Notes under the pieces: generated by a model
Seen by the model: only the letters and a program-made list of their open reading frames with translations
Database searches by the model: none
Told to the model about the DNA's origin: nothing
Assembly (NCBI RefSeq): GCF_000006985.1
Contig: NC_002932.3
Coordinates: forward strand, 643,501-707,500
DNA: 64,000 nucleotides
From: Chlorobaculum tepidum TLS
Lineage (GTDB): Bacteria > Bacteroidota > Chlorobiia > Chlorobiales > Chlorobiaceae
Direction: 5' to 3'
Translations under genes and position numbers: made by a program
Shown: positions 1-64,000 of the stretch, piece by piece
Position numbering within the stretch: position 1 is the stretch's first letter
How the letters are laid out: each line of letters opens with the position of its first letter

Positions 1-309
1 AAAGCAGGCGTAGACGATGCTGTCGTCCGAAATCCGGTAGTAGCACTTGAGTCCCTCTTTGCGGCGGTTGACGACACCGTTGTCGTGCATGAGTGCCAGA
101 TGCTTGGAGATGTTTGCCTGGCTTGCGCCGACCTCCTTGACGATCTCCTGAACCGTGTGCTCCCGGTCGCAGAGCGCTCGCAAAATTTTAAGCCGCATCG
201 GCTCTGAAAGCAGTTTGAACCGGTTTGATACAGCGTCGAGCATCTCGTCCGGCATATTGAATTGCCATTTTTTTACTTCCTCTTCTGTAATCGTCATCGA
301 TTTGCTCAT
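1..309 (-). CDS. ArsR-family winged-helix transcriptional regulator (3' end outside window)
   Basis: Reading leftwards from the ATG at 309 gives a protein that runs off the window edge after about 103 residues. It contains a winged helix-turn-helix of the ArsR type: a segment near residues 32-48 ([17 protein letters not shown]) followed by a recognition helix ([16 protein letters not shown]) and a wing ([12 protein letters not shown]). Such regulators usually repress a small operon and release DNA on metal or redox signals. No CxC metal site is visible in the part seen, so the ligand cannot be named. The gene is oriented away from the sigma factor cluster to its right. Confidence 0.85.
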
Positions 310-475
310 GTCATAATCCTGTTAATGCCTCTTTGCGTCATTCAATGGTGCGAATGAAAAAAATATTGAGATATATAGTTATTAAATCACATTAATCAAA
401 CCAAAAAACAACCTTTGCATTTATTGTATGACTGTGTGATTGCGAGGAAAATACTGTATTTATGGGGAGGGTACT

Positions 476-703
476 TCAGGAAGTAATGGTGGTCAGCCTT
501 GTAATTGACTCGATGAGGGTTGACGGTGCCTTGAACCGAACGATACGTTCTTTGATAATGATTTTGGTTTTTTTTGCATCCTGAAACTCGGCCCGGCATG
601 CAGGACATTCAGCAAGGTGTTGGGCAAGTTCTTCCTCTTCTTTCGCGGAAAGTTCCCCGTCAATAGCTGCGCTCATGAGCACCATTGCTTTGTTACAGTT
701 CAT
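476..703 (-). CDS. zinc-binding anti-sigma factor (zf-HC2/ZAS type)
   Basis: A 75-residue protein beginning MNCNKAMVLM and carrying the H-x3-C-x2-C signature (HLAECPAC), which with the early Cys forms the zinc-binding anti-sigma fold. It should bind and inhibit the ECF sigma factor encoded just upstream, possibly releasing it on thiol oxidation as in RsrA-type proteins; that redox role is inference. It has no transmembrane segment, so it would act in the cytosol. An alternative GTG start at 742 overlaps the sigma stop codon as GTGA and would add 13 residues. I prefer the ATG at 703 because family members normally start a few residues before the first Cys. Confidence 0.8.
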   Translation of the reverse strand: MNCNKAMVLMSAAIDGELSAKEEEELAQHLAECPACRAEFQDAKKTKIIIKERIVRFKAPSTLIESITRLTTITS

Positions 704-738
704 GGCTGTCAACTGATAAATTGTTTGAATGAAAGGGA

Positions 739-1335
739 TCACTGATCGATTTCGGTGTCGTATCCATGCTTTTTGGCGTAATCTTCAAGTTTGGCACGCA
801 ACAGTTTTCTGCCTCTGTACAAACGTGATCGAACCGTTCCGATCGGGCTTTCGACCATGTTGGCAATCTCCTCATAGGTAAATCCTTCAATGTCACACAA
901 CTGTATGACTTCCCTGAACTCTTCGGGAAGTGACTGCAATGCCTGGTAAACCTCTTCGTGCAACAGGGAATGGAAAAAATCCGACTCGGCTTCGGTTGTG
1001 TCGCTCTGCACATCCTTGATCGTATGGTAAAAGTCCTTGATCAGGTCGTAATCGACTTTGCCGGGTTCCCTTGCGTTTTTACGAAATTTGTTGATGTAAT
1101 TGTTTTTGAGAATTTTGAACAACCACGCCTTGCAGTTTGTTCCCCGCTCGAAGGAATCGAAAAATCTATATGCTTTCAGGTATGTCTCCTGCACCAGATC
1201 ATGGGCATCGTCAGGGTTCATCGTGAGATGCAGCGCATAGTTGTAGAGTGAATTGATATGCGCGACAGCCTCCTTTTGAAACTCCTGCTGTTTGAGCTGT
1301 TCCTGAGCTGTGAGCGTCTGTTTGTTCTCTTTCAT
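739..1335 (-). CDS. ECF-type RNA polymerase sigma-70 factor
   Basis: A 198-residue sigma factor of the extracytoplasmic-function class. Region 2 is recognisable ([20 protein letters not shown], then [19 protein letters not shown]) and region 4 contains [17 protein letters not shown] followed by the helix-turn-helix [23 protein letters not shown]. The frame stays open to 1461, but the ATG at 1335 starts just before the first conserved part. It forms an operon with the zinc anti-sigma gene downstream, the usual regulator pair. The sigma R family arrangement suggests a thiol or oxidative stress regulon, which the sequence alone does not prove. Confidence 0.88.
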
Positions 1336-1518
1336 GGGGTGTGGTTTTGCCGAATGCTTTGAGAGGAGATCTCCTGAATAGAGCCGCGAATTCGATGACC
1401 TTTGATAAGGACGTTCATAACAACCAATATAAAAATATATCTTTAGAGAAATTTGAGTCAATCGCCAAATGATGGTTTTGTGGCGGATAGTTTGGCTCGG
1501 TACAAAAAAGTGTGAAAG

Positions 1519-3030
1519 ATGGCTGAAATGGTTGATGTCATTGTCATTGGGGCGGGTATCGGAGGCCTGACGGCGGCTGCGTTGTTGCAGGAGCGAGGTT
1601 TTTCAACCGTCGTTTTCGAAAAGAACAGGTTTCCCGGTGGGAGCTGTTCGTCGTTTGAGAAGGGAGGTTACACCTTCGATGCCGGAGCTTCGGTGTTTTA
1701 CGGTTTCTGCGATGACGACGCAATGGGCACGCTTAACCTGCATTCACGGATTTTCCGCAAGCTCGGTATTGCGGTCGAGACTATTCCCGATCCGGTGCAG
1801 ATTCATTACCACATGCCGGGGGGCTTCGACGTCCCGGCCTGGTTTGACCGCGACCGTTTTCTCGAATCGCTCTGCCGCCGGTTTCCGCACGAACGGACGG
1901 GCATCCGGAAATTTTACGACGAGCTCGAATCGGTCTATGAGATTTTGAATTCATTGCCCGCTGGGTCGCTCGAAGATGTGATACACCTGGGCGTTGTCGG
2001 TGCCCGCCATCCGCTGAAGGTCATGGCACTTGGCGTCAAGACGCTCTTTTCGATGGGCAACGTAGCGCGGCGTTACATCAGCGACAAAGAGCTGCTGCGC
2101 TTCATCGATCTCGAAGCCTACTCGTGGGCGGTGCAGGACGCGGTTTCAACCCCGCTGGTCAACGCGGGCATCTGCCTGGCCGACCGGCACCATGGAGGAA
2201 TCAACTATCCCGTCGGTGGCTCGGGAACCATTCCGGCGGCGCTGGTGAAGGGGTTCGAAAAATTCGGCGGGTCGATCCGGTTTGGCAGCGAAGTGTCGAA
2301 GGTGATCGTCAAGAACGGCTCGGCGGTCGGCGTTCGTCTCTCTGACGGCACGGAAGTGAGTGCGAAGGCGGTGGTCAGCAACGCCACGGTGTGGGACACC
2401 TTCAGTAAGCTCGTGGACGATCCCCGTTTGCGGATTCCGGATGATCGTTTCATCAAGGCTCCGAGCTGGTTCCAGATCTGGCTTGGCGTGGACGGTTCGA
2501 TCGTGCCGCCGGGGTTCCACATGCATCACATCATTGTCGATGACTGGTCGAAGTACGACGAGCTTGGCGGCACGATCTACTTCTCTGCGCCCTCGGTGCT
2601 CGACCCGTCGCTCGCGCCGCCGGGCAAGCACGCCCTGCACCTCTTTGTGACTGCTGAGACGTGGCAGTGGGAGCAGTATGAATACCGGAGCCAGGAGTAC
2701 AAGGCAGCCAAAGAGGCTTTCGCAAAATCACTCATCGCGAGAGCCGAGCGCCTCCTGCCGGGAATTCAGGATGCCACCGAACTTATGGTAACCGCCACGC
2801 CGCAGAGCCATGCGCGCTACCTCAATCGTCGCGACGGCTCGTATGGCCCGCTGCTTAAGCCGGGACAGAACATCCTTTTGAAGCCGCAGAACCGCACGCC
2901 GATAAAGAATTTGTTCGCCGCCGGAGACAGTACCTTCCCCGGCCAGGGGGTGATTGCCGTGACCTACTCCGGCGTGTCGTGCGCCTCGTACATCGCGCGG
3001 CAGTTGGGGAAAGCGCTCGATTACCTATGA
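1519..3030 (+). CDS. crtH: FAD-dependent carotenoid isomerase/desaturase (CrtH type)
   Basis: A 503-residue CrtI/CrtISO-family flavoprotein. The N terminus has the dinucleotide-binding motif VIGAGIGGL followed by the [14 protein letters not shown] segment and [11 protein letters not shown], typical of the CrtH/CrtISO/CrtD branch. The C terminus has the family FAD-binding stretch ([15 protein letters not shown]). In green sulfur bacteria CrtH isomerises poly-cis lycopene precursors to all-trans lycopene after CrtP and CrtQ. A 3,4-desaturase of the same family cannot be excluded by eye. Location next to csmJ/csmX agrees with a photosynthetic pigment role. It is transcribed away from the sigma gene and followed by a hairpin with a T tract. 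Confidence 0.8.
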
Positions 3031-3078
3031 GTTGGGAAGTGCGCGGACGACCTGAAATTGGCGGATGGGATCATGTTG

Positions 3079-3105
3079 GGGCGGTTCTTGTGGTCGCCCT
3101 TTTTT
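3079..3105 (+). terminator. probable intrinsic terminator of crtH
   Basis: A five-pair GC stem (GGGCG at 3079-3083 with CGCCC at 3095-3099) is followed directly by six Ts. It lies 49 bases past the crtH stop and touches the stop codon of the convergent alanine dehydrogenase-like gene. Confidence 0.5.
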
Positions 3106-4324
3106 ATGCAGTCGCGAGCAGCATGTCGATTTCGCGGAAAGGAAGATCGGTGAGTTCGGCGAGGATTTTCTTGGTGATGTAGCCTTTGTAAAGGTAGGTG
3201 CCCTTGCGCAGGCTGTGGCTGTTCCAGAGAATTTCCGGAATGGTCTGGTGCGCGTTCAGCTTCAGCAGGAATGGCAGAAGCGTGTTGGTCAGCGCGAACG
3301 TGGCAGTTTTGGCTACTGCCGACGGGATGTTTGGTACGCAGTAGTGCGTTACACCGTACTTGACGTAAATCGGGTTGGTGTGCGTTGTGTGACGGCTGGT
3401 GGCGAAACAGGCTCCCTGGTCGATCGAAACGTCGATGATCACCGACCCGGGTTTCATGGTTTTGACCACCTGCTCGCTCACCAGCGGTTTGTTCAGTTTC
3501 AGCTTGGGGCTGAGCGCGCCGATCATCACATCGGACATTTTCGCGAGCTGCGAAATGTAGTGTTCGTTGGCGATGGCCGTCACCAGGTGTCGGTTGAAGA
3601 ACGCTTCGAATCGCCGCAGCCGGTTGATCTCCTTGTCGATGACCGTTACCTGCGCTCCCAGGCCGAGCGCGTCCTGCGCGGCGAACAGGCCGACCGTGCC
3701 CGCGCCGATGATCGTGACGTGTGCGGGTGGTACGCCCGCGATGCCGCCAAGCAGAATACCGCTGCCGCCATAGCCGGTTTCGAGGTATTTCGCCGCCGTC
3801 TGGATGGCCAGCGATCCGGCGATTTCGCTCAGCGTTCTGACGATGGGCAGCTCGCCATCCCTCGTTTCGATGAACTCGAAGCCGAGCGCGGTGATGTTCT
3901 TGTCGATCAGCGTCTTGAGCATCTGGCGGCTGACGGTGCCGAGATGCACCGCCGAGATGAGCATCTGGCCGGGTAAAAGGAGTTGCAGCTCTTCGGGTTG
4001 CGGAGGCGAGACCTTGACGATGACGTTGGCCTGCGGGTACAGTTCCTCAGGTGAGGTGACGATGATCGCACCGGCTTCGGCATAATCCTGATCATGGAAA
4101 TTGCAGAAGCAGCCCGCGTTGCTTTCTACCACCACCCGGATACCCTGTTCGACCAGTATCTGCACTCCAGCCGGCGAAATGGCAACGCGCCGTTCGTCCT
4201 GGGCACGCTCTTTTGGAATGGCGATGGAGACGCTCATCGTCTTTTCCGGTTTGAGCAACCAGCGTTCGAGAGTTTTGACTCCGAGTTCGAATTCGATAGT
4301 TCCAAAATCGGATGAGTAGCCCAT
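3104..4324 (-). CDS. alanine dehydrogenase / NAD(P) transhydrogenase alpha-family protein (first paralogue)
   Basis: A 406-residue protein of the AlaDH/PNT family. From about residue 30 it reads [22 protein letters not shown], the usual family N terminus. The NAD-binding Rossmann segment is [20 protein letters not shown], followed by the [20 protein letters not shown] segment conserved in alanine dehydrogenases. Expected activity is reversible NAD-dependent deamination of alanine to pyruvate and ammonium, but the C-terminal part diverges from classical Ald, so substrate is uncertain. The frame is open 29 residues upstream of the canonical start with coding-like sequence, so I kept the longer form; the start at 4237 is the alternative. 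A closer Ald lies at 46366-47469. Confidence 0.75.
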
Positions 4325-4429
4325 CGTCAGTAAAATCGTCAGGATTGCTGAAACAAGCTTTGCAGAAAGCCGAGTGCTCCCCGGAGCCTGTTGTTGGCGC
4401 CGGGGGGGCTGGTCAAAGGTTCGTGTGGC

Positions 4430-5107
4430 TTATTTTGCCGAGATGGTAATGCGCTCGATGGCTTCCGCCGGTTTGTCGTGCGCGGTGCAGGTTGAACCCG
4501 GCAGGTGCAGTCGACCGCCGCTGATCGTGCACAGCGCGCCAGACGCATTGTCGATAGCGCTTTTGGCAACACCGCTCACCATGTTGACTGGTGCTTGCAT
4601 GAAGGGAAAGGCCTCGATGAAATTATTGTACACAAGCTGTGATGCCGGGCTGAGGCCGCTGGCGATTTTGCCGATTGTATCGACAGGATTGAGTCGCCCG
4701 CTCTGCACTCTCGACACGATGCTTGAAACGCCGGACGGGAGTTTGTTTGTCACATTGTAGCCGATCGTCTGTGCGTAGGTGATGAAGCCTGGGACGTTCA
4801 GGCCGAGCACGATCCGCCGGAATTTTTCGGCACGGGTCAGCACCCGGATCGTTCCTTCCTTGACGATGGTGGTGCGGCAGGCGAGGCGTCCGCCCTCCGC
4901 AAAAAGTTTGTCGGAGATAAAAGCCTTTTCGTCCTCGCCCGGTTCAGAGAGGCATTCAGCGCCTTCGAGTACATAGACGAAGCAACTCTGGCAGATGCCG
5001 TTGCCGCCGCAGATGTAGCCGATATGCGCTTTATTGAGCTTTGCGGTGTTGAGCAGCAAGTCTCCGACCTTGGCGTTGCAAGGTTTGTCATTGATGTAGA
5101 TAATCAT
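4430..5107 (-). CDS. csmJ: chlorosome envelope [2Fe-2S] protein CsmJ
   Basis: A 225-residue protein with an N-terminal adrenodoxin-like ferredoxin domain: cysteines at residues 33, 39, 42 and 77 (ICGGNGICQSC, then GRLACR) form the C-x5-C-x2-C...C ligand set of a [2Fe-2S] cluster. The C-terminal half is the hydrophobic, Ser/Gly-rich region seen in chlorosome envelope proteins. In green sulfur bacteria CsmI, CsmJ and CsmX sit in the chlorosome monolayer and are thought to carry electrons that relieve oxidative quenching of bacteriochlorophyll. The 225-residue length matches CsmJ as I recall it. It is followed by the paralogue csmX upstream on the same strand. Confidence 0.88.
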   Translation of the reverse strand: MIIYINDKPCNAKVGDLLLNTAKLNKAHIGYICGGNGICQSCFVYVLEGAECLSEPGEDEKAFISDKLFAEGGRLACRTTIVKEGTIRVLTRAEKFRRIVLGLNVPGFITYAQTIGYNVTNKLPSGVSSIVSRVQSGRLNPVDTIGKIASGLSPASQLVYNNFIEAFPFMQAPVNMVSGVAKSAIDNASGALCTISGGRLHLPGSTCTAHDKPAEAIERITISAK

Positions 5108-5242
5108 GGCGGTGAGATTTTCATTGGTGAGCGATGACTCTCAGAAATAAGTGCGGGCAGGTTTGCCTACTTTGAAATATACTTCCGGTTCGATGGGTTT
5201 CAAAGAGTACTTTCAGTGGTACTTTGCTAAACAGATAAAAAG

Positions 5243-5269
5243 AAAAAAGCCGGGGGATCCGGCTTTTTT
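5243..5269 (-). terminator. intrinsic terminator downstream of csmX
   Basis: An A-tract, a stem of AGCCGG with CCGGCT around a short GGGAT loop, and a T-tract give a hairpin flanked by A and T runs, so it can work on either strand. It sits ten bases past the csmX stop and would separate csmX from csmJ, arguing for independent or partly attenuated expression of the two genes. Confidence 0.75.
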
Positions 5270-5279
5270 CTTCCGCGGG

Positions 5280-5945
5280 TCAGTTACAGACCGCGCTTCT
5301 CTCCTGATGGAGCTGGAGTACTTCAGGAGAGACAATCCTTCCGTGACCGTTGTCACAAGTTGCCGTTTTTGCCAGGAGCGTGGTATCGCAACCGCATCCT
5401 TTGTCTGCTTTGATCTCGGGTTTGTCAGTGGAACGATTCACGCCGAAGGCGGCCTGAACTGCGTTGAACACCAGTTGAATCGCGTCGCTGATCGCTGCGG
5501 CCACATCGTGAAGCAGCTGCGTTGGCTCCAGTGCATGTTCTCCCTGTTCACGCCTTGCCTGAAATGCAATTGTATCGGTGAACTTGACTGCGGCCTCCCA
5601 GCCCATTTTGCCCATATATGCCGGAAGCTGGAGCGGATTTTCGAGAGTCAACCTTTTTGCCGCCTCGACCTCGGAGAGCACTGTGATCTTGCCGGGTTTC
5701 TCTATAAGTGTCTGACAGGCCATTCGCGTGCCCTCCTTGATCAGTTTGTCCGAAAGCATCGCCTTTTCGGCGTCGCTCATCGGCGAAAGCAGCTCAGCCC
5801 CTTCGAGCACCCTGACGTAGCAGGTCTGGCAGATGGCGTTGCCGCCGCAAAAGTAACCGATATGGCTGTGATTGGCGCGAGCTATATCAAGCAATCTATC
5901 TCCAACCTGGGCGGAACACTCTCTATCGTTTACGGTGATGTTCAT
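5280..5945 (-). CDS. csmX: chlorosome envelope [2Fe-2S] protein CsmX
   Basis: A 221-residue paralogue of the neighbouring csmJ product. It keeps the same four cluster cysteines at the same residue numbers (33, 39, 42 and 77; motifs FCGGNAICQTC and RMACQ), so the two proteins arose by duplication of a plant/adrenodoxin-type ferredoxin domain fused to a membrane-monolayer-binding C-terminal region. Role: component of the chlorosome envelope, probably redox active. The C-terminal half differs clearly from CsmJ and ends in a Cys-rich stretch (GCGCDTTLLAKTATC) that could hold further metal or disulfides; this last point is only an observation. Confidence 0.88.
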   Translation of the reverse strand: MNITVNDRECSAQVGDRLLDIARANHSHIGYFCGGNAICQTCYVRVLEGAELLSPMSDAEKAMLSDKLIKEGTRMACQTLIEKPGKITVLSEVEAAKRLTLENPLQLPAYMGKMGWEAAVKFTDTIAFQARREQGEHALEPTQLLHDVAAAISDAIQLVFNAVQAAFGVNRSTDKPEIKADKGCGCDTTLLAKTATCDNGHGRIVSPEVLQLHQERSAVCN

Positions 5946-6114
5946 TACTGTATGTTTTTATGTTTATCAAGTGAATGTCGTCATATCCACCATAACAGCA
6001 AAGGTTCGGGAAATAGTTTCTAAACAATTGTGAAAAGTTAGGAAGGAGGAGGAAGAACAGCTCTTACAAGCCGCCGTGCAAGACTTATAGAAAGGGTAGA
6101 AGGAAGAGCAGATT

Positions 6115-9100
6115 TTATCTCTCCGCGATCTGTTTCAGCAGCGCTTCGTAGCGGGCGATGAGCGCGAGGGGAGCGGTGTCGGCGGTTTCAGGGTGCCGGA
6201 AGACGAGCTTCATCTTTTTTTCGTGCTTGAACTGCGGGTGATACTCTTTGATGGAGCCGTCCTGCAATGCTACGATCAGGTTCTGGAAGAAGGCACTGTC
6301 GTAGAACTCCTTGTCCTCGTCGGACGGTAGGAAGATGGTTGCGCTCGATTGCTGGAGGTCGATCTTTTCGAGGCCGAGCGACGAGCCGAGATGCTTCAGG
6401 CGGGCGAGTGCGAGCAGGTTCTGCACCTCGGCGGGCATTGCGCCGAAGCGGTCTTCCAGCTCTTTGGCAATGTTTTGGAGTGCCGTGTTGTCAGCAGCTT
6501 TCGAGATGCGGTCGTAGCACGAGAAGCGCTCCTGCGTGGCGGTGATGTAGTAGTCGGGAAGGAGCGCGTCGAAGAAGAAGATCATGTCGCACGGCCTCTG
6601 CGGTTTGAGCGCAGCCTTTTCGCTGTCGCTGAAGAGGTGGTTGAACTCGGTGAGTTTCAGCTCGGCGACGGTCTCTTCGATCATCTTCTGGTAGAGGTCG
6701 AAGCCTATTTCGTGGATGAAGCCTGACTGCTCAGCGCCGAGCAGGTTGCCCGCGCCGCGGATGTCGAGATCGCGGAGAGCGACGTTGATGCCGGAGCCGA
6801 GTTCGGTGAAGGTCTCGATCACCGCAATGCGTTGCACCGCCTCGCGCTTGAGCGTGTGCAGCGGTGGCGTGATAAGGTAGCAGTACGCCTTGCGCTCGCT
6901 TCGCCCGACGCGCCCTCGGAGCTGGTACAGATCCGACAGGCCGAACATGTCGGCGCGGTTGATGATGATCGTGTTTGCGTTGGAGATGTCGAGGCCAGAG
7001 CCGATGATGGAGGTCGAAATCAGCACGTCAAGCTCCTGCTGCATGAAGTCCATCATGACGTTTTCCAGCTCCTTGGCGGGCATCTGGCCGTGAGCTGTGG
7101 CCATGCGGGCGTAGGGCACCAGCTCGCGCAGTTTCAGCGCGGTCTCTTCGAGGCTGGTGATGCGGTTGTGAAGAAAAAAGACCTGACCCTCGCGCTGGAT
7201 TTCGCGCTTGATGGCTGCCCGCACAGTTTCCGGATCGAACTCGGTGATGATCGTTTCGACCGGCTGGCGGTTCTTCGGCGGCGTCGAAACAATTGAGATG
7301 TCGCGCGCTCCGAGCATCGAGAACTGCATGGTGCGCGGAATCGGCGTGGCCGACATGGTGAGCGTATCGACGCCGGGAAACTGGTGGCGTAGCTTCTCCT
7401 TGACCTCCACGCCGAAATGCTGCTCCTCGTCGATGACGAGGAGTCCCAAGTCCTTGAATACCACATCTTTCGAGACCAGGCGGTGCGTGCCGATAACGAT
7501 GTCCATCGCGCCCGACGCGATGCGCTCGATCGTCTCTTTCTGTTCCTTGCGCGGCACGAAGCGGCTCAGGACGGCGATGTTCACAGGGAAGTTGGCGAAT
7601 CGACGCGCGAACGACTCGCCATGCTGGTGGGTCAGAATCGTGGTCGGCGTCAGGATCGCCACCTGCTTTTTGTTTTCGACCGCCTTGAATGCTGCACGCA
7701 TCGCGATTTCGGTCTTGCCGAATCCCGCGTCGCCGCAGATGAGCCGATCCATCGGCGATGGCGATTGCATGTCCTTTTTCACCTCCTGGATCGCCTTGAG
7801 CTGGTCGGGGGTCTCCTCGAACATGAAGGAGGCCTCGAACTCACGCTGGAATATCGAATCCGGCCCGAACGCAAAGCCGGGCGTCATTTTGCGCTTCGCG
7901 TACACGCGGATCAGCTTGGCGGCGATGTCGCGCAGCTTTTTGCGCACTCTCTCCTTTTTGGCGCTCCACTTCGAGCTGCCGAGCTTCGAGAGATTCGGCA
8001 GCGAGCCTTCCGAAGCGGTGTACTTTGAGAGGAGGTTGATGTTCTGCACATTGACGTAAAGCTGGTCGCCGCCTTCGTACTCGACCAGCACGCACTCCTG
8101 CTCCGAATCGCCCACCTGGATCGTTTCGAGTGACCGGAATACGCCGATGCCGTAATCTTCGTGCACGACGTAATCGCCCACCTTGAGGCGCTGAAGCTCC
8201 TTGAGCGAAATGCCCCGAACCTTGCGCTTGCGGTGCGCTTTGTGGGTGTGGAACTTGCCGAAAATGTCCGACTCGGTATAGAGATTCAGCTCGCCGAAGG
8301 CGAAGCCGGAGTGCAGGTTCGCCGGAATCCATTCGATGGCGTCCGGCGATTTACTGGTGTTTTCATCGGCGATGAACTCTGCCAACTCCTCGATTTCCCG
8401 GCGTGACGCGCAGGCGAAGAGTGGCTTCAGTCCGCGCTCAGCCTCCTCTTGCAAGCGCCCGGCCAGCAGGCGAAAATTGCCTTGCAACCGCTGTTGCTCG
8501 CTGGAGTTGAAGTCGATGCCCTGCTTGTTTATCCGCTGGATGACCACATGCCGGAAGCGGGGGAGCGCCGCTTCGAGCAGGGCGCGGTGATCCGAGCCTT
8601 GCATGGCGGTGGCGTCGTCGATGATGACGATCGCGGTGTCTGGCAGGTAGTCGAGGATTCCTGCCGGTTTCGACTCCGCCGCGCTCTCCTGCGTGAAGCT
8701 GCCGAACAGATCGACTGACTCGATGGCCGAGGTCGAGAGCTGGCTGTCGGTGTCGAAATTCCTGAGCGAGCTGACCGTGTCGCCGAAAAACTCGATGCGC
8801 ACCGGCTCGCGGCTGCCATAGCAGAAGACATCGATGATCGAACCGCGCACCGAAAACTCGCCTTCGTTCTCGACGAACTCCCGCTTCTCGAAGCCGTTGC
8901 TTTTAAGGAACTGCATCAGTGCATCGTACCCGGCATCGCTTCCGGCGGCGAGCGAAAAGAGCCGTTCGTTCGACGACTCCGTGCCGCATACCTCGATGCT
9001 GAGGTCTTCGAACGCGGCGAGCACGACGAGCGTTTCTCGACGCGAGAGCATTCCGAGCGCCGGAGAAAGCTCATCGGCGGTGTTGCGGAAGGGCTTGCCG

Positions 9101-9387
9101 CCAAGCAGGAGCGGCAGGTCGTTGTCGTACAGCTCCTGCTCGTCGGCGTTGCAAAAGAGCACCACCGGTGCGTCGAAATCCCGGAACAGCTTGGCGGCGA
9201 TAAACGGCGCGAGCGAACCCCGAACGCCGCAGATGTCCACAGCCCGGTGCTCTCCTGTCGTTGCTACCGAAAGCGCCTCGCGGAGCGCACGATACGGAGC
9301 CGACGCGGCAAGGCTGTCGAGCACGAGATCGACCGGTCTTTTGATGATGCTGGCGAACTGGGGCGTGGGATTAGCGGAAAATTTCAT
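6115..9387 (-). CDS. mfd: transcription-repair coupling factor Mfd
   Basis: A 1090-residue SF2 translocase that pushes stalled RNA polymerase off DNA lesions and recruits UvrA. Visible landmarks: UvrB-like N-terminal region, RNA polymerase interaction domain ([18 protein letters not shown]), Walker [18 protein letters not shown], Walker [12 protein letters not shown], motif [12 protein letters not shown], and the C-terminal TRCF domain ([15 protein letters not shown]). Length is normal for the family. The frame is open to 9456 but the ATG at 9387 ([13 protein letters not shown]) is the better start. It stands alone on this strand, followed by csmX after a 169-base gap. Confidence 0.95.
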
Positions 9388-10365
9388 AAAACGGCGTCGA
9401 TACGGATTTCGGGCAAAAGAGGAAAACTCCAGGGAGGCATTCCGTGGAGCAGACAACCCAGCTGTTAGTCGCTCATGCGGATGGCCGGTTGTACCTGTTG
9501 AGATTTATACAACGGGCAATATAATAAACAGCCTTTATTCAGGGAGCAATCGTAGTGACGACGAGTTACGAGTACCAGCGGGAGAACGTGATTTGCCGGT
9601 AGATGGCATCGCAGGAGCTTCGCGATGCCGCTCTTCGGAAGCCGGAAATGAGTTGACGGCCATACGGACTGGCAGGGTGTGAGCGCGGCAAAGTGTTGGT
9701 ATAACCGATAACCTTCGTTATGTCTATAATTGGTTGGTCTGTATGAACCTGACGGTTTGAAGTAACTGTCAATTGTCAGGTCTTTGATTATGATTTTTAG
9801 GTTGTCTTAAAAAGGAATTCATTCTTGTTTTCGGTTCTTCGCAGAATTTCGTGGGTGACATGAAGGATGCTCACATGACCATCCCTGATGAACAAGTTTA
9901 ACAGTTCGGTCAAAGCCATTTATAACCACCATTTACCCACGATATTCTGCGAAGAACCCATTTTTCTTGTATCCTTTGCTGCTAGCCAGTAAGGCTTTAC
10001 CAACCCGATGAGCAAATCTGTTGGACAGAGTGGTCAGTTCCGCTGTTTTGGTCGTATATGTACAATACTCAGCGGAGGCTAATCTGAGGCTTAACCACGC
10101 GCAGACGAGAGCGGATGTTGTGGCCTTGGTGGCAGTTGCCCGTAACGTTTATAACGTAGATGGCGGTGATGAGTCTGGCGGCTTCAGCTCACAACAGCTC
10201 CCCATTGATCCCCCCGCAACTTTCCGCCCGCGAACTTTGTGAAATTTGTGCAAATTACCGCTTGGCAGGCTTGCGTGGCCTGCATTAACATCTTTGTCTG
10301 TCGTACATTCAATCTCGTAAAATGTCAAGAGCGTCACTGGCTGACTGGCTCGGCGTAATCGAATT
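9388..10365. other. long intergenic region between mfd and the ABC ATPase gene
   Basis: About 980 bases with no convincing gene. It holds one MITE-like element (9833-9958) and an eight-pair hairpin at 9605-9629 (GGCATCGC with GCGATGCC). The short frames here have no recognisable motifs and poor starts. Mfd and the ABC ATPase gene are divergent, so promoters for both should lie here, but I could not assign them. A structured RNA is possible around the hairpin; I matched no known family. Confidence 0.5.
9833..9958 (-). mobile_element. MITE-like element, copy A (126 bp)
   Basis: The element is bounded by 24-base terminal inverted repeats (9833-9856 and 9935-9958) with one mismatch. Read on the minus strand it has a terminal repeat, an ATG at 9919 and an open frame MALTELLNLFIRDGHVSILHVTHEILRRT that runs straight through the other terminal repeat. 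This looks like the 5' end of a transposase gene joined to the far end of its insertion sequence, that is, a non-autonomous deletion derivative. A longer relative in opposite orientation is at 36453-36677. Family not certain; ISL3-like ends are my best guess. Confidence 0.7.
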
Positions 10366-11331
10366 ATGGAGCATATTCTCGAACTCAAGGATCTGAAAAC
10401 CTGGTACCGCACCGATAGCGGTATCGCCAAGGCTGTCGATGGCGTCAGCTTTTCGCTCGCGCAGAACTGCATCATCGGCATCGTCGGTGAGTCGGGGTGC
10501 GGCAAGTCGGTGACGGCGCTGTCGATCATGCGCCTCGTGCCGATGCCGCCGGGCTACTTCGCCGGGGGCGATATTCTCTGGAAAGGGCGCAGCATCGTCA
10601 AGGCTACCGAGGCCGAGATGCGCAAGATTCGCGGCAACGAGATCGCCATGATCTTTCAGGAGCCGATGAGCTCGCTCAATCCGGTCTTCACCTGTGGCGA
10701 CCAGATCATGGAGCAGATTCTCAACCATCGCGACGTGAGCAAGCCGGAAGCGCGGCGGCAGGCGGTCGAGCTGCTCAACATGGTCGGCATTCCGAATCCT
10801 TCCGAGCGCATCGACTCCTACCCGCACGAGATGTCCGGCGGAATGCGGCAGCGGGTGATGATCGCCATGGCTTTGTCCTGCGGGCCTGAGTTGCTCATCG
10901 CCGACGAGCCGACCACGGCGCTCGATGTGACGGTGCAAGCGCAGATTCTGGAGCTGATCGGCAAGTTGCGCGAGGAGCGGGGCATGAGCGTGATGCTCAT
11001 CACGCACGACTTTGGCGTGGTGGCTGAACTGTGCGAGGAGGTGGTCGTGATGTACGCTTCGCGCATCGCCGAGAGCGGCACCGTGCGGCACATTTTCGAG
11101 AATCCGCTCCATCCTTATACGCAGGGGTTGCTGAAATCGATTCCGCGTCTCGGCGCGAAAAAGGAGCGCCTGAACGTGATCGAGGGCAACGTGCCGAGCG
11201 CCACCCGTTTGCCGGATGGCTGCCGGTTCGCCGGGCGCTGTCCGCTGGCCGATGACCATTGCCGCCGGGAGCAGCCGCCGATTCTCGAATATGAACCGGG
11301 TCACCGGGCGGCCTGCTGGAAAATCACCTGA
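10366..11331 (+). CDS. oligopeptide/dipeptide-type ABC transporter ATP-binding protein (OppD/DppD family)
   Basis: A 321-residue cytoplasmic ATPase that would power peptide or nickel-type uptake. Motifs: Walker [10 protein letters not shown]-loop in [14 protein letters not shown] (family diagnostic), signature [15 protein letters not shown], Walker [15 protein letters not shown], and the switch His in LITHDFGV. The C terminus carries the oligopeptide_HPY region ([15 protein letters not shown]...[17 protein letters not shown]), whose cysteines resemble the cluster-like C-x5/6-C pattern of OppD/OppF. No permease or binding protein is adjacent, so partners must be elsewhere. It is followed after 21 bases by the response regulator gene. 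Confidence 0.9.
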
Positions 11332-11352
11332 ACTGAACACAACTGAACGAGC

Positions 11353-12063
11353 ATGGCTGAAACCTCCATACTGATCGTCGAAGATGACCGGAACCTTGCC
11401 GGACTCCTGAAGTACAACCTTGAAAAAGCCGGTTACGGCTGCATTCACGCCGCCAGTGGAGAGGAGGCGCTCGACGAGTTGCAACGCCATGCCGTGAACC
11501 TCGTGCTGCTCGACATTATGCTGCCGGGCATTGACGGCTTCGAGGTGTGCCGCCGCATCCGCCAGAATGTGCAGTGGAGCGATCTGCCCATCGTGATGCT
11601 GACGGCCAAGGGCGAGGAGATCGACAAGGTGTTCGGTTTCGAACTCGGTATCGACGACTATGTGGTCAAGCCCTTCAGTCCCCGCGAGCTGAATCTCCGA
11701 ATTCGCGCCATTCTCAAGCGCGATCGTCGCAACCGCAGCAATGTGCAGGAGGTGCTCCGTTCGGGCGGTATCGAGCTCGATATCGGCCGCCACGAGGCCA
11801 CGCTCGACGGCCGTCCCCTCGTTCTGACCTTGATGGAGTTCAAGCTGCTGGCGCTTCTGATGAAACGCAAAGGGCAGGCGCAGACGCGCGAGGTGCTCCT
11901 GAGCGACGTGTGGGATGTGGACAAGAGCATCAATACTCGCACCATCGACACGCATGTCACGCGGCTTCGCGAAAAGCTCGGCGACGCCGGGCGCTTCATC
12001 CGAACCGTGCGCGGCCTCGGCTACAAGTTCGACGAAAACGGAGACAATTTGAATGAAAGCTAA
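11353..12063 (+). CDS. OmpR/PhoB-family response regulator
   Basis: A 236-residue two-domain regulator. The receiver domain has the acidic pair in ILIVEDDRN, the phospho-acceptor Asp in LVLLDIMLPGIDGFEV, and the switch Lys in DDYVVKPFSPREL. The C-terminal winged helix ends with TIDTHVTRLREKLGDAGRFIRTVRGLGYKF, the PhoB/OmpR DNA-binding pattern. It overlaps the following kinase gene by 11 bases, so the two are translationally coupled. A PhoB role in phosphate response is plausible from the kinase layout, but no phosphate genes are in the window. Confidence 0.93.
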   Translation: MAETSILIVEDDRNLAGLLKYNLEKAGYGCIHAASGEEALDELQRHAVNLVLLDIMLPGIDGFEVCRRIRQNVQWSDLPIVMLTAKGEEIDKVFGFELGIDDYVVKPFSPRELNLRIRAILKRDRRNRSNVQEVLRSGGIELDIGRHEATLDGRPLVLTLMEFKLLALLMKRKGQAQTREVLLSDVWDVDKSINTRTIDTHVTRLREKLGDAGRFIRTVRGLGYKFDENGDNLNES

Positions 12064-13827
12064 GCTCTCATTCAGACTTGGTCTGGTTTTTGGCCTGATC
12101 ATCTTTTTTTCGCTCGCCTTCAGCTATGTTTACCAGGGGCGTCAGCTCCGCAAGGTGCTTTTTCAGAACGTCCGGACAAGCCTTCTGCACGACCTTCGCC
12201 TTACCGCAGAGATGCTGGAGAGCCGCCCGCCGGGGTGGGCCGATCCGGCGATCTCCGACCAGTGGACTGGCCGGGTCGGCAAGATGCTCGACGTTCGGGT
12301 TACGTTGATCGATCTCAGCGGCAAGGTTATTGGCGATTCCTACGTTCCCGCCGCCAAACTCGACAAGCTTGAAAACCACCGCAACCGCGATGAGTTCAAA
12401 GCGGCGCTCTCCGGAGGTATTGGAGAGGCGCAACGTTTCAGTGTTTCCGTCCGCGAAAATATGCTCTACATGGCCATGCCGGTCGGCAAGCCCGTTCCCT
12501 GGGCGGTGCTCAGCTGGCCAAGCCGTTGCACGACATCGCTGCCGTCGAAGCGCAGATCGACAAAGGCATCGAGAGTGGCCTCTACTGGGCGCTGCTGATT
12601 TCCCTGACTGCTGGAGCGCTGTCGGCCATGTTTCTTTCCCGCCCGCTCGTCAGGATTGCCAGCGCAGCCGACCGCTTCCTGCATGGCGAGACGGAGGTGA
12701 AGATTCCCGTCAAGCATGACGACGAGATCGGGCGCCTGGCGCGGGCGTTCAACTATCTTTCCGAAGAGATCGTGCGGCTGACCCGCAAGGAGGAGTGGCT
12801 GCGGGAGGTGCTGTCGAGTATTCGCGAGGCCATTATCGTGACCAACGCTTCGGGCGAGATCGTACTTGCCAACCCCGCCGCATCGCGGCTGTTCATGATC
12901 GAGGCGGCCCGCAAGCGTTCGATTCCCGTGACCAACATCGAGGATGCGGCGATGCGGGAGCTGTTCGAGCGGGTGCAGAAGCGGCAGAGTGGCATCTACA
13001 ACGAGGAGCTGACGGCCATGACCTCCAAAGGAAAGCGCACGCTCAAGGTGACAGCCGTACCGGTCATGCGGCGGGGGGCGCTGTTCGACGGCACTGTGCT
13101 GGTTATCAACGATGTGACCCGACTGCGCAATCTGGAGCGCACCCGCCGGGACTTCGTTTCGAGCGTGTCGCACGAACTGCGCACGCCACTGGCGAGCATC
13201 AAGGGGTACACTGAAACCCTGCTCGAGGGGGCGATGAACGATCCGGAAAACGCCACGGCATTTCTGAATATCATCCATCAGGAGGCCGAGCAGCTCACGG
13301 CGCTGGTCAACGATGTGCTCGACCTGTCGCGCATCGAATCGGGCAAGATTGCTTACTCTTTCGAGCCGGTCGATGTCAAGCCGCAGCTCGAAAAAACGGC
13401 GGCGCTCTTTGAACCAGCCGCTGCACGCAAGGGCGTGCGCATCGAGCTGAATGCGCCTGAAGGGCTTCCGGCGGTTCTGGCCGACCGGAGCTACTTTGAC
13501 ATCGTCGTGCGCAACCTTATCGACAACGCGATCAAATATGTCGATGCAGAGAGCGGTCGGGTACGAGTCAGCGCTTACGCTACGGGCGATAGTGTCAGCA
13601 TCGAGGTGGCGGACAACGGCATCGGCATTCCGCAGGCCGATCTCGACCGTATTTTCGAACGCTTCTACCGCGTGGACAAGGCGCGTTCGCGCGAACTTGG
13701 TGGCACGGGGCTTGGTCTCTCCATCGTCAAGCATATCGTACTTGCACATAAAGGCAAGGTCGAGGTTCGCTCCAGAATCAATCGTGGTACGACTTTCACC
13801 GTTACGCTTCCCGTCGCCGGAGCCTGA
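12053..13827 (+). pseudogene. PhoR-like sensor histidine kinase with a single frameshift
   Basis: Two overlapping frames together make one kinase of about 590 residues. The first (12053-12598) has a signal-anchor TM helix and a periplasmic sensor region ending YMAMPVGKPVPWAVL. The second carries the second TM, HAMP (SRPLVRIASAADRFLHGE), PAS (REAIIVTNASGEIVLANPAA), phospho-acceptor SSVSHELRTPLASIKGY, and ATPase boxes VRNLIDNAIKY, VADNGIGIP and GGTGLGLSIVKHI. One base is missing near 12510-12514, where VL must join LAKPLHDI. All catalytic motifs are intact, so a sequencing error is as likely as a real mutation. Translation from the TTG at 12526 could give a truncated kinase. Confidence 0.8.
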
Positions 13828-13956
13828 ACGCGAGGCTGTTGAAACGGCTGGAACTGGCTATTTTTTCGGTTAATCGCCATTTTTTTTTGTCACATAACCC
13901 TACAGGCTATGAAAAAACGCTGATCCTCTTGAACCCCGCAATAGTTCAATTCCGCT

Positions 13957-15204
13957 ATGCTCGACTCTCTTTTGCTCTATATAGAATCCTTCAACGTTGA
14001 CCGGTCGATCGCCGTACCTGTGGCCACGCTGCTTGCCGTTCTTGTGGCCATGCTGCTTATCGCCATTGTCGAGCTTGTCACGAAAAAAATTCTCCTGCGA
14101 TCCATCGATCACTTTGTTGCCAAAACAGCAAGCAACCTGGACGATCTGCTGGTCAGATATGGCGTGTTCAACTGGATCGCCCACCTGGTGCCGCCTCTGC
14201 TCGCATACCGGATGGCCGGTACTGTTCTGCAGTTCTATCCCGCTGCGGTGCCGCAGGTAACGGATGGGCTGGTCATCTATTTTGCCGTGGTCGTTATTCT
14301 GCTGCTGCTCGCCGTGCTCGATGTCGTTTACGAATTCTACTCGGGGCACCCGATTGGCATGAAGCTGCCGATCAAAAGCATCGTGCAGGTAATCAAGACG
14401 GTTGTCGTTTCGATTGGCGTGGTGATTGTCATCTCCCGCCTGCTCGGCCAGTCTCCCGTGGTTTTCATCAGCGGTATCGGCGCGTTCACGGCGGTGCTGC
14501 TGCTCATTTTCAAGGATTCGATTCTCGGTCTCGTGGCGGGTGTGCAGCTTTCGACCAACGACCTGGTGCGCATCGGCGACTGGATCACGATGCCCAAATA
14601 CGGCGCTGATGGAGAGGTGATCGACATTTCGCTCGTGACCGTGTCGGTGCAGAACTTCGACAAGACCATCGTGGTGCTTCCGGCCTATACGCTCATTTCC
14701 GAGGGGTTCAAGAACTGGCGGGGGATGCAGGAGTCGGACGGGCGGCGGATCAAGCGCTCCTTCAATATCGACATGCAGAGTATCCGTTTTCTCGACGGCG
14801 AACTCATGAAAAAAATCGAGGCGGTCCAGCTGCTGAAGCCTTACCTGCAGGAACGTTTTCAGGAGATCACCAGCCACAACCGGGCGGTGGGCGCTGATGA
14901 AGACTCGCCGGTCAATGGCCGCCGACTTACCAATCTCGGTACTTTCCGCGCCTATCTCCAGGCTTATGTGCACAGCCAGTCCAGAATCAACACCGACATG
15001 ATGATCATGATCCGGTACCTGCAACCGGATGCCTTCGGATTACCGTGCGAGATCTACTGCTTCACCAGAACGAAAGAGTGGGCGGAATACGAAGGGGTAC
15101 AGGCGGATATTTTCGATCATATTTTCGCTGTGCTGCCCTGGTTCGATCTCAAGGCCTATCAGCTCCAGGGCGCAGCGGTTCCTCCGCCAGCCGTCACAGC
15201 GTGA
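13957..15204 (+). CDS. MscS-family mechanosensitive channel (YbdG-like)
   Basis: A 415-residue membrane protein with about five hydrophobic helices, then the MscS pore-lining helix and beta domain (FISGIGAFTAVLLLIFKDSILGLVAGVQL, then NDLVRIGDWITMPKYGADGEVIDISLVTVSVQNFDKT). Length and layout match YbdG/MscM-type miniconductance channels, which open on hypo-osmotic shock. The conserved FKDS-LG turn and the GDWI-beta barrel are present. Its 3' end overlaps the convergent Nudix gene by 11 bases. Confidence 0.9.
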   Translation: MLDSLLLYIESFNVDRSIAVPVATLLAVLVAMLLIAIVELVTKKILLRSIDHFVAKTASNLDDLLVRYGVFNWIAHLVPPLLAYRMAGTVLQFYPAAVPQVTDGLVIYFAVVVILLLLAVLDVVYEFYSGHPIGMKLPIKSIVQVIKTVVVSIGVVIVISRLLGQSPVVFISGIGAFTAVLLLIFKDSILGLVAGVQLSTNDLVRIGDWITMPKYGADGEVIDISLVTVSVQNFDKTIVVLPAYTLISEGFKNWRGMQESDGRRIKRSFNIDMQSIRFLDGELMKKIEAVQLLKPYLQERFQEITSHNRAVGADEDSPVNGRRLTNLGTFRAYLQAYVHSQSRINTDMMIMIRYLQPDAFGLPCEIYCFTRTKEWAEYEGVQADIFDHIFAVLPWFDLKAYQLQGAAVPPPAVTA

Positions 15205-15712
15205 GCGACAGGTCGCGCTCCGGCCAGCGGCTCTCTGCGATGATCTGGCGATGCAGCGGAATCCTTACTGGCGGCATGTTGTCGGGCCGGTAGAAGCCCG
15301 CCTCGAACACTTCGTGGTTGATCGAGATGCGCTCGTGAGCTGCAATCACGCGGTAAGCCACCGCTATCAGCGATCCGTACAGCCCCGATTCAAGGTGCCA
15401 CACCCCGATCAGTTTGTCGATGGTTCCCTCCAGCGAGGTTTCCTCGAACAGTTCCCGCAGACACCCCTCCTCGGGCCGTTCGCCCGCTTCGAGAAATCCG
15501 CCGGGCAGCGCCCATTCGTTGAAGGCCGGTTCGTGCGCACGCCGGATCATCAGGAGCTCGTTGTTCCGGTTGACTGTCAGGGCAATGGCGACCGGCAGGG
15601 GATTGATGTAATGCACCCATCCGCACCGTGGACAGCTCATCCGGTCGCGGCCACCGATGAAGGACTCGTTCAGTGGTGTGGCGCACAGCGGGCAGAATGC
15701 AAATGACTTCAT
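15194..15712 (-). CDS. Nudix hydrolase with N-terminal zinc ribbon
   Basis: A 172-residue protein. Residues 7-10 and 27-30 (CPLC, CPRC) form a zinc ribbon. The Nudix box follows: GGFLEAGERPEEGCLRELFEET, fitting G-x5-E-x7-REL-x-EE. Members with this ribbon hydrolyse nucleotide-sugar or NAD-like diphosphates, but the NudC-specific SQPWPFPxS motif is absent, so the substrate is unknown. The gene is convergent with the mechanosensitive channel and divergent from bcp, leaving about 200 bases for two promoters. Confidence 0.88.
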   Translation of the reverse strand: MKSFAFCPLCATPLNESFIGGRDRMSCPRCGWVHYINPLPVAIALTVNRNNELLMIRRAHEPAFNEWALPGGFLEAGERPEEGCLRELFEETSLEGTIDKLIGVWHLESGLYGSLIAVAYRVIAAHERISINHEVFEAGFYRPDNMPPVRIPLHRQIIAESRWPERDLSLTL

Positions 15713-15913
15713 GCAGGCAACAGTAAAGAGTCGGTGTCGGTTTCATTTTCAAACGGAAGCGCAATGCAGCCGTTCGATTCCATCCGAAAAAACCGGACGC
15801 GTGTTCAAATAATTTCTGAAGATAGGTGATCCTGTTCCGGTGCCATGAAAAATCCGGGAAACTTTTTGTGGGCGGATATGAGTTCACGATGCTGAAAACC
15901 CTATGAAAATGTA

Positions 15914-16402
15914 ATGATAAATTCACCAGTCATGGCACTATTGCAGGCGGGCCAGAAAGCTCCGGAATTCACCGCGAAAGACCAGGATGGCAAGGAAGTT
16001 TCCCTTCGCGACTACACAGGCAGGAAGGTCGTTCTCTACTTTTATCCGAAGGACGATACGCCGGGTTGTACCAAGGAGGCTTGTGCTTTTCGTGACAATT
16101 TACCTAACTTTGAAAAGGTAGATGCAGTGGTGCTCGGGGTGAGCGTCGATGGGCAGAAAGCCCACCGGAAATTCGCAGACAAGTATGAGCTGCCGTTCAC
16201 GCTTCTGGTCGATGACGAGAAAAAAATCGTCGAAGCATACGGAGTCTGGGGACTGAAAAAGTTCATGGGCAGAGAGTACATGGGGACGAACCGGGTCACC
16301 TATCTGATTGATGAACAGGGCACCATCGAAAAGGTGTGGTCAAAAGTCAAACCTGAAACGCACACAGCAGAGGTGCTCGACTGGTTGCAGCAAAAAACGT
16401 GA
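15914..16402 (+). CDS. bcp: thiol peroxidase Bcp (atypical peroxiredoxin)
   Basis: A 162-residue peroxiredoxin of the Bcp/PrxQ class. The catalytic stretch is YFYPKDDTPGCTKEACAFRDN, with the peroxidatic Cys in PGCT and the resolving Cys five residues later, the alpha-helical PrxQ arrangement. It reduces hydrogen and organic peroxides with thioredoxin. An ATG at 15932 (MALLQAGQKAPEF) is an alternative, probably better start. It is followed after three bases by the YqgE-family gene, suggesting an operon. Confidence 0.93.
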   Translation: MINSPVMALLQAGQKAPEFTAKDQDGKEVSLRDYTGRKVVLYFYPKDDTPGCTKEACAFRDNLPNFEKVDAVVLGVSVDGQKAHRKFADKYELPFTLLVDDEKKIVEAYGVWGLKKFMGREYMGTNRVTYLIDEQGTIEKVWSKVKPETHTAEVLDWLQQKT

Positions 16403-16405
16403 CAC

Positions 16406-16969
16406 ATGACAAACGAATTTGAAATACTCAAGCCGGGCAAGCTTCTGCTGGCTTCAGCGAATCTGCTTGACCCCAATTTCAAGCGGACAGTTCTTCTCAT
16501 GTGCGAGCACAACGAAGAAGGGTCGATCGGTTTCATTCTGAACAAACCGATGGAATTCAAGGTGTGCGAAGCCATCAGTGGATTTGACGAGATAGACGAA
16601 CCATTGCACATGGGCGGGCCGGTGCAGGTTGATACCGTGCATGTTCTGCACACTCGGGGTGATGTGATCGATGGGGCTGTTGAAGTGATTCCGGGCCTTT
16701 TCTGGGGCGGCGACAAGGAGCAGCTCAGTTACCTCATCAATACTGGCGTTATCAAAGCCTCAGAGGTGCGTTTCTTTCTCGGTTATGCCGGATGGAGCGC
16801 GGGGCAGCTCGAAGCGGAGTTTGAAGAGGGCTCGTGGTACACCGCCGACGCATCGAGCGAGCAGGTATTCACGGATGAATACGAACGCATGTGGAGCCGT
16901 TCCGTGCGCTCCAAGGGTGGCGAGTACTGCTATGTTGCCAACTCGCCGGAGCTTCCGGGTATGAACTGA
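16406..16969 (+). CDS. YqgE/AlgH family protein
   Basis: A 187-residue member of the DUF179 family. Diagnostic segments are GKLLLASANLLDPNFKRTVLLMCEHNEEGSIGFILNKP, HMGGPVQVD and FFLGYAGWSAGQLEAEFEEGSW. The biochemical function of this family is not settled. It is probably co-transcribed with bcp (three-base gap), and is the last gene before ssrA. Confidence 0.92.
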   Translation: MTNEFEILKPGKLLLASANLLDPNFKRTVLLMCEHNEEGSIGFILNKPMEFKVCEAISGFDEIDEPLHMGGPVQVDTVHVLHTRGDVIDGAVEVIPGLFWGGDKEQLSYLINTGVIKASEVRFFLGYAGWSAGQLEAEFEEGSWYTADASSEQVFTDEYERMWSRSVRSKGGEYCYVANSPELPGMN

Positions 16970-17010
16970 TTTTTGCAATGTTCGCCGGAACTCTCCCCAG
17001 ATTCCGGTTG

Positions 17011-17039
17011 TTGTCAATATCAGTAGAAAATGGTATCTA
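17011..17039 (+). promoter_or_regulatory. candidate sigma-70 promoter of ssrA
   Basis: TTGTCA at 17011-17016 and TATCTA at 17034-17039 are 17 bases apart. They precede the mature tmRNA 5' end by about 30 bases, leaving room for a short leader removed by RNase P. Confidence 0.5.
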
Positions 17040-17069
17040 CGACTGACTACCATCGTTCTTTGACCTACT

Positions 17070-17473
<404 letters not shown>

Positions 17474-17487
17474 TTTAGAAAAGACAG

Positions 17488-17530
17488 ACCCGTCCACTAA
17501 CCGCGTCCGGTTATTGGGCGGGTTTTCTTT
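17488..17530 (+). terminator. intrinsic terminator of ssrA
   Basis: An almost perfect long stem: ACCCGTCC pairs with GGGCGGGT and TAACCG with CGGTTA, followed by a run rich in T. It starts 15 bases after the tmRNA CCA end. Confidence 0.85.
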
Positions 17531-17587
17531 TTCTACGTATTGTCAGCGACGTATGTCGCTTTCAGGGTGTCGGCGCTGCCGCTCCGA

Positions 17588-17776
17588 TCACTCCCTTTTC
17601 GGGAAACTTGTTACCCCCTGCTTCTCTTTCGCCTCAAAATTCTCCGCATTCTTACCTCCATTCTTCGGACCTCGTCCGGTGTCCTGCATTTTTTCCTGCA
17701 ACCGCTGCTCGGCGATCTCGTCGGCAAACTGGTTGATACTCTTCATGATTTTGTCAAACAGGTCGTTGATGTCCAT
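17588..17776 (-). CDS. small charged hypothetical protein
   Basis: A 62-residue, highly charged protein starting MDINDLFDKIMKSINQFADEIAEQRLQEKM. It is preceded by a good ribosome site (AAGGAG eight bases before the ATG), the main reason to believe it. The first half is probably a single amphipathic helix; the tail is rich in Gly, Asn and Lys and looks disordered. No family recognised. It sits at the island edge, antisense to ssrA. Confidence 0.5.
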   Translation of the reverse strand: MDINDLFDKIMKSINQFADEIAEQRLQEKMQDTGRGPKNGGKNAENFEAKEKQGVTSFPKRE

Positions 17777-17929
17777 TGTCGGTCGCTCCTTGTTGTGGTT
17801 TATTCCCTTACTTTTGCACGCCGCATAGCAGATGTTCTATTGTCGGATAGTTTCGAATGGCCTTTGTGCGCCCTGCAGTTTCGGTTGACTACGGCCAGGT
17901 AGGGAAATCAGGTTATTGGAGGTTGAGCG

Positions 17930-18218
17930 ATGAACAGAGAACGTGCCCTTGACCTGCTGACCAGCAGCAAGCCGGAGTTGCAGGCCCGTTTCGACGTAAC
18001 CCGGCTGGCCCTGTTCGGCTCCACCGCTCGCGACACAGCGAGCAGCGGCAGCGCTGTCGATGTGCTGGTGGCATTTGACGGACCGGCCACCTCCAAGCGC
18101 TACTTCGGCGTGCAGTTCTATGGAGGATTTGCTCGGCTGTCCGGTCGACCTGGTTACCGAAAAGGCCTTGCGGCCGGAGCTGCGCCCCTACATTGAACAG
18201 GAGCGGGTCAATGTCTGA
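17930..18218 (+). pseudogene. MNT-type nucleotidyltransferase (MntA-like antitoxin), frameshifted
   Basis: The first frame carries the minimal nucleotidyltransferase motif GSTARDTASSGSAVDVLVAF. The usual second Asp-containing end is found only after a one-base loss near 18120: the other frame continues MEDLLGCPVDLVTEKALRPELRPYIEQERVNV and stops at 18218. Whole MntA proteins of this type add AMP groups to a HEPN toxin (HepT). Here the stop overlaps the start of a HepT remnant (ATGTCTGA), the normal arrangement. The frameshift should inactivate it. Confidence 0.75.
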
Positions 18219-18282
18219 TTCCAGCCGGCGCGAATGGCGCTTCTACCTTGACGACATGATCGACTTCGCCGGGAAGGTGCTC
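18211..18282 (+). pseudogene. HepT (HEPN toxin) N-terminal fragment
   Basis: About 24 codons survive, reading MSDSSRREWRFYLDDMIDFAGKVLA, the typical start of DUF86/HepT proteins. The sequence then switches abruptly to a piece of a P-type ATPase gene in the opposite direction, so the RNase motif (R-x4-H) is gone. Confidence 0.6.
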
Positions 18283-18528
18283 GCCGATGACCGCCGAGAC
18301 CAGAGCGATGACGAGCAATTGGACCGCCAGGGGACTTTTGAGCCGATTGAACATGTCGGCCCGGAAACCCAGACGTTTCTGATGGGTCAACTCGTTGGGA
18401 CCGTATTCGGCAAGGCGTTTTTTCGCCTCTTTGGTGCTCAGTCCGTCCAGAGAGGTATTGAGAGAATCAAGCGTATTCTCGACTGGCGCGGTGCAGAGGT
18501 CCGCCAATCTTTGTTCATGCTCGTTCAA
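18283..18528 (-). pseudogene. MgtA-like P-type ATPase, N-terminal fragment
   Basis: The minus-strand frame starts at a TTG (18528) and gives a Cation_ATPase_N domain: LDGLSTKEAKKRLAEYGPNELTHQKR followed by LKSPLAVQLLVIALVSAVIG, matching the start of magnesium-translocating P-type ATPases. After about 82 residues it runs into the antisense of the HepT fragment. No phosphorylation (DKTGT) or ATP domains remain. The break near 18282 is a rearrangement point. Confidence 0.65.
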
Positions 18529-18794
18529 AGTGTTCCGGGCGGATGGTTTCGCAGAGGAACTGTTTTACGGCTTTTGTGAGCAGTTCTTTCATCATGGCAC
18601 ACCCCTCTCATTACACGCCATAAAGTCGATTGTTCCGAGAGGGGAGATCTCATTGGGACCAATAATTCGGTGGGCAAGGAAAACTGCTCAATCATGACGA
18701 CGGGACAGACCGCCTGGCAGATCCCGCGCAGGGCTTTGGTGTTGTTGTGGGAAAAGGATTCCCGGAATTCCGGGACAAGGATGGGATTTTTCAT
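18525..18794 (-). pseudogene. MgtE-like N-terminal fragment
   Basis: From an ATG at 18794 with a strong AGGAGG site, the frame begins MKNPILVPEFRESFSHNNTKALRGICQAVCPVVM, resembling the cytoplasmic N domain of MgtE magnesium channels. The similarity fades after about 40 residues, and the rest looks like out-of-frame sequence. Together with the mgtA fragment next to it, this is the ruin of a magnesium transport locus. The MgtE assignment is tentative. Confidence 0.4.
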
Positions 18795-19121
18795 GGTTCA
18801 CCTCCTGTCCGGCCGCACGGCAGACCGAGCGGCTCGAGGCGAAACCGGTTTCAGCTCAAAGGAGGAGGGATGAGGACGTCAGTATAATATGGCCCATAGA
18901 GCCGCGTTAAACCATACTTTTAGCGTCACTTTTGCAAGAGAAAATTAGAAAAATGCTTCGGTTTCGTCGACTCCCTCGACGCCTGAGGCAAAGCTGTTCT
19001 GGCCCGGCTGAACGCCGCCCGCTGAAATTCGCCGTCACCCTCCGACATCTCCCGATAAATCAACATATTCAGACATGTATGGCACATTATTGTGAGAAGC
19101 TGGTTAGGAACGAGTGTTGGC
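18795..19121. other. gene-free stretch between island remnants
   Basis: No supported gene. It contains the ribosome site for the MgtE-like fragment at its left edge and one copy of a 46-base direct repeat (19003-19048). Open frames here are short and lack motifs. Confidence 0.5.
19003..19048 (+). repeat. 46-bp direct repeat, left copy
   Basis: This stretch matches 22131-22176 in the same orientation with only a few differences; both contain CGCTGAAATTCGCCGTCACC. The pair brackets the three-gene molybdate/tungstate-type ABC operon. It may be the end of an insertion sequence whose body has been lost. Confidence 0.7.
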
Positions 19122-20201
19122 TTATTCGTCACGGACCCAAAACATCGCAGAGGAAGGCAGAGCGATGGTGAGCCGGGGAGAATCATTCGCGATCCTGAAG
19201 CGATTTACTAACCGTCGCGGGGCTATGATCTCGATGATTGAAGACAGTTGTGGGGAATGGAAATGCATCGCCACGTTCACGCCCATATCAATCAGTCGGA
19301 TCGTTCCGGAAAGCACGCAATCATTCGGACAGGGTGGGTGGTCTTCATCGCAAACCATGACATTTTCAGGGCGGATGCCAACGCGGATCGCTGTGCCTAC
19401 CGGGGCATGGCCTTGAAGCCGAAAGCTGTGCGCCAGAGCGGGGCAATCGGCTTCGATGCCCTCTTCCGACGATTTCACCACGGTGGCAGGAAAGAGGTTC
19501 TTGATACCGAGAAAACGGGCCACGGCAAGATTGGCCGGATGCTGGTAGATTGTTGTCTTGTTATCACTTTGCTCCTGGCGGCCGTTGATCAAGACGGTAA
19601 TCTTATCGGCCAGAAAATAGGCTTCGGTCAGGTCGTGAGTGACGAGCAGGGCCGAAAGGCCGCGCTCCCGCTGCAACTCCTTGACCAGCCACCACAGCTC
19701 CTTGCGCAGGGTCTCGTTCAGGGCAGTGAAGGGTTCATCCAGCAATACCAGCCGGGGATTGGCCGCCAGGGCACGCACAAGCGCCACGCGCTGGCGTTCG
19801 CCTCCCGAAAGGGTGCCGATTTGTCGGTTGAGGAGTTTACCGATATTTGTAATCTCGACCAGTTTGTCGAGCAGTGGCTCAAAGTCGTTACGAGCGAGTT
19901 TGCGGGCACGGGCGCTGTATCTCAGGTTGTCACGGACCGATAAATGCGGAAAGAGCCCTAGATGCTGCGGAACATAACCCAGTCGGCGCTGTTCCATCGG
20001 CCAGTAGGTAATCTCGTCGTCCCCCAGGCGTATGTGACCCGAGGTGACGGGTGTTGCCCCCAGTATGGCACTCAACAAAGTGCTCTTGCCGGAACCGGAC
20101 GGTCCCAGTACGGCCTGGCACTCGCCCTCGTTAAGCGAGAGAAAAATGTTTTCCAGGCGGAAGCTGCCCACCCCTGCGCTCAGTGCTTCGACTTCAAACA
20201 T
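19122..20201 (-). CDS. molybdate/tungstate-type ABC transporter ATP-binding protein
   Basis: A 359-residue importer ATPase: Walker A LGPSGSGKST, Q-loop YVPQHLGLFP, signature TLSGGERQRVALVRALA, Walker B LVLLDEPFTAL, switch THDLTEAYF. The C terminus (from about residue 240) is a TOBE domain with the VGIRPENVMV segment that senses or binds the oxyanion in ModC, WtpC and CysA. Gene order binding protein, permease, ATPase fits molybdate, tungstate or a related anion. It overlaps the permease gene by eight bases. Carried on the island. Confidence 0.87.
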   Translation of the reverse strand: MFEVEALSAGVGSFRLENIFLSLNEGECQAVLGPSGSGKSTLLSAILGATPVTSGHIRLGDDEITYWPMEQRRLGYVPQHLGLFPHLSVRDNLRYSARARKLARNDFEPLLDKLVEITNIGKLLNRQIGTLSGGERQRVALVRALAANPRLVLLDEPFTALNETLRKELWWLVKELQRERGLSALLVTHDLTEAYFLADKITVLINGRQEQSDNKTTIYQHPANLAVARFLGIKNLFPATVVKSSEEGIEADCPALAHSFRLQGHAPVGTAIRVGIRPENVMVCDEDHPPCPNDCVLSGTIRLIDMGVNVAMHFHSPQLSSIIEIIAPRRLVNRFRIANDSPRLTIALPSSAMFWVRDE

Positions 20202-20973
20202 GCGTATTCATCCTCAACAGGCGGCGCGCTGTGTACAGAGCGGTAAGGCCAATACCGACCAGGACGAGGATCAGTGCCACCGTTCCTTCTATGTCGGCAC
20301 TGGACAAGCGCATAAAAATGGCGATGGGCAGCGTTTCAGTTCGCATCGCCATGCTTCCGGCCACCATCAGCGTCGCCCCAAACTCACCCAGCGCCTTCGC
20401 CCAGGTAAGGATAAAAGCCGCGATGAGGCCGTTTCGCGCCAGCGGCAGCGTGACAGTAAAAAAAACATGGCGCGGGCTTCCACCCAGCGTTCGGGCCACG
20501 GTCTCCAACTCCGCCGGCACTTCGTCAAAGGCGGTCTTGAGCATGCGTACTGCCAGGCCAAGAATGGTGACGAACTGCGCCAGCACAATGCCCGCGAAGG
20601 TAAATACAAAATACATCACATGAGTCTGCACCCATTCTCCCAGCGGATTGTTGAAAAAAATCAGGATAATCGCGCCAAGCGCCGCCGGAGAGACGATGAT
20701 GGGAAATTCAAGAATGGTTTCGGCCGCTCCTTTGCCCATGAAGTTGAAACGGGAGAGGGCATAGGCGGCTGGAATGGCCAGCAGTAATGCAAGGGCTGTG
20801 GCCACGGTGGCCGCCATCAGCGACAGGTTCACGGAAAACAGGGTGCGATCCGAAAGCAGTGTTTCCCGCAGCGTTGTTCCGTTCAGAAACCAGGCAAGCG
20901 AGACGATCAAAGCGCCATACAAGATCAGGACCGCAAGAGCGGCCCCGACACTGATTTGTTTCAGACTGATCAC
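20194..20973 (-). CDS. molybdate/tungstate-type ABC transporter permease
   Basis: A 259-residue inner-membrane permease with about six TM helices. The EAA loop that contacts the ATPase is recognisable: ELETVARTLGGSPRHVFFTVTLPLARNGLIAAFILTWAKALGEFGATLMVAG, the ModB/CysT pattern. It lies between the binding protein (four-base gap) and the ATPase (eight-base overlap), so the three subunits are made together. Confidence 0.88.
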   Translation of the reverse strand: MISLKQISVGAALAVLILYGALIVSLAWFLNGTTLRETLLSDRTLFSVNLSLMAATVATALALLLAIPAAYALSRFNFMGKGAAETILEFPIIVSPAALGAIILIFFNNPLGEWVQTHVMYFVFTFAGIVLAQFVTILGLAVRMLKTAFDEVPAELETVARTLGGSPRHVFFTVTLPLARNGLIAAFILTWAKALGEFGATLMVAGSMAMRTETLPIAIFMRLSSADIEGTVALILVLVGIGLTALYTARRLLRMNTHV

Positions 20974-20977
20974 GAAG

Positions 20978-21835
20978 TTATTTCTTCAACCAGTCGGCGG
21001 GTACCACGTACTCGCCGCCCACGGGTTTTTTCTCCCCCAGCCAGGCGAAGGCTTCCTTGGGCGTGGCGAAGTAATGGTACTTCGCAAATATTTTTTGCCC
21101 CTCCGGCCCGGTCAGGAAATCGATGAATGCCTGAGCCGCCGCACGATCATGGGTGAATTTGGAGACGGCGATGGGGATATAGCCAACACGCGGAATCAGC
21201 TCTTTGGGCAACTTAATGGTCTCGATGCGCTCCGGGTCCCAGTATTGAAAAACCCTCCAGCCGATGACCGCATCGGCCTGCTTCAGGGAGATTGCCGTGG
21301 CGGTCTTTTCGCAAGAACCGGTGTAATTGACGAGATTCTTCTTGAACGCGGCTAACTCTTTCGGGCTGAAATTCTTTTCCACGATCTCCACCGCATAAGC
21401 CCCGACACAGACCCCTTCGGGATTGGCGATAGCCACGCGCAGTCCCGGTTTAGTGAGATCCTTCAGCGTGTGGATATTGTGCGGGTTACCCTTTTGCACA
21501 TTGATGGCGGGCACCAGGTAGACGATCACCTTCTCGGTTTCAGGAAAGACATCGCCCTCGCGCTTCGCTTTGTCCATGTAATCGGATGAGCCGGGGAAAT
21601 AGAGATCACCCTGCTTGGCGAGTTTCATCTGCGACAGTACGTAACCGGAACCGCCAAAGATCACATCAACCTTGACGCCCGTTTTCTCTTCATAGGCTTT
21701 GGCGGCTTCCTCGGTGGGCGGCTTCGAGGCCGCACCCGCATAAATCAGCAGTCGCTCGGCCGCCTGGGCGGAAAAAGCGGAAACCCACAAACAAAAACCA
21801 ACCACCAGGGCAAAAATTGGTTTAACTGCTTTCAT
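20978..21835 (-). CDS. periplasmic oxyanion-binding protein (ModA-like)
   Basis: A 285-residue exported protein. Residues 1-26 form a signal peptide (MKAVKPIFALVVGFCLWVSAFSAQA). The mature part has the ModA-type layout: LLIYAGAASKPPTEEAAKAYEEKTGVKVDVIFGGSG, then GDLYFPGSSDYM and LVPAINVQKGNP. Ligand choice between molybdate and tungstate cannot be read from the sequence. A ribosome site (AGAGGAG) precedes the ATG. This is the first gene of the operon; its promoter should lie in 21836-22130. Confidence 0.87.
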   Translation of the reverse strand: MKAVKPIFALVVGFCLWVSAFSAQAAERLLIYAGAASKPPTEEAAKAYEEKTGVKVDVIFGGSGYVLSQMKLAKQGDLYFPGSSDYMDKAKREGDVFPETEKVIVYLVPAINVQKGNPHNIHTLKDLTKPGLRVAIANPEGVCVGAYAVEIVEKNFSPKELAAFKKNLVNYTGSCEKTATAISLKQADAVIGWRVFQYWDPERIETIKLPKELIPRVGYIPIAVSKFTHDRAAAQAFIDFLTGPEGQKIFAKYHYFATPKEAFAWLGEKKPVGGEYVVPADWLKK

Positions 21836-22130
21836 GTTCGCTTACTCCTCTGTTTGCTACCATTTTGTTGAATCCACCCACACAAAAACGTATGCCCTTG
21901 CCCAATAATTAGGCGCATTGCCACCTTTTACGGTGAACAATGACCTCTCTGGGGTCGCAAAACCAGAATCTGTGTCAGCATGCTCAACTATTTTCTTTTG
22001 GTTTGCTTGCTGATAGCCAGATTCTTTCCCCTCAGCCGACAGGATTCGGGCAAAGATGTATTTCGTGTTGAGTTTTCGTTATGTAGAAAAGAATATATCG
22101 ATAACCATGTAAACTGTCAAAAAGAAAATT

Positions 22131-22176
22131 CCCGGCTGAACCCCGCTCGCTGAAATTCGCCGTCACCCCCCGACAC
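22131..22176 (+). repeat. 46-bp direct repeat, right copy
   Basis: Partner of 19003-19048, same orientation, with a few mismatches. It abuts the IS30 transposase remnant, which supports an insertion-sequence origin. Confidence 0.7.
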
Positions 22177-22310
22177 ATCGCCGACGCTCCCATGACGCAT
22201 AGGGATGGGCGAAGTAAAAGTCAGCCCGTAGCGCGCTTGCAACCTTCTCATGCCCTAAGAACTCCTTGCCGTTGTCGGAGGTGATGGTGTGTACCTGCCG
22301 CCCATCGACC
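22163..22310 (-). pseudogene. IS30-family transposase remnant
   Basis: The minus strand reads VHTITSDNGKEFLGHEKVASALRADFYFAHPYASWER, the catalytic-core segment of IS30 DDE transposases (second Asp in SDNGKEF). Upstream codons are in disagreeing frames, and the catalytic Glu region after SWER is cut off at the 46-base repeat. Non-functional. Confidence 0.7.
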
Positions 22311-22499
22311 GGCTGGAAGGCTTCCGGACCGGCGGGCACAGCATGTACCAGCGGGTGATGGTGGCGGTGCTGTGCGGGCGAACCTCTATTCCGGCCTGGA
22401 TCTGCTGGATGCTCCGTGTTGAAAACGGCACCCGGCTTGACTCCGGCGTCTGGCATCGAGCGTGATAGAAAATAATCGGCTCATATCGGCAAAGATCGT

Positions 22500-22529
22500 T
22501 TGACAGAGCACATGCTACCATTGTATATT
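22500..22529 (+). promoter_or_regulatory. candidate promoter of the defence operon
   Basis: A perfect -35 box TTGACA (22500-22505) is followed after 18 bases by TATATT (22524-22529). It is about 95 bases upstream of the HTH gene that opens the type I restriction-modification operon. Confidence 0.5.
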
Positions 22530-22625
22530 GATGAAGTTTTTTCACCGGGGAGAGGTGCGCCCAGTCCCTCCCGGTTCGCCTCTGGCGGACGTGGCAAACA
22601 ACCAAAGCGCCCGTGGAGCAAGAGA

Positions 22626-22841
22626 ATGAACGAGATGGAAGACCGTTGGTTATCAATAACCGAGATTTGCAAGTACCTCGGGGTCAGCAACGACACCGTT
22701 TACAAGTGGATCGACAAGCATGGCATGCCCGCCCACCGCATGGGCCGCCTTTGGAAGTTCAAGAAGGATGAGGTTGACGAATGGGTGAAGGCCGGCGGCG
22801 CGGCGGAATCTTCAGATGCTGGGAAGAGCCGCAACCTATGA
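22626..22841 (+). CDS. excisionase-family helix-turn-helix DNA-binding protein
   Basis: A 71-residue MerR/Xis-like protein: WLSITEICKYLGVSNDTVYKWIDKHGMPAHRMGRLWKFKKDEVDEWVKAGGA. The helix-turn-helix and the wing (GRLWKFKKDEVDEW) are both clear. Small proteins like this often precede type I RM operons and may regulate them. The frame is open to 22500 but the upstream part is unlike coding sequence, so I start at the ATG at 22626. It is 18 bases before hsdM. Confidence 0.8.
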   Translation: MNEMEDRWLSITEICKYLGVSNDTVYKWIDKHGMPAHRMGRLWKFKKDEVDEWVKAGGAAESSDAGKSRNL

Positions 22842-22859
22842 TTATAAGGATCGTTACGT

Positions 22860-24451
<1,592 letters not shown>

Positions 24452-24455
<4 letters not shown>

Positions 24456-26158
24456 CTTCGATGAACCCAGAGGCGCTACGCAAGCTGATCGACACTGGGG
24501 AAACCCAAGCCGTCGAATTCAAAGGCGAAGAACGTACGCCGCTGAACGATCGCACGCTGGTTGAGGCAGTGGTGTGCCTCGCCAATCGCAGCGGCAGCGA
24601 CACCGGCTGGTTGCTCGTCGGTGTCGAGGACGATGGCCGTATCACCGGGGCCCGGCAGCGCCATGACCATGGCACCGATCCCGACCGATTGGCCGCGCTC
24701 ATCGCTGCGCGCACGCGGCCGAGCCTGTCGGTACGGGTGTACACCGTCACGCTCAATGGTGTTCCGGTGCTTGCCATCGAAGTGCCGCCCCAGCGCGTGC
24801 CTGTGGCCACGAGCGAAGGCGTCTTCCTGCGTCGCGCACTCGGTGGTGACGGCCGCCCGGCCTGTTTGCCGATGGATGCGGCCGCAATGCAGTCATTGCA
24901 GGCCGACCGTGGTCTGCTCGACCCCTCGGCACAGGTCGTCGCTGCGGCAGGTTGGCATGACCTCGACCCGCTGGAGTTCGAGCGCTTCCGCCGCAGTGTC
25001 CGCGAGCGCCGCGGGCGTAGTGACGAGTCGTTGCTCGATCTGCCCGATCTGGAGCTGGCCAAGGCGCTCGGTGTCGTCGATGCCAACGGCCAGGTGCGCG
25101 GTGTGCGGCTCGCGGCGCTCCTGCTGTTCGGGAAAGAAGACGCCTTACGCCGCTTGGTGCCCACACATGAAGTCGCATTCCAGGCGCTGCGCGGGCTGGA
25201 GGTCGAAACCAACGACTTCTTCCGTTGGCCGCTGCTGCGCGTGATGGAAGAGATCGAGGTCCGCATCCGCGCACGCAACCGCGAACGGGAACTGATGGTG
25301 GGGCTGTTGCGTGTCGGCGTTCCCGACTACGCGGAGCGCGCCCTGCGTGAAGCGCTGGCCAACGCCCTCATCCACCGCGACTACCAGCGTTTGGGCGCCG
25401 TGCACTTCCAGTGGCACGCCGACCATATCGAGATCAGCAATCCCGGCGGACTGCCGGAGGGTGTGCGCCTTGACAACCTGCTCGTCACCGCGCCGCGCCC
25501 GCGCAACCCGCTGCTGGCCGATGCTTTCAAGCGCGCCGGCATCGTCGAGCGCACCGCGCGCGGTATCGACACCATCTTCTACGAACAGTTGCGCAACGGC
25601 CGCCCGGCGCCCTCCTATGCCCGCAGCGACGCCACGACGGTTGTCGTTGTCATCCCGGGTGGCGAAGCGAACCTCGATTTCGTACGCCTCCTCGTCACCG
25701 AAGCGCAAAGCGGCCGGGTACTGGGGCTGGATGAACTGCTCATCCTCAACGCCCTGTGGCAGGAGCGTACGCTCGCCACGGACGCCGCCGCTCGCCTCAT
25801 CCAAAAGCCCGAAGCAGACGCCCGGGCAACCTTCCGTCATCTCGTGGAGGCTGGGCTTGTCGAGGAGCGCGGCCAAAAGAAAGGCCGCACCTGGCACCTT
25901 TCCGCCGCCGCCTACCGCGCCCTGGGCGACCGGGCCGCGTACGTGCGCCAGCACGGCTTCGAGCCGCTGCAACAGGAGCAGATGGTGTTGCAATACGTCC
26001 GGAAGCATGGCTCCATCAGCCGGGGCGAGGCGGCTGACCTGTGCCGTCTCGGCCCGATGCAAGCATACCGATTGCTCAAGCGGCTTGAGACAGAGGGCAA
26101 GATAGCACGGACTGGAGGCTCTACAAAGGGTGTCCGATATGCCATGGCGAGCAAATAA
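24452..26158 (+). CDS. AlbA_2 (Schlafen-like) domain ATP-binding protein / RecG-related regulator
   Basis: A 568-residue COG2865-type protein. The N terminus ([46 protein letters not shown]) is the AlbA_2 fold. The middle ([16 protein letters not shown]...[11 protein letters not shown]...[25 protein letters not shown]) is the HATPase_c_4 region. The C terminus has winged-helix segments. Such proteins are often found inside restriction and other defence loci; their precise role is not known. Start GTG overlaps the hsdM stop; an ATG lies at 24461. It sits between hsdM and fic in the same operon. Confidence 0.85.
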
Positions 26159-26160
26159 TC

Positions 26161-26191
26161 GCTCGCGCGCAATTCATAATTGCACGCGAGC
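26161..26191 (+). other. hairpin between the AlbA_2 gene and fic
   Basis: GCTCGCG-c-GCAATT pairs with AATTGC-a-CGCGAGC around a CAT loop: 13 pairs with one mismatch. There is no T tract, so it is not a classical terminator. A 13-base direct repeat (GCGAGCAAATAAT) occurs at 26147-26159 and 26186-26198, overlapping its edges. It could be an mRNA stabiliser or regulator site. Confidence 0.5.
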
Positions 26192-26269
26192 AAATAATAC
26201 GACGGAAGCAGCCGCCATAATTGAACGGTCGCCAAATAAGGAGCCTCTTGTGAGCTGAGGTCATAAACT

Positions 26270-26428
26270 ATGAGCGCGCACGAAAAAGATTTGACCGCGT
26301 TCATCAATATGAGCACCCGGCCAAAAACCACGCGTGCAAAGAACGACCTTCTGTTCACTTGGGCATTGCCCGGTCCAGCAGGTCAGGAATACATGCCGCT
26401 TATTAAACGAAAAGCCGTTTTCGTTTAA
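26270..26428 (+). CDS. small hypothetical ORF upstream of fic
   Basis: A 52-residue frame starting MSAHEKDLTAFINMSTRPKTTRAKNDLLF. No family recognised and no strong ribosome site. Its 3' end overlaps a long inverted repeat. It may be a remnant or a small antitoxin-like protein; little supports either. Confidence 0.3.
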   Translation: MSAHEKDLTAFINMSTRPKTTRAKNDLLFTWALPGPAGQEYMPLIKRKAVFV

Positions 26429-26430
26429 TA
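26401..26430. promoter_or_regulatory. 13-bp perfect inverted repeat, candidate operator of fic
   Basis: TATTAAACGAAAA (26401-26413) and its perfect complement (26418-26430) surround GCCG. A related direct sequence (TTTAACGAACGCTAAAC) follows. AT-rich palindromes of this size just upstream of a start codon commonly bind a dimeric regulator; the regulator is unknown. Confidence 0.5.
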
Positions 26431-26476
26431 AATCCCAGTACTATTTAACGAACGCTAAACAAGGATCCGGGATAGC

Positions 26477-27636
26477 ATGAAGCGAGGACTCACAGGAAGA
26501 CACGAAACCACCTCCATGAGCGGTGAAAACGTTCGGGCCTTCGTACCGGCTCCACTACCACCCGATCCGCCGCTTGAGGACACCCCCGCGCGGCGCAAGC
26601 TGCTCGAGGAGGTGACGCTGGCGTTGGGACGATTGGACAGCATCACCCTGTTGCTTCCCGACCCCGAACTGTTTCTCTATTCCTACGTGCGTCGCGAGGC
26701 GGTGCTCTCTTCGCAGATTGAAGGCACCCAATCCACCCTGACCCAGTTGATGCTGTTTGAGCTGGAGGAGAGTCCGGGGGTACCTTTCGATGATGTGGTG
26801 GAGGTCTCCAACTACGTTGCGGCACTCGACCATGGCGTTGCGCGACTCAAGGAGGGCTTCCCGCTCTCCAATCGTCTGATTCGGGAAATGCACACCGTGC
26901 TCCTCTTCCGTGGGCGAGGGAGCAACAAGGGCCCGGGGGAATTCCGCCGCTCCCAAAACTGGATCGGCGGCACGCGGCCCGGAAATGCCCTTTTTGTTCC
27001 GCCGCCCCCGCACCTCGTGCCGCAGTGCATGGCGGATCTTGAGCGCTTCTTGCACGACGAGAACAACCCGTACCCCTCGGTGCTCAAGGCCGCGCTGGCC
27101 CACGTGCAGTTCGAGACCATCCATCCGTTCCTCGACGGAAACGGGAGGATCGGGCGGTTACTGATCGCGTTCATTCTGCATCACGACGGGATTCTTTCCC
27201 GTCCGCTGCTCTACCTCAGTCTCTACTTCAAGCGGCACCGTGAAACCTATTACCGCTTGCTCGATCGGGTGCGGACCGAAGGCGATTGGGAAGCCTGGAC
27301 CGACTTTTTCCTCGAAGGCGTGCGGGAAACAGCGGGTAACGCGGTGGACACGGCCAGGAGGCTCATTGCGCTCTTCGAAGCGGATCAGCAGAAGATTCAA
27401 TCCCTGGGACGATCGGCCTCCAGCACCTTGCAGGTGTTTCAGGCGTTCAAGGAGCGCCCCCTCCTTACCGTGGGCCGCATTTCGGAGCGCACCGGATTGT
27501 CCTTTCCCGCTGCGAATCAGGCTGTTGGGCGGATGGAAAAAAAGCTTGGCATCGTGCGCGAGATCACCGGCCGCCGCCGCGAGCGTGCCTATGCCTACGA
27601 TCAGTACGTGGCGATCCTGAACGAAGGGGCGGAGGA

Positions 27637-27640
<4 letters not shown>
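26477..27640 (+). CDS. Fic-family AMPylation enzyme
   Basis: A 387-residue protein with the Fic core HPFLDGNGRIGR near residue 216 (catalytic His first) and an N-terminal inhibitory helix containing SSQIEGTQST near residue 78, the class II self-inhibition motif (S/T-x-x-x-E-G/N). The C terminus has a winged helix (GRISERTGLSFPAANQAVGRMEKKLGIVREI). Fic enzymes transfer AMP to target proteins. It is frequent as cargo in type I RM loci. The stop overlaps the hsdS start as ATGA. Confidence 0.93.
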
Positions 27641-28967
<1,327 letters not shown>

Positions 28968-28971
<4 letters not shown>

Positions 28972-29525
28972 GTGTTAACACAGTCACCGTCCCAGCTTGG
29001 AATAATGCCGGTGTATTGCCACCAATTCGGCCGAACGCGTCAGGAAATAGTGGAGACCGATCACCCTATGTTGTCGATCTTGCAACGGTTTTTGATTATT
29101 TTTCTACGTCGCCTGAGCGCAAAACGATTTTGGATGGGCTGCTACGCTTTCGCGCCGACCTACATACCGCAGGTATCACCTCAGGGTTCCAATGGCTGGA
29201 TGGCAGCTTCTTCGAACAGATCGAGACTTTGGAAAAAAGGCCACCAAAAGATATGGATGTGGTAACTTTTTTCCATCTTCCACAAGGGTGGGATCAACGC
29301 TCACTCGTTCAGCATCACGGTTCCCTGTTCGATCAGAAGCTGGTCAAAAAAAACTACGCAATGGATGCCTATTTCATCGTTCTCGGCCAGCCAACTAATA
29401 ACTGGCATGTGAAGAACATTACCTATTGGTACAGCATGTGGTCGCATCGGCGTGACGGGCTATGGAAGGGGTTTGTGCAGGTTGATCTCGACCCCGCGCA
29501 AGATGGCCCGGCGCGTGCAGTTTAG
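28968..29525 (+). CDS. nucleotidyltransferase-like protein (DUF6932 type)
   Basis: A 185-residue protein overlapping the hsdS stop by four bases. It carries a pattern like the nucleotidyltransferase active site, WLDGSFFEQIETLEKRPPKDMDVVTFF: a GS turn followed by a D-x-D pair. Members I recognise as DUF6932 have this layout. Catalysis, acceptor and nucleotide are unknown. It is followed after 22 bases by an unknown partner, suggesting a two-gene unit inside the RM operon. I infer a defence or toxin role from context only. Confidence 0.7.
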
Positions 29526-29547
29526 AATCTCGCAGGAGGTCTCCATC

Positions 29548-30459
29548 ATGGCTAAGGATTATTTGTCTATCGCCTCCGAAATCAAGGAGCTGGAGGACTT
29601 GTTGGCTGCCATCCCAGAAGACAACGTGATCGAGCGCTTGAGTCTTGAATCGCGTCTGGAATCAGCTCGAGCTGCTTTGACTGTATTGCCACAGCAGATC
29701 GCCCCAAAAGCACGATTGACGTTTCGTGGTCGACCAGTTTTTGGAAGTCACGGCATTGCGGCGGACTTCGGCAGCAAGGCGGCCGGTGCCTTTTCCGATG
29801 CCTTTGCCGCCGTCTGCGCCGGACTGAGTGAAGGCTTGCGTTACATGGGTCCCATTCCCAACCGTGACGAAAACCAACTGTTGATTACGGGTACGGCCAT
29901 CGGCTCGTTCGGGTTCGAGTTTGAGTTGCCCGCGCCGGACCCATCGCTGTTTCCTCCAGAAACGGAAAAGACCCAGGAGGCCATGGTCAAAATCGAAGAG
30001 TTGTTCAGGCTTTCGGCTGAAGGAACGGATGACGAAATCGCCGAGGTCATCGAGGAGGTTCACCCGCGCGCGATTAAGAAAGTGTATGAGTTTCTTGAGC
30101 TGTTGGTTCAGCAGGAGGCATATTGTGGTCTTGAATTTGCCGATCGATTCTTCCGATTCGCCGACTATAAGCAAATCAAGGCATCTTGCGAGCGACTGAA
30201 ATCCGACAACATTCAGGAGCGGGAAGAAACTTATCGCGGCGAGTTTCAGGGCGTCCTGCCTACGGCGAGAACGTTTGAGTTCCAAGTTATGGATCAAAAG
30301 GGGCCAATCAAAGGCAAAATTGACCTAACCATCGCTGACCCTGATGTTCTCAACCGGGAATGGCTACACAAGCCTGTTACCGTGAAATTCAATGTTATGC
30401 AGGTAGGTCAGGGCCGGCCACGATTCACCCTAATGACATTGGATGACCTCAGGCCATGA
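29548..30459 (+). CDS. hypothetical protein, possible partner of the nucleotidyltransferase-like protein
   Basis: A 303-residue soluble protein. The first 40 residues are a predicted coiled coil (SIASEIKELEDLLAAIPEDNVIERLSLESRLESARAAL). A GSHGIAADFGSKAAGAFSDAFAAV segment and GTAIGSFGFEFELPAP follow; the C-terminal 80 residues look like a small beta domain (KGPIKGKIDLTIADPDVL). No catalytic motif recognised. The ATG at 29548 has an AGGAGG site 10 bases upstream, so I prefer it to the longer frame from 29452. Its stop overlaps the next start by four bases. Confidence 0.7.
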   Translation: MAKDYLSIASEIKELEDLLAAIPEDNVIERLSLESRLESARAALTVLPQQIAPKARLTFRGRPVFGSHGIAADFGSKAAGAFSDAFAAVCAGLSEGLRYMGPIPNRDENQLLITGTAIGSFGFEFELPAPDPSLFPPETEKTQEAMVKIEELFRLSAEGTDDEIAEVIEEVHPRAIKKVYEFLELLVQQEAYCGLEFADRFFRFADYKQIKASCERLKSDNIQEREETYRGEFQGVLPTARTFEFQVMDQKGPIKGKIDLTIADPDVLNREWLHKPVTVKFNVMQVGQGRPRFTLMTLDDLRP

Positions 30460-31205
30460 GTATCGACTGGTGCCCTGGCATTCGCGAAGCCTGCGGCTAT
30501 TGGCGCGACGCGCCGATGTTGCAACAGACCTTCGAGGCAATGGAGCGTAATCTGGAACAGAACAACGATGCGTGCATCGACTGCGCCAAAACTGTCGTTG
30601 AAGTGGTTTGTCGTGTGGTGGTGGAGAGCTTCCACACCCAGCAAGCTCCGCTCAAGCTGACGGAGGAAACACCTTCGCTATCCAACTGGCTGACGGCTGC
30701 AATTCGCGCGCTCAAGCTCGGTGACGTGCGTGACGACCGGTTCAAGAAGCTGGTGTCCAGTCATCACAAGTTAGCCGACGCACTGAACGACCTACGTAAC
30801 AAGGCGGGCCCTGCCAGCCACGGCAAAGACCCCTATCTGGCGCGGTTGGCAGAGCATCACCGCCGCAGCGCGGTTCTGGCGGCCGATGCCATCGTGGCAT
30901 TTCTGCCTCAGGCCTATTTGGATGCACAGCTCGACCCGATCAGCTCCCGCGAGCCGTGGGAGCGTTTTGCGGCAGACAACGCGCTGATCGACGCCCACGT
31001 GGGGCTGGCGGTGGACGCCGAAGATGGCGACACACCGACTTTGCGATTCCTGCTGCCGAGCGGCGATGAGATCCCCATCAACATTGAAGTCAGCCGACTG
31101 CTTTACCTGCTGGATCGGGACGCCTATGTCGAAGCCCTGAACGCGGCGCGCGGCGCACCTGCTCCTGCAGCTGAGATCGTCGAAGGACAAGGAGAGTCGG
31201 CATGA
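30456..31205 (+). CDS. abortive-infection family protein (Abi C-terminal/HEPN-like)
   Basis: A 249-residue protein. The central segment DACIDCAKTVVEVVCRVVVES and LNDLRNKAGPASHGKDPYLARLAEHHRRSAVLAADAIVAFL match the C-terminal domain seen in phage abortive-infection proteins; the RN...H spacing (RNKAGPASH) resembles a HEPN ribonuclease motif. It overlaps both neighbours by four bases and directly precedes the RloC-like gene. RNase activity is inference. Confidence 0.75.
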   Translation: MSIDWCPGIREACGYWRDAPMLQQTFEAMERNLEQNNDACIDCAKTVVEVVCRVVVESFHTQQAPLKLTEETPSLSNWLTAAIRALKLGDVRDDRFKKLVSSHHKLADALNDLRNKAGPASHGKDPYLARLAEHHRRSAVLAADAIVAFLPQAYLDAQLDPISSREPWERFAADNALIDAHVGLAVDAEDGDTPTLRFLLPSGDEIPINIEVSRLLYLLDRDAYVEALNAARGAPAPAAEIVEGQGESA

Positions 31206-33505
31206 AGTTGACGCGCATCGCCAAGCTACGGCTCCGAGTGTTCCGCGACTTTGCTTGGCCAACGGAACTGCACCCGTTCGCGCGGTTTAATGTCATCTAT
31301 GGATGGAACGGCAGCGGCAAAACGACCCTATCATGGCTGCTTTCGCTCGTTGAGAAGAAAGCGACACTCCCTGAAGCTGAAGGTGAGGCGCGGCTGGAGT
31401 TCGATGGCACAACGAAGGTCGCAGGTTCCGCGTTCGCTTCGGCGCATCTCCCTCAGGTGCGGGTTTTTAACCGCGATTTTATCAATGCTACCCTTTCGCA
31501 GACGAGCGGTATTGCGCCGATTTACTTTCTTGGTGAAGACAGCATCGAGAAGCAGGCACGGGTAGAGCAGCTCAAGCAGGAACTCGCCACAATCATTAGT
31601 AAATTAAAGGCGTCCGAGGCCGGCAAGACAAAAGCAGAATCGACACTCGACGACTTCTGTAAGGGCAGAGCGAAAGTCATCAAAGAGCTATTGACCTCCG
31701 CGAACAGCCAGACCTACAACAACTACGATAAGCGAAACTTCAAGCGCGCAGTCGAAGCAATGGATTCGCAGCGCGCCGCAGGAGCTGTGCTATCCGACGA
31801 TCAGAAGGCACAGCTCCATAGCCAGAAGAACGCCCAGCCAAAGCCCCTAGTCGGCAAGGTTGTTGCGCCATCCATCGAGCTTGATGCGTTGACTAGTAAA
31901 GTAGATACGCTGGTCGGTCGCTCTGTCGTTGCGCAGACGCTCGATGAACTGACCAGCAATGCCAAGCTTGCCGTGTGGGTGCAAGAAGGGCTTCATCTGC
32001 ACTCGGGTGAGCACGCCACCGACACCTGCCGCTTCTGCCAGCAGCCGCTTCAGGCAGCGCGTCGCGCCGCGCTCGAAGCTCACTTCAACGATGCGTTCGC
32101 GGGCTTTCAGAAAGATCTTTCCGAGCTTCTCTCAAAACTGAATAAGGCCAAGCAGTCTGTGGCTTCGCTGTCGTTGCCAGATGATTCACGCTTCTATGAA
32201 GCACTCGAACATGAAGTGTCCACGGCGCGCGCAAAGGTTTTATCGGCGAAAGAAGAGACCGAAGCCGCGCTCGATGCCCTCATCGCGCGTGTCGAGGCTA
32301 AGCGCGATCAGCCGTTCGCACCCATCACCACGCAGGAACAAGCTACGGCGAATCCTTCCTCGATGACCGACTCAGTCGCCGCATTCAACGAGATCGTGGA
32401 AAGGCACAATCGCATCTCCCAAGACTTCACGGCGTCAGTCAACAGTGCGTGCGAAAAGCTCGAAGCCTCGTATGTCGCGGAGGCATACGCCGAGTTTGTC
32501 CGGCTCACGGATGCGGTAAAGGCCGCGGCTACCGAGCTGAATGTATTAACTGCTAAACAGGCCGAAATCAAGGCACAGATCGCTGAACTGGAACGCGCGA
32601 TCCTCGACCATCGCCGTGGCGCTGACGAGCTGACTGCAGAGCTACGCGCTTACCTTGGGCGCGACGAGCTGCGATTCGAGGTGAAGGGCACTGGCTACGC
32701 GCTGACCCGCGGCGGCCAGTATGTCGCGCACTTGAGCGATGGAGAGCGCACGGCGATTGCGTTCCTGTATTTTCTGAAGTCGTTACAGGACAGAGCATTC
32801 GACTTGAAGAATGGGATTGTCGTCATTGATGATCCGGTATCGAGCCTCGATGACAACGCACTGTTCTCAGCCTTCGGTTACATGAAGGATCGCACCAAGG
32901 ATGCGGGGCAGCTTTTCATCTTGACGCACAGCTTCTCGTTTTTCCGGCTGGTGAAAAACTGGTTCCATCACTTGCCGGGGCAACGAAAGAAAAAGATCGA
33001 AGACAGACCCGGTCGTTTCTTCTTGCTTCGTACCCGACGTCACACGGACGGGTCACGCACCAGCGAGTTAGGCCATCTTGATCCTCTGCTTGAGGAGTAC
33101 GAATCGGAGTACCAGTACCTGTTCAAGCGCGTCCACGACGAGGCTCAGCGTAATGATGTAGTTGAGCTCGAACACCACTACGGATTGCCCAATGTCGCAC
33201 GTCGCTTGCTTGAGGCTTTCCTTGCCTTCAAGTTCCCCGAGATAAGAGGTGAGGGGGTGCTTTACAAGCGACTCGAGCGGGTAGATTTTGACGGAGCAAA
33301 GAAGACCCGCATTCTCCGCTTGCTCGACACGTACTCACATGCTGATGCAATCCCCGATCCTGAGCACGACCTTTCTCTCCTTGCTGAGACGCAGCCCGTA
33401 CTGCGTGAGGTACTAGAGCTGATGGAGGCTGTCGACAGGGATCATTACCTCGGGCTTATCAAGATGGTTGCTCCGTCTTCCGTCGAAGAACAAGGAGAAC
33501 CGTAA
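31202..33505 (+). CDS. rloC: RloC-like AAA ATPase / anticodon nuclease
   Basis: A 767-residue ABC-type ATPase of the AAA_13 class. Walker A is GWNGSGKT (residues 34-41). Long coiled coils flank a zinc-hook motif CRFC at 276-279. The ABC signature is LSDGERTAIAFLYFL and Walker B GIVVIDDPVSSLDDN. In the C-terminal domain R667, E671 and H713 (RRLLE, then YSH) fit the R-x3-E...H catalytic pattern of PrrC/RloC anticodon nucleases, though the E-to-H spacing (42) is longer than I recall for PrrC. RloC proteins cut a tRNA anticodon when DNA damage or restriction is subverted. The TAA stop shares its last base with the hsdR start. Confidence 0.8.
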   Translation: MKLTRIAKLRLRVFRDFAWPTELHPFARFNVIYGWNGSGKTTLSWLLSLVEKKATLPEAEGEARLEFDGTTKVAGSAFASAHLPQVRVFNRDFINATLSQTSGIAPIYFLGEDSIEKQARVEQLKQELATIISKLKASEAGKTKAESTLDDFCKGRAKVIKELLTSANSQTYNNYDKRNFKRAVEAMDSQRAAGAVLSDDQKAQLHSQKNAQPKPLVGKVVAPSIELDALTSKVDTLVGRSVVAQTLDELTSNAKLAVWVQEGLHLHSGEHATDTCRFCQQPLQAARRAALEAHFNDAFAGFQKDLSELLSKLNKAKQSVASLSLPDDSRFYEALEHEVSTARAKVLSAKEETEAALDALIARVEAKRDQPFAPITTQEQATANPSSMTDSVAAFNEIVERHNRISQDFTASVNSACEKLEASYVAEAYAEFVRLTDAVKAAATELNVLTAKQAEIKAQIAELERAILDHRRGADELTAELRAYLGRDELRFEVKGTGYALTRGGQYVAHLSDGERTAIAFLYFLKSLQDRAFDLKNGIVVIDDPVSSLDDNALFSAFGYMKDRTKDAGQLFILTHSFSFFRLVKNWFHHLPGQRKKKIEDRPGRFFLLRTRRHTDGSRTSELGHLDPLLEEYESEYQYLFKRVHDEAQRNDVVELEHHYGLPNVARRLLEAFLAFKFPEIRGEGVLYKRLERVDFDGAKKTRILRLLDTYSHADAIPDPEHDLSLLAETQPVLREVLELMEAVDRDHYLGLIKMVAPSSVEEQGEP

Positions 33506-33888
33506 TGGCGTTTCTGTCGGAGGCCGCCGTGGAGCAAGCGCTGTTGGATCAGCTGCGCGATCTCGGTTACGGCATCGAGCGCGAGGAGGACATCGGCCCC
33601 GATGGACACCGACCGGAGCGAGAGAGCCACGACGAGGTCGTGCTGAAAAAACGCTTCGAGGCGGCCGTTGCCCGCCTGAACCCCGGCCTGCCAGCGCAGG
33701 CGCTGCAGGAGGCGGTGTGGCGGGTGATGCAGTCCGAGCTGCCCTCGCTGCTCGAAGAAAACCGCCGCCTGCACAAGCTGATGACGGAAGGTGTGGACGT
33801 GGCTGTACAGACCGTTCTGCAGCAGGCTGAGGCGCTGTCTTCTGAATGGGCTGTGCCAAAATCAAGAACTGGTGGTGCACGTGGTTAA
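33505..33888 (+). pseudogene. hsdR: HsdR remnant with a large internal deletion
   Basis: The 127-residue frame begins exactly like a type I endonuclease subunit (MAFLSEAAVEQALLDQLRDLGYGIEREEDIGPDGHRPERES...LLEENRRLHKLMTEGVDV), then after residue 95 reads AVQTVLQQAEALSSEWA, which resembles the extreme C terminus of HsdR proteins. About 900 residues, including the PD-ExK nuclease and the helicase motor, are missing while the frame stays open. Restriction must be lost unless another HsdR is supplied. The C-terminal match is from memory and should be checked. Confidence 0.8.
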
Positions 33889-33950
33889 CGTCATTCTCAT
33901 AAAGATTCATACATATAGATCGTTTGCCAGCAAATCATTAGGCTGCGTAA

Positions 33951-34151
33951 TCAGGGCGAGCTATGGACGTTAAAACGGCGGCTGGGCCCATCGGGCATCT
34001 TGGGCAGGTATTTGACACCGACAGGCATCAACGCTTTCAGGTTGGCGACGCCATGCCTGGCCGCCAGCTGACTTGCCGACAGGCTGGAGCTCTGAATTGC
34101 CCGACGGATCGCCGGTGTTATCCGCCCGTTCTGGTGAAGTTTAACCGGCAT
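33951..34151 (-). pseudogene. IS481-family transposase remnant
   Basis: From the ATG at 34151 the frame reads MPVKLHQNGRITPAIRRAIQSSSLSASQLAARHGV, the N-terminal HTH of IS481-type transposases, then jumps to a piece resembling the start of the DDE domain (VKYLPKMPD) and stops. The middle and the rest of the catalytic domain are missing. It marks the right edge of the defence island. Confidence 0.6.
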
Positions 34152-34346
34152 GACCGATTGGCCGTAGGGGTTCCCGTTCGCCTTCACGAGCTGTCTGCTT
34201 GAAAACAAGCATCCCTTCTCACAAGTATATATTCTTCCGTGCCCCAACACGTAACGGCAGCACAGTTCTCAGACCAGCCGGGTGAATTCAGTGAAAATCA
34301 ATACCTTGAAAAAAGCAGTCACTCAGCTCAGTATCGGAGATTCATG

Positions 34347-34910
34347 ATGAACCCATCAAAAATTTTCGCCTTGGCCATCGCGTGCGGTATCGTTCTGTTG
34401 ACGTTCAACTGGATGGCTCAGGCTCAGGTAATGTATGAACCGCTTCAGAACAAGGCGCCGCTGAGCATCTACAAGTATCCGAGAGTCAAGCTGGGTGCTG
34501 ACCTGGAAGCAAATCTCACCCTGATCAAAGCCGATAACGGAAGGCTCAATATTACCGGCACAGTAACAAATGTGGGCAAAAGCAGTTGCAAGACAGCATC
34601 CGTGGCTGAACTGATTATGAATCTGGGTTATGCTCCACAGTATTCTTACGCGAAAACCGGTGTGTCGGACATTCTTGTTTCCAGGTCTTTCAACAATCTC
34701 AAGGCGGGCGATTCCATAGTGGTCAATGCGGTTTACCAGATTCCGGATTTTGGCGGCTGGGCATCCGCCAATCTGCCAGGCAATGCCAAACGCCTTTTCA
34801 CCCTCCGCGTCATCAAGCAGGATGCTTCATCCTACAAACCAGATGAAGACAGCAATATCGAGAACAATGTCGCAGACGACGTTGTGTTCTATCGGGATTT
34901 GACACACTGA
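34347..34910 (+). CDS. exported hypothetical protein
   Basis: A 187-residue protein with a signal peptide (MNPSKIFALAIACGIVLLTFNWMAQA, cleavage after AQA likely). The mature part has a CARDB-like beta pattern (RLNITGTVTNVGKSSCKTASVAELIMN and AGDSIVVNAVYQIPDFGGW). It probably acts in the periplasm or on the surface; function unknown. Two consecutive ATGs (34344 and 34347) are possible, with GGAG upstream. Base composition resembles the backbone again. Confidence 0.75.
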   Translation: MNPSKIFALAIACGIVLLTFNWMAQAQVMYEPLQNKAPLSIYKYPRVKLGADLEANLTLIKADNGRLNITGTVTNVGKSSCKTASVAELIMNLGYAPQYSYAKTGVSDILVSRSFNNLKAGDSIVVNAVYQIPDFGGWASANLPGNAKRLFTLRVIKQDASSYKPDEDSNIENNVADDVVFYRDLTH

Positions 34911-34922
34911 AAGAGTGGCGCA

Positions 34923-35171
34923 ATGAATGACTTTGAGGCATTGGTCAAGATGGCATGGTCGCAATATGGCCATAAGGTTGGCTTGATCGATATCCAGGTT
35001 GAAGGAAGACCCGGCATCGGTTTCAGGTACAAATTTTCGGAATCAGGTTTGGCCGGCCGCTTTATGCGCCTGAGGCGGCTTCATAACAGCTATGAGCCAA
35101 TGTTTGCCAATACCCCCTCAGGTACGAAGGGTACGAAGGGAATGATGCCGTGGAAATCTGGGAGCAACTGA
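34923..35171 (+). CDS. small hypothetical protein
   Basis: An 82-residue basic protein starting 12 bases after the exported protein's stop: MNDFEALVKMAWSQYGHKVGLIDIQVEGRPGIGFRYKFSESG. No family recognised. The last 20 residues come from a short tandem-like stretch (GGTACGAAGGGTACGAAGG) and may not be original coding sequence. Confidence 0.45.
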   Translation: MNDFEALVKMAWSQYGHKVGLIDIQVEGRPGIGFRYKFSESGLAGRFMRLRRLHNSYEPMFANTPSGTKGTKGMMPWKSGSN

Positions 35172-35290
35172 CAAGGGATACTGAGCCTTTGATGGAGAGG
35201 TGAGGTTTCGTTGGCCGAACTTTTTCTTCCTTTTTCCCTTCCTTGAGTGCGGTTTGCGAATTGTGCCTTCCATAACTTGGAACTGAAATA

Positions 35291-35725
35291 ATGGTTATCG
35301 GCGACGTCGTTTGCGCCATCATCGAGCGTGATGGCCGGTTTCTCATAGCCCGGAGACCGGAGGGGAAACATCTTGCACGGAAATGGGAGTTCCCGGGCGG
35401 CAAGGTCGAGGCTGGCGAATCGGAGGCAGCAGCGCTTGATCGGGAGCTCCAGGAAGAGCTTGGAGTGAGGGTGGAAATTATCGAACGCCTCACTCCGGTC
35501 GAGCACAGCTACCCGGACCGGTCGCTTCGGTTGATCGCTTTTCGTTGCAGGATTGTCGATGGAGTGCCGGATGCTGGCGAGCATGAGGAGCTGCGATGGA
35601 TCGAAATCGATGAAGCCGGCGCATACGATTTTCCGGAGGCAGATCTTCCCATTCTTGCCGAGTATCGCCTCAAAATCGCCGCTGTGCCACCGGGTGCTCC
35701 CGATCAGCTGCATAAAGCGGATTGA
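35291..35725 (+). CDS. MutT-like Nudix pyrophosphohydrolase
   Basis: A 144-residue protein with the Nudix box GGKVEAGESEAAALDRELQEELG (G-x5-E-x7-REL-x-EE-x-G) and the MutT-type lead-in RRPEGKHLARKWEFPGGK. It probably removes 8-oxo-dGTP or related oxidised nucleotides from the pool. The C-terminal residues WIEIDEAGAYDFPEADLPIL match the MutT end. Monocistronic as far as can be seen. Confidence 0.9.
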   Translation: MVIGDVVCAIIERDGRFLIARRPEGKHLARKWEFPGGKVEAGESEAAALDRELQEELGVRVEIIERLTPVEHSYPDRSLRLIAFRCRIVDGVPDAGEHEELRWIEIDEAGAYDFPEADLPILAEYRLKIAAVPPGAPDQLHKAD

Positions 35726-36039
35726 GTACAGCTCTTTTCAGGGAGGGCAAGGTTCATTGTTCCGGCTGAACGGGCGCAGTTCCGTGTCGTGCCTGGTGAA
35801 CGCTCGCGTGATTTTTCAGCATTGATTGTTCTTAAGGCTTATATTTCAGGCGAGTGCAAATATGCGGTGATCCTTTTGCACCGACCAATGAGGCACGAAA
35901 GAGCGTATGCGGGCATTCCGGTTATGATTGAAACAATCACCTGGCGGAGTGACCGGGGATAAGGAGGATCGCCGTACTGCGGATCAATGGTCGTGCTTTT
36001 GTGAGCCGCTATCACAAAGAGCATATTCAGCTGTTCGAA

Positions 36040-36173
36040 ACTGCCGGCGTGTTGGCGTTCATACCCTCGCCGAACTGAGTGCTATCAAGCCTGCAACACG
36101 CGACGAAATGCTCGCTGTTTCAGGAATTGGCGAGGTGAAGTTGGAGCGTTATGCGGAGGCTTTTTGCGGGTGA
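36040..36173 (+). pseudogene. HRDC-domain (RecQ-like) C-terminal fragment
   Basis: The last 38 codons before the stop at 36173 read HTLAELSAIKPATRDEMLAVSGIGEVKLERYAEAF, the end of an HRDC nucleic-acid-binding domain as found in RecQ. A different frame just upstream (IQLFETAGV) resembles the domain start, so the gene is broken by frameshift and truncation. The adjoining 35726-36039 has no other supported feature. Confidence 0.45.
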
Positions 36174-36216
36174 TTGGTGGGGAGTAGGGGGAAAATTGTT
36201 GCGTTGGAGGTTTAAG

Positions 36217-36399
36217 ATGAAAACTGAAAATATCGGCACCAATTTCGATGATTTTCTTCAAGAGGAAGGGCTTCTTGACGAAGCAAACGCCGTGGCGATC
36301 AAACGGGTGATTGTCTGGCAGATCGGTCAGGAGATGAAAGCACAGAAGCTGAATATTATCGCGAGAAACGACGATACTGAGAAAGAAATTTCGTTTTGA
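36217..36399 (+). CDS. small XRE-antitoxin-like protein, probably truncated
   Basis: A 60-residue protein with a GGAGG site seven bases upstream. MKTENIGTNFDDFLQEEGLLDEANAVAIKRVIVWQIGQEMKAQKL is the usual N terminus of small XRE-type antitoxin regulators. The expected helix-turn-helix after QKL is replaced by an unrelated tail. It is probably a truncated gene, interrupted close to the nearby MITE copy. Confidence 0.5.
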   Translation: MKTENIGTNFDDFLQEEGLLDEANAVAIKRVIVWQIGQEMKAQKLNIIARNDDTEKEISF

Positions 36400-36452
36400 G
36401 CTGGAGGGGTAAGGCTTGGTTTTGAATGCGTCGTTATTTACCTTTTAAAGGA

Positions 36453-36677
36453 GATTGTTCGCAGAATATCGTGGGTAAATAGTGAATATGGGTCAATCGA
36501 CTGAGGCACGGCCAAAACGAATGCGCTCTGCAAAGAGTGTCCGGCCAAAGGATAAATCACCTTAACGCTTTATCATATGATGAGTTATAAATGTCTTTGA
36601 CCGAACTGTTAAACTTGTTCATCAGGGATGGTCATGTGAGCATCCTTCATGCCACCCACGAAATTCTGCGAAGAACC
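36453..36677 (+). mobile_element. MITE-like element, copy B (225 bp)
   Basis: The right end (36654-36677) is a 24-base terminal repeat identical to the left end of copy A at 9833; the left end (36453-36476) is a degenerate version. An internal stretch of about 75 bases (roughly 36580-36654) matches copy A almost base for base on the opposite strand, again with a frame LTELLNLFIRDGHVSILHATHEILRRT. Copy B has about 100 extra internal bases, so copy A is probably a further deletion. No transposase is present. Confidence 0.7.
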
Positions 36678-36683
36678 TAATTA

Positions 36684-36803
36684 TGAAGTATTTGGATGTT
36701 GTAAAAAAGGCTGACACCATAGGGCTTTTTACTATAAAAAATGATATCGATATGGAATCGGTACAAAAAGATTATGAGGCATATAAGCTCAACCCAGAAT
36801 AAA
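36684..36803 (+). CDS. 39-residue ORF ahead of the first attC-like site
   Basis: ATG at 36684 gives MKYLDVVKKADTIGLFTIKNDIDMESVQKDYEAYKLNPE. It ends three bases before the attC-like site, the position of a cassette gene's 3' end. No family recognised; it may be the tail of a cassette cut by the MITE. Confidence 0.3.
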
Positions 36804-36805
36804 TC

Positions 36806-36877
36806 ACATAACAAGGCGCTGCACCGGGCGGCAATTCCGCTGCGCTCCATTGCCGCCGGTGAGCTTGGTCGTTAGCT
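36806..36877 (+). other. integron attC-like recombination site 1
   Basis: Boundaries TAAC at 36809-36812 and GTTAGCT at 36871-36877 act as the paired core sites. Between them CACCGG-g-CGGCAAT pairs with ATTGCCG-CCGGTG, leaving one unpaired G in the stem, and a further extra G separates GCT from this stem. Unpaired bases of this kind set the active strand of attC sites. Confidence 0.75.
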
Positions 36878-36905
36878 TTCGAACGAGATCATTAAGGACG
36901 GTGGC

Positions 36906-37607
36906 ATGGACTTGCTGGTTGTTCTTGCAATAGTCTTAGGCGTAGCTGCAATTTTTGTTCTCCTCCACCTCCGCCCGCTCACGGATGATGAGGTCCGAGT
37001 GTTGGCAGATCGGCGGAGAACAAAGACTATCAATTCCTATTACACGTTCGACAGAAAAGAATACTCCGTCAGCGCAGAATTTAAGAAGCGTATGGCGGCA
37101 AATGGTTCGTTCTATAATATTTCAGAACGATTGTTCGAGTTTCCCGCTCTCGCCGCGGGGCTACTGAAATACAAAAAACACGAATGGATCATAGTAGCGT
37201 TTGAACGAAACAAAGTCATCGCCAAGATGTGGGTCAACAAAGGGCCGGATCGATCGCAGGTTCATTTTGGAATTAGTCTGCCGAGTGTTCAGCAAATAGC
37301 GGCAAATGGTAACTACCGCTCCGTTTTGGTCTTTCACAATCATCCAAACTCAGATCCGTCGCTGTACTCAACCCGGCAAGCAAGCGATCGAGACAAGCAG
37401 ACCGCTGGCGAACTGGCGGCTCAACTGAGATCGGCAGGGGTAAACCTCATAGAGTTCGTCTGTGAACGAGGCAGACATTACGAGTACTGGCGCTCGGTGT
37501 GCGATACGTTCTTGCCTCTCGAGGGCTTCCGTGAAGAGATCTGTAAGGTTAACGGCTCCAGCCGAGGTCAAAACTTTTCTCTTCATTGGGAGCGTCTGTT
37601 CGGATAA
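36906..37607 (+). CDS. membrane-anchored JAMM/MPN-type protein (integron cassette gene)
   Basis: A 233-residue protein. Residues 1-22 form one TM helix (LLVVLAIVLGVAAIFVLLHL). The C-terminal domain is RadC/JAB-like: FHNHPNSDPSLYSTRQASDRD near residue 143 supplies H-x-H and the downstream S...D of a JAMM zinc site. It may be a metalloprotease or deubiquitinase-like hydrolase facing the cytosol; substrate unknown. It lies between two attC-like sites in the orientation of a gene cassette (gene then attC), the strongest clue to its mobility. Confidence 0.75.
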   Translation: MDLLVVLAIVLGVAAIFVLLHLRPLTDDEVRVLADRRRTKTINSYYTFDRKEYSVSAEFKKRMAANGSFYNISERLFEFPALAAGLLKYKKHEWIIVAFERNKVIAKMWVNKGPDRSQVHFGISLPSVQQIAANGNYRSVLVFHNHPNSDPSLYSTRQASDRDKQTAGELAAQLRSAGVNLIEFVCERGRHYEYWRSVCDTFLPLEGFREEICKVNGSSRGQNFSLHWERLFG

Positions 37608-37636
37608 TAGTGGCGCTATGCGCGGACAAACACGAA

Positions 37637-37709
37637 AGCTAACAAGCGCCTGCACGCGGATGGCCTACAGCCTTTTGCTTCCGGCCACCCGTGAGGCGCA
37701 CCGTTAGAC
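37637..37709 (+). other. integron attC-like recombination site 2
   Basis: Core sites are AGCTAAC (37637-37643) and GTTAGAC (37703-37709). The stem pairs GCGCCT-g-CACG-c-GG-a-TGGCC with GGCCA-CC-CGTG-AGGCGC: every base of the second arm pairs and the first arm has three extrahelical bases, the hallmark of attC. It starts 30 bases after the JAMM gene stop. Confidence 0.82.
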
Positions 37710-37751
37710 TCCTGCATCAATCCCTTCTCTACAAAATCCACACCCAGCATT

Positions 37752-37811
37752 CTACCGCACCGTCATCTTTCTGAAACTCATCGTGAGCGCGTCGAACATC
37801 AGCAGCGCGTC
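37752..37811 (-). pseudogene. C-terminal tail of a second ThiF/MoeB-like gene
   Basis: The minus strand reads DALLMFDALTMSFRKMTVR and a stop, close to the end of the intact ThiF at 38610 (DALMTFDALTMSFRKVAVRR). It is a diverged duplicate of about 50 bases, located on the far side of the MNT/HEPN pair. Confidence 0.6.
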
Positions 37812-37842
37812 GTGACTTATCTTTATCTTCCGAACCAGCCAG

Positions 37843-38173
37843 TCATAGCCGTTTAATCGTCTTATAAAATATCGGAAGATCATATTCTACAATATCATAA
37901 ACCATCTCGTCGCTGACAACATCATATCCGTGAGACAGAACATTCCTGAAGCCAATGATGTCCTTTGCTGATGGGATTTTGCTCAAAGAGTTCAGGCATT
38001 TCATCTCTTATTCTGCGCAGAATTTCGCCGATGATTTCAAACTCTCGTTCGACAGCCCTTTTTACAATCAAGTTATCAGAATATTCAACAGCCGTTAAAT
38101 CACCAACAAACTGCTGGATGTGCTCGCAAGCTTCTCGCAGATCGATAAGCCAAGTCTCTTTGTCACGCTTCAT
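37843..38173 (-). pseudogene. HepT-like HEPN toxin, frameshifted
   Basis: From the ATG at 38173: MKRDKETWLIDLREACEHIQQFVGDLTAVEYSDNLIVKRAVEREFEIIGEILRRI, a DUF86/HEPN start. After NPISK one extra base puts the conserved RNase part in another frame: DIIGFRNVLSHGYDVVSDEMVYDIVEYDLPIFY, with the R-x4-H motif RNVLSH, ending at 37843. The single-base change should silence the toxin. It overlaps its antitoxin gene by 11 bases. Confidence 0.75.
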
Positions 38174-38450
38174 AAATCACCTTCTCGTCTTGCAAGACAC
38201 TGGCCTCGAATCGTTTGTTTCTCATGGCTGATCGTTCGATAAGATCGACCTTTCGGTGAAACAGCTTCTCGAATCTCTTCTTTGTTTCCATGTACTGCCT
38301 CAAAGGACTGCCCTGACGTTTGAACTCTACCAGCAAGTCAACATCGCTCTCAGGCCCTTCATCGCCTCTGGCAATCGAACCGACGATGCTTAATTTCCTG
38401 ACCGAACACTCTTTGCAAATGGTTCGGAGCATATCGAGTGGTATTTCCAT
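38163..38450 (-). CDS. MntA-like nucleotidyltransferase antitoxin
   Basis: A 95-residue minimal nucleotidyltransferase: MEIPLDMLRTICKECSVRKLSIVGSIARGDEGPESDVDLLVEF shows GS-x10-D-x-D. The C-terminal HRKVDLIERSAM supplies the third Asp. Antitoxins of this kind neutralise HEPN toxins by AMP transfer. It is intact while its partner HepT is frameshifted. The frame is open to 38537, but the ATG at 38450 is the natural start. Confidence 0.82.
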   Translation of the reverse strand: MEIPLDMLRTICKECSVRKLSIVGSIARGDEGPESDVDLLVEFKRQGSPLRQYMETKKRFEKLFHRKVDLIERSAMRNKRFEASVLQDEKVIYEA

Positions 38451-38609
38451 GAGTTGGCTACCCGGATTCTTGGTTTGCACTTTTGCTTGAAACGCTGTGC
38501 CTCGGTGTAAAGTAGCATTAATCCCGAATATCGTCAACGAGTCGATGCCGCGTTCAACTCGTGCGAAAATCAGGGGATGCTCACCGCAGTGCTCTCAGGC
38601 AGCAGTTTT

Positions 38610-39347
38610 TCATCCACACAACGCACATCTTGAATTCCTCCGTACCGCGACTTTGCGGAAACTCATCGTGAGCGCATCGAACGTCATCAGCGCGTCGGTC
38701 AGCAGTGTGCCGATGTTGAGCAAATATTTGATCGCTTCGATGGCTTGAATCGATCCGATGACGCCCGGCAGTGCGCCGATAGGGCCTTGTGGAATAGCCT
38801 CTTTTGATTCGTCCTCTTCGTGGAAGATGCAGCAGTAGCAGGCTGTTTGCCCGGGGATGATGGTCATGGTCTGGCCGTGGAAGTTACGGATTCCGCCGTG
38901 AGACCATGGTTTCGATGCTTCGTGGCAGGCGCGAGCGATGAGGAAGCGGGATGCGAAGTTGTCCGTGGCGTCGATGACGAAGTCGTATCTGGCGAGAATT
39001 TCCGTGGCGTTCTCTTTTCTCAGCCGGAAGGGGTGAGTTTCGATGCGGATCGACGGGTCGAGCGCTTTGAGACGCTCCTGCGCCGAGGCGGTTTTATTCG
39101 CACCGACCGAGGCGGTCGTGTGCAGAATCTGCCGTTGCAGGTTCGAGAGATCGACCGTGTCGCCGTCCATGAGGCCAATGGTGCCGACACCTGCTGCGGC
39201 AAGGTAGAACGCAGCAGGGGAGCCGAGGCCGCCTGCACCGATGACCAGCACTTTCGAGTGCAGCAGCTTCTCTTGCCCCGCCTCGCCAACTTCCGGCAGC
39301 GCGAGGTGGCGGGCGTAGCGCTGGCACTGCTCGTCGCTGAGGCTCAC
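38610..39347 (-). CDS. thiF: ThiS adenylyltransferase ThiF (HesA/MoeB/ThiF family)
   Basis: A 245-residue E1-like enzyme that adenylates the ThiS C terminus for sulfur transfer in thiazole synthesis. Nucleotide-binding loop: VLVIGAGGLGSPAAFYLAAAGVGTIGLMDGDTVDLSNLQRQ. Zinc ligands: CYCC and the C-terminal CALC. The GTG start at 39347 overlaps the thiH stop as GTGA, so it is the last gene of thiSGHF. A MoeB role in molybdopterin synthesis may be shared, as the families are hard to separate by eye. Confidence 0.9.
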   Translation of the reverse strand: MSLSDEQCQRYARHLALPEVGEAGQEKLLHSKVLVIGAGGLGSPAAFYLAAAGVGTIGLMDGDTVDLSNLQRQILHTTASVGANKTASAQERLKALDPSIRIETHPFRLRKENATEILARYDFVIDATDNFASRFLIARACHEASKPWSHGGIRNFHGQTMTIIPGQTACYCCIFHEEDESKEAIPQGPIGALPGVIGSIQAIEAIKYLLNIGTLLTDALMTFDALTMSFRKVAVRRNSRCALCG

Positions 39348-40411
39348 GTGCACTCCTCTGCGGGCAGGGGGTTGTTGTAGGCCGCGTCCCAGTTTTTGAA
39401 CACTGGTTCCAGATCTTTTGCGCGCAATGCGGCGCAAAACGCTTCGACGCTTCGGTTGTCGCTCACCTCGAACTGGCTGGCTCCAGCCGTCTCCTTTTCG
39501 ACGTAGCCGCCAACGGTGGTGCGGCTGGCGATGCTCATGCGGGTGATGCCGAGGCCAGCCATGCCGTCCCGAAAATTCGAACTCTCTCGCGTCGAGAGCA
39601 CCAGATCGACATCCGGCATTCCGATGCGGAAGGCGAAGATCATTCGTGCGAGGAAGCGATCCGAGACCGTGAAGCTGGGCTGAAAGCCGCCCTCCTGCGG
39701 GCGGATGCGGGGAAAGGAGACCGTGACGCCTGCTTTCCAGTACGTTTTGCACAGATACCGCGCGTGGCGCAACACGGCGAGCGCTTCGCCGACCGGCTCC
39801 GACAGGCCGAGCAGTGCGCCGATGCCGACGCTCCGGATGCCGCCGGTGATGGCGCGTTCCGGCGTTTCGAGCCGTTCGAGGAAATCCTGCTTCGGCCCCC
39901 AGCGGTGCAGCTCGCGGTAATGATCCGGATCGTAGGTTTCCTGGTAAATCGTCAGGCCGGTGCACCCACATTCGGCCAGGCCGCGATACTCTGCGACGCT
40001 CATCGGAAACGCCTCGACGGCTACGCGCGGCATGTGGCGGGCGGCGATATCCACGGCGCGACGCAGATAGTCGAATCCCACCGAGTTGGTGCGCTCGCCG
40101 GTGAGCAGCAAAACGTCGCTGACGCCGAGAGCCTTCATTGCGAGCAGCTCCTTTTCGATTTCGTCAGTATCCAGCTTGCGGCGCGGCGAACGTCTGTCCG
40201 AAGCGAAGCCGCAATAGACGCAACCGCTCGAGCAGAAGTTGGAGAGGTAGAGCGGCGTATAGAGCGAAATGACGCGCCCGAAACGGCGCAGTGTCACTGC
40301 CTGCGCTTCGGCGGCAAGCCGTTCGAGCGACTCGTTATCCGTTTGTCGCAACAGCGGTTCGATATCTTCCGACAGCCGCTCGTCGGTCAGCCATGCGGGC
40401 AGCGCAATCAT
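39344..40411 (-). CDS. thiH: 2-iminoacetate synthase ThiH
   Basis: A 355-residue radical SAM enzyme cleaving tyrosine to dehydroglycine for the thiazole ring. The cluster motif C-x3-C-x2-C is in [17 protein letters not shown]. Later conserved stretches include [27 protein letters not shown] and [14 protein letters not shown] at 40411 overlaps the thiG stop as ATGA; the frame upstream of it (to 40834) is antisense-like and rejected. Its use implies an anaerobic tyrosine route instead of ThiO, fitting a strict anaerobe. Confidence 0.95.
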
Positions 40412-41187
40412 CGAGTAGCTCCCAGGAACGAGGTGAGCGGGCTGGTTGCGACCGCCGATCCCGAACGTGGCATCAGCCCTGCGTTCCGTGCCTCGAATCC
40501 CGCCTCGACCGCCTTGGCGAAGGCCAGCGCCATCGCCGCCGGATCGCGGGCGACCGCCACGGCGCTGTTCACCAGCACCGCCTCGCATCCCATCTCCATC
40601 GCCGCGCACGCTTCTGATGGCGAGCGCAAACCCGCATCGACAATCACCGGAACCGAGCTCTCGCGGATGATGATTTTCACCATCTCGGCGGTCGAAAGTC
40701 CCTGCCCGCTGCCGATGGCCGAGCCGAGCGGCATTACCGAGCTGCACCCCACCTCTTCGAGGCGCTTGGCCAGCACCGGATCCGCCGGAATGTAGGGCAT
40801 GACGATGAACCCTTCTGCGGCGAGAATCTTGCACGCTTCCCAGGTCTCGATCGGGTCGGGCATCAGGTGGTGCGGGTTCGGGTGAATCTCGACCTTGATG
40901 AACGGGCTGCCGGAGAGTTCGCGCGCAATGTGCGCCGCCTTGATGGCCTCTTTGGCCGTCGCCGCGCCGGAGGTGTTAGGCATCAGCGTGAGTCCCTCGA
41001 TTTCCGACAGCGGGCCGAACAGATCATCCTCGGCCTGTTCGCGATTGAAACGTCTCAACGCCACGGTAACGAGCTGCGTACCCGACGCGCGGACGGCCTT
41101 GATCATCGCCGAAGTGCTGCTGAATTTGCCGGTGCCGAGAATCAGGCGGGATGAGAAGGTGTATGTGCCTAAGCGAAGTGAATCCAT
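40408..41187 (-). CDS. thiG: thiazole synthase ThiG
   Basis: A 259-residue TIM-barrel enzyme joining deoxyxylulose phosphate, dehydroglycine and ThiS thiocarboxylate. Landmarks: [62 protein letters not shown] and [15 protein letters not shown]. The ATG at 41187 ([11 protein letters not shown]) is the standard start. It lies 34 bases downstream of thiS. Confidence 0.95.
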
Positions 41188-41221
41188 GGAGTTACAGTAA
41201 CAGACTTTAAGCTGGCGACGA

Positions 41222-41431
41222 TCAGCCTCCGCCAGCGAAAACAAGAATTTCGACCTGATCGCGCTCCTGCAAGATATACGAGTCTCGCTGGTCGGGACGC
41301 ACGATATGTTCGTTGACCACGACAGCCACCGGCTGACGATCAGCGTCCGCGATGACCAGCAGCTCCGAGACCGTCGATCCCGCCGGCACCTCCTTGCGCT
41401 CGCCGTTCAGGGTGATGTGGATCGTGGACAT
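41222..41431 (-). CDS. thiS: sulfur carrier protein ThiS
   Basis: A 69-residue ubiquitin-fold protein ending in the required GG (LVFAGGG, with one extra Gly). It carries sulfur as a C-terminal thiocarboxylate to ThiG. The typical core [25 protein letters not shown] fixes the start at 41431. First gene of thiSGHF. I looked for a TPP riboswitch in 41432-41640 and found none. Confidence 0.92.
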
Positions 41432-41708
41432 GGGAAATGGATAGTGATAAACGGTTTGTTTCGTGCCTGACGACAAATATACATGTTCCGCGTTGGCCTC
41501 AAAACGAATTGTACATGCCAGAGTTATTGCTCCGGCCATTAAAGCTCTTAAACAATTGCCCCGGACTTCAGTTTGGGGTATGCGGATAAGATACAATGAA
41601 TCAGGGCTTTAGCCTAAGATTTTACTACAGCGTCGATTGCGATTTTTTGTTGCCAGAGTCGTAATGACAGATCGAAACCGGACGGAGGGTGTTTACTCTT
41701 CTTTTGAA

Positions 41709-41728
41709 CCCCGGCTTGAAAGCCGGGG
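41709..41728. other. GC-rich hairpin between cysK and thiS
   Basis: CCCCGGCT and AGCCGGGG are perfectly complementary around TGAA. There is no adjacent T tract. It lies past the cysK stop and could end that transcript or protect its 3' end. Confidence 0.45.
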
Positions 41729-41796
41729 CAATGTGAATGTAAGATTTTCAAATATCCGTCGGGTTGAAACCCTCCTGAATGATAAAAGCGGATTTC

Positions 41797-42729
41797 TCAC
41801 GCTTCGATGTCTTCAAACAGCGCAGTGCTGAGGTAGCGTTCGCCGGTGCTCGGGATGATGGCGACGATGGTTTTGCCTGCGGATGACGAGCGTTTCGCCA
41901 CTTCGATGGCTGCGTGAACCGCCGCGCCGGAGGAGATACCGCAGAGGATGCCCTCCTGCGAAGCGAGTGCCCGCGCGGTCGAGATCGCGTCGTCGTTGCT
42001 CACCGTCACCACCTCGTCGAGCAGCGAGACGTCGAGCACATCGGGCACGAAGCCCGCGCCGATGCCCTGGATTTTGTGAGGCCCCGGCTGCCCGCCGGAG
42101 AGCACAGCTGAATCTTTGGGCTCCACGGCGATGCTTTTGAAGTTGGGCTTCAGCGCCTTGATGAAACGTGATGTGCCGGTGATGGTGCCGCCCGTGCCGA
42201 CGCCTGAAACAAGCATGTCAACGCGCCCTTCGGTGTCGTTCCAGATTTCGGGGCCGGTGGTCGCCTGGTGAATCAGGGGGTTGGCCGGGTTGCGGAACTG
42301 GCCGGGGTTGAAGCTGTTTTTCTCCGCCTCGACGATCCGCGCCGCCTCTTCAATCGCCCCTTTCATCCCCTGCGCTCCGGGAGTGAGCACCAGCTCCGCG
42401 CCGAGGTAGCGCAGCAGTTTGCGGCGCTCGATGCTCATGGTTTCGGGCATCGTGAGCAGCAGCCGGTAGCCGCGCTGGGCGCAGACGAAGGCGAGCGCGA
42501 TGCCGGTGTTGCCGCTGGTCGGCTCGACGATGAGCGTCCGGGCGTCGATTTTCCCCTCGGCTTCGGCAGCTTCGATCATGGCGCGCCCGATGCGATCCTT
42601 CACGCTGCCGAGCGGGTTGAAGTATTCAAGCTTGAGGAGAATATCGGCGTCGAGGCCCTTGGCGAGCTTGTTGAGCCGCACCAGCGGCGTGCGTCCGATG
42701 GTGTTCGTGATATTTGCGATGGTGGCCAT
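41797..42729 (-). CDS. cysK: cysteine synthase A (O-acetylserine sulfhydrylase)
   Basis: A 310-residue PLP enzyme making cysteine from O-acetylserine and sulfide. The PLP Lys is in [13 protein letters not shown], the phosphate/substrate loop is [13 protein letters not shown], and [10 protein letters not shown] is the PLP phosphate-binding loop. A sulfide-rich lifestyle makes this the natural cysteine route. The ATG at 42729 ([17 protein letters not shown]) is canonical. It lies 11 bases downstream of the transsulfuration gene and is probably co-transcribed. Confidence 0.95.
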
Positions 42730-42740
42730 GTTGTTGAATT

Positions 42741-43883
42741 TTAGATGGTTGCAAGGGCTTGCAGGAGGTCCGCTTCGAGATCCTCCGCGTTTTCGAGGCC
42801 AATCGAGAGCCGCACGAGGTCGTCGGTGCAGGCGCGTCGGTCGCGCTCGGCCTGACTCAGTGGGCCGAGAGTCATCCGCGCGGGCGAGGCGACGAGTGAC
42901 TCCACGCCGCCGAGGCTGTCGGCGATGACGAAGAGTTTCAGGCTCTCGATCATTTTGCGGACTGCCGGAAGTCCGCCTTTCAGCGCGATGGTCAGCATTC
43001 CGCCGAAGCCGCTCATCTGGCGTTTGGCCAGCTCGTGCTGCGGGTGAGACTCTAGTCCGGGGTAGATGACGCGGCTCACCGCCGGGTGCTTTTCGAGCGC
43101 TCGCGCCAGATGCAGCGCGTTTTTCTGGTGCTCCTCCATACGGATTTTCAGCGTCTTGATGCCGCGCGAAATCAGCCAGCAATCCCACGGGCCGGGAATC
43201 GCGCCCGCCGCGCCCTGGTAGTTGCGGATCGTGAGATTGAGGTTGTCGTCCGACGCGACGACCGCGCCGCCGATCACGTCGCTGTGCCCGCCGAGATACT
43301 TGGTGGTGCTGTGCACGACAATGTGCGCGCCGAGGTCGAGCGGGCGCTGGAAGTAGGGGCTGGCGAAGGTGTTATCGACCGCGAGTACGATGCCACGTTC
43401 GTTGGCGATCTCGGCGAGGGCGCGGATGTCGCAAATCTGCAAAAGAGGATTCGAGGGCGATTCGATCCAGATCATGCGGGTTTCCGGGCGGATGCACTCG
43501 ATATAACTCTCCGTTGCTTCGCTCGCCGCGTAGGAGGTTTCGACGCCCCACGGACGCATGAGCTGCTCGAAAATCCGGTAGCTGCCGCCATAAACGTCGA
43601 GGCTCGAAACGACGTGATCGCCCGGTTTGAGCACCTGCATAGCGGCCATCATCGCCGCTACGCCGGAGGCAAAGGTCGTTGCATGTTTGCCATTTTCAAG
43701 CAGCGCGAGGGTCGATTCGAGCGCCGAGCGCGTCGGGTTGCCGATGCGCGAATAGAAAAATTCACCCCGCTCGTCGAGGCTGGGACGCGCGAAAGTCGAG
43801 GTCTGGTAAACCGGCGGCGTCACCGATCCGGTGCAGCTCTCCGGCGTATTGCCGTCATGGATGGCGATGGTTTCAAAGTGCAT
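42741..43883 (-). CDS. cystathionine gamma-synthase/lyase-family PLP enzyme
   Basis: A 380-residue Cys/Met metabolism enzyme. PLP-binding Lys is in [18 protein letters not shown]; other landmarks are [25 protein letters not shown] and [17 protein letters not shown]-like [10 protein letters not shown]. MetB, MetC and cystathionine gamma-lyase share these motifs, so the exact reaction is open; position next to cysK suggests transsulfuration between cysteine and methionine. Start chosen at [11 protein letters not shown]. Confidence 0.9.
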
Positions 43884-44014
43884 GGGTTGTTGTGCTCGTT
43901 CGTTTTTGCGGATGTACGGACAAGGTAAGCACAATTCGCGGTTTCCGGGCTACCGCGTTTACGGTATATTTATGGTATGATGTTAGTCGTTCAGCCCATC
44001 CATTGCTTCAATAC

Positions 44015-44046
44015 AAAAAAGCCTCCATAATTCGGAGGCTTTTTTG
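44015..44046. terminator. bidirectional intrinsic terminator
   Basis: A-tract, AAGCCTCC, loop ATAATTC, GGAGGCTT, T-tract: a symmetrical rho-independent terminator in the 43884-44358 gap. On the minus strand it would stop transcripts coming from the metY remnant or the small ORF. Confidence 0.8.
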
Positions 44047-44136
44047 TGTCGGAAACGAATGGCTAAAGAATTATACAATCATATCCTCGCCGTTTGCATA
44101 GAAAGCTTTTGAAATCATCGGAATGCAATTCATTCC

Positions 44137-44322
44137 TCATGGAATAAAGTTATCAAGTTGATTGTTGCTCAATCCCATTTTCTTGAGTTCTTTGAATTTT
44201 TCCATCCTTCTTGCTTTTGCATTGTCAGCGTTAGCTGTCGCTTGGGCGGCCTCAGCTTGAGCAAGGCAAAGAGCGGCCTGCATCGCTTGGTTGAAAAGTG
44301 TTACGGTCAAGAAAACCGGCAT
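44137..44322 (-). CDS. doubtful small Ala-rich ORF
   Basis: A 61-residue frame (MQAALCLAQAEAAQATANADNAKARRMEKFKELKKMGLSNNQLDNFIP in its main part). The first ATG lies inside the metY terminator hairpin, so a start at the internal ATG is more likely. The helix-rich, charged C terminus looks coding, but no ribosome site or homologue is evident. Confidence 0.3.
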   Translation of the reverse strand: MPVFLTVTLFNQAMQAALCLAQAEAAQATANADNAKARRMEKFKELKKMGLSNNQLDNFIP

Positions 44323-44333
44323 CTCCAGCCGGT
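44311..44333 (-). terminator. intrinsic terminator behind the metY remnant
   Basis: On the minus strand ACCGGC, loop TGGAGAT, GCCGGT then TTTTC follow the metY stop by about 25 bases. Confidence 0.65.
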
Positions 44334-44358
44334 CTTCTGTCTATCATTCACAACAAAT

Positions 44359-45018
44359 TCATACTCCCGCCAGTACGTCGTCGAGCGCGGCGATGAGGTC
44401 GTCGGGGTGCTCCAGGCCGATCGAGAGGCGGATGAGGTCGGACGACAAACCGCTTGCGACTCGCTGCTCCTCTGTCATTTGGCTGTGCGAGGTGCTTGCC
44501 GGGTGCAGGATCAGGCTCTTGGCGTCGCCGACGTTGGCCAGGTGCGAGAAGAGGTCGATGGTGTCGATGATCTTCACCGCCGCGTCGTAGCCACCCTTAA
44601 CCCCGAATACCACCATGCCGCCGAAACCGCGCTTCAGATCGCGCGAGGCGAGTGCGTACGACGGGTCATCCGGCAGACCGGGGTAGCGCACCCAGGCGAC
44701 CTTCGGGTGATTTTTCAGATGCCCGGCCACCTTCAGCGCGTTTTCGGAGTGGCGGATCATGCGCACCGGCAGCGTCTCGACGCCCTGGATGAAAATCCAC
44801 GAGTTGTCGGGTGAGATTGCCGCGCCGAGGTTCCTGAGTGGCACGGTGCGCACGCGGAGCGCGAAGGCGATTGGCGCGAGCGGTTCCGGCAGGTCGATGG
44901 CCCAGCGCAGGCCGTGGTAGTTGGCATCCGGCTCGGTGAAGAGCGGATGGCGTCCGGCCTCATCCGTCTGTCGATCGGCATCGAAGATCCGGACGATCTG
45001 GTCGCCGACCTTCGCCAA
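44359..45018 (-). pseudogene. O-acetylhomoserine sulfhydrylase (MetY), N-terminally truncated
   Basis: The 219-residue frame matches only the C-terminal half of MetY (normally about 430 residues): FTEPDANYHGLRWA, NLGAAISPDNSWIFIQGVETLPVRM, LFSHLANVGDAKSLILHPASTSHSQ and SIGLEHPDDLIAALDDVL. The N-terminal half with the PLP Lys is missing, so it cannot be active as an enzyme. Upstream sequence from 45019 belongs to a different gene region. A remnant of a deletion that joined it to the M48-family gene's leader. Confidence 0.8.
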
Positions 45019-45206
45019 GCGCTTGCCTGAATCATTCCCGAATATCCCCGTTTTCTCCCACTTCTGTGCAACGCAGGTTTCCCGGCTTTTCCGCTGCCCG
45101 ACAGGTGCTGGCGGAGCGCCGGGAAGGGGATATCCGCTTTTTTTATCTTGCGCGGCTGGTTATACTCCGGGAGCATTTCCGCAACGATCATTCTGTTCCG
45201 CCCAGC

Positions 45207-45953
45207 ATGTCCGCTCTCTCGTTTCGAGGCAACTCGCCCGGCATCGAATACACCGTCAAGGTGAGCCAGCGGGCGCGCTATGCCCGCCTGAAAATGTCGC
45301 CGGTGGAGGGGTTGACGGTGGTGGTGCCGGTCGGCTTCGACAAAAAACAGGTGCCCGCGCTGGTCGAGAGCAAGAGGGAGTGGATTCTGAAGGTGCGGCG
45401 AACCTTCGACAAGCATCGCGCTGCCGCACCCGCGCAGGGCGACGCGGCGTTGCCGACGGTGATCGAGCTTGCAGGAATCGGCGAATCGTGGCGGGTCAGA
45501 TATCGCAGCGAGCCACGTCAGCGCATCACGATCACGGAAAAGGGCGAAGGCGAGCTTGAGGTTTCCGGTCCGGTCAGTGAGCACGCCATGTGCTTTGCGG
45601 CGCTCGAACAGTGGCTGAAACATCGCGCGAAGCTCAAGCTCGGGGCGCAGCTCATGCGGCTGGCGTCGATTAACGGCTTCAAGGTTTCTGGAGTGTCGGT
45701 GAAAAAGCAGAAAAGCCGGTGGGGGAGTTGTTCGTCACGGGGCAACATCAATCTCAATCTCAAGCTGATCTTCTTGCCGCCGCTGCTGGTGCGCTACATC
45801 ATGATTCACGAGCTGTGCCACACGCTGCATATGAATCACTCCGCCCGCTACTGGGAGACGGTTGCGCGGTTCGATCCGGACTGCGTCGTCCATGATCGCG
45901 AGATGAAACATGCGTGGCGCTTCGTGCCTGCGTGGTTTTCCAACGCTCGCTGA
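45207..45953 (+). CDS. YgjP-like zinc metallopeptidase (DUF45)
   Basis: A 248-residue protein with the zinc-binding motif HELCHTLHMNHSARYWETV (HExxH and a third ligand in the NHS..W helix) and the family signature KKQKSRWGSCSSRGNINLNLKLIFLP. Soluble, no signal peptide, so cytoplasmic. Substrate unknown for the family; some members sit next to type I RM genes, but here the neighbours are metabolic. The ATG at 45207 (MSALSFRGNSPGIEY) is the natural start. Confidence 0.88.
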   Translation: MSALSFRGNSPGIEYTVKVSQRARYARLKMSPVEGLTVVVPVGFDKKQVPALVESKREWILKVRRTFDKHRAAAPAQGDAALPTVIELAGIGESWRVRYRSEPRQRITITEKGEGELEVSGPVSEHAMCFAALEQWLKHRAKLKLGAQLMRLASINGFKVSGVSVKKQKSRWGSCSSRGNINLNLKLIFLPPLLVRYIMIHELCHTLHMNHSARYWETVARFDPDCVVHDREMKHAWRFVPAWFSNAR

Positions 45954-45968
45954 CGGCGGTCGCGCGTT

Positions 45969-46250
45969 TCAGCGCTTTTCGAAGCGCTGGTTCGGCATCG
46001 ATTTGATGCCCGAAAAGATGAGCGATGCGACGAGCAGTATCACCCCCCAGACAGCAGAGATCAGGGTCGTCGCCACTCCGGGCAGCAGACCGAACTGCCA
46101 GAGGGTCGTGATGCAGAGCGCGAGCCAGAGCGCCACGATGGCGATGGCTTTTCCTTTGGCAATCGAACGCATCAGGGCCGGGATCGATGCGATGCACAGG
46201 CATCCTGCCGTCAGGAGCCAGTATGCGGGTTCGTGCGGAATAGTCATCAT
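45969..46250 (-). CDS. small membrane protein, function unknown
   Basis: A 93-residue protein with three likely TM helices (AYWLLTAGCLCIASIPAL, AIAIVALWLALCITTLWQFG, TLISAVWGVILLVASLIFSG) and a basic tail (KSMPNQRFEKR). No family recognised. It is convergent with the metallopeptidase gene and divergent from the alanine dehydrogenase gene. Confidence 0.6.
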   Translation of the reverse strand: MMTIPHEPAYWLLTAGCLCIASIPALMRSIAKGKAIAIVALWLALCITTLWQFGLLPGVATTLISAVWGVILLVASLIFSGIKSMPNQRFEKR

Positions 46251-46365
46251 TCGGGATTTCGTGCAGGATTTTTTCAGGCCGCATCTTCACTTGCCACTGT
46301 TCCTGAAAACAGGCTGAAACAGTACATTGAAAAGAGAGGCGGAGAATCCTAATCATTTTTCTGCC

Positions 46366-47469
46366 ATGAATATAGGAATTCCAAGGGAAATCAAGATTCG
46401 CGAGACCAGGGTGGCCTGCACTCCCGCGGGCGTGCGGCAGCTCGTCGGTGCGGGGCATCGCGTGGTTGTCGAGCGCGGCGCGGGCGAGGCGAGCGGGTTC
46501 AGCGACGAGAAGTACCGGTTGGCCGGAGCGGTGCTCGCTTCCTCGGCTGAGGAGGTCTGGAAGAGCGAGCTGGTCGTCAAGGTGAAAGAGCCGCTGGCGG
46601 AGGAGTATCGCTTTTTCCGGAAAGAGCTGGTCATCTTCACCTATCTGCATCTGGCCGGAGTGCCGGGTCTTGCCAAAGCGCTTGTGGATTCAGGCGTTAC
46701 CGCCATTGGTTATGAGACCGTCGAGGTCGGCGGGCGTTTGCCGCTGCTCGCGCCGATGAGCGAGGTCGCCGGAAAGATGAGCGTGCTCATGGGCGGATAC
46801 TATCTCTCGAAGCACAACGGCGGCGAAGGAAAGCTGCTGTGCGGCGTGCCGGGTGTGCTGCCCGGCAGGGTGCTCGTGCTTGGCGGAGGCGTCGCCGGCA
46901 TGAGCGCCGCACGGATTGCTGCAGGACTTGGCGCGGAGGTGACGGTCATGGAGACCAACCACGACCGGATGCGTGAGCTGGAAGCCCAGCTTCCCGCCGA
47001 AGTGCATACGATCTACTCGAACGAGCAGCATCTCGAAGAGCTGTTACCGGGAACCGACCTGTTGATCGGTGCGGTGCTGCTTCCCGGCGCGACTGCGCCG
47101 AAGCTCGTCACACGCGGCATGGTGCAATCGATGAAGCCCGGTGCGGTGATCGTCGATATCGCCATCGACCAGGGTGGCTGCGTCGAGACCTCGCGCCCGA
47201 CCTCGCACGTCGATCCGGTTTTCATCGAAGAGGGCGTTGTCCATTATTGCGTGACCAACATGCCTGCCGCCTATCCCGCCACCTCGACCGAGGCGCTGAC
47301 CGGCGTGACGCTGCCCTACGTCCGGCGGCTCGCCGACCTCGGGCTGGAGAGCGCGATGGTGGTGATGCCCGGTCTCGCGGGCGGGTTGAATGTCTGGAAC
47401 GGCAAAATCACCCAAGAAGCGGTAGCCCGCTCGCTTGGAATGGCGTGTGGGGAGAATCCGTTCGCGTGA
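46366..47469 (+). CDS. ald: alanine dehydrogenase
   Basis: A 367-residue enzyme: MNIGIPREIKIRETRVACTPAGVRQLV N terminus, catalytic Lys/His region VKVKEPLAEEYRFF...FTYLHLAG, NAD loop VLVLGGGVAGMSAARIAAGLG, and IDIAIDQGGCVETSRPTSH. The C terminus VMPGLAGGLNVWNGKITQEAVA is classical Ald. It interconverts alanine with pyruvate and ammonium. A clearly more diverged paralogue is at 3104-4324. Start at the ATG 46366. Confidence 0.92.
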   Translation: MNIGIPREIKIRETRVACTPAGVRQLVGAGHRVVVERGAGEASGFSDEKYRLAGAVLASSAEEVWKSELVVKVKEPLAEEYRFFRKELVIFTYLHLAGVPGLAKALVDSGVTAIGYETVEVGGRLPLLAPMSEVAGKMSVLMGGYYLSKHNGGEGKLLCGVPGVLPGRVLVLGGGVAGMSAARIAAGLGAEVTVMETNHDRMRELEAQLPAEVHTIYSNEQHLEELLPGTDLLIGAVLLPGATAPKLVTRGMVQSMKPGAVIVDIAIDQGGCVETSRPTSHVDPVFIEEGVVHYCVTNMPAAYPATSTEALTGVTLPYVRRLADLGLESAMVVMPGLAGGLNVWNGKITQEAVARSLGMACGENPFA

Positions 47470-47568
47470 GGGTGGGGAACGAGAATGAGACGGATGGGAG
47501 TTATGGGACTCGTGAGAGAAGCGTTGGATGCTTTTTACAATTCATAATTCAGCATTCATAATTCGCCT

Positions 47569-48012
47569 TCACGGTACGAGCAGTTTGAAGCCGGTTGCCT
47601 TGTCGGGCAGGCGGCGGGCTTGGGTGCCGAGCAGTTCCACCAGAATGACCTCCATGACGTGCCAGACTTTCACGCCGTTGCGCACGCAGCCGGTCACGGT
47701 GTTTTCCTCGCGGCCACAGGCCATGTGCAGGTGCACGACCGGCGCGCTGGTGTCGTCGGGGAACAAGGTGCCCGTGCCGACGATTTCGTGCGCGTCGTAC
47801 AGTTCGTGCTCCATCGGATTGACCGGGTAAGTGCGGCTCTCTTCCGGGCCGACGACCAGTTTGCTCTCTTTGTCCGCTCCGCCGACCACGTTCAGGTAGG
47901 CCCGCTCGATCCCTTTTTCCTTCGCAAATCGTTCGATCTCTTCGTGAAAGATGTCGCCATCTTCAAGCCGGATGACGAAGACCCTTCCTTGTTGTGCTTC
48001 CGAGTATTTCAT
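47569..48012 (-). CDS. PPC (DUF296) domain DNA-binding-like protein
   Basis: A 147-residue protein of the PCC/PPC family: RVFVIRLEDGDIFHEEIERFAKEKGIERAYLNVVGGADKE, then HLHMACGREENTVTGCVRNGVKVWHVMEVILVEL. The HLH...C/H cluster is a possible metal site (H, H, C in HLHMACG). Bacterial members are small trimers of uncertain role. Start at the internal ATG 48012; the upstream part of the open frame lies antisense to other sequence. Confidence 0.82.
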   Translation of the reverse strand: MKYSEAQQGRVFVIRLEDGDIFHEEIERFAKEKGIERAYLNVVGGADKESKLVVGPEESRTYPVNPMEHELYDAHEIVGTGTLFPDDTSAPVVHLHMACGREENTVTGCVRNGVKVWHVMEVILVELLGTQARRLPDKATGFKLLVP

Positions 48013-48103
48013 GCGCTGTGAATTCAAAAGATTGTAACTGTCGTTGCCGGTCTGCCGGTAAGGTAGCGATTCGGCTGCTTCCGGCAAGCGCGGGTCGGTG
48101 GAT

Positions 48104-48499
48104 TTAGCGCTTGCCGGGATTGAGCCGCCAGATGCCAAAATTCAGCCAGGTGGCCAGAAGGCTCCAGCAGAAGTAGGGAGCGAGCAGCGCCGCCGCGAGC
48201 GGGTTGGTGTTGGCGAAGAAGACGATGATGGCGGCAAGCGTCGCGTCCATGAAGAGCAGATCGATGAGGGCTGCCAAGATTTTCTTTTTTCCGAAAAAGA
48301 TCGAAGTCCATGAAAATCCTGCCAGAAAGTGCGCAGCCAGAATGACAAGTACCGTCGTGGCGTGAGGTTTGACCGGAGTCCGGAAATAGACAATCAGTGC
48401 TATGGCGATGAGCACGTACAGCGTTGACCAAACTGGCCAGAACACCTTGTTGGGTGGCGTCAGTTTCGGCTTGTTAAGCCCGTCATACCAGCTTTGCAT
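48104..48499 (-). CDS. tspO: TspO/MBR-family membrane protein
   Basis: A 131-residue protein with five TM helices and the family's aromatic-rich pattern: WYDGLNKPKLTPPNKVFWPVWSTLYVLIAIALI, then FAGFSW-like FLAGFSWTSIFFGKKKI and FCWSLLATWLNFGIWRLNPG. TspO proteins bind porphyrins and other tetrapyrroles and affect their export or breakdown; in a phototroph this could link to pigment synthesis. Its 3' end is 91 bases beyond the PPC gene start on the same strand. Confidence 0.9.
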   Translation of the reverse strand: MQSWYDGLNKPKLTPPNKVFWPVWSTLYVLIAIALIVYFRTPVKPHATTVLVILAAHFLAGFSWTSIFFGKKKILAALIDLLFMDATLAAIIVFFANTNPLAAALLAPYFCWSLLATWLNFGIWRLNPGKR

Positions 48500-48566
48500 G
48501 GTTCACTCTCCTTTTTCCGGAATAATGTTACGCCGCTGCAAATGGTTCCGATAACCGAAGTCGCCG

Positions 48567-48878
48567 TCAGGGATTGAAGGTGATTTGCAGGTTGTCGCTT
48601 TCGGCTTCCGTCATGGTGTAGGTGCCTTTTCTGCGGATGATGAGGCCTTTTTCTATTCCTTCGGGAATCATGCGAGCGGCGACATGGTCTGCCTCAGCGG
48701 CGTTGCACTCGGTGTTGAAGAACAGAGCCAGCGCATTGGGCTCGGCAGCGTCGAACTGTAGCAGGAAGTCGTTGTGATTGATGAAGACCAGGTCATCATA
48801 GGCGTAGGTGACCTCGTGGCCGAGCGCCTCGATCATTGCCATGACTTCGCCCAGCGGGCGTAACGGAGTTTGTTCCAT
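48567..48878 (-). CDS. hypothetical protein
   Basis: A 103-residue soluble acidic protein (MEQTPLRPLGEVMAMIEALGHEVTYAYDDLVFINHNDFLLQF). It has a mixed alpha/beta look and no recognised family. It is probably real: no overlap with other genes and consistent codon use. The ATG start follows a region with weak ribosome signal. Confidence 0.65.
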   Translation of the reverse strand: MEQTPLRPLGEVMAMIEALGHEVTYAYDDLVFINHNDFLLQFDAAEPNALALFFNTECNAAEADHVAARMIPEGIEKGLIIRRKGTYTMTEAESDNLQITFNP

Positions 48879-49027
48879 GTTTATCGGACGGTTGGATTGC
48901 GGTTGCTTCCTGTCGCTTCTTACTAACGCGGAAGAGTTTGTTTTTGTTTAATAAATAAGATATAATTTTAATATCGACTAAAAAAATAAGTCGATTATTG
49001 ACAATAATGTATGAAAAGGGGGGGGGT

Positions 49028-49282
49028 ATGGCCGGAAGCGCATTGCAGACATGGGAGAAGGTGCTTGAATACGCATCGGTTCCACTGCATGGCACCATGT
49101 CGAGAAAAATCAGGAAAGGGGTCAAGTTGCAGATCAATGAGGGCACGGTCTATGAAAATGCCGTACTGTTTATCAGCGACCTGTTTCTGCGGGTGACCGA
49201 GGACTCTGCTGACACTTCGGTTAACACCTATTACAGCATCGATTCGATCGCGAGCATACGAACCTACAGCACCAAGGAGTGA
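49028..49282 (+). CDS. hypothetical protein
   Basis: An 84-residue protein starting MAGSALQTWEKVLEYASVPLHGTMSRKIRKGVKLQINEGTVYENAVLFISDLFLRV, preceded by a G-rich ribosome site. Likely a small beta-rich fold; no family recognised. Upstream in-frame ATG at 49007 is an alternative. Confidence 0.6.
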   Translation: MAGSALQTWEKVLEYASVPLHGTMSRKIRKGVKLQINEGTVYENAVLFISDLFLRVTEDSADTSVNTYYSIDSIASIRTYSTKE

Positions 49283-49387
49283 CGCTGGCCGGTTTCCTTC
49301 GATGTTTATGTACGGTAAGCGTGTTTGATCATGACACTTGACCCCGGTGTTGGCAAAAACTGCTGAAGTTTTACCGGACATGTCACG

Positions 49388-49437
49388 GAAGTAAATGACC
49401 GAAGTGACCGTTTTGCGGCGCTTCGGTCATTTACTTC
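49388..49437. other. 17-bp perfect inverted repeat downstream of the EpsD-like gene
   Basis: Arms 49388-49404 and 49421-49437 are exactly complementary; the 16-base loop has an inner CCG/CGG pair. It lies 20 bases past the EpsD-like stop. No T tract follows on either strand, so it is an unusual terminator or a repeat element. Confidence 0.6.
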
Positions 49438-49457
49438 AATATAGTTGGCTCTGTTCT

Positions 49458-50810
49458 TTACACGAGAGAACTCATCTTGATGGTTAGCACAACGCAGACA
49501 AGAATCAAAAATGCAATAAAGGACGCGATGAGCATGTAGGTTTTTCTTGACCATCCTCTCGAAATACCGACATTCAGCAAGTAGCTTGCGAAAACTCCAA
49601 CGATTATTCCGCCAGCGATGTAAGCGAGCATCGCAAGTATGGCCAGCTTGCTCCAGACCAGCACAAGCTCGAAAATTATGACTACGGCTATCAGCAACAG
49701 CAAGGCAAAAAGGTAAATTTGGCGAGAGAGCGGGGTGGTATGTCGAATATCGAACGTTGCTGTCCGTTCGGCGTCGTTTGCCGATCCCGGCCAGAGCCGT
49801 GGCAGCCACAACATGCTGTAAAATGTTCGCATGACAGCGGTTAGCATCATGATTGTCAGAGTGAATGATGCGGTCAAACCCGAGCCAAGGATAATCTTTT
49901 TGTACAGTTCTCTGGTCGCTTTATTGGCATCAGGCACAGGAAGCGCCGAGAGCTTGTCTTTTCCGTCGGCCGTTTTTGCATACTCGTTATAGTAGGTGAT
50001 TTTGGCGTTGTCGAGCAATTCTTGCATTGCTTTCGACAGCGCCTGATTTCTCTGATTGGCTTCAATCATCGCGGCTGCCGCTCTTCTTGCCGGATCGCCT
50101 TCGAGGGGAGCCGGAATTGCATCATGCAAGACCAGTATCACAGAGACCTTGTCTCCCGATCGTACAACCTGGGGTGTGTTCGGTTTAAGCTTGTTTAAAA
50201 CTGCGAGAATGGGGGCGGGGAGCTGTTCGGAGGTCAGCGCTTTGAGTGAGCTGTTGAATGGTTTCTTTTTGGCTTTCAGTTCATCGAGAAGGCCGCTGAG
50301 TGGTGCTCCATTGGTTGCCATGGCGTCCAGCGACTCCAGAAGCGGCATATCGACGCCGGGAAAGATGACTTCTTCAAAGACATAGAGCTTTCGTCCCGCA
50401 AACAGTTGGGGCGCATTCTGAACAACCGATTCTGCCTGGTCGGGAGTAACCGGTGCCTGATTTCCCGCAAGCTTTCTTTCGGCCAACCCTGCCAGCACGT
50501 TTTTCTGTGCGGCATACAGCGCCATGCTGTAGTCCGGGTTATTGTCGAGCTTCATCTCTTTGGCTTTTCCGGCCAGAAGTTCGATACGAATCAGGTCAGA
50601 AAGAATACGCCTTTTCAGATTGGCGGAATCTTCTGCACTCATGCCAGGCATTGCGGTGCGTTGGTAAAAATAGTCTATCTGGCGATTGGTAATTTCTACG
50701 CCATTGACAACTGCCGCCACGCCGCTATTCGACTCTTGAGCGGATTTCTCAGAGCAGCCGACAAGAATGGCGAATAGCAGCACAAAAAACAGAGAGGTGA
50801 TTTTTTTCAC
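49458..50810 (-). CDS. EpsD-like peptidyl-prolyl isomerase lipoprotein with C-terminal membrane domain
   Basis: A 450-residue protein. The signal peptide ends in a lipobox (ILVGCSE), so it is anchored by a lipidated Cys. Residues about 30-220 form a SurA/EpsD-type chaperone-isomerase region (VAAVVNGVEITNRQIDYFYQR, then a parvulin-like part). The last 170 residues contain about four TM helices, unlike ordinary EpsD, which is soluble; this looks like a fusion. EpsD goes with exopolysaccharide and PEP-CTERM export systems, and a PEP-CTERM gene lies just upstream on the same strand. Confidence 0.65.
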   Translation of the reverse strand: MKKITSLFFVLLFAILVGCSEKSAQESNSGVAAVVNGVEITNRQIDYFYQRTAMPGMSAEDSANLKRRILSDLIRIELLAGKAKEMKLDNNPDYSMALYAAQKNVLAGLAERKLAGNQAPVTPDQAESVVQNAPQLFAGRKLYVFEEVIFPGVDMPLLESLDAMATNGAPLSGLLDELKAKKKPFNSSLKALTSEQLPAPILAVLNKLKPNTPQVVRSGDKVSVILVLHDAIPAPLEGDPARRAAAAMIEANQRNQALSKAMQELLDNAKITYYNEYAKTADGKDKLSALPVPDANKATRELYKKIILGSGLTASFTLTIMMLTAVMRTFYSMLWLPRLWPGSANDAERTATFDIRHTTPLSRQIYLFALLLLIAVVIIFELVLVWSKLAILAMLAYIAGGIIVGVFASYLLNVGISRGWSRKTYMLIASFIAFLILVCVVLTIKMSSLV

Positions 50811-50995
50811 GGTTTTATGAAATAAGTTATGCTCTCATTACGAACAAGATACACGGCAAATATAAAGTGAAACCTGCCAAATAATGAAGTTAAACTTACT
50901 GCTATTTCTTTTTTCCATTCCCTTGACCCAGAACAACGAAAACCCGGAAAGTACCGGGTCTTCGTTTCTCTCACAACAGTCATCAGCAAGAGCTG

Positions 50996-51487
50996 TCAAA
51001 AAGCAACCTCTTCTTTTCTGCTCTCATACAGCTTGCGTCCGCCAGCGAGAAGTCCGCCAATGCCAAGCAGCATCACGGTAGCCGGTTCAGGCACCGGGCC
51101 GGCGGTTGTGCCGCCCCCACCTGTACTAACAGTCCAATTTACAGTCTCGTTGGGAGCTGATGAGGTAACATAGAAACCATTAATAGTAACAGATCTTCTA
51201 TTTGGATTAATTCTTCTTGTCACGGTCTATACCGCGGTATAAGCATCTGCGAGTGTACTATTAATCATGTTTGATGAATCGCCGATGCCAGTCATTATGC
51301 CTGTTGTCGTTAGCGTAATGGTATCGCCTGGATTCAAAACAGAAGTACCATCGACCGTAAGTTTATAGTTCCACTGGTTGGGGCCTGTGCTGGTGTTAAC
51401 AAATGTGATGTTGGCTAAAGCCTGAGAAGGCTCGAAGCCGGTCATTAGGGCTACGCCCAAGCCGATTGTTGATAAGAGTTTTTTCAT
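50996..51487 (-). pseudogene. PEP-CTERM sorting-signal protein interrupted by an in-frame amber codon
   Basis: The first part (51487-51230) has a signal peptide (MKKLLSTIGLGVALMTGFEPSQALA) and a beta-rich region ending TLADAYTAV. A TAG at 51227-51229 follows, then the same frame continues TVTRRINPNRRSVTINGFYV and ends with the PEP-CTERM signal VPEPATVMLLGIGGLLAGGRKLYESRKEE. Without read-through the product lacks its exosortase-processed anchor. A single-base change would restore a 163-residue protein. Confidence 0.75.
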
Positions 51488-51879
51488 GATCGTCTTTTTT
51501 TTGTTATCGAAAAGCCGATAACAAAAAAAAGCGCAACGCTAACCACTGTTGTTCGGGAAGGGGTAAAAGGACTGCTTAACGATTAGCCCTATTCTACCGT
51601 CGAGAGGTTTGCAGTGATTCAAGGGTACTGCATTATTTGATACTGCAAATTAAGTGTAAGAAATATGATTCGGATTTGGAAGAAAAATTTTGACTTTTCT
51701 GTTGATTCATGCAGAAAGAAAGATATTTAAGGAATATGATTTTCTTGTTTTTTTATCAAGACGTCATAATGTTATAGTTATTTTATATTCACTGGATATA
51801 AAATTAGTATTCTGATTTGCCCCTTTCCCGTTCGCCAAGAACCATGATTTGCTCTGCTGGCGCGTCACCCTTTCCATGC
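51488..51879. other. AT-rich intergenic region
   Basis: No gene found. It is the leader of the PEP-CTERM gene (minus strand) and tail of sulP's transcript. A-rich stretch next to the start (51515-51530) and several T runs are present, but I could not identify a convincing promoter pair. Confidence 0.4.
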
Positions 51880-51917
51880 CAGATTCCCGCTCCGAACGTT
51901 GCCGGAGCGGGAATCTG
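51880..51917 (-). terminator. 15-pair hairpin behind sulP
   Basis: Arms 51880-51894 and 51903-51917 are perfectly complementary around an eight-base loop, eleven bases past the sulP stop. The stem is strong but no T tract follows on the minus strand. Confidence 0.5.
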
Positions 51918-51928
51918 CTTTGAGCGGG

Positions 51929-53671
51929 TTACTTGCCGGAGCCTTTGCTTTCGATCTTCGCCTGCAACTCTTTCTCTCGTTTGACGCTGGCGACGAAACC
52001 CGCCGGGCGTCCCTGTACGGGCAGGCCGAGCAGGCTTCGCGCGCGGTCGAGGGCGTCGTCGATGTTCCCGAAGATGTTCTCCTCGCCGATTTCATCCGCG
52101 AGGCCGTATTGCTGCATCGCAAAGAGCGGCTGGGTGTGAACTCCGGAAAGAATGAGTGTTGTGCCCGATTTCCGGCAATCGTTGAACAGCTCCTTCAGCA
52201 TGTTCAGGCCGGTGGCATCGATGCTCATCACCTTGCGCATTCTGAGAATCCGGATCGACGGCGCCTTCTCGACCACGTGCATGGCATCTTTGAACTTTGA
52301 GGCTGCACCGAAAAAGAGCGGGCCACTGATTTCGAAAACATCCACGCCTTCAGGGATGCTCCGGTTGACGATGGCGTTCGGATCGGCCTCGTCCTCCTCG
52401 TCCTTCAGCTCGCCGGTGATGACGCCGACGTTGGCCAGACTCGCCATGCGCTTCATGAAGAGGATCACCGAGAGCAACATGCCGACCTCGATGGCGATGG
52501 TGAGGTCGAAGATCACGGTAAGGCCGAAGGTGGTCAGCAGCACCGCCACGTCGCTCTTCGGGCTTTTGAGCAGCTGTCGGAAGACGTGGTGCTCGCTCAT
52601 GTTCCAGGCGACCACGATCAGAATCGCCGCCAGAGTCGGCATCGGAATCAGCTTGGCCCACGAGCCGAACACCAGCATGATGCCGAGCAGCGTGATGGCG
52701 TGCACGATGCCCGCAATCGGTGTCCGCCCGCCGTTTTTGATGTTGGTCGCCGTGCGGGCGATCGCGCCGGTGACGGGAATGCCGCCGAAGAGCGGCGAGA
52801 CGATGTTCGCCACGCCCTGAGCGACAAGCTCCATGTTTGACTTGTGTCGGGCGCCGATCATGCCGTCGGCGACCACCGCCGAGAGTAACGCCTCGATGGC
52901 TCCGAGCAGGGCAATGGTGGTGGCGGGCATGATGAGGTGGCGGATGGTCGCCATGTCGAGCGACGGAAAGCTCGGCGCGGGAATCGAGGCCGAAATGTCG
53001 CCGAAGCGGGTTTCGATGGTGTCAACCTGGAGATGCAGCATGTGCACGGCCACGGTGGTGACGATGAGGGCGATCAGCGGGCCGGGGATTTTCCGCGAGA
53101 CTTTCGGCCAGAACACGATAATCAAGAGGGCCACCGCGCCGACGAGAATCGTCTCCGGGCTGGCCGTCGGCAGGGCTTTGAAGTAGGCGGCCCACTTGTC
53201 GATGAAGTCGGCGGGTACGCTGGCCATGTGCAGACCGAGAAAGTCCTTGACTTCACTCGAAAAGATGATGATCGCGATGCCGCTGGTGAAGCCAACCACG
53301 ACCGGATAGGGGATGAACTTGATGAGCGAGCCGAGGTGTGACAGGCCCATGATGATAAGAATCACGCCCGCCATGATGGTGGCGATCATGAGGCCGTTGA
53401 GGCCGTACTGCTGCACGATACCGTAGAGAATAACGATGAACGCACCGGTCGGCCCGCCGATCTGGACGCGGCTGCCGCCGAGAAAGGAGATGAGGAAGCC
53501 GCCGATGACGGCGCTGATGAGGCCCTTTTCGGGCGAAACGCCCGAGGCAATGGCGAAGGCGATGCCAAGCGGCAGGGCCACGATGCCGACGAGAATTCCG
53601 GACACGATGTCACGGCCAAGCTGCTCCTTGGTCAGCTCTGGAAGAACGGTAAACAGTTTTGGTTTGAACAT
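51929..53671 (-). CDS. SulP-family anion transporter with STAS domain
   Basis: A 580-residue inner-membrane transporter: 12 or more TM segments beginning [31 protein letters not shown], with [14 protein letters not shown] and [30 protein letters not shown] as SulP signatures. The C-terminal STAS domain includes [16 protein letters not shown] and [18 protein letters not shown]. Substrate may be sulfate, bicarbonate or another anion. ATG at 53671 ([13 protein letters not shown]) chosen over the longer open frame. It is divergent from the KefB-like gene. Confidence 0.92.
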
Positions 53672-54084
53672 TTGCTGGAAATGGTCTGATGTGAAGGAAC
53701 GGCAGTTCCCTGCCACCGGCGGACGGCAAATCGACGGGTCGCCCGAACGGATAATGCCCGGAAGGGTTCGACTCTCCGGGCTCATTCGGGTTGACGATGT
53801 CGTCGGGTTGCTTTTCCCCAGTCAGCCTTGAATTCTGCCAGGGATTCGTTCAAGAGCTTTCCGGCAAGCGTTGCCGCACTGGTGCAGGAACTGTCAACTG
53901 GTTGATAATGTATGATTTTCACCGGATTATCAATGGCTCAGTCAAAATATTTGAGGTGCATTTGCGCCTTTTCTCTTGGTATCTTACACTGAAGCAGACC
54001 TGACGCACCACCGCTTGTGCATGGCGCGCATACTGAGTTGCAATGATTCTTCTCTGTTTTCCCGGTTCTGAACAAGGTATTGGA
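53672..54084. other. divergent intergenic region between sulP and the antiporter gene
   Basis: 413 bases without a credible gene. It must hold promoters for both genes. A palindrome-like CCCGGAAGGGTTCGACTCTCCGGG lies near 53757-53780. I could not pin down -35/-10 boxes. Confidence 0.4.
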
Positions 54085-55902
54085 ATGCATCAGTTTGAAT
54101 TTCTTGGACAACTGGTCCTGATCGGGGCGCTTGCCATTGTCAATATTCTCGTGTTCCAGAAGATCCGGATTCCTCCGGTGATCGGCCTGATCTTCACGGG
54201 TATCATGCTCGGGCCGACGGGGTTCCATGTTATCCGGAACAGCGGGCTGATTTCGACGCTTGCCGAAATGGGCGTCGTGCTGCTGCTTTTTACCATCGGG
54301 CTGGAGTTTTCGGCCGATGATCTGAAAAAACTCCGGAAGATCGTCCTGTTCGGCGGAACGGCGCAGATTCTCCTGACCGGTCTGGTGATCGCCATGTTTT
54401 CGTACTGGCTGATGGATGCAATCGGCAAGTCGGTTGGCAGCAAGGAGGCGCTCGTGCTTGGCTTTTCGTTTTCGGTTAGCAGTACCGCGCTGTGCCTGAA
54501 AATTCTCTCTGACCGGGGCGAACTTGGTTTCGATCACGGCAAGATCGCCCTTGGCATCCTGATCTTTCAGGACATGGCCATTGTGCCGCTGATGTTCGGA
54601 TTCAGCTTTCTGACCCGCGGCAGCTCGATGCCGCTCGAATCATCGTTTGAGGAGATCGCGCTCTTGCTGCTCTTCGCCATCGGCATGTTCGGCGGATTCC
54701 GGCTGCTGATGCCGAAAATCGTCCGGATCATCACCGAGCTGCACGCGGGCGAGGTGCTGGTGCTGGGCGCACTGGTGCTCTGCTTTGGCGCGGCATGGCT
54801 CGCCTCGCTCATCGGCCTTTCCCTTGCGCTCGGCGCGTTTATGGCCGGAATGGTGATCGCCAGTACCGACGGCAGCCACCGCATCAGCCGCACCATCGAT
54901 CCTTTCAGGGAGGCGATGACCAGCATCTTTTTCGTCTCGGTCGGTCTGTTGCTCGACGTGAACATGATCGAGCTGCCGTGGCTCATCGCTATCGCCCTCG
55001 TGGTGCTGGTGGTCAAAGGGTTGATCATGACCGGCATTTTGATGGCGCTTGGTTTTTCGTTGCGGGTCAGCCTCATGTCGGGCATGGTGCTGGCACAGAT
55101 TGGCGAGTTTTCCTTTGTGCTCGCCGGTACAGCCAAAGATGCCGGGCTGCTTGACCAGCACATGTTCCAGTCGATGCTGGCGGTCATTGTCGTTACCATG
55201 ATCGTCACCCCGGCGCTGATCTCCGCCGCGCCGAAATTTGCTGCCCAGGTCGCGCCAGCGCTCGGCTTTATGCCACTCGCATCCAAACCAGAGCCGAAAC
55301 AGCCAGCGCGCGCCGCTGCCGGGCCGATTGTCTGCCGGGGTGAAATTCACGCCGCCATTATCGGATTCGGCCTGATCGGCAGGAATATCGCCGCCGTGAT
55401 GAATGCCACAAACCTGAACTATACGGTGCTTGATACCGACCGCAAGACTGTCAAGACGATGCGCCGCCAGGGCGAGCCGCTTTTTTATGGTGACTGCACG
55501 GAGCGCAAGTCACTGTTGCGTATTGGCGTCGATCACTCCCGCGCCGTGGTGATCTGCATTCCGGAAATCGACGCGGCCATTCAGTGCATCCGCCTCGTGC
55601 GGGAGATCAATCCCGGCGCGTTCATCATTGTGCGTTCCCGTTCACTCGAATCGACGAACCGTTTTTACCGCGCCGGAGCCGATGCTGCCGTGACCGAGCT
55701 GTTCGAGACATCGATCCAGATGTTTTCCGAACTGCTCAAACACTTCAGGGTCGAACCTGAAACGATTCTCGCTCAACAGGAAATTATCAGGCGCGAGGGC
55801 GGCAACATTTTCCGTGAACTGGTAACTGAAACGGATGGTTCCGGCGACGATCCAGCTAAAAAATCTCAAAATGGCGCGGGCTTCGTCACTTCTGAAACGT
55901 GA
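54085..55902 (+). CDS. KefB/CPA2-type cation:proton antiporter with TrkA-N domain
   Basis: A 605-residue membrane protein. The N-terminal 12-TM exchanger shows LGFSFSVSSTALCLKILSDRGEL, LGILIFQDMAIVPLMF and MTSIFFVSVGLLLD. From about residue 420 a Rossmann RCK domain follows (HAAIIGFGLIGRNIAAVM...FYGDCTERKSLLRIGVDHSRAVVICI). These proteins expel K+ or Na+ in exchange for protons under NAD(H) or glutathione control. The ATG at 54085 has AAGG 12 bases upstream. Confidence 0.9.
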   Translation: MHQFEFLGQLVLIGALAIVNILVFQKIRIPPVIGLIFTGIMLGPTGFHVIRNSGLISTLAEMGVVLLLFTIGLEFSADDLKKLRKIVLFGGTAQILLTGLVIAMFSYWLMDAIGKSVGSKEALVLGFSFSVSSTALCLKILSDRGELGFDHGKIALGILIFQDMAIVPLMFGFSFLTRGSSMPLESSFEEIALLLLFAIGMFGGFRLLMPKIVRIITELHAGEVLVLGALVLCFGAAWLASLIGLSLALGAFMAGMVIASTDGSHRISRTIDPFREAMTSIFFVSVGLLLDVNMIELPWLIAIALVVLVVKGLIMTGILMALGFSLRVSLMSGMVLAQIGEFSFVLAGTAKDAGLLDQHMFQSMLAVIVVTMIVTPALISAAPKFAAQVAPALGFMPLASKPEPKQPARAAAGPIVCRGEIHAAIIGFGLIGRNIAAVMNATNLNYTVLDTDRKTVKTMRRQGEPLFYGDCTERKSLLRIGVDHSRAVVICIPEIDAAIQCIRLVREINPGAFIIVRSRSLESTNRFYRAGADAAVTELFETSIQMFSELLKHFRVEPETILAQQEIIRREGGNIFRELVTETDGSGDDPAKKSQNGAGFVTSET

Positions 55903-55977
55903 TGGCAACATAGCGTGCAATCGTGATTTTTACATACATTGAACGGTAGTGTCCATCTGAACTTCTTTTGAAAAGTC

Positions 55978-56934
55978 ATGGATAACGTGCCGGAACCATC
56001 GTCTGAAAAATTCAGAGCTTATCGGCAGAAGCTGCTCGATCAGCTCGAAACTTCGAGCCAGGGCGAACGGCACCGGGCTCAATACGAGCTTGAGCTGATG
56101 CGCAACAGCCATTTCGTCAAAGTCGGCGGCCTGCTGCATCACTATCACGATTCGGGGCCGGAAAATCCGCGCGGTACCGTGCTGCTCATCCATGGCTGGG
56201 ATTGCTGGTGGATGTGGTGGCATCGCATCATCCGTGAGCTGAATGCCGCGGGATACAGGACGGTAGCCTACGACATGAAAGGGCATGGCTGGTCGGAAAA
56301 CGATCCCGAGAACCGTTATCAGATCGCTGATTTTGTGCGTGACCTCGATGAGCTGATCCGGGCGATCGGACTGAAAGATTTGCATATCGCGGCATTTTCG
56401 TTCGGGCCGTTCGTGGCGCTCGACTATGTCAACACGTACCCGAACAGCGTCCGGTCAATGGTGTTTTTCAACTTCGGTTATCTTCCGAACAGCGAATTCA
56501 TTTCAAAAGTCGCGCCTGCCACGATCATTTTCATCTTCAATATCATGATGCGGAAGCTTACTTGGTGGCTTCCCGCCTACATCTTCGCCCGGCTCGTGCT
56601 TTCGAGAAACTCGGTCATGATGCATGACATCAAGGTCGGTTTTGAGAGCCTCGGATTCTGTGCATCAGAGGCCATTGAGCAGACGGCACAGCAGATTACA
56701 GCCATGGAAACGACCCAGATGCTTCCCGATATGGTTCGGGCTGTCAGGGTGCCCATACTGTTCGCGGCTGGAGAGGGAGATGTGATCATGACCTGCGAAA
56801 ACGCCAGAAAATTGCAGGAAATGACCCCATCAGGCAGCTATCTCTGCGTGCCGGATTGCGGCCATCTCATCACGCTGGAGCTTCCACAAACTGCTGCGGA
56901 GATTGTGCTTCAGCACATCAGCAGCAATTCGTGA
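55978..56934 (+). CDS. alpha/beta-hydrolase fold protein
   Basis: A 318-residue hydrolase. Oxyanion loop LIHGWDCWWMWW, nucleophile elbow AAFSFGPF (Ser in SFG; the first Gly of GxSxG is Ala), acid Asp in FAAGEGDVIMT, and catalytic His in DCGHLITLE. No signal peptide; the middle has a hydrophobic cap (FIFNIMMRKLTWWLPAYIFARLVL) that may touch membrane. Substrate unknown. Its 3' end overlaps the convergent trpF by 17 bases. Confidence 0.85.
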   Translation: MDNVPEPSSEKFRAYRQKLLDQLETSSQGERHRAQYELELMRNSHFVKVGGLLHHYHDSGPENPRGTVLLIHGWDCWWMWWHRIIRELNAAGYRTVAYDMKGHGWSENDPENRYQIADFVRDLDELIRAIGLKDLHIAAFSFGPFVALDYVNTYPNSVRSMVFFNFGYLPNSEFISKVAPATIIFIFNIMMRKLTWWLPAYIFARLVLSRNSVMMHDIKVGFESLGFCASEAIEQTAQQITAMETTQMLPDMVRAVRVPILFAAGEGDVIMTCENARKLQEMTPSGSYLCVPDCGHLITLELPQTAAEIVLQHISSNS

Positions 56935-57583
56935 GCGACCGGTCGGCCTTGCGCACTGCTTCGACGAACTGCCTGATCTTCAGCGCATCCTTGATGCCTG
57001 GTCCCGACTCGACGCCGCTGGCCGTATCGACGCCCCAGGGCCTTATCAGCGTCACGGCGTCACCGACGTTCTCCGGCTTCAGTCCGCCCGCGAGCAGCGC
57101 CCAGCTGAAATCACGAGTTTCATCAAACAGCGACCCCGCTGTTTGTGCCTCGATGCTCTGGCCGGTGCCGCCAGCCATCGCCGGGCTGTAAGCGTCGAAC
57201 AGAAAGCTCCTGCATCCCGTTTTTTCAGTGAACTTTCTCACCTGCGAAACCTCAAAACCCGGACTTGGCCGGAACACCCGGATCACCCGAACGCCCTTGA
57301 TCTGCAAAGTCTTTTCAGCATCGTAGTCATCCGAATGGAGTTGCGCGACCAGCAAGCCGCAGTGGCGGCAGATGTCGTTGATCTCCTCGGGCGACTGCTC
57401 AACGAAGACACCGACCGGCGTGACCAGCGGAGGCAATCCGGCGATAATGCTTCGGGCCGTTTCGGCATCAATCCTGCGGGGGCTTTTGCGGCTGAAGTTG
57501 AAGCCGAGGGCGTCGGCACCAGCGAGCGCTGCTTCCAGGGCATCTTGCGCGCGGGTGATGCCGCAGATCTTGATTTTCGTCAT
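56918..57583 (-). CDS. trpF: phosphoribosylanthranilate isomerase
   Basis: A 221-residue TIM barrel for the third step of tryptophan synthesis. Landmarks: MTKIKICGITRAQDALEAALAGADALGFNF (catalytic Cys in KICG), FVEQSPEEI, VQLHSDD-like VAQLHSDD, LFDAYSPAMAGGTGQ (catalytic Asp), LLAGGLKPENVGDAV and GVDTASGVES. Other trp genes are not nearby, so trpF is detached from the operon, as in many Chlorobi. Confidence 0.95.
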   Translation of the reverse strand: MTKIKICGITRAQDALEAALAGADALGFNFSRKSPRRIDAETARSIIAGLPPLVTPVGVFVEQSPEEINDICRHCGLLVAQLHSDDYDAEKTLQIKGVRVIRVFRPSPGFEVSQVRKFTEKTGCRSFLFDAYSPAMAGGTGQSIEAQTAGSLFDETRDFSWALLAGGLKPENVGDAVTLIRPWGVDTASGVESGPGIKDALKIRQFVEAVRKADRSLTNCC

Positions 57584-57630
57584 GAGCGAGCCGGAATGTA
57601 TGTTACAGAAAGCTGAATAGAAAGGTAAAA

Positions 57631-57664
57631 AAGCCCGCTCTCTTTTTCGCGCTCATTCGGGCTT
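57631..57664. terminator. hairpin between trpF and tRNA-Gln
   Basis: AAGCCCG (57631-57637) pairs with CGGGCTT (57658-57664), with an A run before and a T-rich stretch after. It may insulate tRNA-Gln from upstream transcription. Confidence 0.4.
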
Positions 57665-57731
57665 CATTTTGTGTTTTAAGCTATTTATCCGTATAATTAA
57701 AGCCGTTTTCAGAACGATCTTCCGCGAATGA

Positions 57732-57803
57732 TGGGGCGTCGCCAAGTGGTAAGGCATCGGCCTTTGGAGCCGACATCCGCAGGTTCGAATCCTGCCGCCC
57801 CAG
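57732..57803 (+). tRNA. tRNA-Gln (anticodon TTG)
   Basis: Acceptor TGGGGCG pairs with CGCCCCA, D arm GCC...GGC, anticodon stem TCGGC/GCCGA with loop CTTTGGA (anticodon TTG), T arm GCAGG-TTCGAAT-CCTGC, discriminator G. CCA is not encoded. 72 nucleotides. Confidence 0.96.
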
Positions 57804-57931
57804 CAAAAGAGTCGGATATGATAACTTTCCATCCGGCAGGAGCATAGCCCGCCATCTCCTTGAATATTCCATTCCCGGCACTTGCGCCCGTCAGGAACCT
57901 CGATGAACCGAACCGACCCCACCACTGAATC

Positions 57932-58822
57932 ATGAAAGTGCTTGAACCGAACCCTGTTGCCGCCTCGTTTCGTGACGCCGTCCGCCGGCAGATTAGCGAG
58001 GAGCAGCTTACGATCAACATTGTTGGTATTCTCGCCTCAGACGACCCCGCCTCGATCACTTATGCCGACTATACCCGCGCCGGATGCGAAGATGTTGGCA
58101 TTCATTTTGATCTCAGGAAGTGCGAGCCGGAGTCGGTGAGAGCCACCCTCGAAGCGGCTAATCGCGACAGCGCTGTTCACGGCATTTTCGTCTATTACCC
58201 GATCTGGGGCGACAAGCGCGACGCGGAGTTGCGCGACCTGATTTCGCCACACAAGGATGTTGAGGGGTTGTCGCCGCACTGGATCAAAAAGCTCTACGCC
58301 AACGAGCGTTTCGACGACACGGAACGGAGATTCAAGTCGATTTTGCCCTGTACGCCGCTGGCCATTATCAAGCTGCTCGAAGTCACTGAAGCTTACGCAC
58401 CCTTCGGCTTGCCGTTTGGCGGCCAGCAGATCACCATTTTCAACCGCTCGGAGGTCGTCGGCAGACCGCTTGCTTACATGCTCTCGAACGACGGCGCACG
58501 TGTTTACTCTTTCGATATTAACGGCGGTTTTGTCGTCGACGTCAACAGCTCTGACCACGAATCGCGCCCCGTCACGCGTGAGGAGGCGCTCAGCCAGTCG
58601 GATATCGTTATCACTGGCGTGCCGTCGCCGCACTTTGAAAAGGTGAGGGCTGAGGAGCTGAAGCCGGGCGCGATCTGTCTCAACTTCTCCTATATCCAGA
58701 ACTTCGAGCCGGAGGCCAAAGAGGCTGCGTCGCTTTACATTCCGAGGGTCGGCCCCATGACGGTGGCCATGTGTATGAGAAACGCCCTGCAACTCTATCA
58801 CAACTACCACCATGAAGTCTGA
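57932..58822 (+). CDS. MTD1-like methylenetetrahydrofolate dehydrogenase (FolD family, cyclohydrolase Lys absent)
   Basis: A 296-residue FolD-superfamily protein. In ordinary FolD the cyclohydrolase Lys follows a Tyr by four residues; here Y44 is followed by T48 (SITYADYTRAGCEDVG), so the Lys is missing. The rest (GIFVYYPIWGDKRD, KDVEGLSPHWIKKLY, RFKSILPCTPLAIIKLLE, IFNRSEVVGRPLAYMLSNDGARVYSFD) resembles the yeast Mtd1 NAD-dependent dehydrogenase more than FolD. It should oxidise 5,10-methylene-THF to methenyl-THF but not hydrolyse it. It overlaps fchA by 11 bases, which can supply the missing step. Confidence 0.85.
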   Translation: MKVLEPNPVAASFRDAVRRQISEEQLTINIVGILASDDPASITYADYTRAGCEDVGIHFDLRKCEPESVRATLEAANRDSAVHGIFVYYPIWGDKRDAELRDLISPHKDVEGLSPHWIKKLYANERFDDTERRFKSILPCTPLAIIKLLEVTEAYAPFGLPFGGQQITIFNRSEVVGRPLAYMLSNDGARVYSFDINGGFVVDVNSSDHESRPVTREEALSQSDIVITGVPSPHFEKVRAEELKPGAICLNFSYIQNFEPEAKEAASLYIPRVGPMTVAMCMRNALQLYHNYHHEV

Positions 58823-59435
58823 CGGAACGCTCGGGTGGAGCGCAATCTCCACCTATCTCGACAGTCTTGCCAGCGCTGACCCCACTCCCGGCGGCGGCGC
58901 GGCGGCGGCAGTCACGGCGGCACAAGGCGCGGCGCTGCTCTCGATGGTTTGCAACCTGACCATCGGCAAAAAGAAGTTCGCCGATGTCGAGCATGAAGTC
59001 CACTCGATTCTCGACCAGTGCGAAACCGCCCGCCGCCAGATGCTCAACCTCGGCGACCGCGACATGGAGGTGTTTGGCACGATCATGCAGATCTACAAGA
59101 TGCCGAAAGCGACGCCGGAGGAGGCCGATGCTCGCCGGGCTGCGATCCAGCAGGCGCTCAAGGCCAGCGCCGAAGTGCCGTTCGAGCTGTTCAAGCGCTG
59201 CCTGGCCATGTTGCCTCTCGCAGATCGCCTCGAAAAGATTGGCAACCCCAAGGTGTTGAGTGACGTAATCGTTGGCCGCTATCTACTGGTTGCCGGGCTG
59301 ATGAGTGCCATGGCAAACGTCGAGGTCAACCTCGCCAGCATCGACGATGCCGAATTCTGCAAAGCCAAACGCGAGGTTATGCTTCCAGCAATCGCAAGCA
59401 TGGGCGTGAGCTGGCGGGGGCTGGCGGGCGTTTAA
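58812..59435 (+). CDS. fchA: methenyltetrahydrofolate cyclohydrolase FchA (FTCD-C fold)
   Basis: A 207-residue all-helical protein of the formiminotransferase-cyclodeaminase C-terminal family. The signature LASADPTPGGGAAAAVTAAQGAALLSMVCNLTIGKKKF matches FchA. It would turn methenyl-THF into 10-formyl-THF, the reaction the adjacent Mtd1-like enzyme cannot do. The 11-base overlap implies coupled translation. A pure formiminoTHF cyclodeaminase role is the alternative but less likely without histidine-degradation genes. Confidence 0.88.
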   Translation: MKSDGTLGWSAISTYLDSLASADPTPGGGAAAAVTAAQGAALLSMVCNLTIGKKKFADVEHEVHSILDQCETARRQMLNLGDRDMEVFGTIMQIYKMPKATPEEADARRAAIQQALKASAEVPFELFKRCLAMLPLADRLEKIGNPKVLSDVIVGRYLLVAGLMSAMANVEVNLASIDDAEFCKAKREVMLPAIASMGVSWRGLAGV

Positions 59436-59477
59436 TTGGATCTGACTGATTCGTCTGATCTGTCCGATTTTTAAACA

Positions 59478-59509
59478 AAAAAAGCCGCCCTTTTTCGGGC
59501 GGCTTTTTT
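59478..59509. terminator. strong bidirectional terminator between fchA and ahcY
   Basis: AAAAAAGCCGCCC, loop TTTTTC, GGGCGGCTTTTTT: a symmetrical hairpin serving both convergent genes. Confidence 0.9.
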
Positions 59510-59536
59510 GGCGTTGATCCAGCGGTGAACCGCAGA

Positions 59537-60952
59537 TCAGTAGCGGTAGTGTTCGGGCTTGTAGGGGCCTTCGACCGGTACACCGATGTAGTCGGCCTGC
59601 TCTTTGGTGAGCGTGGTCAGCTTGGCGCCAATCTGGCCGAGGTGCAGCCGCGCAACCTCTTCGTCAAGCTTCTTCGGCAGGCGATAGACACCAACTTTGT
59701 AGTCGTTCTGCCAGAGTTCGATCTGGGCGAGCGTCTGGTTGGTGAAGGAGTTGCTCATCACGAACGACGGGTGGCCAGTGGCGCAGCCGAGGTTCACCAG
59801 GCGGCCTTCGGCGAGCAGGTAAATGCAGTTGCCGTTTTCGAAGACATACTTGTCAACCTGCGGCTTGATGTTGATTCTGGTCGCGCCCTTGAAGTTGTTG
59901 AGCGCATCGACCTGGATTTCGTTGTCGAAGTGGCCGATGTTGCAGACAATCGCTTCGTCGCGCATCTGCTTGATGTGGTCGAGGGTGATCACATCCTTGT
60001 TACCGGTGGCGGTGACGAAGATGTTGCCTTCCTTGACAGCCTCTTCCATGGTGGTGACTTCAAAACCCTCCATGGCGGCCTGCAATGCGCAGATCGGGTC
60101 GATCTCGGTGACGATCACGCGAGCACCGTAGGAGCGCATCGAGTGGGCGCAGCCTTTGCCGACGTCGCCGTAGCCAAGCACAACGACCACCTTGCCGGCG
60201 ATCATGACGTCCGTGGCGCGCTTGATGCCGTCAGCGAGCGACTCTCTGCAGCCGTAAAGGTTGTCGAACTTCGACTTGGTGACCGAGTCGTTGACGTTGA
60301 TGGCCGGGAAAAGCAGTTCGCCCTTTTCCATCATCTGGTAGAGGCGATGCACGCCGGTGGTGGTCTCTTCGGAGACACCCTTCATGCCGGCGGCAACCTT
60401 GTGCCAGCGCTGGTTGTCTTCGGCGAAGACAGCCTTGAGCTGCTGGAGGAGCGCTTTCTCTTCGGCGTTGCCCGGGGTTTTGTCGAGCATCGAAGGATCA
60501 TTCTCGATCTTGTAGCCGAAGTGGATCATCAGGGTTGCGTCGCCGCCGTCATCGACGATGAGGTTCGGGCCGAGGCCGCCTTCAAACTCAAGAATCTGAC
60601 GGGTGCACCACCAGTACTCGTCGAGGGTCTCGCCCTTCCAGGCGAACACCGGCACACCGGCGGCAGCGATAGCCGCTGCGGCGTGATCCTGCGTCGAGAA
60701 GATGTTACAGCTCGCCCAGCGCACGTCCGCGCCGAGTTCGACGAGCGTTTCGATCAGGACGGCAGTCTGGATGGTCATGTGCAGGGAGCCAGCGATGCGG
60801 GCGCCTGCCAGTGGCTTCTTGCCTTCGTATTTCTTGCGCGTAGCCATCAGGCCCGGCATCTCTTTTTCAGCGATTTCGATCTCTTTGCGGCCCCATTCGG
60901 CAAGCGAAATATCGGCCACCTTGTAGTCGAGCACTGCTGCTTCTGTTGTCAT
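59537..60952 (-). CDS. ahcY: adenosylhomocysteinase (SAH hydrolase)
   Basis: A 471-residue NAD-dependent enzyme splitting S-adenosylhomocysteine into adenosine and homocysteine. NAD loop [24 protein letters not shown], substrate segments [12 protein letters not shown] and [21 protein letters not shown] (catalytic Lys), C terminus [11 protein letters not shown] conserved. The family insertion of about 40 residues typical of many bacteria is present. Downstream of metK in one unit, forming the SAM recycling branch. Confidence 0.97.
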
Positions 60953-60987
60953 GATGTCAGCGTGTTTTCAGTTTTTTCAGAATAAGG

Positions 60988-61022
60988 GAAAGCCTCCGGG
61001 ACGCAAGTCCGCAGAGGCTTTC
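60988..61022 (-). terminator. hairpin between metK and ahcY
   Basis: GAAAGCCTC pairs with GAGGCTTTC, with an inner GGAC/GTCC around GCAA. No T tract on the minus strand, so it may only reduce read-through or stabilise the metK message. Confidence 0.4.
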
Positions 61023-61035
61023 AGAGGGTTTTTGA

Positions 61036-62250
61036 TCAGAGGCCCAAAGCGGCTTTCAGCTCGGCAACCTTCTCGGTCTTTTCCCACGGGAACTGTTCGC
61101 GACCGAAATGGCCGTAAGCAGCCGTGTCGCGGTAGCACCAGCCGTGCGGACGGTCGAGGTTGAAGCGGCGGATGATGGCCAGCGGGCGGAGATCGAAGAT
61201 CGCCTCGGCTTTCTCCTGGATCTGCTCGTCGGAGAGGCCGTGCTTGCTGGTGCCGTGGGTGTTGATGTAGATCGAGATGGGACGGGCAACGCCGATGGCG
61301 TAGGAGACCTGCACGGTGCACTTGTCGGCCAGACCTGCGGCGACGATGTTCTTGGCCACGTGGCGGGCTGCGTAAGCCGCGCTGCGGTCAACCTTCGACG
61401 GGTCTTTACCGGAGAACGCGCCACCGCCGTGCGGAGCTGCGCCGCCGTAGGTGTCAACAATGATCTTGCGGCCAGTCAGACCGGTGTCGCCGTGAGGACC
61501 GCCGATTTCAAAACGACCGGTCGGGTTGATGTGGAACTTGGTGTTCTCGTCGATCAGCTTGGCGGGGATCACCTTCTTGATGACGTTTTCGATGACGTCA
61601 TTCTTGATGACGGCCTGGAACTCGGCTTCGCTCATGCCTGCCGGTTCGGGATCGTGCTGCGTTGAGACCACCACGGCCTCAACGCGGAGCACGTTATCGT
61701 TTCCGTCGTATTCGAGCGTCACCTGGCTCTTGGCGTCGGGGCGGAGGTAGGTCATGATCTTGCCCTCCTTGCGGATTTCGGCGAGCAATCTGACCAGCTC
61801 CTGCGCGTACTGGATGGCGGCAGGCATCAGCTCCGGGGTCTCGGTGCAGGCGTAACCGAACATCATGCCCTGGTCGCCAGCGCCAACGCGGTCGAACTCG
61901 TCGGCGATCTCTTCCTTGCGGTCAACGCCACGGTTGATGTCGGGCGACTGCGAGTGCAGGGCCGAGAGGATGCCGCAGGAGTTTGCGTCAAACATGTATT
62001 CTCCCTTGGTGTAACCGATCTCGGTAATGGTTTTGCGGGCGATGGTCTGGACATCAACGATGCCTTTGCTGGTGACTTCGCCGCCGACGATCACCTGACC
62101 GGTGGTAACGAACGTTTCGCAGGCGACGCGGGAGTTGGGGTCCTGTTTGATGAACTCATCCAGCACGGCGTCGGAAATCTGATCGGCCACCTTGTCCGGA
62201 TGGCCTTCTGAAACTGATTCCGAGGTAAAGTAATACCTTGAATGTGACAT
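61036..62250 (-). CDS. metK: S-adenosylmethionine synthetase
   Basis: A 404-residue enzyme making SAM from ATP and methionine. Signatures: [24 protein letters not shown] (His for catalysis), [33 protein letters not shown] and [22 protein letters not shown]. Normal length. It is the first gene after a long structured leader (62251-62450) and precedes ahcY by 83 bases. Confidence 0.97.
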
Positions 62251-62450
62251 AGTTTCCCTTTCGGTTTTTTGTTAATCGAACGACAAGAACGGCAGGTGTC
62301 CGGCGGTTTGCCGATGCGGTTTTCTCGTGAAGGTGAATGTCGCGGAGGGACAAACGGGACACGGGAAACCTTTCGGCAAGCTCCGGGGACAACTCCCGCA
62401 AGAGAGCTTTTGGCACCGTGTCCATAGGTAATGGGGATGCCGGAAAATCA
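62251..62450 (-). ncRNA. SAM-Chlorobi-type structured leader of metK-ahcY
   Basis: About 200 nucleotides separate the likely start site from the metK ATG. The minus strand folds locally: GGACACGG (62416-62423) pairs with CCGTGTCC (62357-62364), and inside it AAGCTC (62404-62409) with GAGCTT (62378-62383). The SAM-Chlorobi motif is known only from Chlorobi and only upstream of metK-ahcY operons, exactly this context. Whether it is a true SAM-sensing riboswitch is unsettled. I matched it by context and pairing, not by covariance model. Confidence 0.65.
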
Positions 62451-62456
62451 ACGACA

Positions 62457-62485
62457 AATGTACGAATTCGAAATTTGCCATGCAA
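62457..62485 (-). promoter_or_regulatory. candidate promoter of the metK operon
   Basis: On the minus strand TTGCAT (62485-62480) and TACATT (62462-62457) are 17 bases apart. Transcription would begin near 62450, just before the paired leader elements. Confidence 0.55.
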
Positions 62486-62677
62486 GTTCAATGTGGAGGG
62501 CTAGGTGAATTCTTCTGTGGCAGGAACCGGTGGACGATGTGGATAAAAGAGAGGTAAATAGTTAGCATGAAGTTCACAATACTGAGTGGTAATGGATGGC
62601 GTCAATGGTTTATTTTCTCGGGTGATGAGGGTGTTTTGCGGAAAAACCTTACCAGACAATAATAATAATCATCTGTG

Positions 62678-64000
62678 ATGAACATTGGTGGCTTGTTCAG
62701 GAAAACCGGCGTGGTGTTTGCGCTGTTCGTGCTGCTTTCGGGGCGGCCGTCGGTGCTTTGGGCCGAGGCGTGGAAGTTCGGGGTGATGGGGGATACGCAG
62801 TGGACAACGGCCGATCCTTCGGGGCAAAATCCGCACACTGTGCCGGTTTCGATCATCCGGCAGGTGAACCGGCAGTTCATTGATGCTGGCGTGAAGTTCG
62901 TCATTCAGGTCGGCGACCTGAGCGACGACGGCAAGGAGATTTCCGAAGAAGAACGGGTGGCTGCCGCTCAACCGCTGATCGATGCAGGCATCGGTTTTTT
63001 TGCTTTCCGGGGCAATCATGAGGCTAAAAGTGCGGAGAACGGTTACGGTGCGCCCGGCTTCCGGCAGCGTTATCCCCAAAATCGCGACGGCGGTTTCACG
63101 AAATCGGATGGCGGCTCGTTTACCGTTGGTTCGAATTTTAGCAGTCCGGTCAAAATCAGCCGCGATCTCGACGGATTGAGCTACTCGTTCGATTTCGGCG
63201 AGGGCCAGGAGCGGGCGCGTTTCGTCATCATTGACAACTGGCCGCTGCCGGGTCGCCTGGTCGCCAATTCGACGCACTATCCTTCAGGCTACACCATTGC
63301 CGACCAGCAGCCCTGGATTAGCGCCCAGCTCGACAAGCACAACAGGAAAACGCCCCACGTTTTTGTCTTGTCGCATCAGCCGCTGATTGGCGAGGGGCAC
63401 CAGGACACGCTTTTCAGCGGCTTCGCCAATGAGCATCCGGAATGGCAGAACCGGTTTTTTGAGAGCCTGCAAAGCAACGGCGTGCGCCTGTTCATCTGCG
63501 GCCACGATCACATCCACCAGCGCTCGGTCATTACGAGTCCCGACGGCAAATCGAAGGTCGAACAACTCATCGTGCAATCGAACAGCAGCAAGTTCTACAC
63601 GCCGAAATCCCTCGACGACACCAACTGGTTCGGCCAGAAAAGCCGCGAGATTTCGGTTTCACAGGAGCGCGAGTCGGTCGGTTACTATATCTTTACCATC
63701 GACGGCCCGAGCGTGACGGTCGATTATTGGGCCGACGACCACGGCCACTGGCAATCCGACGCCAACTTTCCGCAAGGGGCGGGTCGTGCCGACACCGGCG
63801 TGACGCCGCAGTTTCACTTCGTCAAAAAGGAGCGCTGGAGCTACAGCCTGAACGGCAAGCAGTTCCTCGTTCCGCAGGGCGCGAGCTACACGGTGGTGCG
63901 GGATCGGTTCAATGGCTGCGAAGCGCGGATTCTCGATGGCCTCAACACGAGCGAGTCGCGAGATGCCAGCCTCGACAGCACCGGCCAGGGGCGGCCTCTG
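62678..64000 (+). CDS. exported calcineurin-like metallophosphoesterase (3' end outside window)
   Basis: The frame stays open from the ATG at 62678 to the window end (441 codons). Signal peptide: MNIGGLFRKTGVVFALFVLLSGRPSVLWA. Metal-binding motifs in order: GDTQ, GDLSDDG, GNHEA, LSHQP and CGHDHIHQ, the complete set for a two-metal phosphoesterase. It probably acts on phosphate esters in the periplasm or outside. The region after about residue 340 is a beta-rich extension. Between it and metK, 62486-62677 is AT-rich and holds no other gene. Confidence 0.88.
   Translation, partial: MNIGGLFRKTGVVFALFVLLSGRPSVLWAEAWKFGVMGDTQWTTADPSGQNPHTVPVSIIRQVNRQFIDAGVKFVIQVGDLSDDGKEISEEERVAAAQPLIDAGIGFFAFRGNHEAKSAENGYGAPGFRQRYPQNRDGGFTKSDGGSFTVGSNFSSPVKISRDLDGLSYSFDFGEGQERARFVIIDNWPLPGRLVANSTHYPSGYTIADQQPWISAQLDKHNRKTPHVFVLSHQPLIGEGHQDTLFSGFANEHPEWQNRFFESLQSNGVRLFICGHDHIHQRSVITSPDGKSKVEQLIVQSNSSKFYTPKSLDDTNWFGQKSREISVSQERESVGYYIFTIDGPSVTVDYWADDHGHWQSDANFPQGAGRADTGVTPQFHFVKKERWSYSLNGKQFLVPQGASYTVVRDRFNGCEARILDGLNTSESRDASLDSTGQGRPL

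Follow-up and report, generated by a model that had tools for sequence, protein, structure and literature searches.

How does a single gene come to lie between two sites that resemble integron attC sites, in a region that carries no integrase gene? The question is raised by a locus in the 64-kb window analyzed here, a continuous stretch of the Chlorobaculum tepidum TLS chromosome (NC_002932.3, positions 643,501 to 707,500), in which the gene encodes a membrane-anchored JAMM protein. A SAM-Chlorobi riboswitch is in keeping with this strain. Positions below are those of the window unless the genome is named. The features of the locus, from left to right, are as follows.

36063-36177, + strand: 3' remnant of recQ (HRDC domain); the recQ interior is missing here and present in relatives
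36217-36399, + strand: small gene left of the cassette zone
36452-36678, + strand: MITE- or IS-like insert with 25-nt inverted ends (36452-36476 and 36654-36678)
36679-36871, + strand: 3' end of a first cassette, left part lost, with a 39-codon ORF (36683-36802)
36806-36877, + strand: attC site 1, with R'' ACATAAC (36806-36812) and R' GTTAGCT (36871-36877); predicted cut after 36871
36872-37703, + strand: complete gene cassette of 832 bp, from TTAGCT to the G of G^TT
36906-37607, + strand: JAMM (RadC-like) gene, 233 aa, with a TM helix at about residues 2 to 20
37637-37709, + strand: attC site 2, with R'' AGCTAAC (37637-37643) and R' GTTAGAC (37703-37709); predicted cut after 37703
37704-37812, + strand: right array boundary, a diverged copy of the thiF 3' end
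37922-38173 and 38163-38537, - strand: HepT-like/MntA-like toxin-antitoxin pair, between two diverged thiF tails
38610-39353 (approximate extent), - strand: thiF, which bounds the cassette zone in the genus

The initial annotation placed two attC-like sites with paired core sequences at 36806-37709, and both are present there, on the + strand. Each has R'' and R' boxes (RYYYAAC-like and GTTRRRY-like, respectively) around paired L boxes, with outer box bases that depart slightly from the strict attC consensus. The imperfect palindromes with extrahelical bases on one arm, also part of that annotation, were confirmed by folding: the bottom strands of both sites form long hairpins in which bulged bases occur on the R''/L'' arm only. 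Relative to shuffled sequences, site 2 folds far better (z = -4.5) and site 1 slightly better (z = -1.8). When the window was scanned on both strands for R''/R' boxes with pairing arms, these two sites ranked first and second (scores of 15.8 and 15.5), and the next best candidate scored 12.0.

Because an Rfam search returned no family covering either site, an attC covariance model was built. It was trained on 16 attC sites, all from other genomes, with sources including the class 1 integron of R388 (two cassettes), the array of Thiolapillus plasmid pTBH13, and an array on a Syntrophaceae contig; both window sites and close copies of site 1 were left out, and inner loops were trimmed. The training alignment itself shows covariation beyond that of shuffles and slides. 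The only matches of the model in the window are site 1 (50.2 bits, E of 8e-11) and site 2 (32.2 bits, E of 5e-6), the E-values being rough by the tool's own statement. Across the 2.15-Mb genome, the corresponding E-values are 2.8e-9 and 1.7e-4, ten matches have an E of <0.02, and the eleventh has an E of 4.7. Both sites score far above noise. False positives of the model are rare, since syntenic DNA of relatives, 247,619 bases in total, yielded only one match, which adjoins thiF. Furthermore, a Geoalkalibacter plasmid carries an attC that matches site 1 at 97% identity across 66 bases; the identity of site 1 is approximately 92% to an attC of Citrobacter plasmid pLNU-11, which a group II intron abuts, and 88% to one attC in the Thiolapillus array.

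Palindromes are common near gene ends and the z score of site 1 is modest, which might be taken to mean that the two sites are terminators or unrelated hairpins resembling attC by chance. The covariance-model E-values in the window and the near-identical sites on plasmids argue against this, as do the exact complementarity of R'' and the left end of the cassette and the divergence of the window from a relative just at G^TT, both described below. A chance resemblance is therefore extremely improbable and was rejected on the covariance-model scores.

Judged from its sequence, 36872-37703 is a genuine integron gene cassette. Its layout is that of one gene followed by attC and ending at G^TT, which bears out the earlier description of a single gene in gene-then-attC order between two sites: one ORF (36906-37607) lies between them. 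When a cassette circularizes, its left end is joined to the R'' arm of the same cassette, and the two should therefore be complementary. Here, the left end (GTTAGCT, 36871-36877) and the site 2 R'' box (AGCTAAC, 37637-37643) are exact reverse complements. The GTTAGAC at the right of site 2 belongs to the following sequence. GTTATGT, the left end expected for the cassette to which site 1 itself belongs, is absent upstream.

The truncated first cassette is abutted by the MITE-like insert at 36452-36678, of which partial copies occur at 9830-9958 and which occupies the position of intI and the att site in relatives. This proximity is in favor of an IS or other transposon having inserted the JAMM gene with the attC sites as passengers and without an integrase, but the inverted repeats span only 227 bp to the left of the cassette, the cassette ends are G^TT rather than IS ends, and the JAMM gene itself has no flanking pair of terminal repeats. 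Insertion by a transposon is thus very unlikely, and integrase-mediated insertion of a cassette is the preferred reading.

Where, then, is the integrase? None was reported in the window initially, and indeed no complete IntI is encoded in the window or in the whole genome. The possibility that the site is acted on by a full integron at another genomic location was considered and rejected, as the genome otherwise contains only one IntI-like C-terminal fragment (at genome position 1488565, beside different repeats) and Xer-like genes. Relatives are more informative. In the genus, mutT-recQ and thiF form the two borders of a variable interval. One relative (G149) encodes a complete IntI (TIGR02249, 471 bits) between recQ and the contig end; the contig stops just after intI, and a separate thiF contig starts inside an MNT gene that is 95% identical to that of the window. 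Four other genomes (G148, G157, G152, and G020) retain a C-terminal IntI remnant of 26 to 34 residues in the same interval. The order in G148 is intI remnant, att motif CAGTCTAAACATTGTTAGGC, a different cassette, attC, and thiF. At the last predicted G^TT cut, the window and G148 are identical at 95 of 110 positions rightward and at 26 of 60 leftward, and this match on the right with mismatch on the left indicates that the two differ up to the predicted integrase cut point; the G148 array stops at this same junction. In the sister species (G106), recQ is complete and the locus contains other genes and no cassette.

Because the recQ-thiF interval of relatives contains intI, either complete or as a 3' remnant, the locus is best read as the leftover of a local integron. 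The two options first offered, part of a distant array or an orphan cassette, are refined to a remnant of an integron at the same locus, and the cassette is not a stray one. The locus is thus very probably the residue of an ancestral sedentary chromosomal integron at recQ-thiF whose integrase has been lost, i.e., a CALIN. The former IntI would have bound attC in the form of its folded bottom strand and, by cutting at G^TT, inserted the JAMM cassette, the source of which may have been an environmental pool shared across phyla. Subsequently, intI and its attachment site would have been lost, the MITE-like insert now standing in their place, so as to leave the 3' end of the first cassette with its attC and then the complete JAMM cassette, ending at what would be the old array boundary by thiF. 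Given that neither the locus nor the rest of the genome supplies an integrase, the cassette would now be fixed unless an integrase acts in trans. The original integron is reconstructed from relatives because the window lacks the 5' attachment site of the array, and we infer parallel decay of an ancestral chromosomal integron, in which the window represents the most reduced of the cassette-bearing forms.

In G149, in G154, and in several sister-genus genomes, intI is followed by an att motif on the same strand. Wherever intI is complete in Chlorobiaceae genomes, a long att-type motif, GGCGGATCARTMTAAAYAWTGTTRG, comes after it. The same motif is found in 61 of 86 genomes, often in several copies and mostly without an intI being found, and a reversed-pattern control gave no matches. 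Copies of this type in the C. tepidum genome are located at 349043, 1567968, 1638017, and 1647750.

The flanks of the cassette zone bear on how the segment entered this genome. Matches of recQ to relatives break at 36062/36063, and recQ is complete in G148 and G106. The small gene at 36217-36399 has an internal deletion that is common to the window and G148, and it is full length in G149. The copy of the thiF tail at 37704-37812, the stretch in which the window matches G148 to the right of the cut, is only approximately 72% identical to the resident copy at 38594-38697. The HepT/MntA-like pair has no bounding attC, and its MNT part has a 95% identical counterpart beside thiF in G149. The HepT-like ORF of this pair matches the first half of the HepT profile only.

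These features raise the alternative that the cassette reached this genome not by integrase action at this locus in this lineage but as part of a recQ-to-thiF segment that homologous recombination brought in whole from a G148-like relative with the cassette already in place; we give this alternative an even chance. Import is favored because the thiF tail is present twice, in 72% identical copies of which one is G148-like, and because identity to the sister G106 falls at 36062/36063: the sequence at 34252-36062 is 94.7% identical to G106, whereas that at 36063-37811 has no G106 match and is approximately 76 to 90% identical to other relatives. In addition, G106 has no cassettes, and the segment may therefore have been imported rather than inherited in place. 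Nevertheless, no relative with the JAMM cassette was found among the 85 other genomes of the family, and import would account for entry into the genome and not for identity; the cassette structure and the attC sites stand either way.

Whatever its route, the residual integron can be set against known systems. CALINs are clusters of attC sites lacking an integron-integrase, with at least two attC sites in the IntegronFinder definition (PMC9024848). The locus resembles them in having two same-strand attC sites within 1 kb, no intI alongside, and no complete intI in the genome. A complete integron would have intI beside the array, which is not the case in the window, and the window also lacks both the integrase and the primary att site of the intI-att arrangement seen in G149 and G154. 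CALINs are common and are usually only proposed to be degraded integrons, whereas in the present case the corresponding locus of relatives contains the integrase in complete or decaying form. One locus in one genus thus brings together a complete integrase, a 3' remnant with an att-like site and a cassette, and cassettes on their own, and two species differ in cassette content as far as the predicted cut. Integrons in Chlorobi are already known (PMC2426708 and PMC9024848), as is the orientation of intI toward the att site, as in Treponema (PMC3607928), and membrane proteins are common cassette cargo (PMC9668308). Literature searches found no report of a JAMM protein as cassette cargo and no paper joining integron, attC, and tepidum. 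Integrons in Chlorobi and CALINs being known, the novelty lies in an unusually clear history and an uncharacterized cargo.

The cargo had been described as a TM-anchored JAMM/RadC-like hydrolase, and its TM helix, metal-site residues, and fold match to RadC agree with this. The AlphaFold model (pLDDT of 89.9) consists of one N-terminal helix (residues 2 to 20) and a JAMM domain, and the PDB structure closest to it in fold is RadC of Chlorobium tepidum (2qlc; TM score of 0.62 by target). Similarity to Pfam RadC (PF04002) is weak, at 20.7 bits versus a curated cutoff of 22.1; 12 of 14 homologs match this family at E-values up to 0.1, the best being 3.4e-6. E93, H144, H146, S160, and D163, corresponding to the metal-site E, HxHP, and SxxD, are invariant in the 14 homologs. 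The same holds for NKG, for CERG, and, apart from the position preceding it, for KKHEW. The protein is like the RadC/JAMM (JAB1/MPN/Mov34) zinc metalloprotease domain in the E, HxHP, and SxxD elements and in fold but differs in its N-terminal membrane helix, its longer spacing between HxHP and SxxD (12 residues), and the invariant KKHEW, NKG, and CERG of its family. Its probable activity is that of a zinc-dependent JAMM peptidase or isopeptidase, with one helix as the membrane anchor. Positively charged residues follow the N-terminal helix, which suggests that the catalytic domain is cytoplasmic. PADLOC gave no match for the JAMM protein, and its identification as a known defense protein was rejected.

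Within the family, the JAMM gene is found in 1 of 86 genomes and is absent from the 85 others. Homologs with 34 to 52% identity occur at 17 loci of other phyla, in hosts that include Cloacimonadota, Syntrophaceae, Chloroflexota, Verrucomicrobia, Firmicutes, Methanofollis, Methanolobus, and Woesearchaeota; single host assignments are insecure because several of these loci are in metagenome bins. On a Cloacimonadota contig (L010) the homolog lies between two attC sites, and on a Syntrophaceae contig (L015) it is directly followed by attC; no attC was seen by the homologs at the remaining loci. The two sites of the window are thus not fixed flanks of the gene, as its homologs are accompanied by other attC sites or by none. 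No plasmid or phage homologs were found at 1e-5, and IMG/VR contains only distant JAMM loci of 25% identity. A scan of ten neighbors revealed no partner gene common to the homologs, and the neighbors share no theme. Cassette-based transfer offers a route for the spread of this uncharacterized membrane JAMM family of bacteria and archaea. A broader proposal, which we consider unlikely, is that these proteins form an undescribed family, defined by a TM helix, KKHEW, HNHP-x12-SxxD, and CERG, which is partly spread by cassettes across phyla and archaea and functions as a membrane peptidase in defense or stress.

Array-like regions also occur elsewhere. Four of the attC-model matches in the C. tepidum genome are clustered at 1858008-1865462. 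In this region (G000:C1:1858015-1866640; L080, 6016-14640), an aldo/keto reductase gene, uninterrupted in five relatives, is split by an insert of 8.6 kb that contains four attC sites. The insert carries genes for an enolase, a pyridine nucleotide-disulfide oxidoreductase, a cation-efflux protein, and a CitMHS-like protein; one of its edges is at an attC G^TT, and the left edge misfits simple G^TT integration. The truncated integron-integrase-like C terminus at G000:C1:1488565-1488774 (L001) is followed by several gene units that carry palindromes of the form ...CCCATAAC...GTTATGGG, a second and different array-like region. Thiolapillus plasmid pTBH13 (L066) is a 13-kb plasmid that consists largely of a cassette array that lacks intI and includes at least ten attC sites along with HicAB, HigA, TIR, and caspase-family genes.

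Follow-up and report, generated by a model that had tools for sequence, protein, structure and literature searches.

A predicted Mtd1-like dehydrogenase and its FchA-like neighbour as a probable split replacement of bifunctional FolD in Chlorobaculum tepidum

Results

An overlapping gene pair between tRNA-Gln and ahcY

The window considered here, i.e., the whole stretch of DNA that was analysed, spans 64,000 nucleotides of Chlorobaculum tepidum TLS (contig NC_002932.3, positions 643,501 to 707,500). Within it, two genes, which we call mtd and fchA, sit between a tRNA-Gln gene and the genes ahcY and metK, which run towards them (Table 1). Their coordinates, reading frames and 11-base overlap are as claimed in the first-pass annotation; its description of the pair as "fused in translation" has to be dropped, for these are two separate overlapping frames and there is no fusion. 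The overlap has the same length in nearly all Chlorobaculum relatives and measures 4 bp and 1 bp, respectively, in G035 and G039, two Chlorobium relatives that carry the pair. Such an arrangement of frames suggests that translation of the two genes may be coupled.

Rfam matches in the 64-kb window comprise tRNA, tmRNA and SAM-Chlorobi RNA only, with no riboswitch before mtd, and a search for sigma-70-like promoters detected none. A conserved leader peptide before mtd was also considered and rejected, the short upstream frame not being conserved.

Table 1. Features of the mtd-fchA locus and RNA genes and elements of the window (positions count from the first letter of the window)
Feature	Position	Strand	Evidence or remark
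mtd, predicted Mtd1-like 5,10-methylene-THF dehydrogenase, 296 aa	57932..58822	+	PF00763 and PF02882; yeast MTD1 (1edz) closest by sequence and predicted structure
fchA, predicted methenyl-THF cyclohydrolase of the FTCD_C family, 207 aa	58812..59435	+	PF04961, E 3.9e-65
11-base overlap ATGAAGTCTGA	58812..58822	+	fchA start within mtd end, in another frame
Codon of Thr48 (ACC)	58073..58075	+	FolD cyclohydrolase Lys position (human Lys56, E. coli Lys54)
Codon of Tyr88	58193..58195	+	human Gln100 position
Codon of Glu111	58262..58264	+	human Asp125 position
Codon of Asp195	58514..58516	+	where the second Rossmann strand ends; probably contacts the ribose of NAD, by the general rule for NAD-binding folds
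Terminator-like hairpin between convergent fchA and ahcY	59478..59509	none	-22.3 kcal/mol, z -4.1; 0 of 200 shuffles as stable
tRNA-Gln(ttg)	57732..57804	+	ARAGORN; neighbour of the pair at its insertion site
SAM-Chlorobi RNA (RF01724)	62355..62442	-	82.5 bits; upstream of metK, known cis-regulator in the group
tmRNA gene (RF00023)	17070..17473	+	110.5 bits

The mtd product is closer to yeast MTD1 than to FolD

The mtd product (protein 1) has the two-domain THF dehydrogenase/cyclohydrolase fold, as indicated by Pfam (PF00763 and PF02882 over cut-off, with moderate scores of 67 and 60 bits) and by structure matches to FolDs (Z about 29-32). Its best match is yeast MTD1 (1edz; 2.9e-63, 217 bits, about 40% identity), compared with 64 bits for the best FolD and only about 25% identity to the FolDs of Chlorobi. 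None of the FolD equivalog models of NCBIfam exceeds its cut-off with this protein (best 86 bits vs 411), and no MtdA-type Pfam domain matches it. The predicted structure (pLDDT 94) likewise places 1edz at the top rank in Foldseek; VIA-align 2 superimposes the model on 1edz with Z 38.9 and an rmsd of 1.9 over 295 residues, and on FolD/MTHFD structures with Z 32.3 or less. A tree that included 18 diverse FolDs separates these, at 100/100, from the bacterial Mtd1-like proteins together with yeast MTD1; the yeast protein stands beside the bacterial group, in a position that the tree does not settle exactly.

The residues that align with human Lys56, Gln100 and Asp125 are Thr48, Tyr88 and Glu111. 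Across 81 Mtd1-like proteins from several phyla, position 48 is T or A without exception (T in yeast, K in all aligned FolDs), position 88 is always Y and position 111 always E, as in yeast, the corresponding residues of FolD being Q and D. The first-pass annotation had pointed to Thr48 at the site of the cyclohydrolase Lys and to a resemblance to yeast Mtd1; both observations hold, and the change extends to three FolD residues, not one. The functions of this catalytic Lys/Gln/Asp set have been described for FolD (PMC3368264, PMC6443876). In the E. coli enzyme, K54N renders the cyclohydrolase undetectable and leaves about 19% of the dehydrogenase, and Q98H leaves about 1% and 8%, respectively (PMC5688156), which backs the functional meaning of the Lys and Gln changes in Mtd1-like proteins. 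From its sequence, we infer that protein 1 lacks cyclohydrolase activity.

A further position bears on the cofactor. The second Rossmann strand ends with Asp195, a residue present in 81 of 81 Mtd1-like proteins and in yeast MTD1. In Rossmann-type NAD-binding folds, an Asp at this place generally favours NAD over NADP, and this rule, together with the invariance of the residue, suggests that protein 1 prefers NAD. Protein 1 is thus probably a monofunctional, NAD-specific 5,10-methylene-THF dehydrogenase of the yeast Mtd1 type.

The fchA product resembles FchA of Methylobacterium extorquens

Protein 2, encoded by fchA, matches Pfam FTCD_C (PF04961) at 219 bits against a cut-off of 24.5. Its nearest solved relative is FchA of M. 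extorquens (7vg4; 149.8 bits, 188 residues aligned), followed by FTCD (92 bits) and TM1560 (1o5h; 82 bits). With the FchA equivalog NF045657 of NCBIfam it scores 189.9 bits, below the cut-off of 275, and we therefore file it as an FTCD_C protein that would work like FchA, not as an equivalog. The Chlorobi FchAs form one group in the tree (100/100). It is from genome context only that we infer a methenyl-THF cyclohydrolase role for protein 2. Additional fchA material occurs in two relatives: a partial copy of 104 residues downstream of the pair in G009 (L061, 8660-8974) and pieces with in-frame stops on contig 86 of G039 (L050/L051).

No formiminotransferase domain is found in the C. tepidum genome, so there is no evident formimino-THF on which a cyclodeaminase could act. 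This counts against a cyclodeaminase role of protein 2, and a role in histidine degradation was rejected on the same ground. It also weakens the alternative that protein 1 is a diverged, still bifunctional FolD whose FTCD_C neighbour does something else, for instance formimino-THF cyclodeamination. That alternative can draw on the shared fold and on both Pfam FolD domains in protein 1, as well as on the fact that FTCD_C takes in cyclodeaminases and that TM1560 is related to protein 2. Nevertheless, with Lys, Gln and Asp changed in every one of the 81 proteins, K54N by itself abolishing the E. coli cyclohydrolase, 7vg4 nearer to protein 2 than FTCD or TM1560, and FchA occurring just where FolD is missing (see below), we consider it very improbable.

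The pair as the probable sole enzymatic source of 10-formyl-THF visible in the genome

The C. tepidum genome examined consists of one contig of 2,154,946 bases and is 99.98% complete. It contains no second FolD-superfamily gene and no second FTCD_C gene, mtd being the only THF_DHG_CYH match and fchA the only FTCD_C match. Formyl-THF synthetase (FTHFS/Fhs) was not found in it either, and the only trace of FTHFS across Chlorobiaceae is a fragment of 110 residues in a genome that is itself fragmented. Three users of 10-formyl-THF are encoded, namely PurN, PurU and Fmt. Because the genome has three such users, yet neither another folD nor a formyl-THF synthetase, the mtd-fchA pair is probably the sole route to 10-formyl-THF visible in it. 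The formyl-THF deformylase PurU (L219, 1441-2418, minus strand) is present despite the lack of a formyl-THF synthetase for formate reuse.

FchA joins Mtd1 where FolD is absent

A survey of the class covered 98 genomes, scored for canonical FolD and for FchA over cut-off. FchA is encoded by 15 of the 19 FolD-less genomes and by none of the 79 FolD-containing ones, among which we count one whose FolD is just a fragment at the edge of a contig; Fisher's test, ignoring relatedness, gives p 2e-14. Three of the four FolD-less genomes without FchA, G022 (66% complete), G038 and G088, have no FolD-superfamily match whatsoever. The fourth, G076, encodes Mtd1 without FolD or FchA and was rejected as a counterexample: its contig ends inside radA, beside the folD site, and folD may be unassembled. 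FolD and Mtd1 coexist in 13 genomes, and FchA is found in none of these. Within the class, FchA joins Mtd1 only where FolD is absent. The genes around mtd vary, both among FolD-containing Chlorobi and in other phyla, and share no theme.

In FolD-containing genomes, the native site of folD has the order clpX-hslV-rpoN-gene-folD-radA, where the gene of about 190 residues adjoins rpoN. Seven FolD-less genomes (C. tepidum, G001, G002, G004, G013, G035 and G039) have kept the flanks and lack folD; read directly, the rpoN-radA interval of C. tepidum is 223 bases long and contains no folD. G035 and G039 retain a decayed folD piece at this site, with 36-38 bits to close FolD and 0 of 500 shuffles reaching as much. 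No remnants were found at the native site of C. tepidum or G004. The site in G001, G002 and G013 shows weak matches to one YVRN motif on the expected strand, and that of G013, the sole one compared with shuffles, was reached by 3 of 500.

These observations also bear on whether a canonical folD has simply been overlooked through an artefact of annotation or assembly. An assembly gap of this kind may explain the seeming lack of FolD in G076, with its contig end inside radA. For C. tepidum, a missed canonical folD is refuted by the whole-genome search, with one match in a single, almost complete contig, and by the reading of the rpoN-radA interval, and we give this explanation next to no weight.

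The Chlorobaculum pair lies between tRNA-Gln and ahcY; in FolD-containing relatives, the same tRNA-Gln is followed by ahcY with no mtd-fchA between them, and G006, G010, G012 and G017 are FolD-containing genomes with this site free of the pair. In G035, the tRNA-Gln site is empty and the mtd-fchA pair is located elsewhere, and the Mtd1 of G035 and G039 groups with that of FolD-containing genomes. The simplest reading is that FolD was replaced at least twice, separately, within Chlorobiaceae. Since the Chlorobi FchAs form one group while the Mtd1 of G035 and G039 sits with the Mtd1 of FolD-containing genomes, there may have been more than one gain of fchA beside mtd, or more than one loss of it from pairs.

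The hydrolysis of methenyl-THF can be partly spontaneous (PMC5688156), and FchA therefore need not be strictly essential. This raises the possibility that the dehydrogenase is what matters, with hydrolysis largely spontaneous and merely accelerated by FchA, and that Mtd1, in relatives that also have FolD, serves redox balance as an additional NAD-linked dehydrogenase. The relatives that carry FolD and Mtd1 without FchA would fit such a scheme, as would the viability of cyclohydrolase-less E. coli mutants, which grow slowly (PMC5688156). We regard it as unlikely, given that the pair is the only route to 10-formyl-THF visible in FolD-less Chlorobiaceae and that FchA is kept in all FolD-less Chlorobiaceae with Mtd1 save G076, whose folD site is unassembled.

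Mtd1-like genes occur in several other phyla

We scanned 84,980 species, each represented by one genome; candidates were recovered through two short motifs, and the result is hence a lower bound. The scan uncovered at least 78 Mtd1-like loci in Chlorobiota, Pseudomonadota, Myxococcota, Bdellovibrionota, Planctomycetota, Thermodesulfobacteriota and Actinomycetota. In many of the gammaproteobacterial cases, FchA is encoded immediately downstream and the genome lacks FolD, and adjacent mtd-fchA pairs are also found in Pseudobacteriovorax genomes without FolD. FolD is present, and an adjacent FchA absent, for the loci of Sorangium, Paludibacterium, Desulfuromonadales and actinobacteria. Counted over the 81 sequences, 41 come from FolD-less genomes with an adjacent FchA and 28 from genomes with FolD and no adjacent FchA; 11 come from genomes with neither FolD nor an adjacent FchA, most of them planctomycetotal and several with FTCD_C at another place, and one combines FolD, Mtd1 and FchA. 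A phylogeny-corrected pair test provided 8 independent contrasts, of which about 3 agree, none disagree and the rest show no difference; by itself the test is not significant, because independent contrasts are too few.

Outside Chlorobi, nine FolD-less genomes, mostly of Planctomycetota, have Mtd1 but no adjacent FchA. In the planctomycetotal loci L126, L141, L155, L157, L162 and L164, FTCD_C is encoded elsewhere, mostly in long open frames. The single genome with FolD, Mtd1 and an adjacent FchA (G131, L149/L180) is a MAG, in which mixing of organisms is possible. The Mtd1 of betaproteobacterial Paludibacterium (L114, L115) is 62% identical to that of Chlorobi, a likeness that suggests transfer. 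Four genomes of Sorangium cellulosum (L127, L130, L131 and L163) have an Mtd1-like gene beside FolD.

Discussion

We put at roughly nine in ten the probability that mtd and fchA are a split replacement of bifunctional FolD, consisting of an NAD-dependent dehydrogenase and a cyclohydrolase, with the activities deduced from sequence and genome context. Protein 1 retains the superfamily fold, Tyr44 as the substrate tyrosine and the cofactor site, and lacks the Lys/Gln/Asp set required for FolD cyclohydrolase chemistry. It would carry out the NAD-linked oxidation of 5,10-methylene-THF, and protein 2 would hydrolyse the resulting 5,10-methenyl-THF to 10-formyl-THF, such that C1 units from serine and glycine would pass through the pair to PurN and Fmt (and PurU). 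As for the order of events, the pair would have been inserted between tRNA-Gln and ahcY, with folD lost afterwards from its native site beside radA. The first-pass annotation had proposed such a replacement, with the second gene as a separate FchA-type cyclohydrolase, and had named an ordinary folD gene at another place in the genome as the finding that would speak against it and a tree of FolD, Mtd1 and protein 1 as a check. Support for the proposal comes from FolD and FchA being distributed in a complementary way, from the emptied folD site and from the remnants of folD; the FTCD_C match and the closeness of 7vg4 agree with the assignment of the second gene, the complete genome holds mtd as its one THF_DHG_CYH match, and in the tree FolD is set apart from yeast MTD1 and the Mtd1-like proteins.

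The pair can be compared with several known systems. Like the NAD-dependent, monofunctional MTD1 of yeast, protein 1 has T/Y/E in place of the Lys/Gln/Asp of FolD, and an Asp where the second Rossmann strand ends; unlike MTD1, it is bacterial, has shorter inserts and is partnered by a separate cyclohydrolase gene. With bifunctional FolD it shares the superfamily fold and the Pfam domains, and differs in the missing active-site Lys, Gln and Asp, canonical FolD being absent from the genome. In methylotrophs, MtdA and FchA are a dehydrogenase and a cyclohydrolase in separate proteins, as in the C. tepidum pair, and MtdA serves C1 assimilation. Protein 2 belongs to the same FTCD_C family as M. extorquens FchA, but its partner is Mtd1-like instead of MtdA, and the pair resides in a green sulphur bacterium without Fhs. 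In yeast, the cyclohydrolase resides in the trifunctional ADE3/MIS1 proteins (PMC11064299). Among the open-access papers searched, we found no earlier description of bacterial Mtd1 with FchA; databases may already label some members.

FolD is regarded as near-universal and essential in bacteria and has been studied as a drug target. One of its inhibitors, carolacton, is made by Sorangium cellulosum. The sites of carolacton resistance in E. coli FolD, K54 and Q98, coincide with residue changes in Mtd1. Mtd1 and FchA might then constitute a C1 module that needs no FolD, moves horizontally and is by nature insensitive to carolacton and other FolD inhibitors; bypass of the inhibited target may account in part for its spread, an idea we hold to be speculative and rather doubtful. 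A spread of this kind is conceivable because the carolacton-making S. cellulosum carries an Mtd1-like gene beside its FolD, and this gene could possibly confer self-resistance.

For annotation, the three residues let monofunctional dehydrogenases be separated from FolD. The yeast MTD1 type is now placed within a wider bacterial family, and NAD is predicted to take the place of NADP as cofactor at the methylene-THF dehydrogenase step. Finally, a single bacterial family displays stages of the replacement of FolD: FolD alone, FolD together with Mtd1, and Mtd1 with FchA in genomes with decayed remnants of folD.
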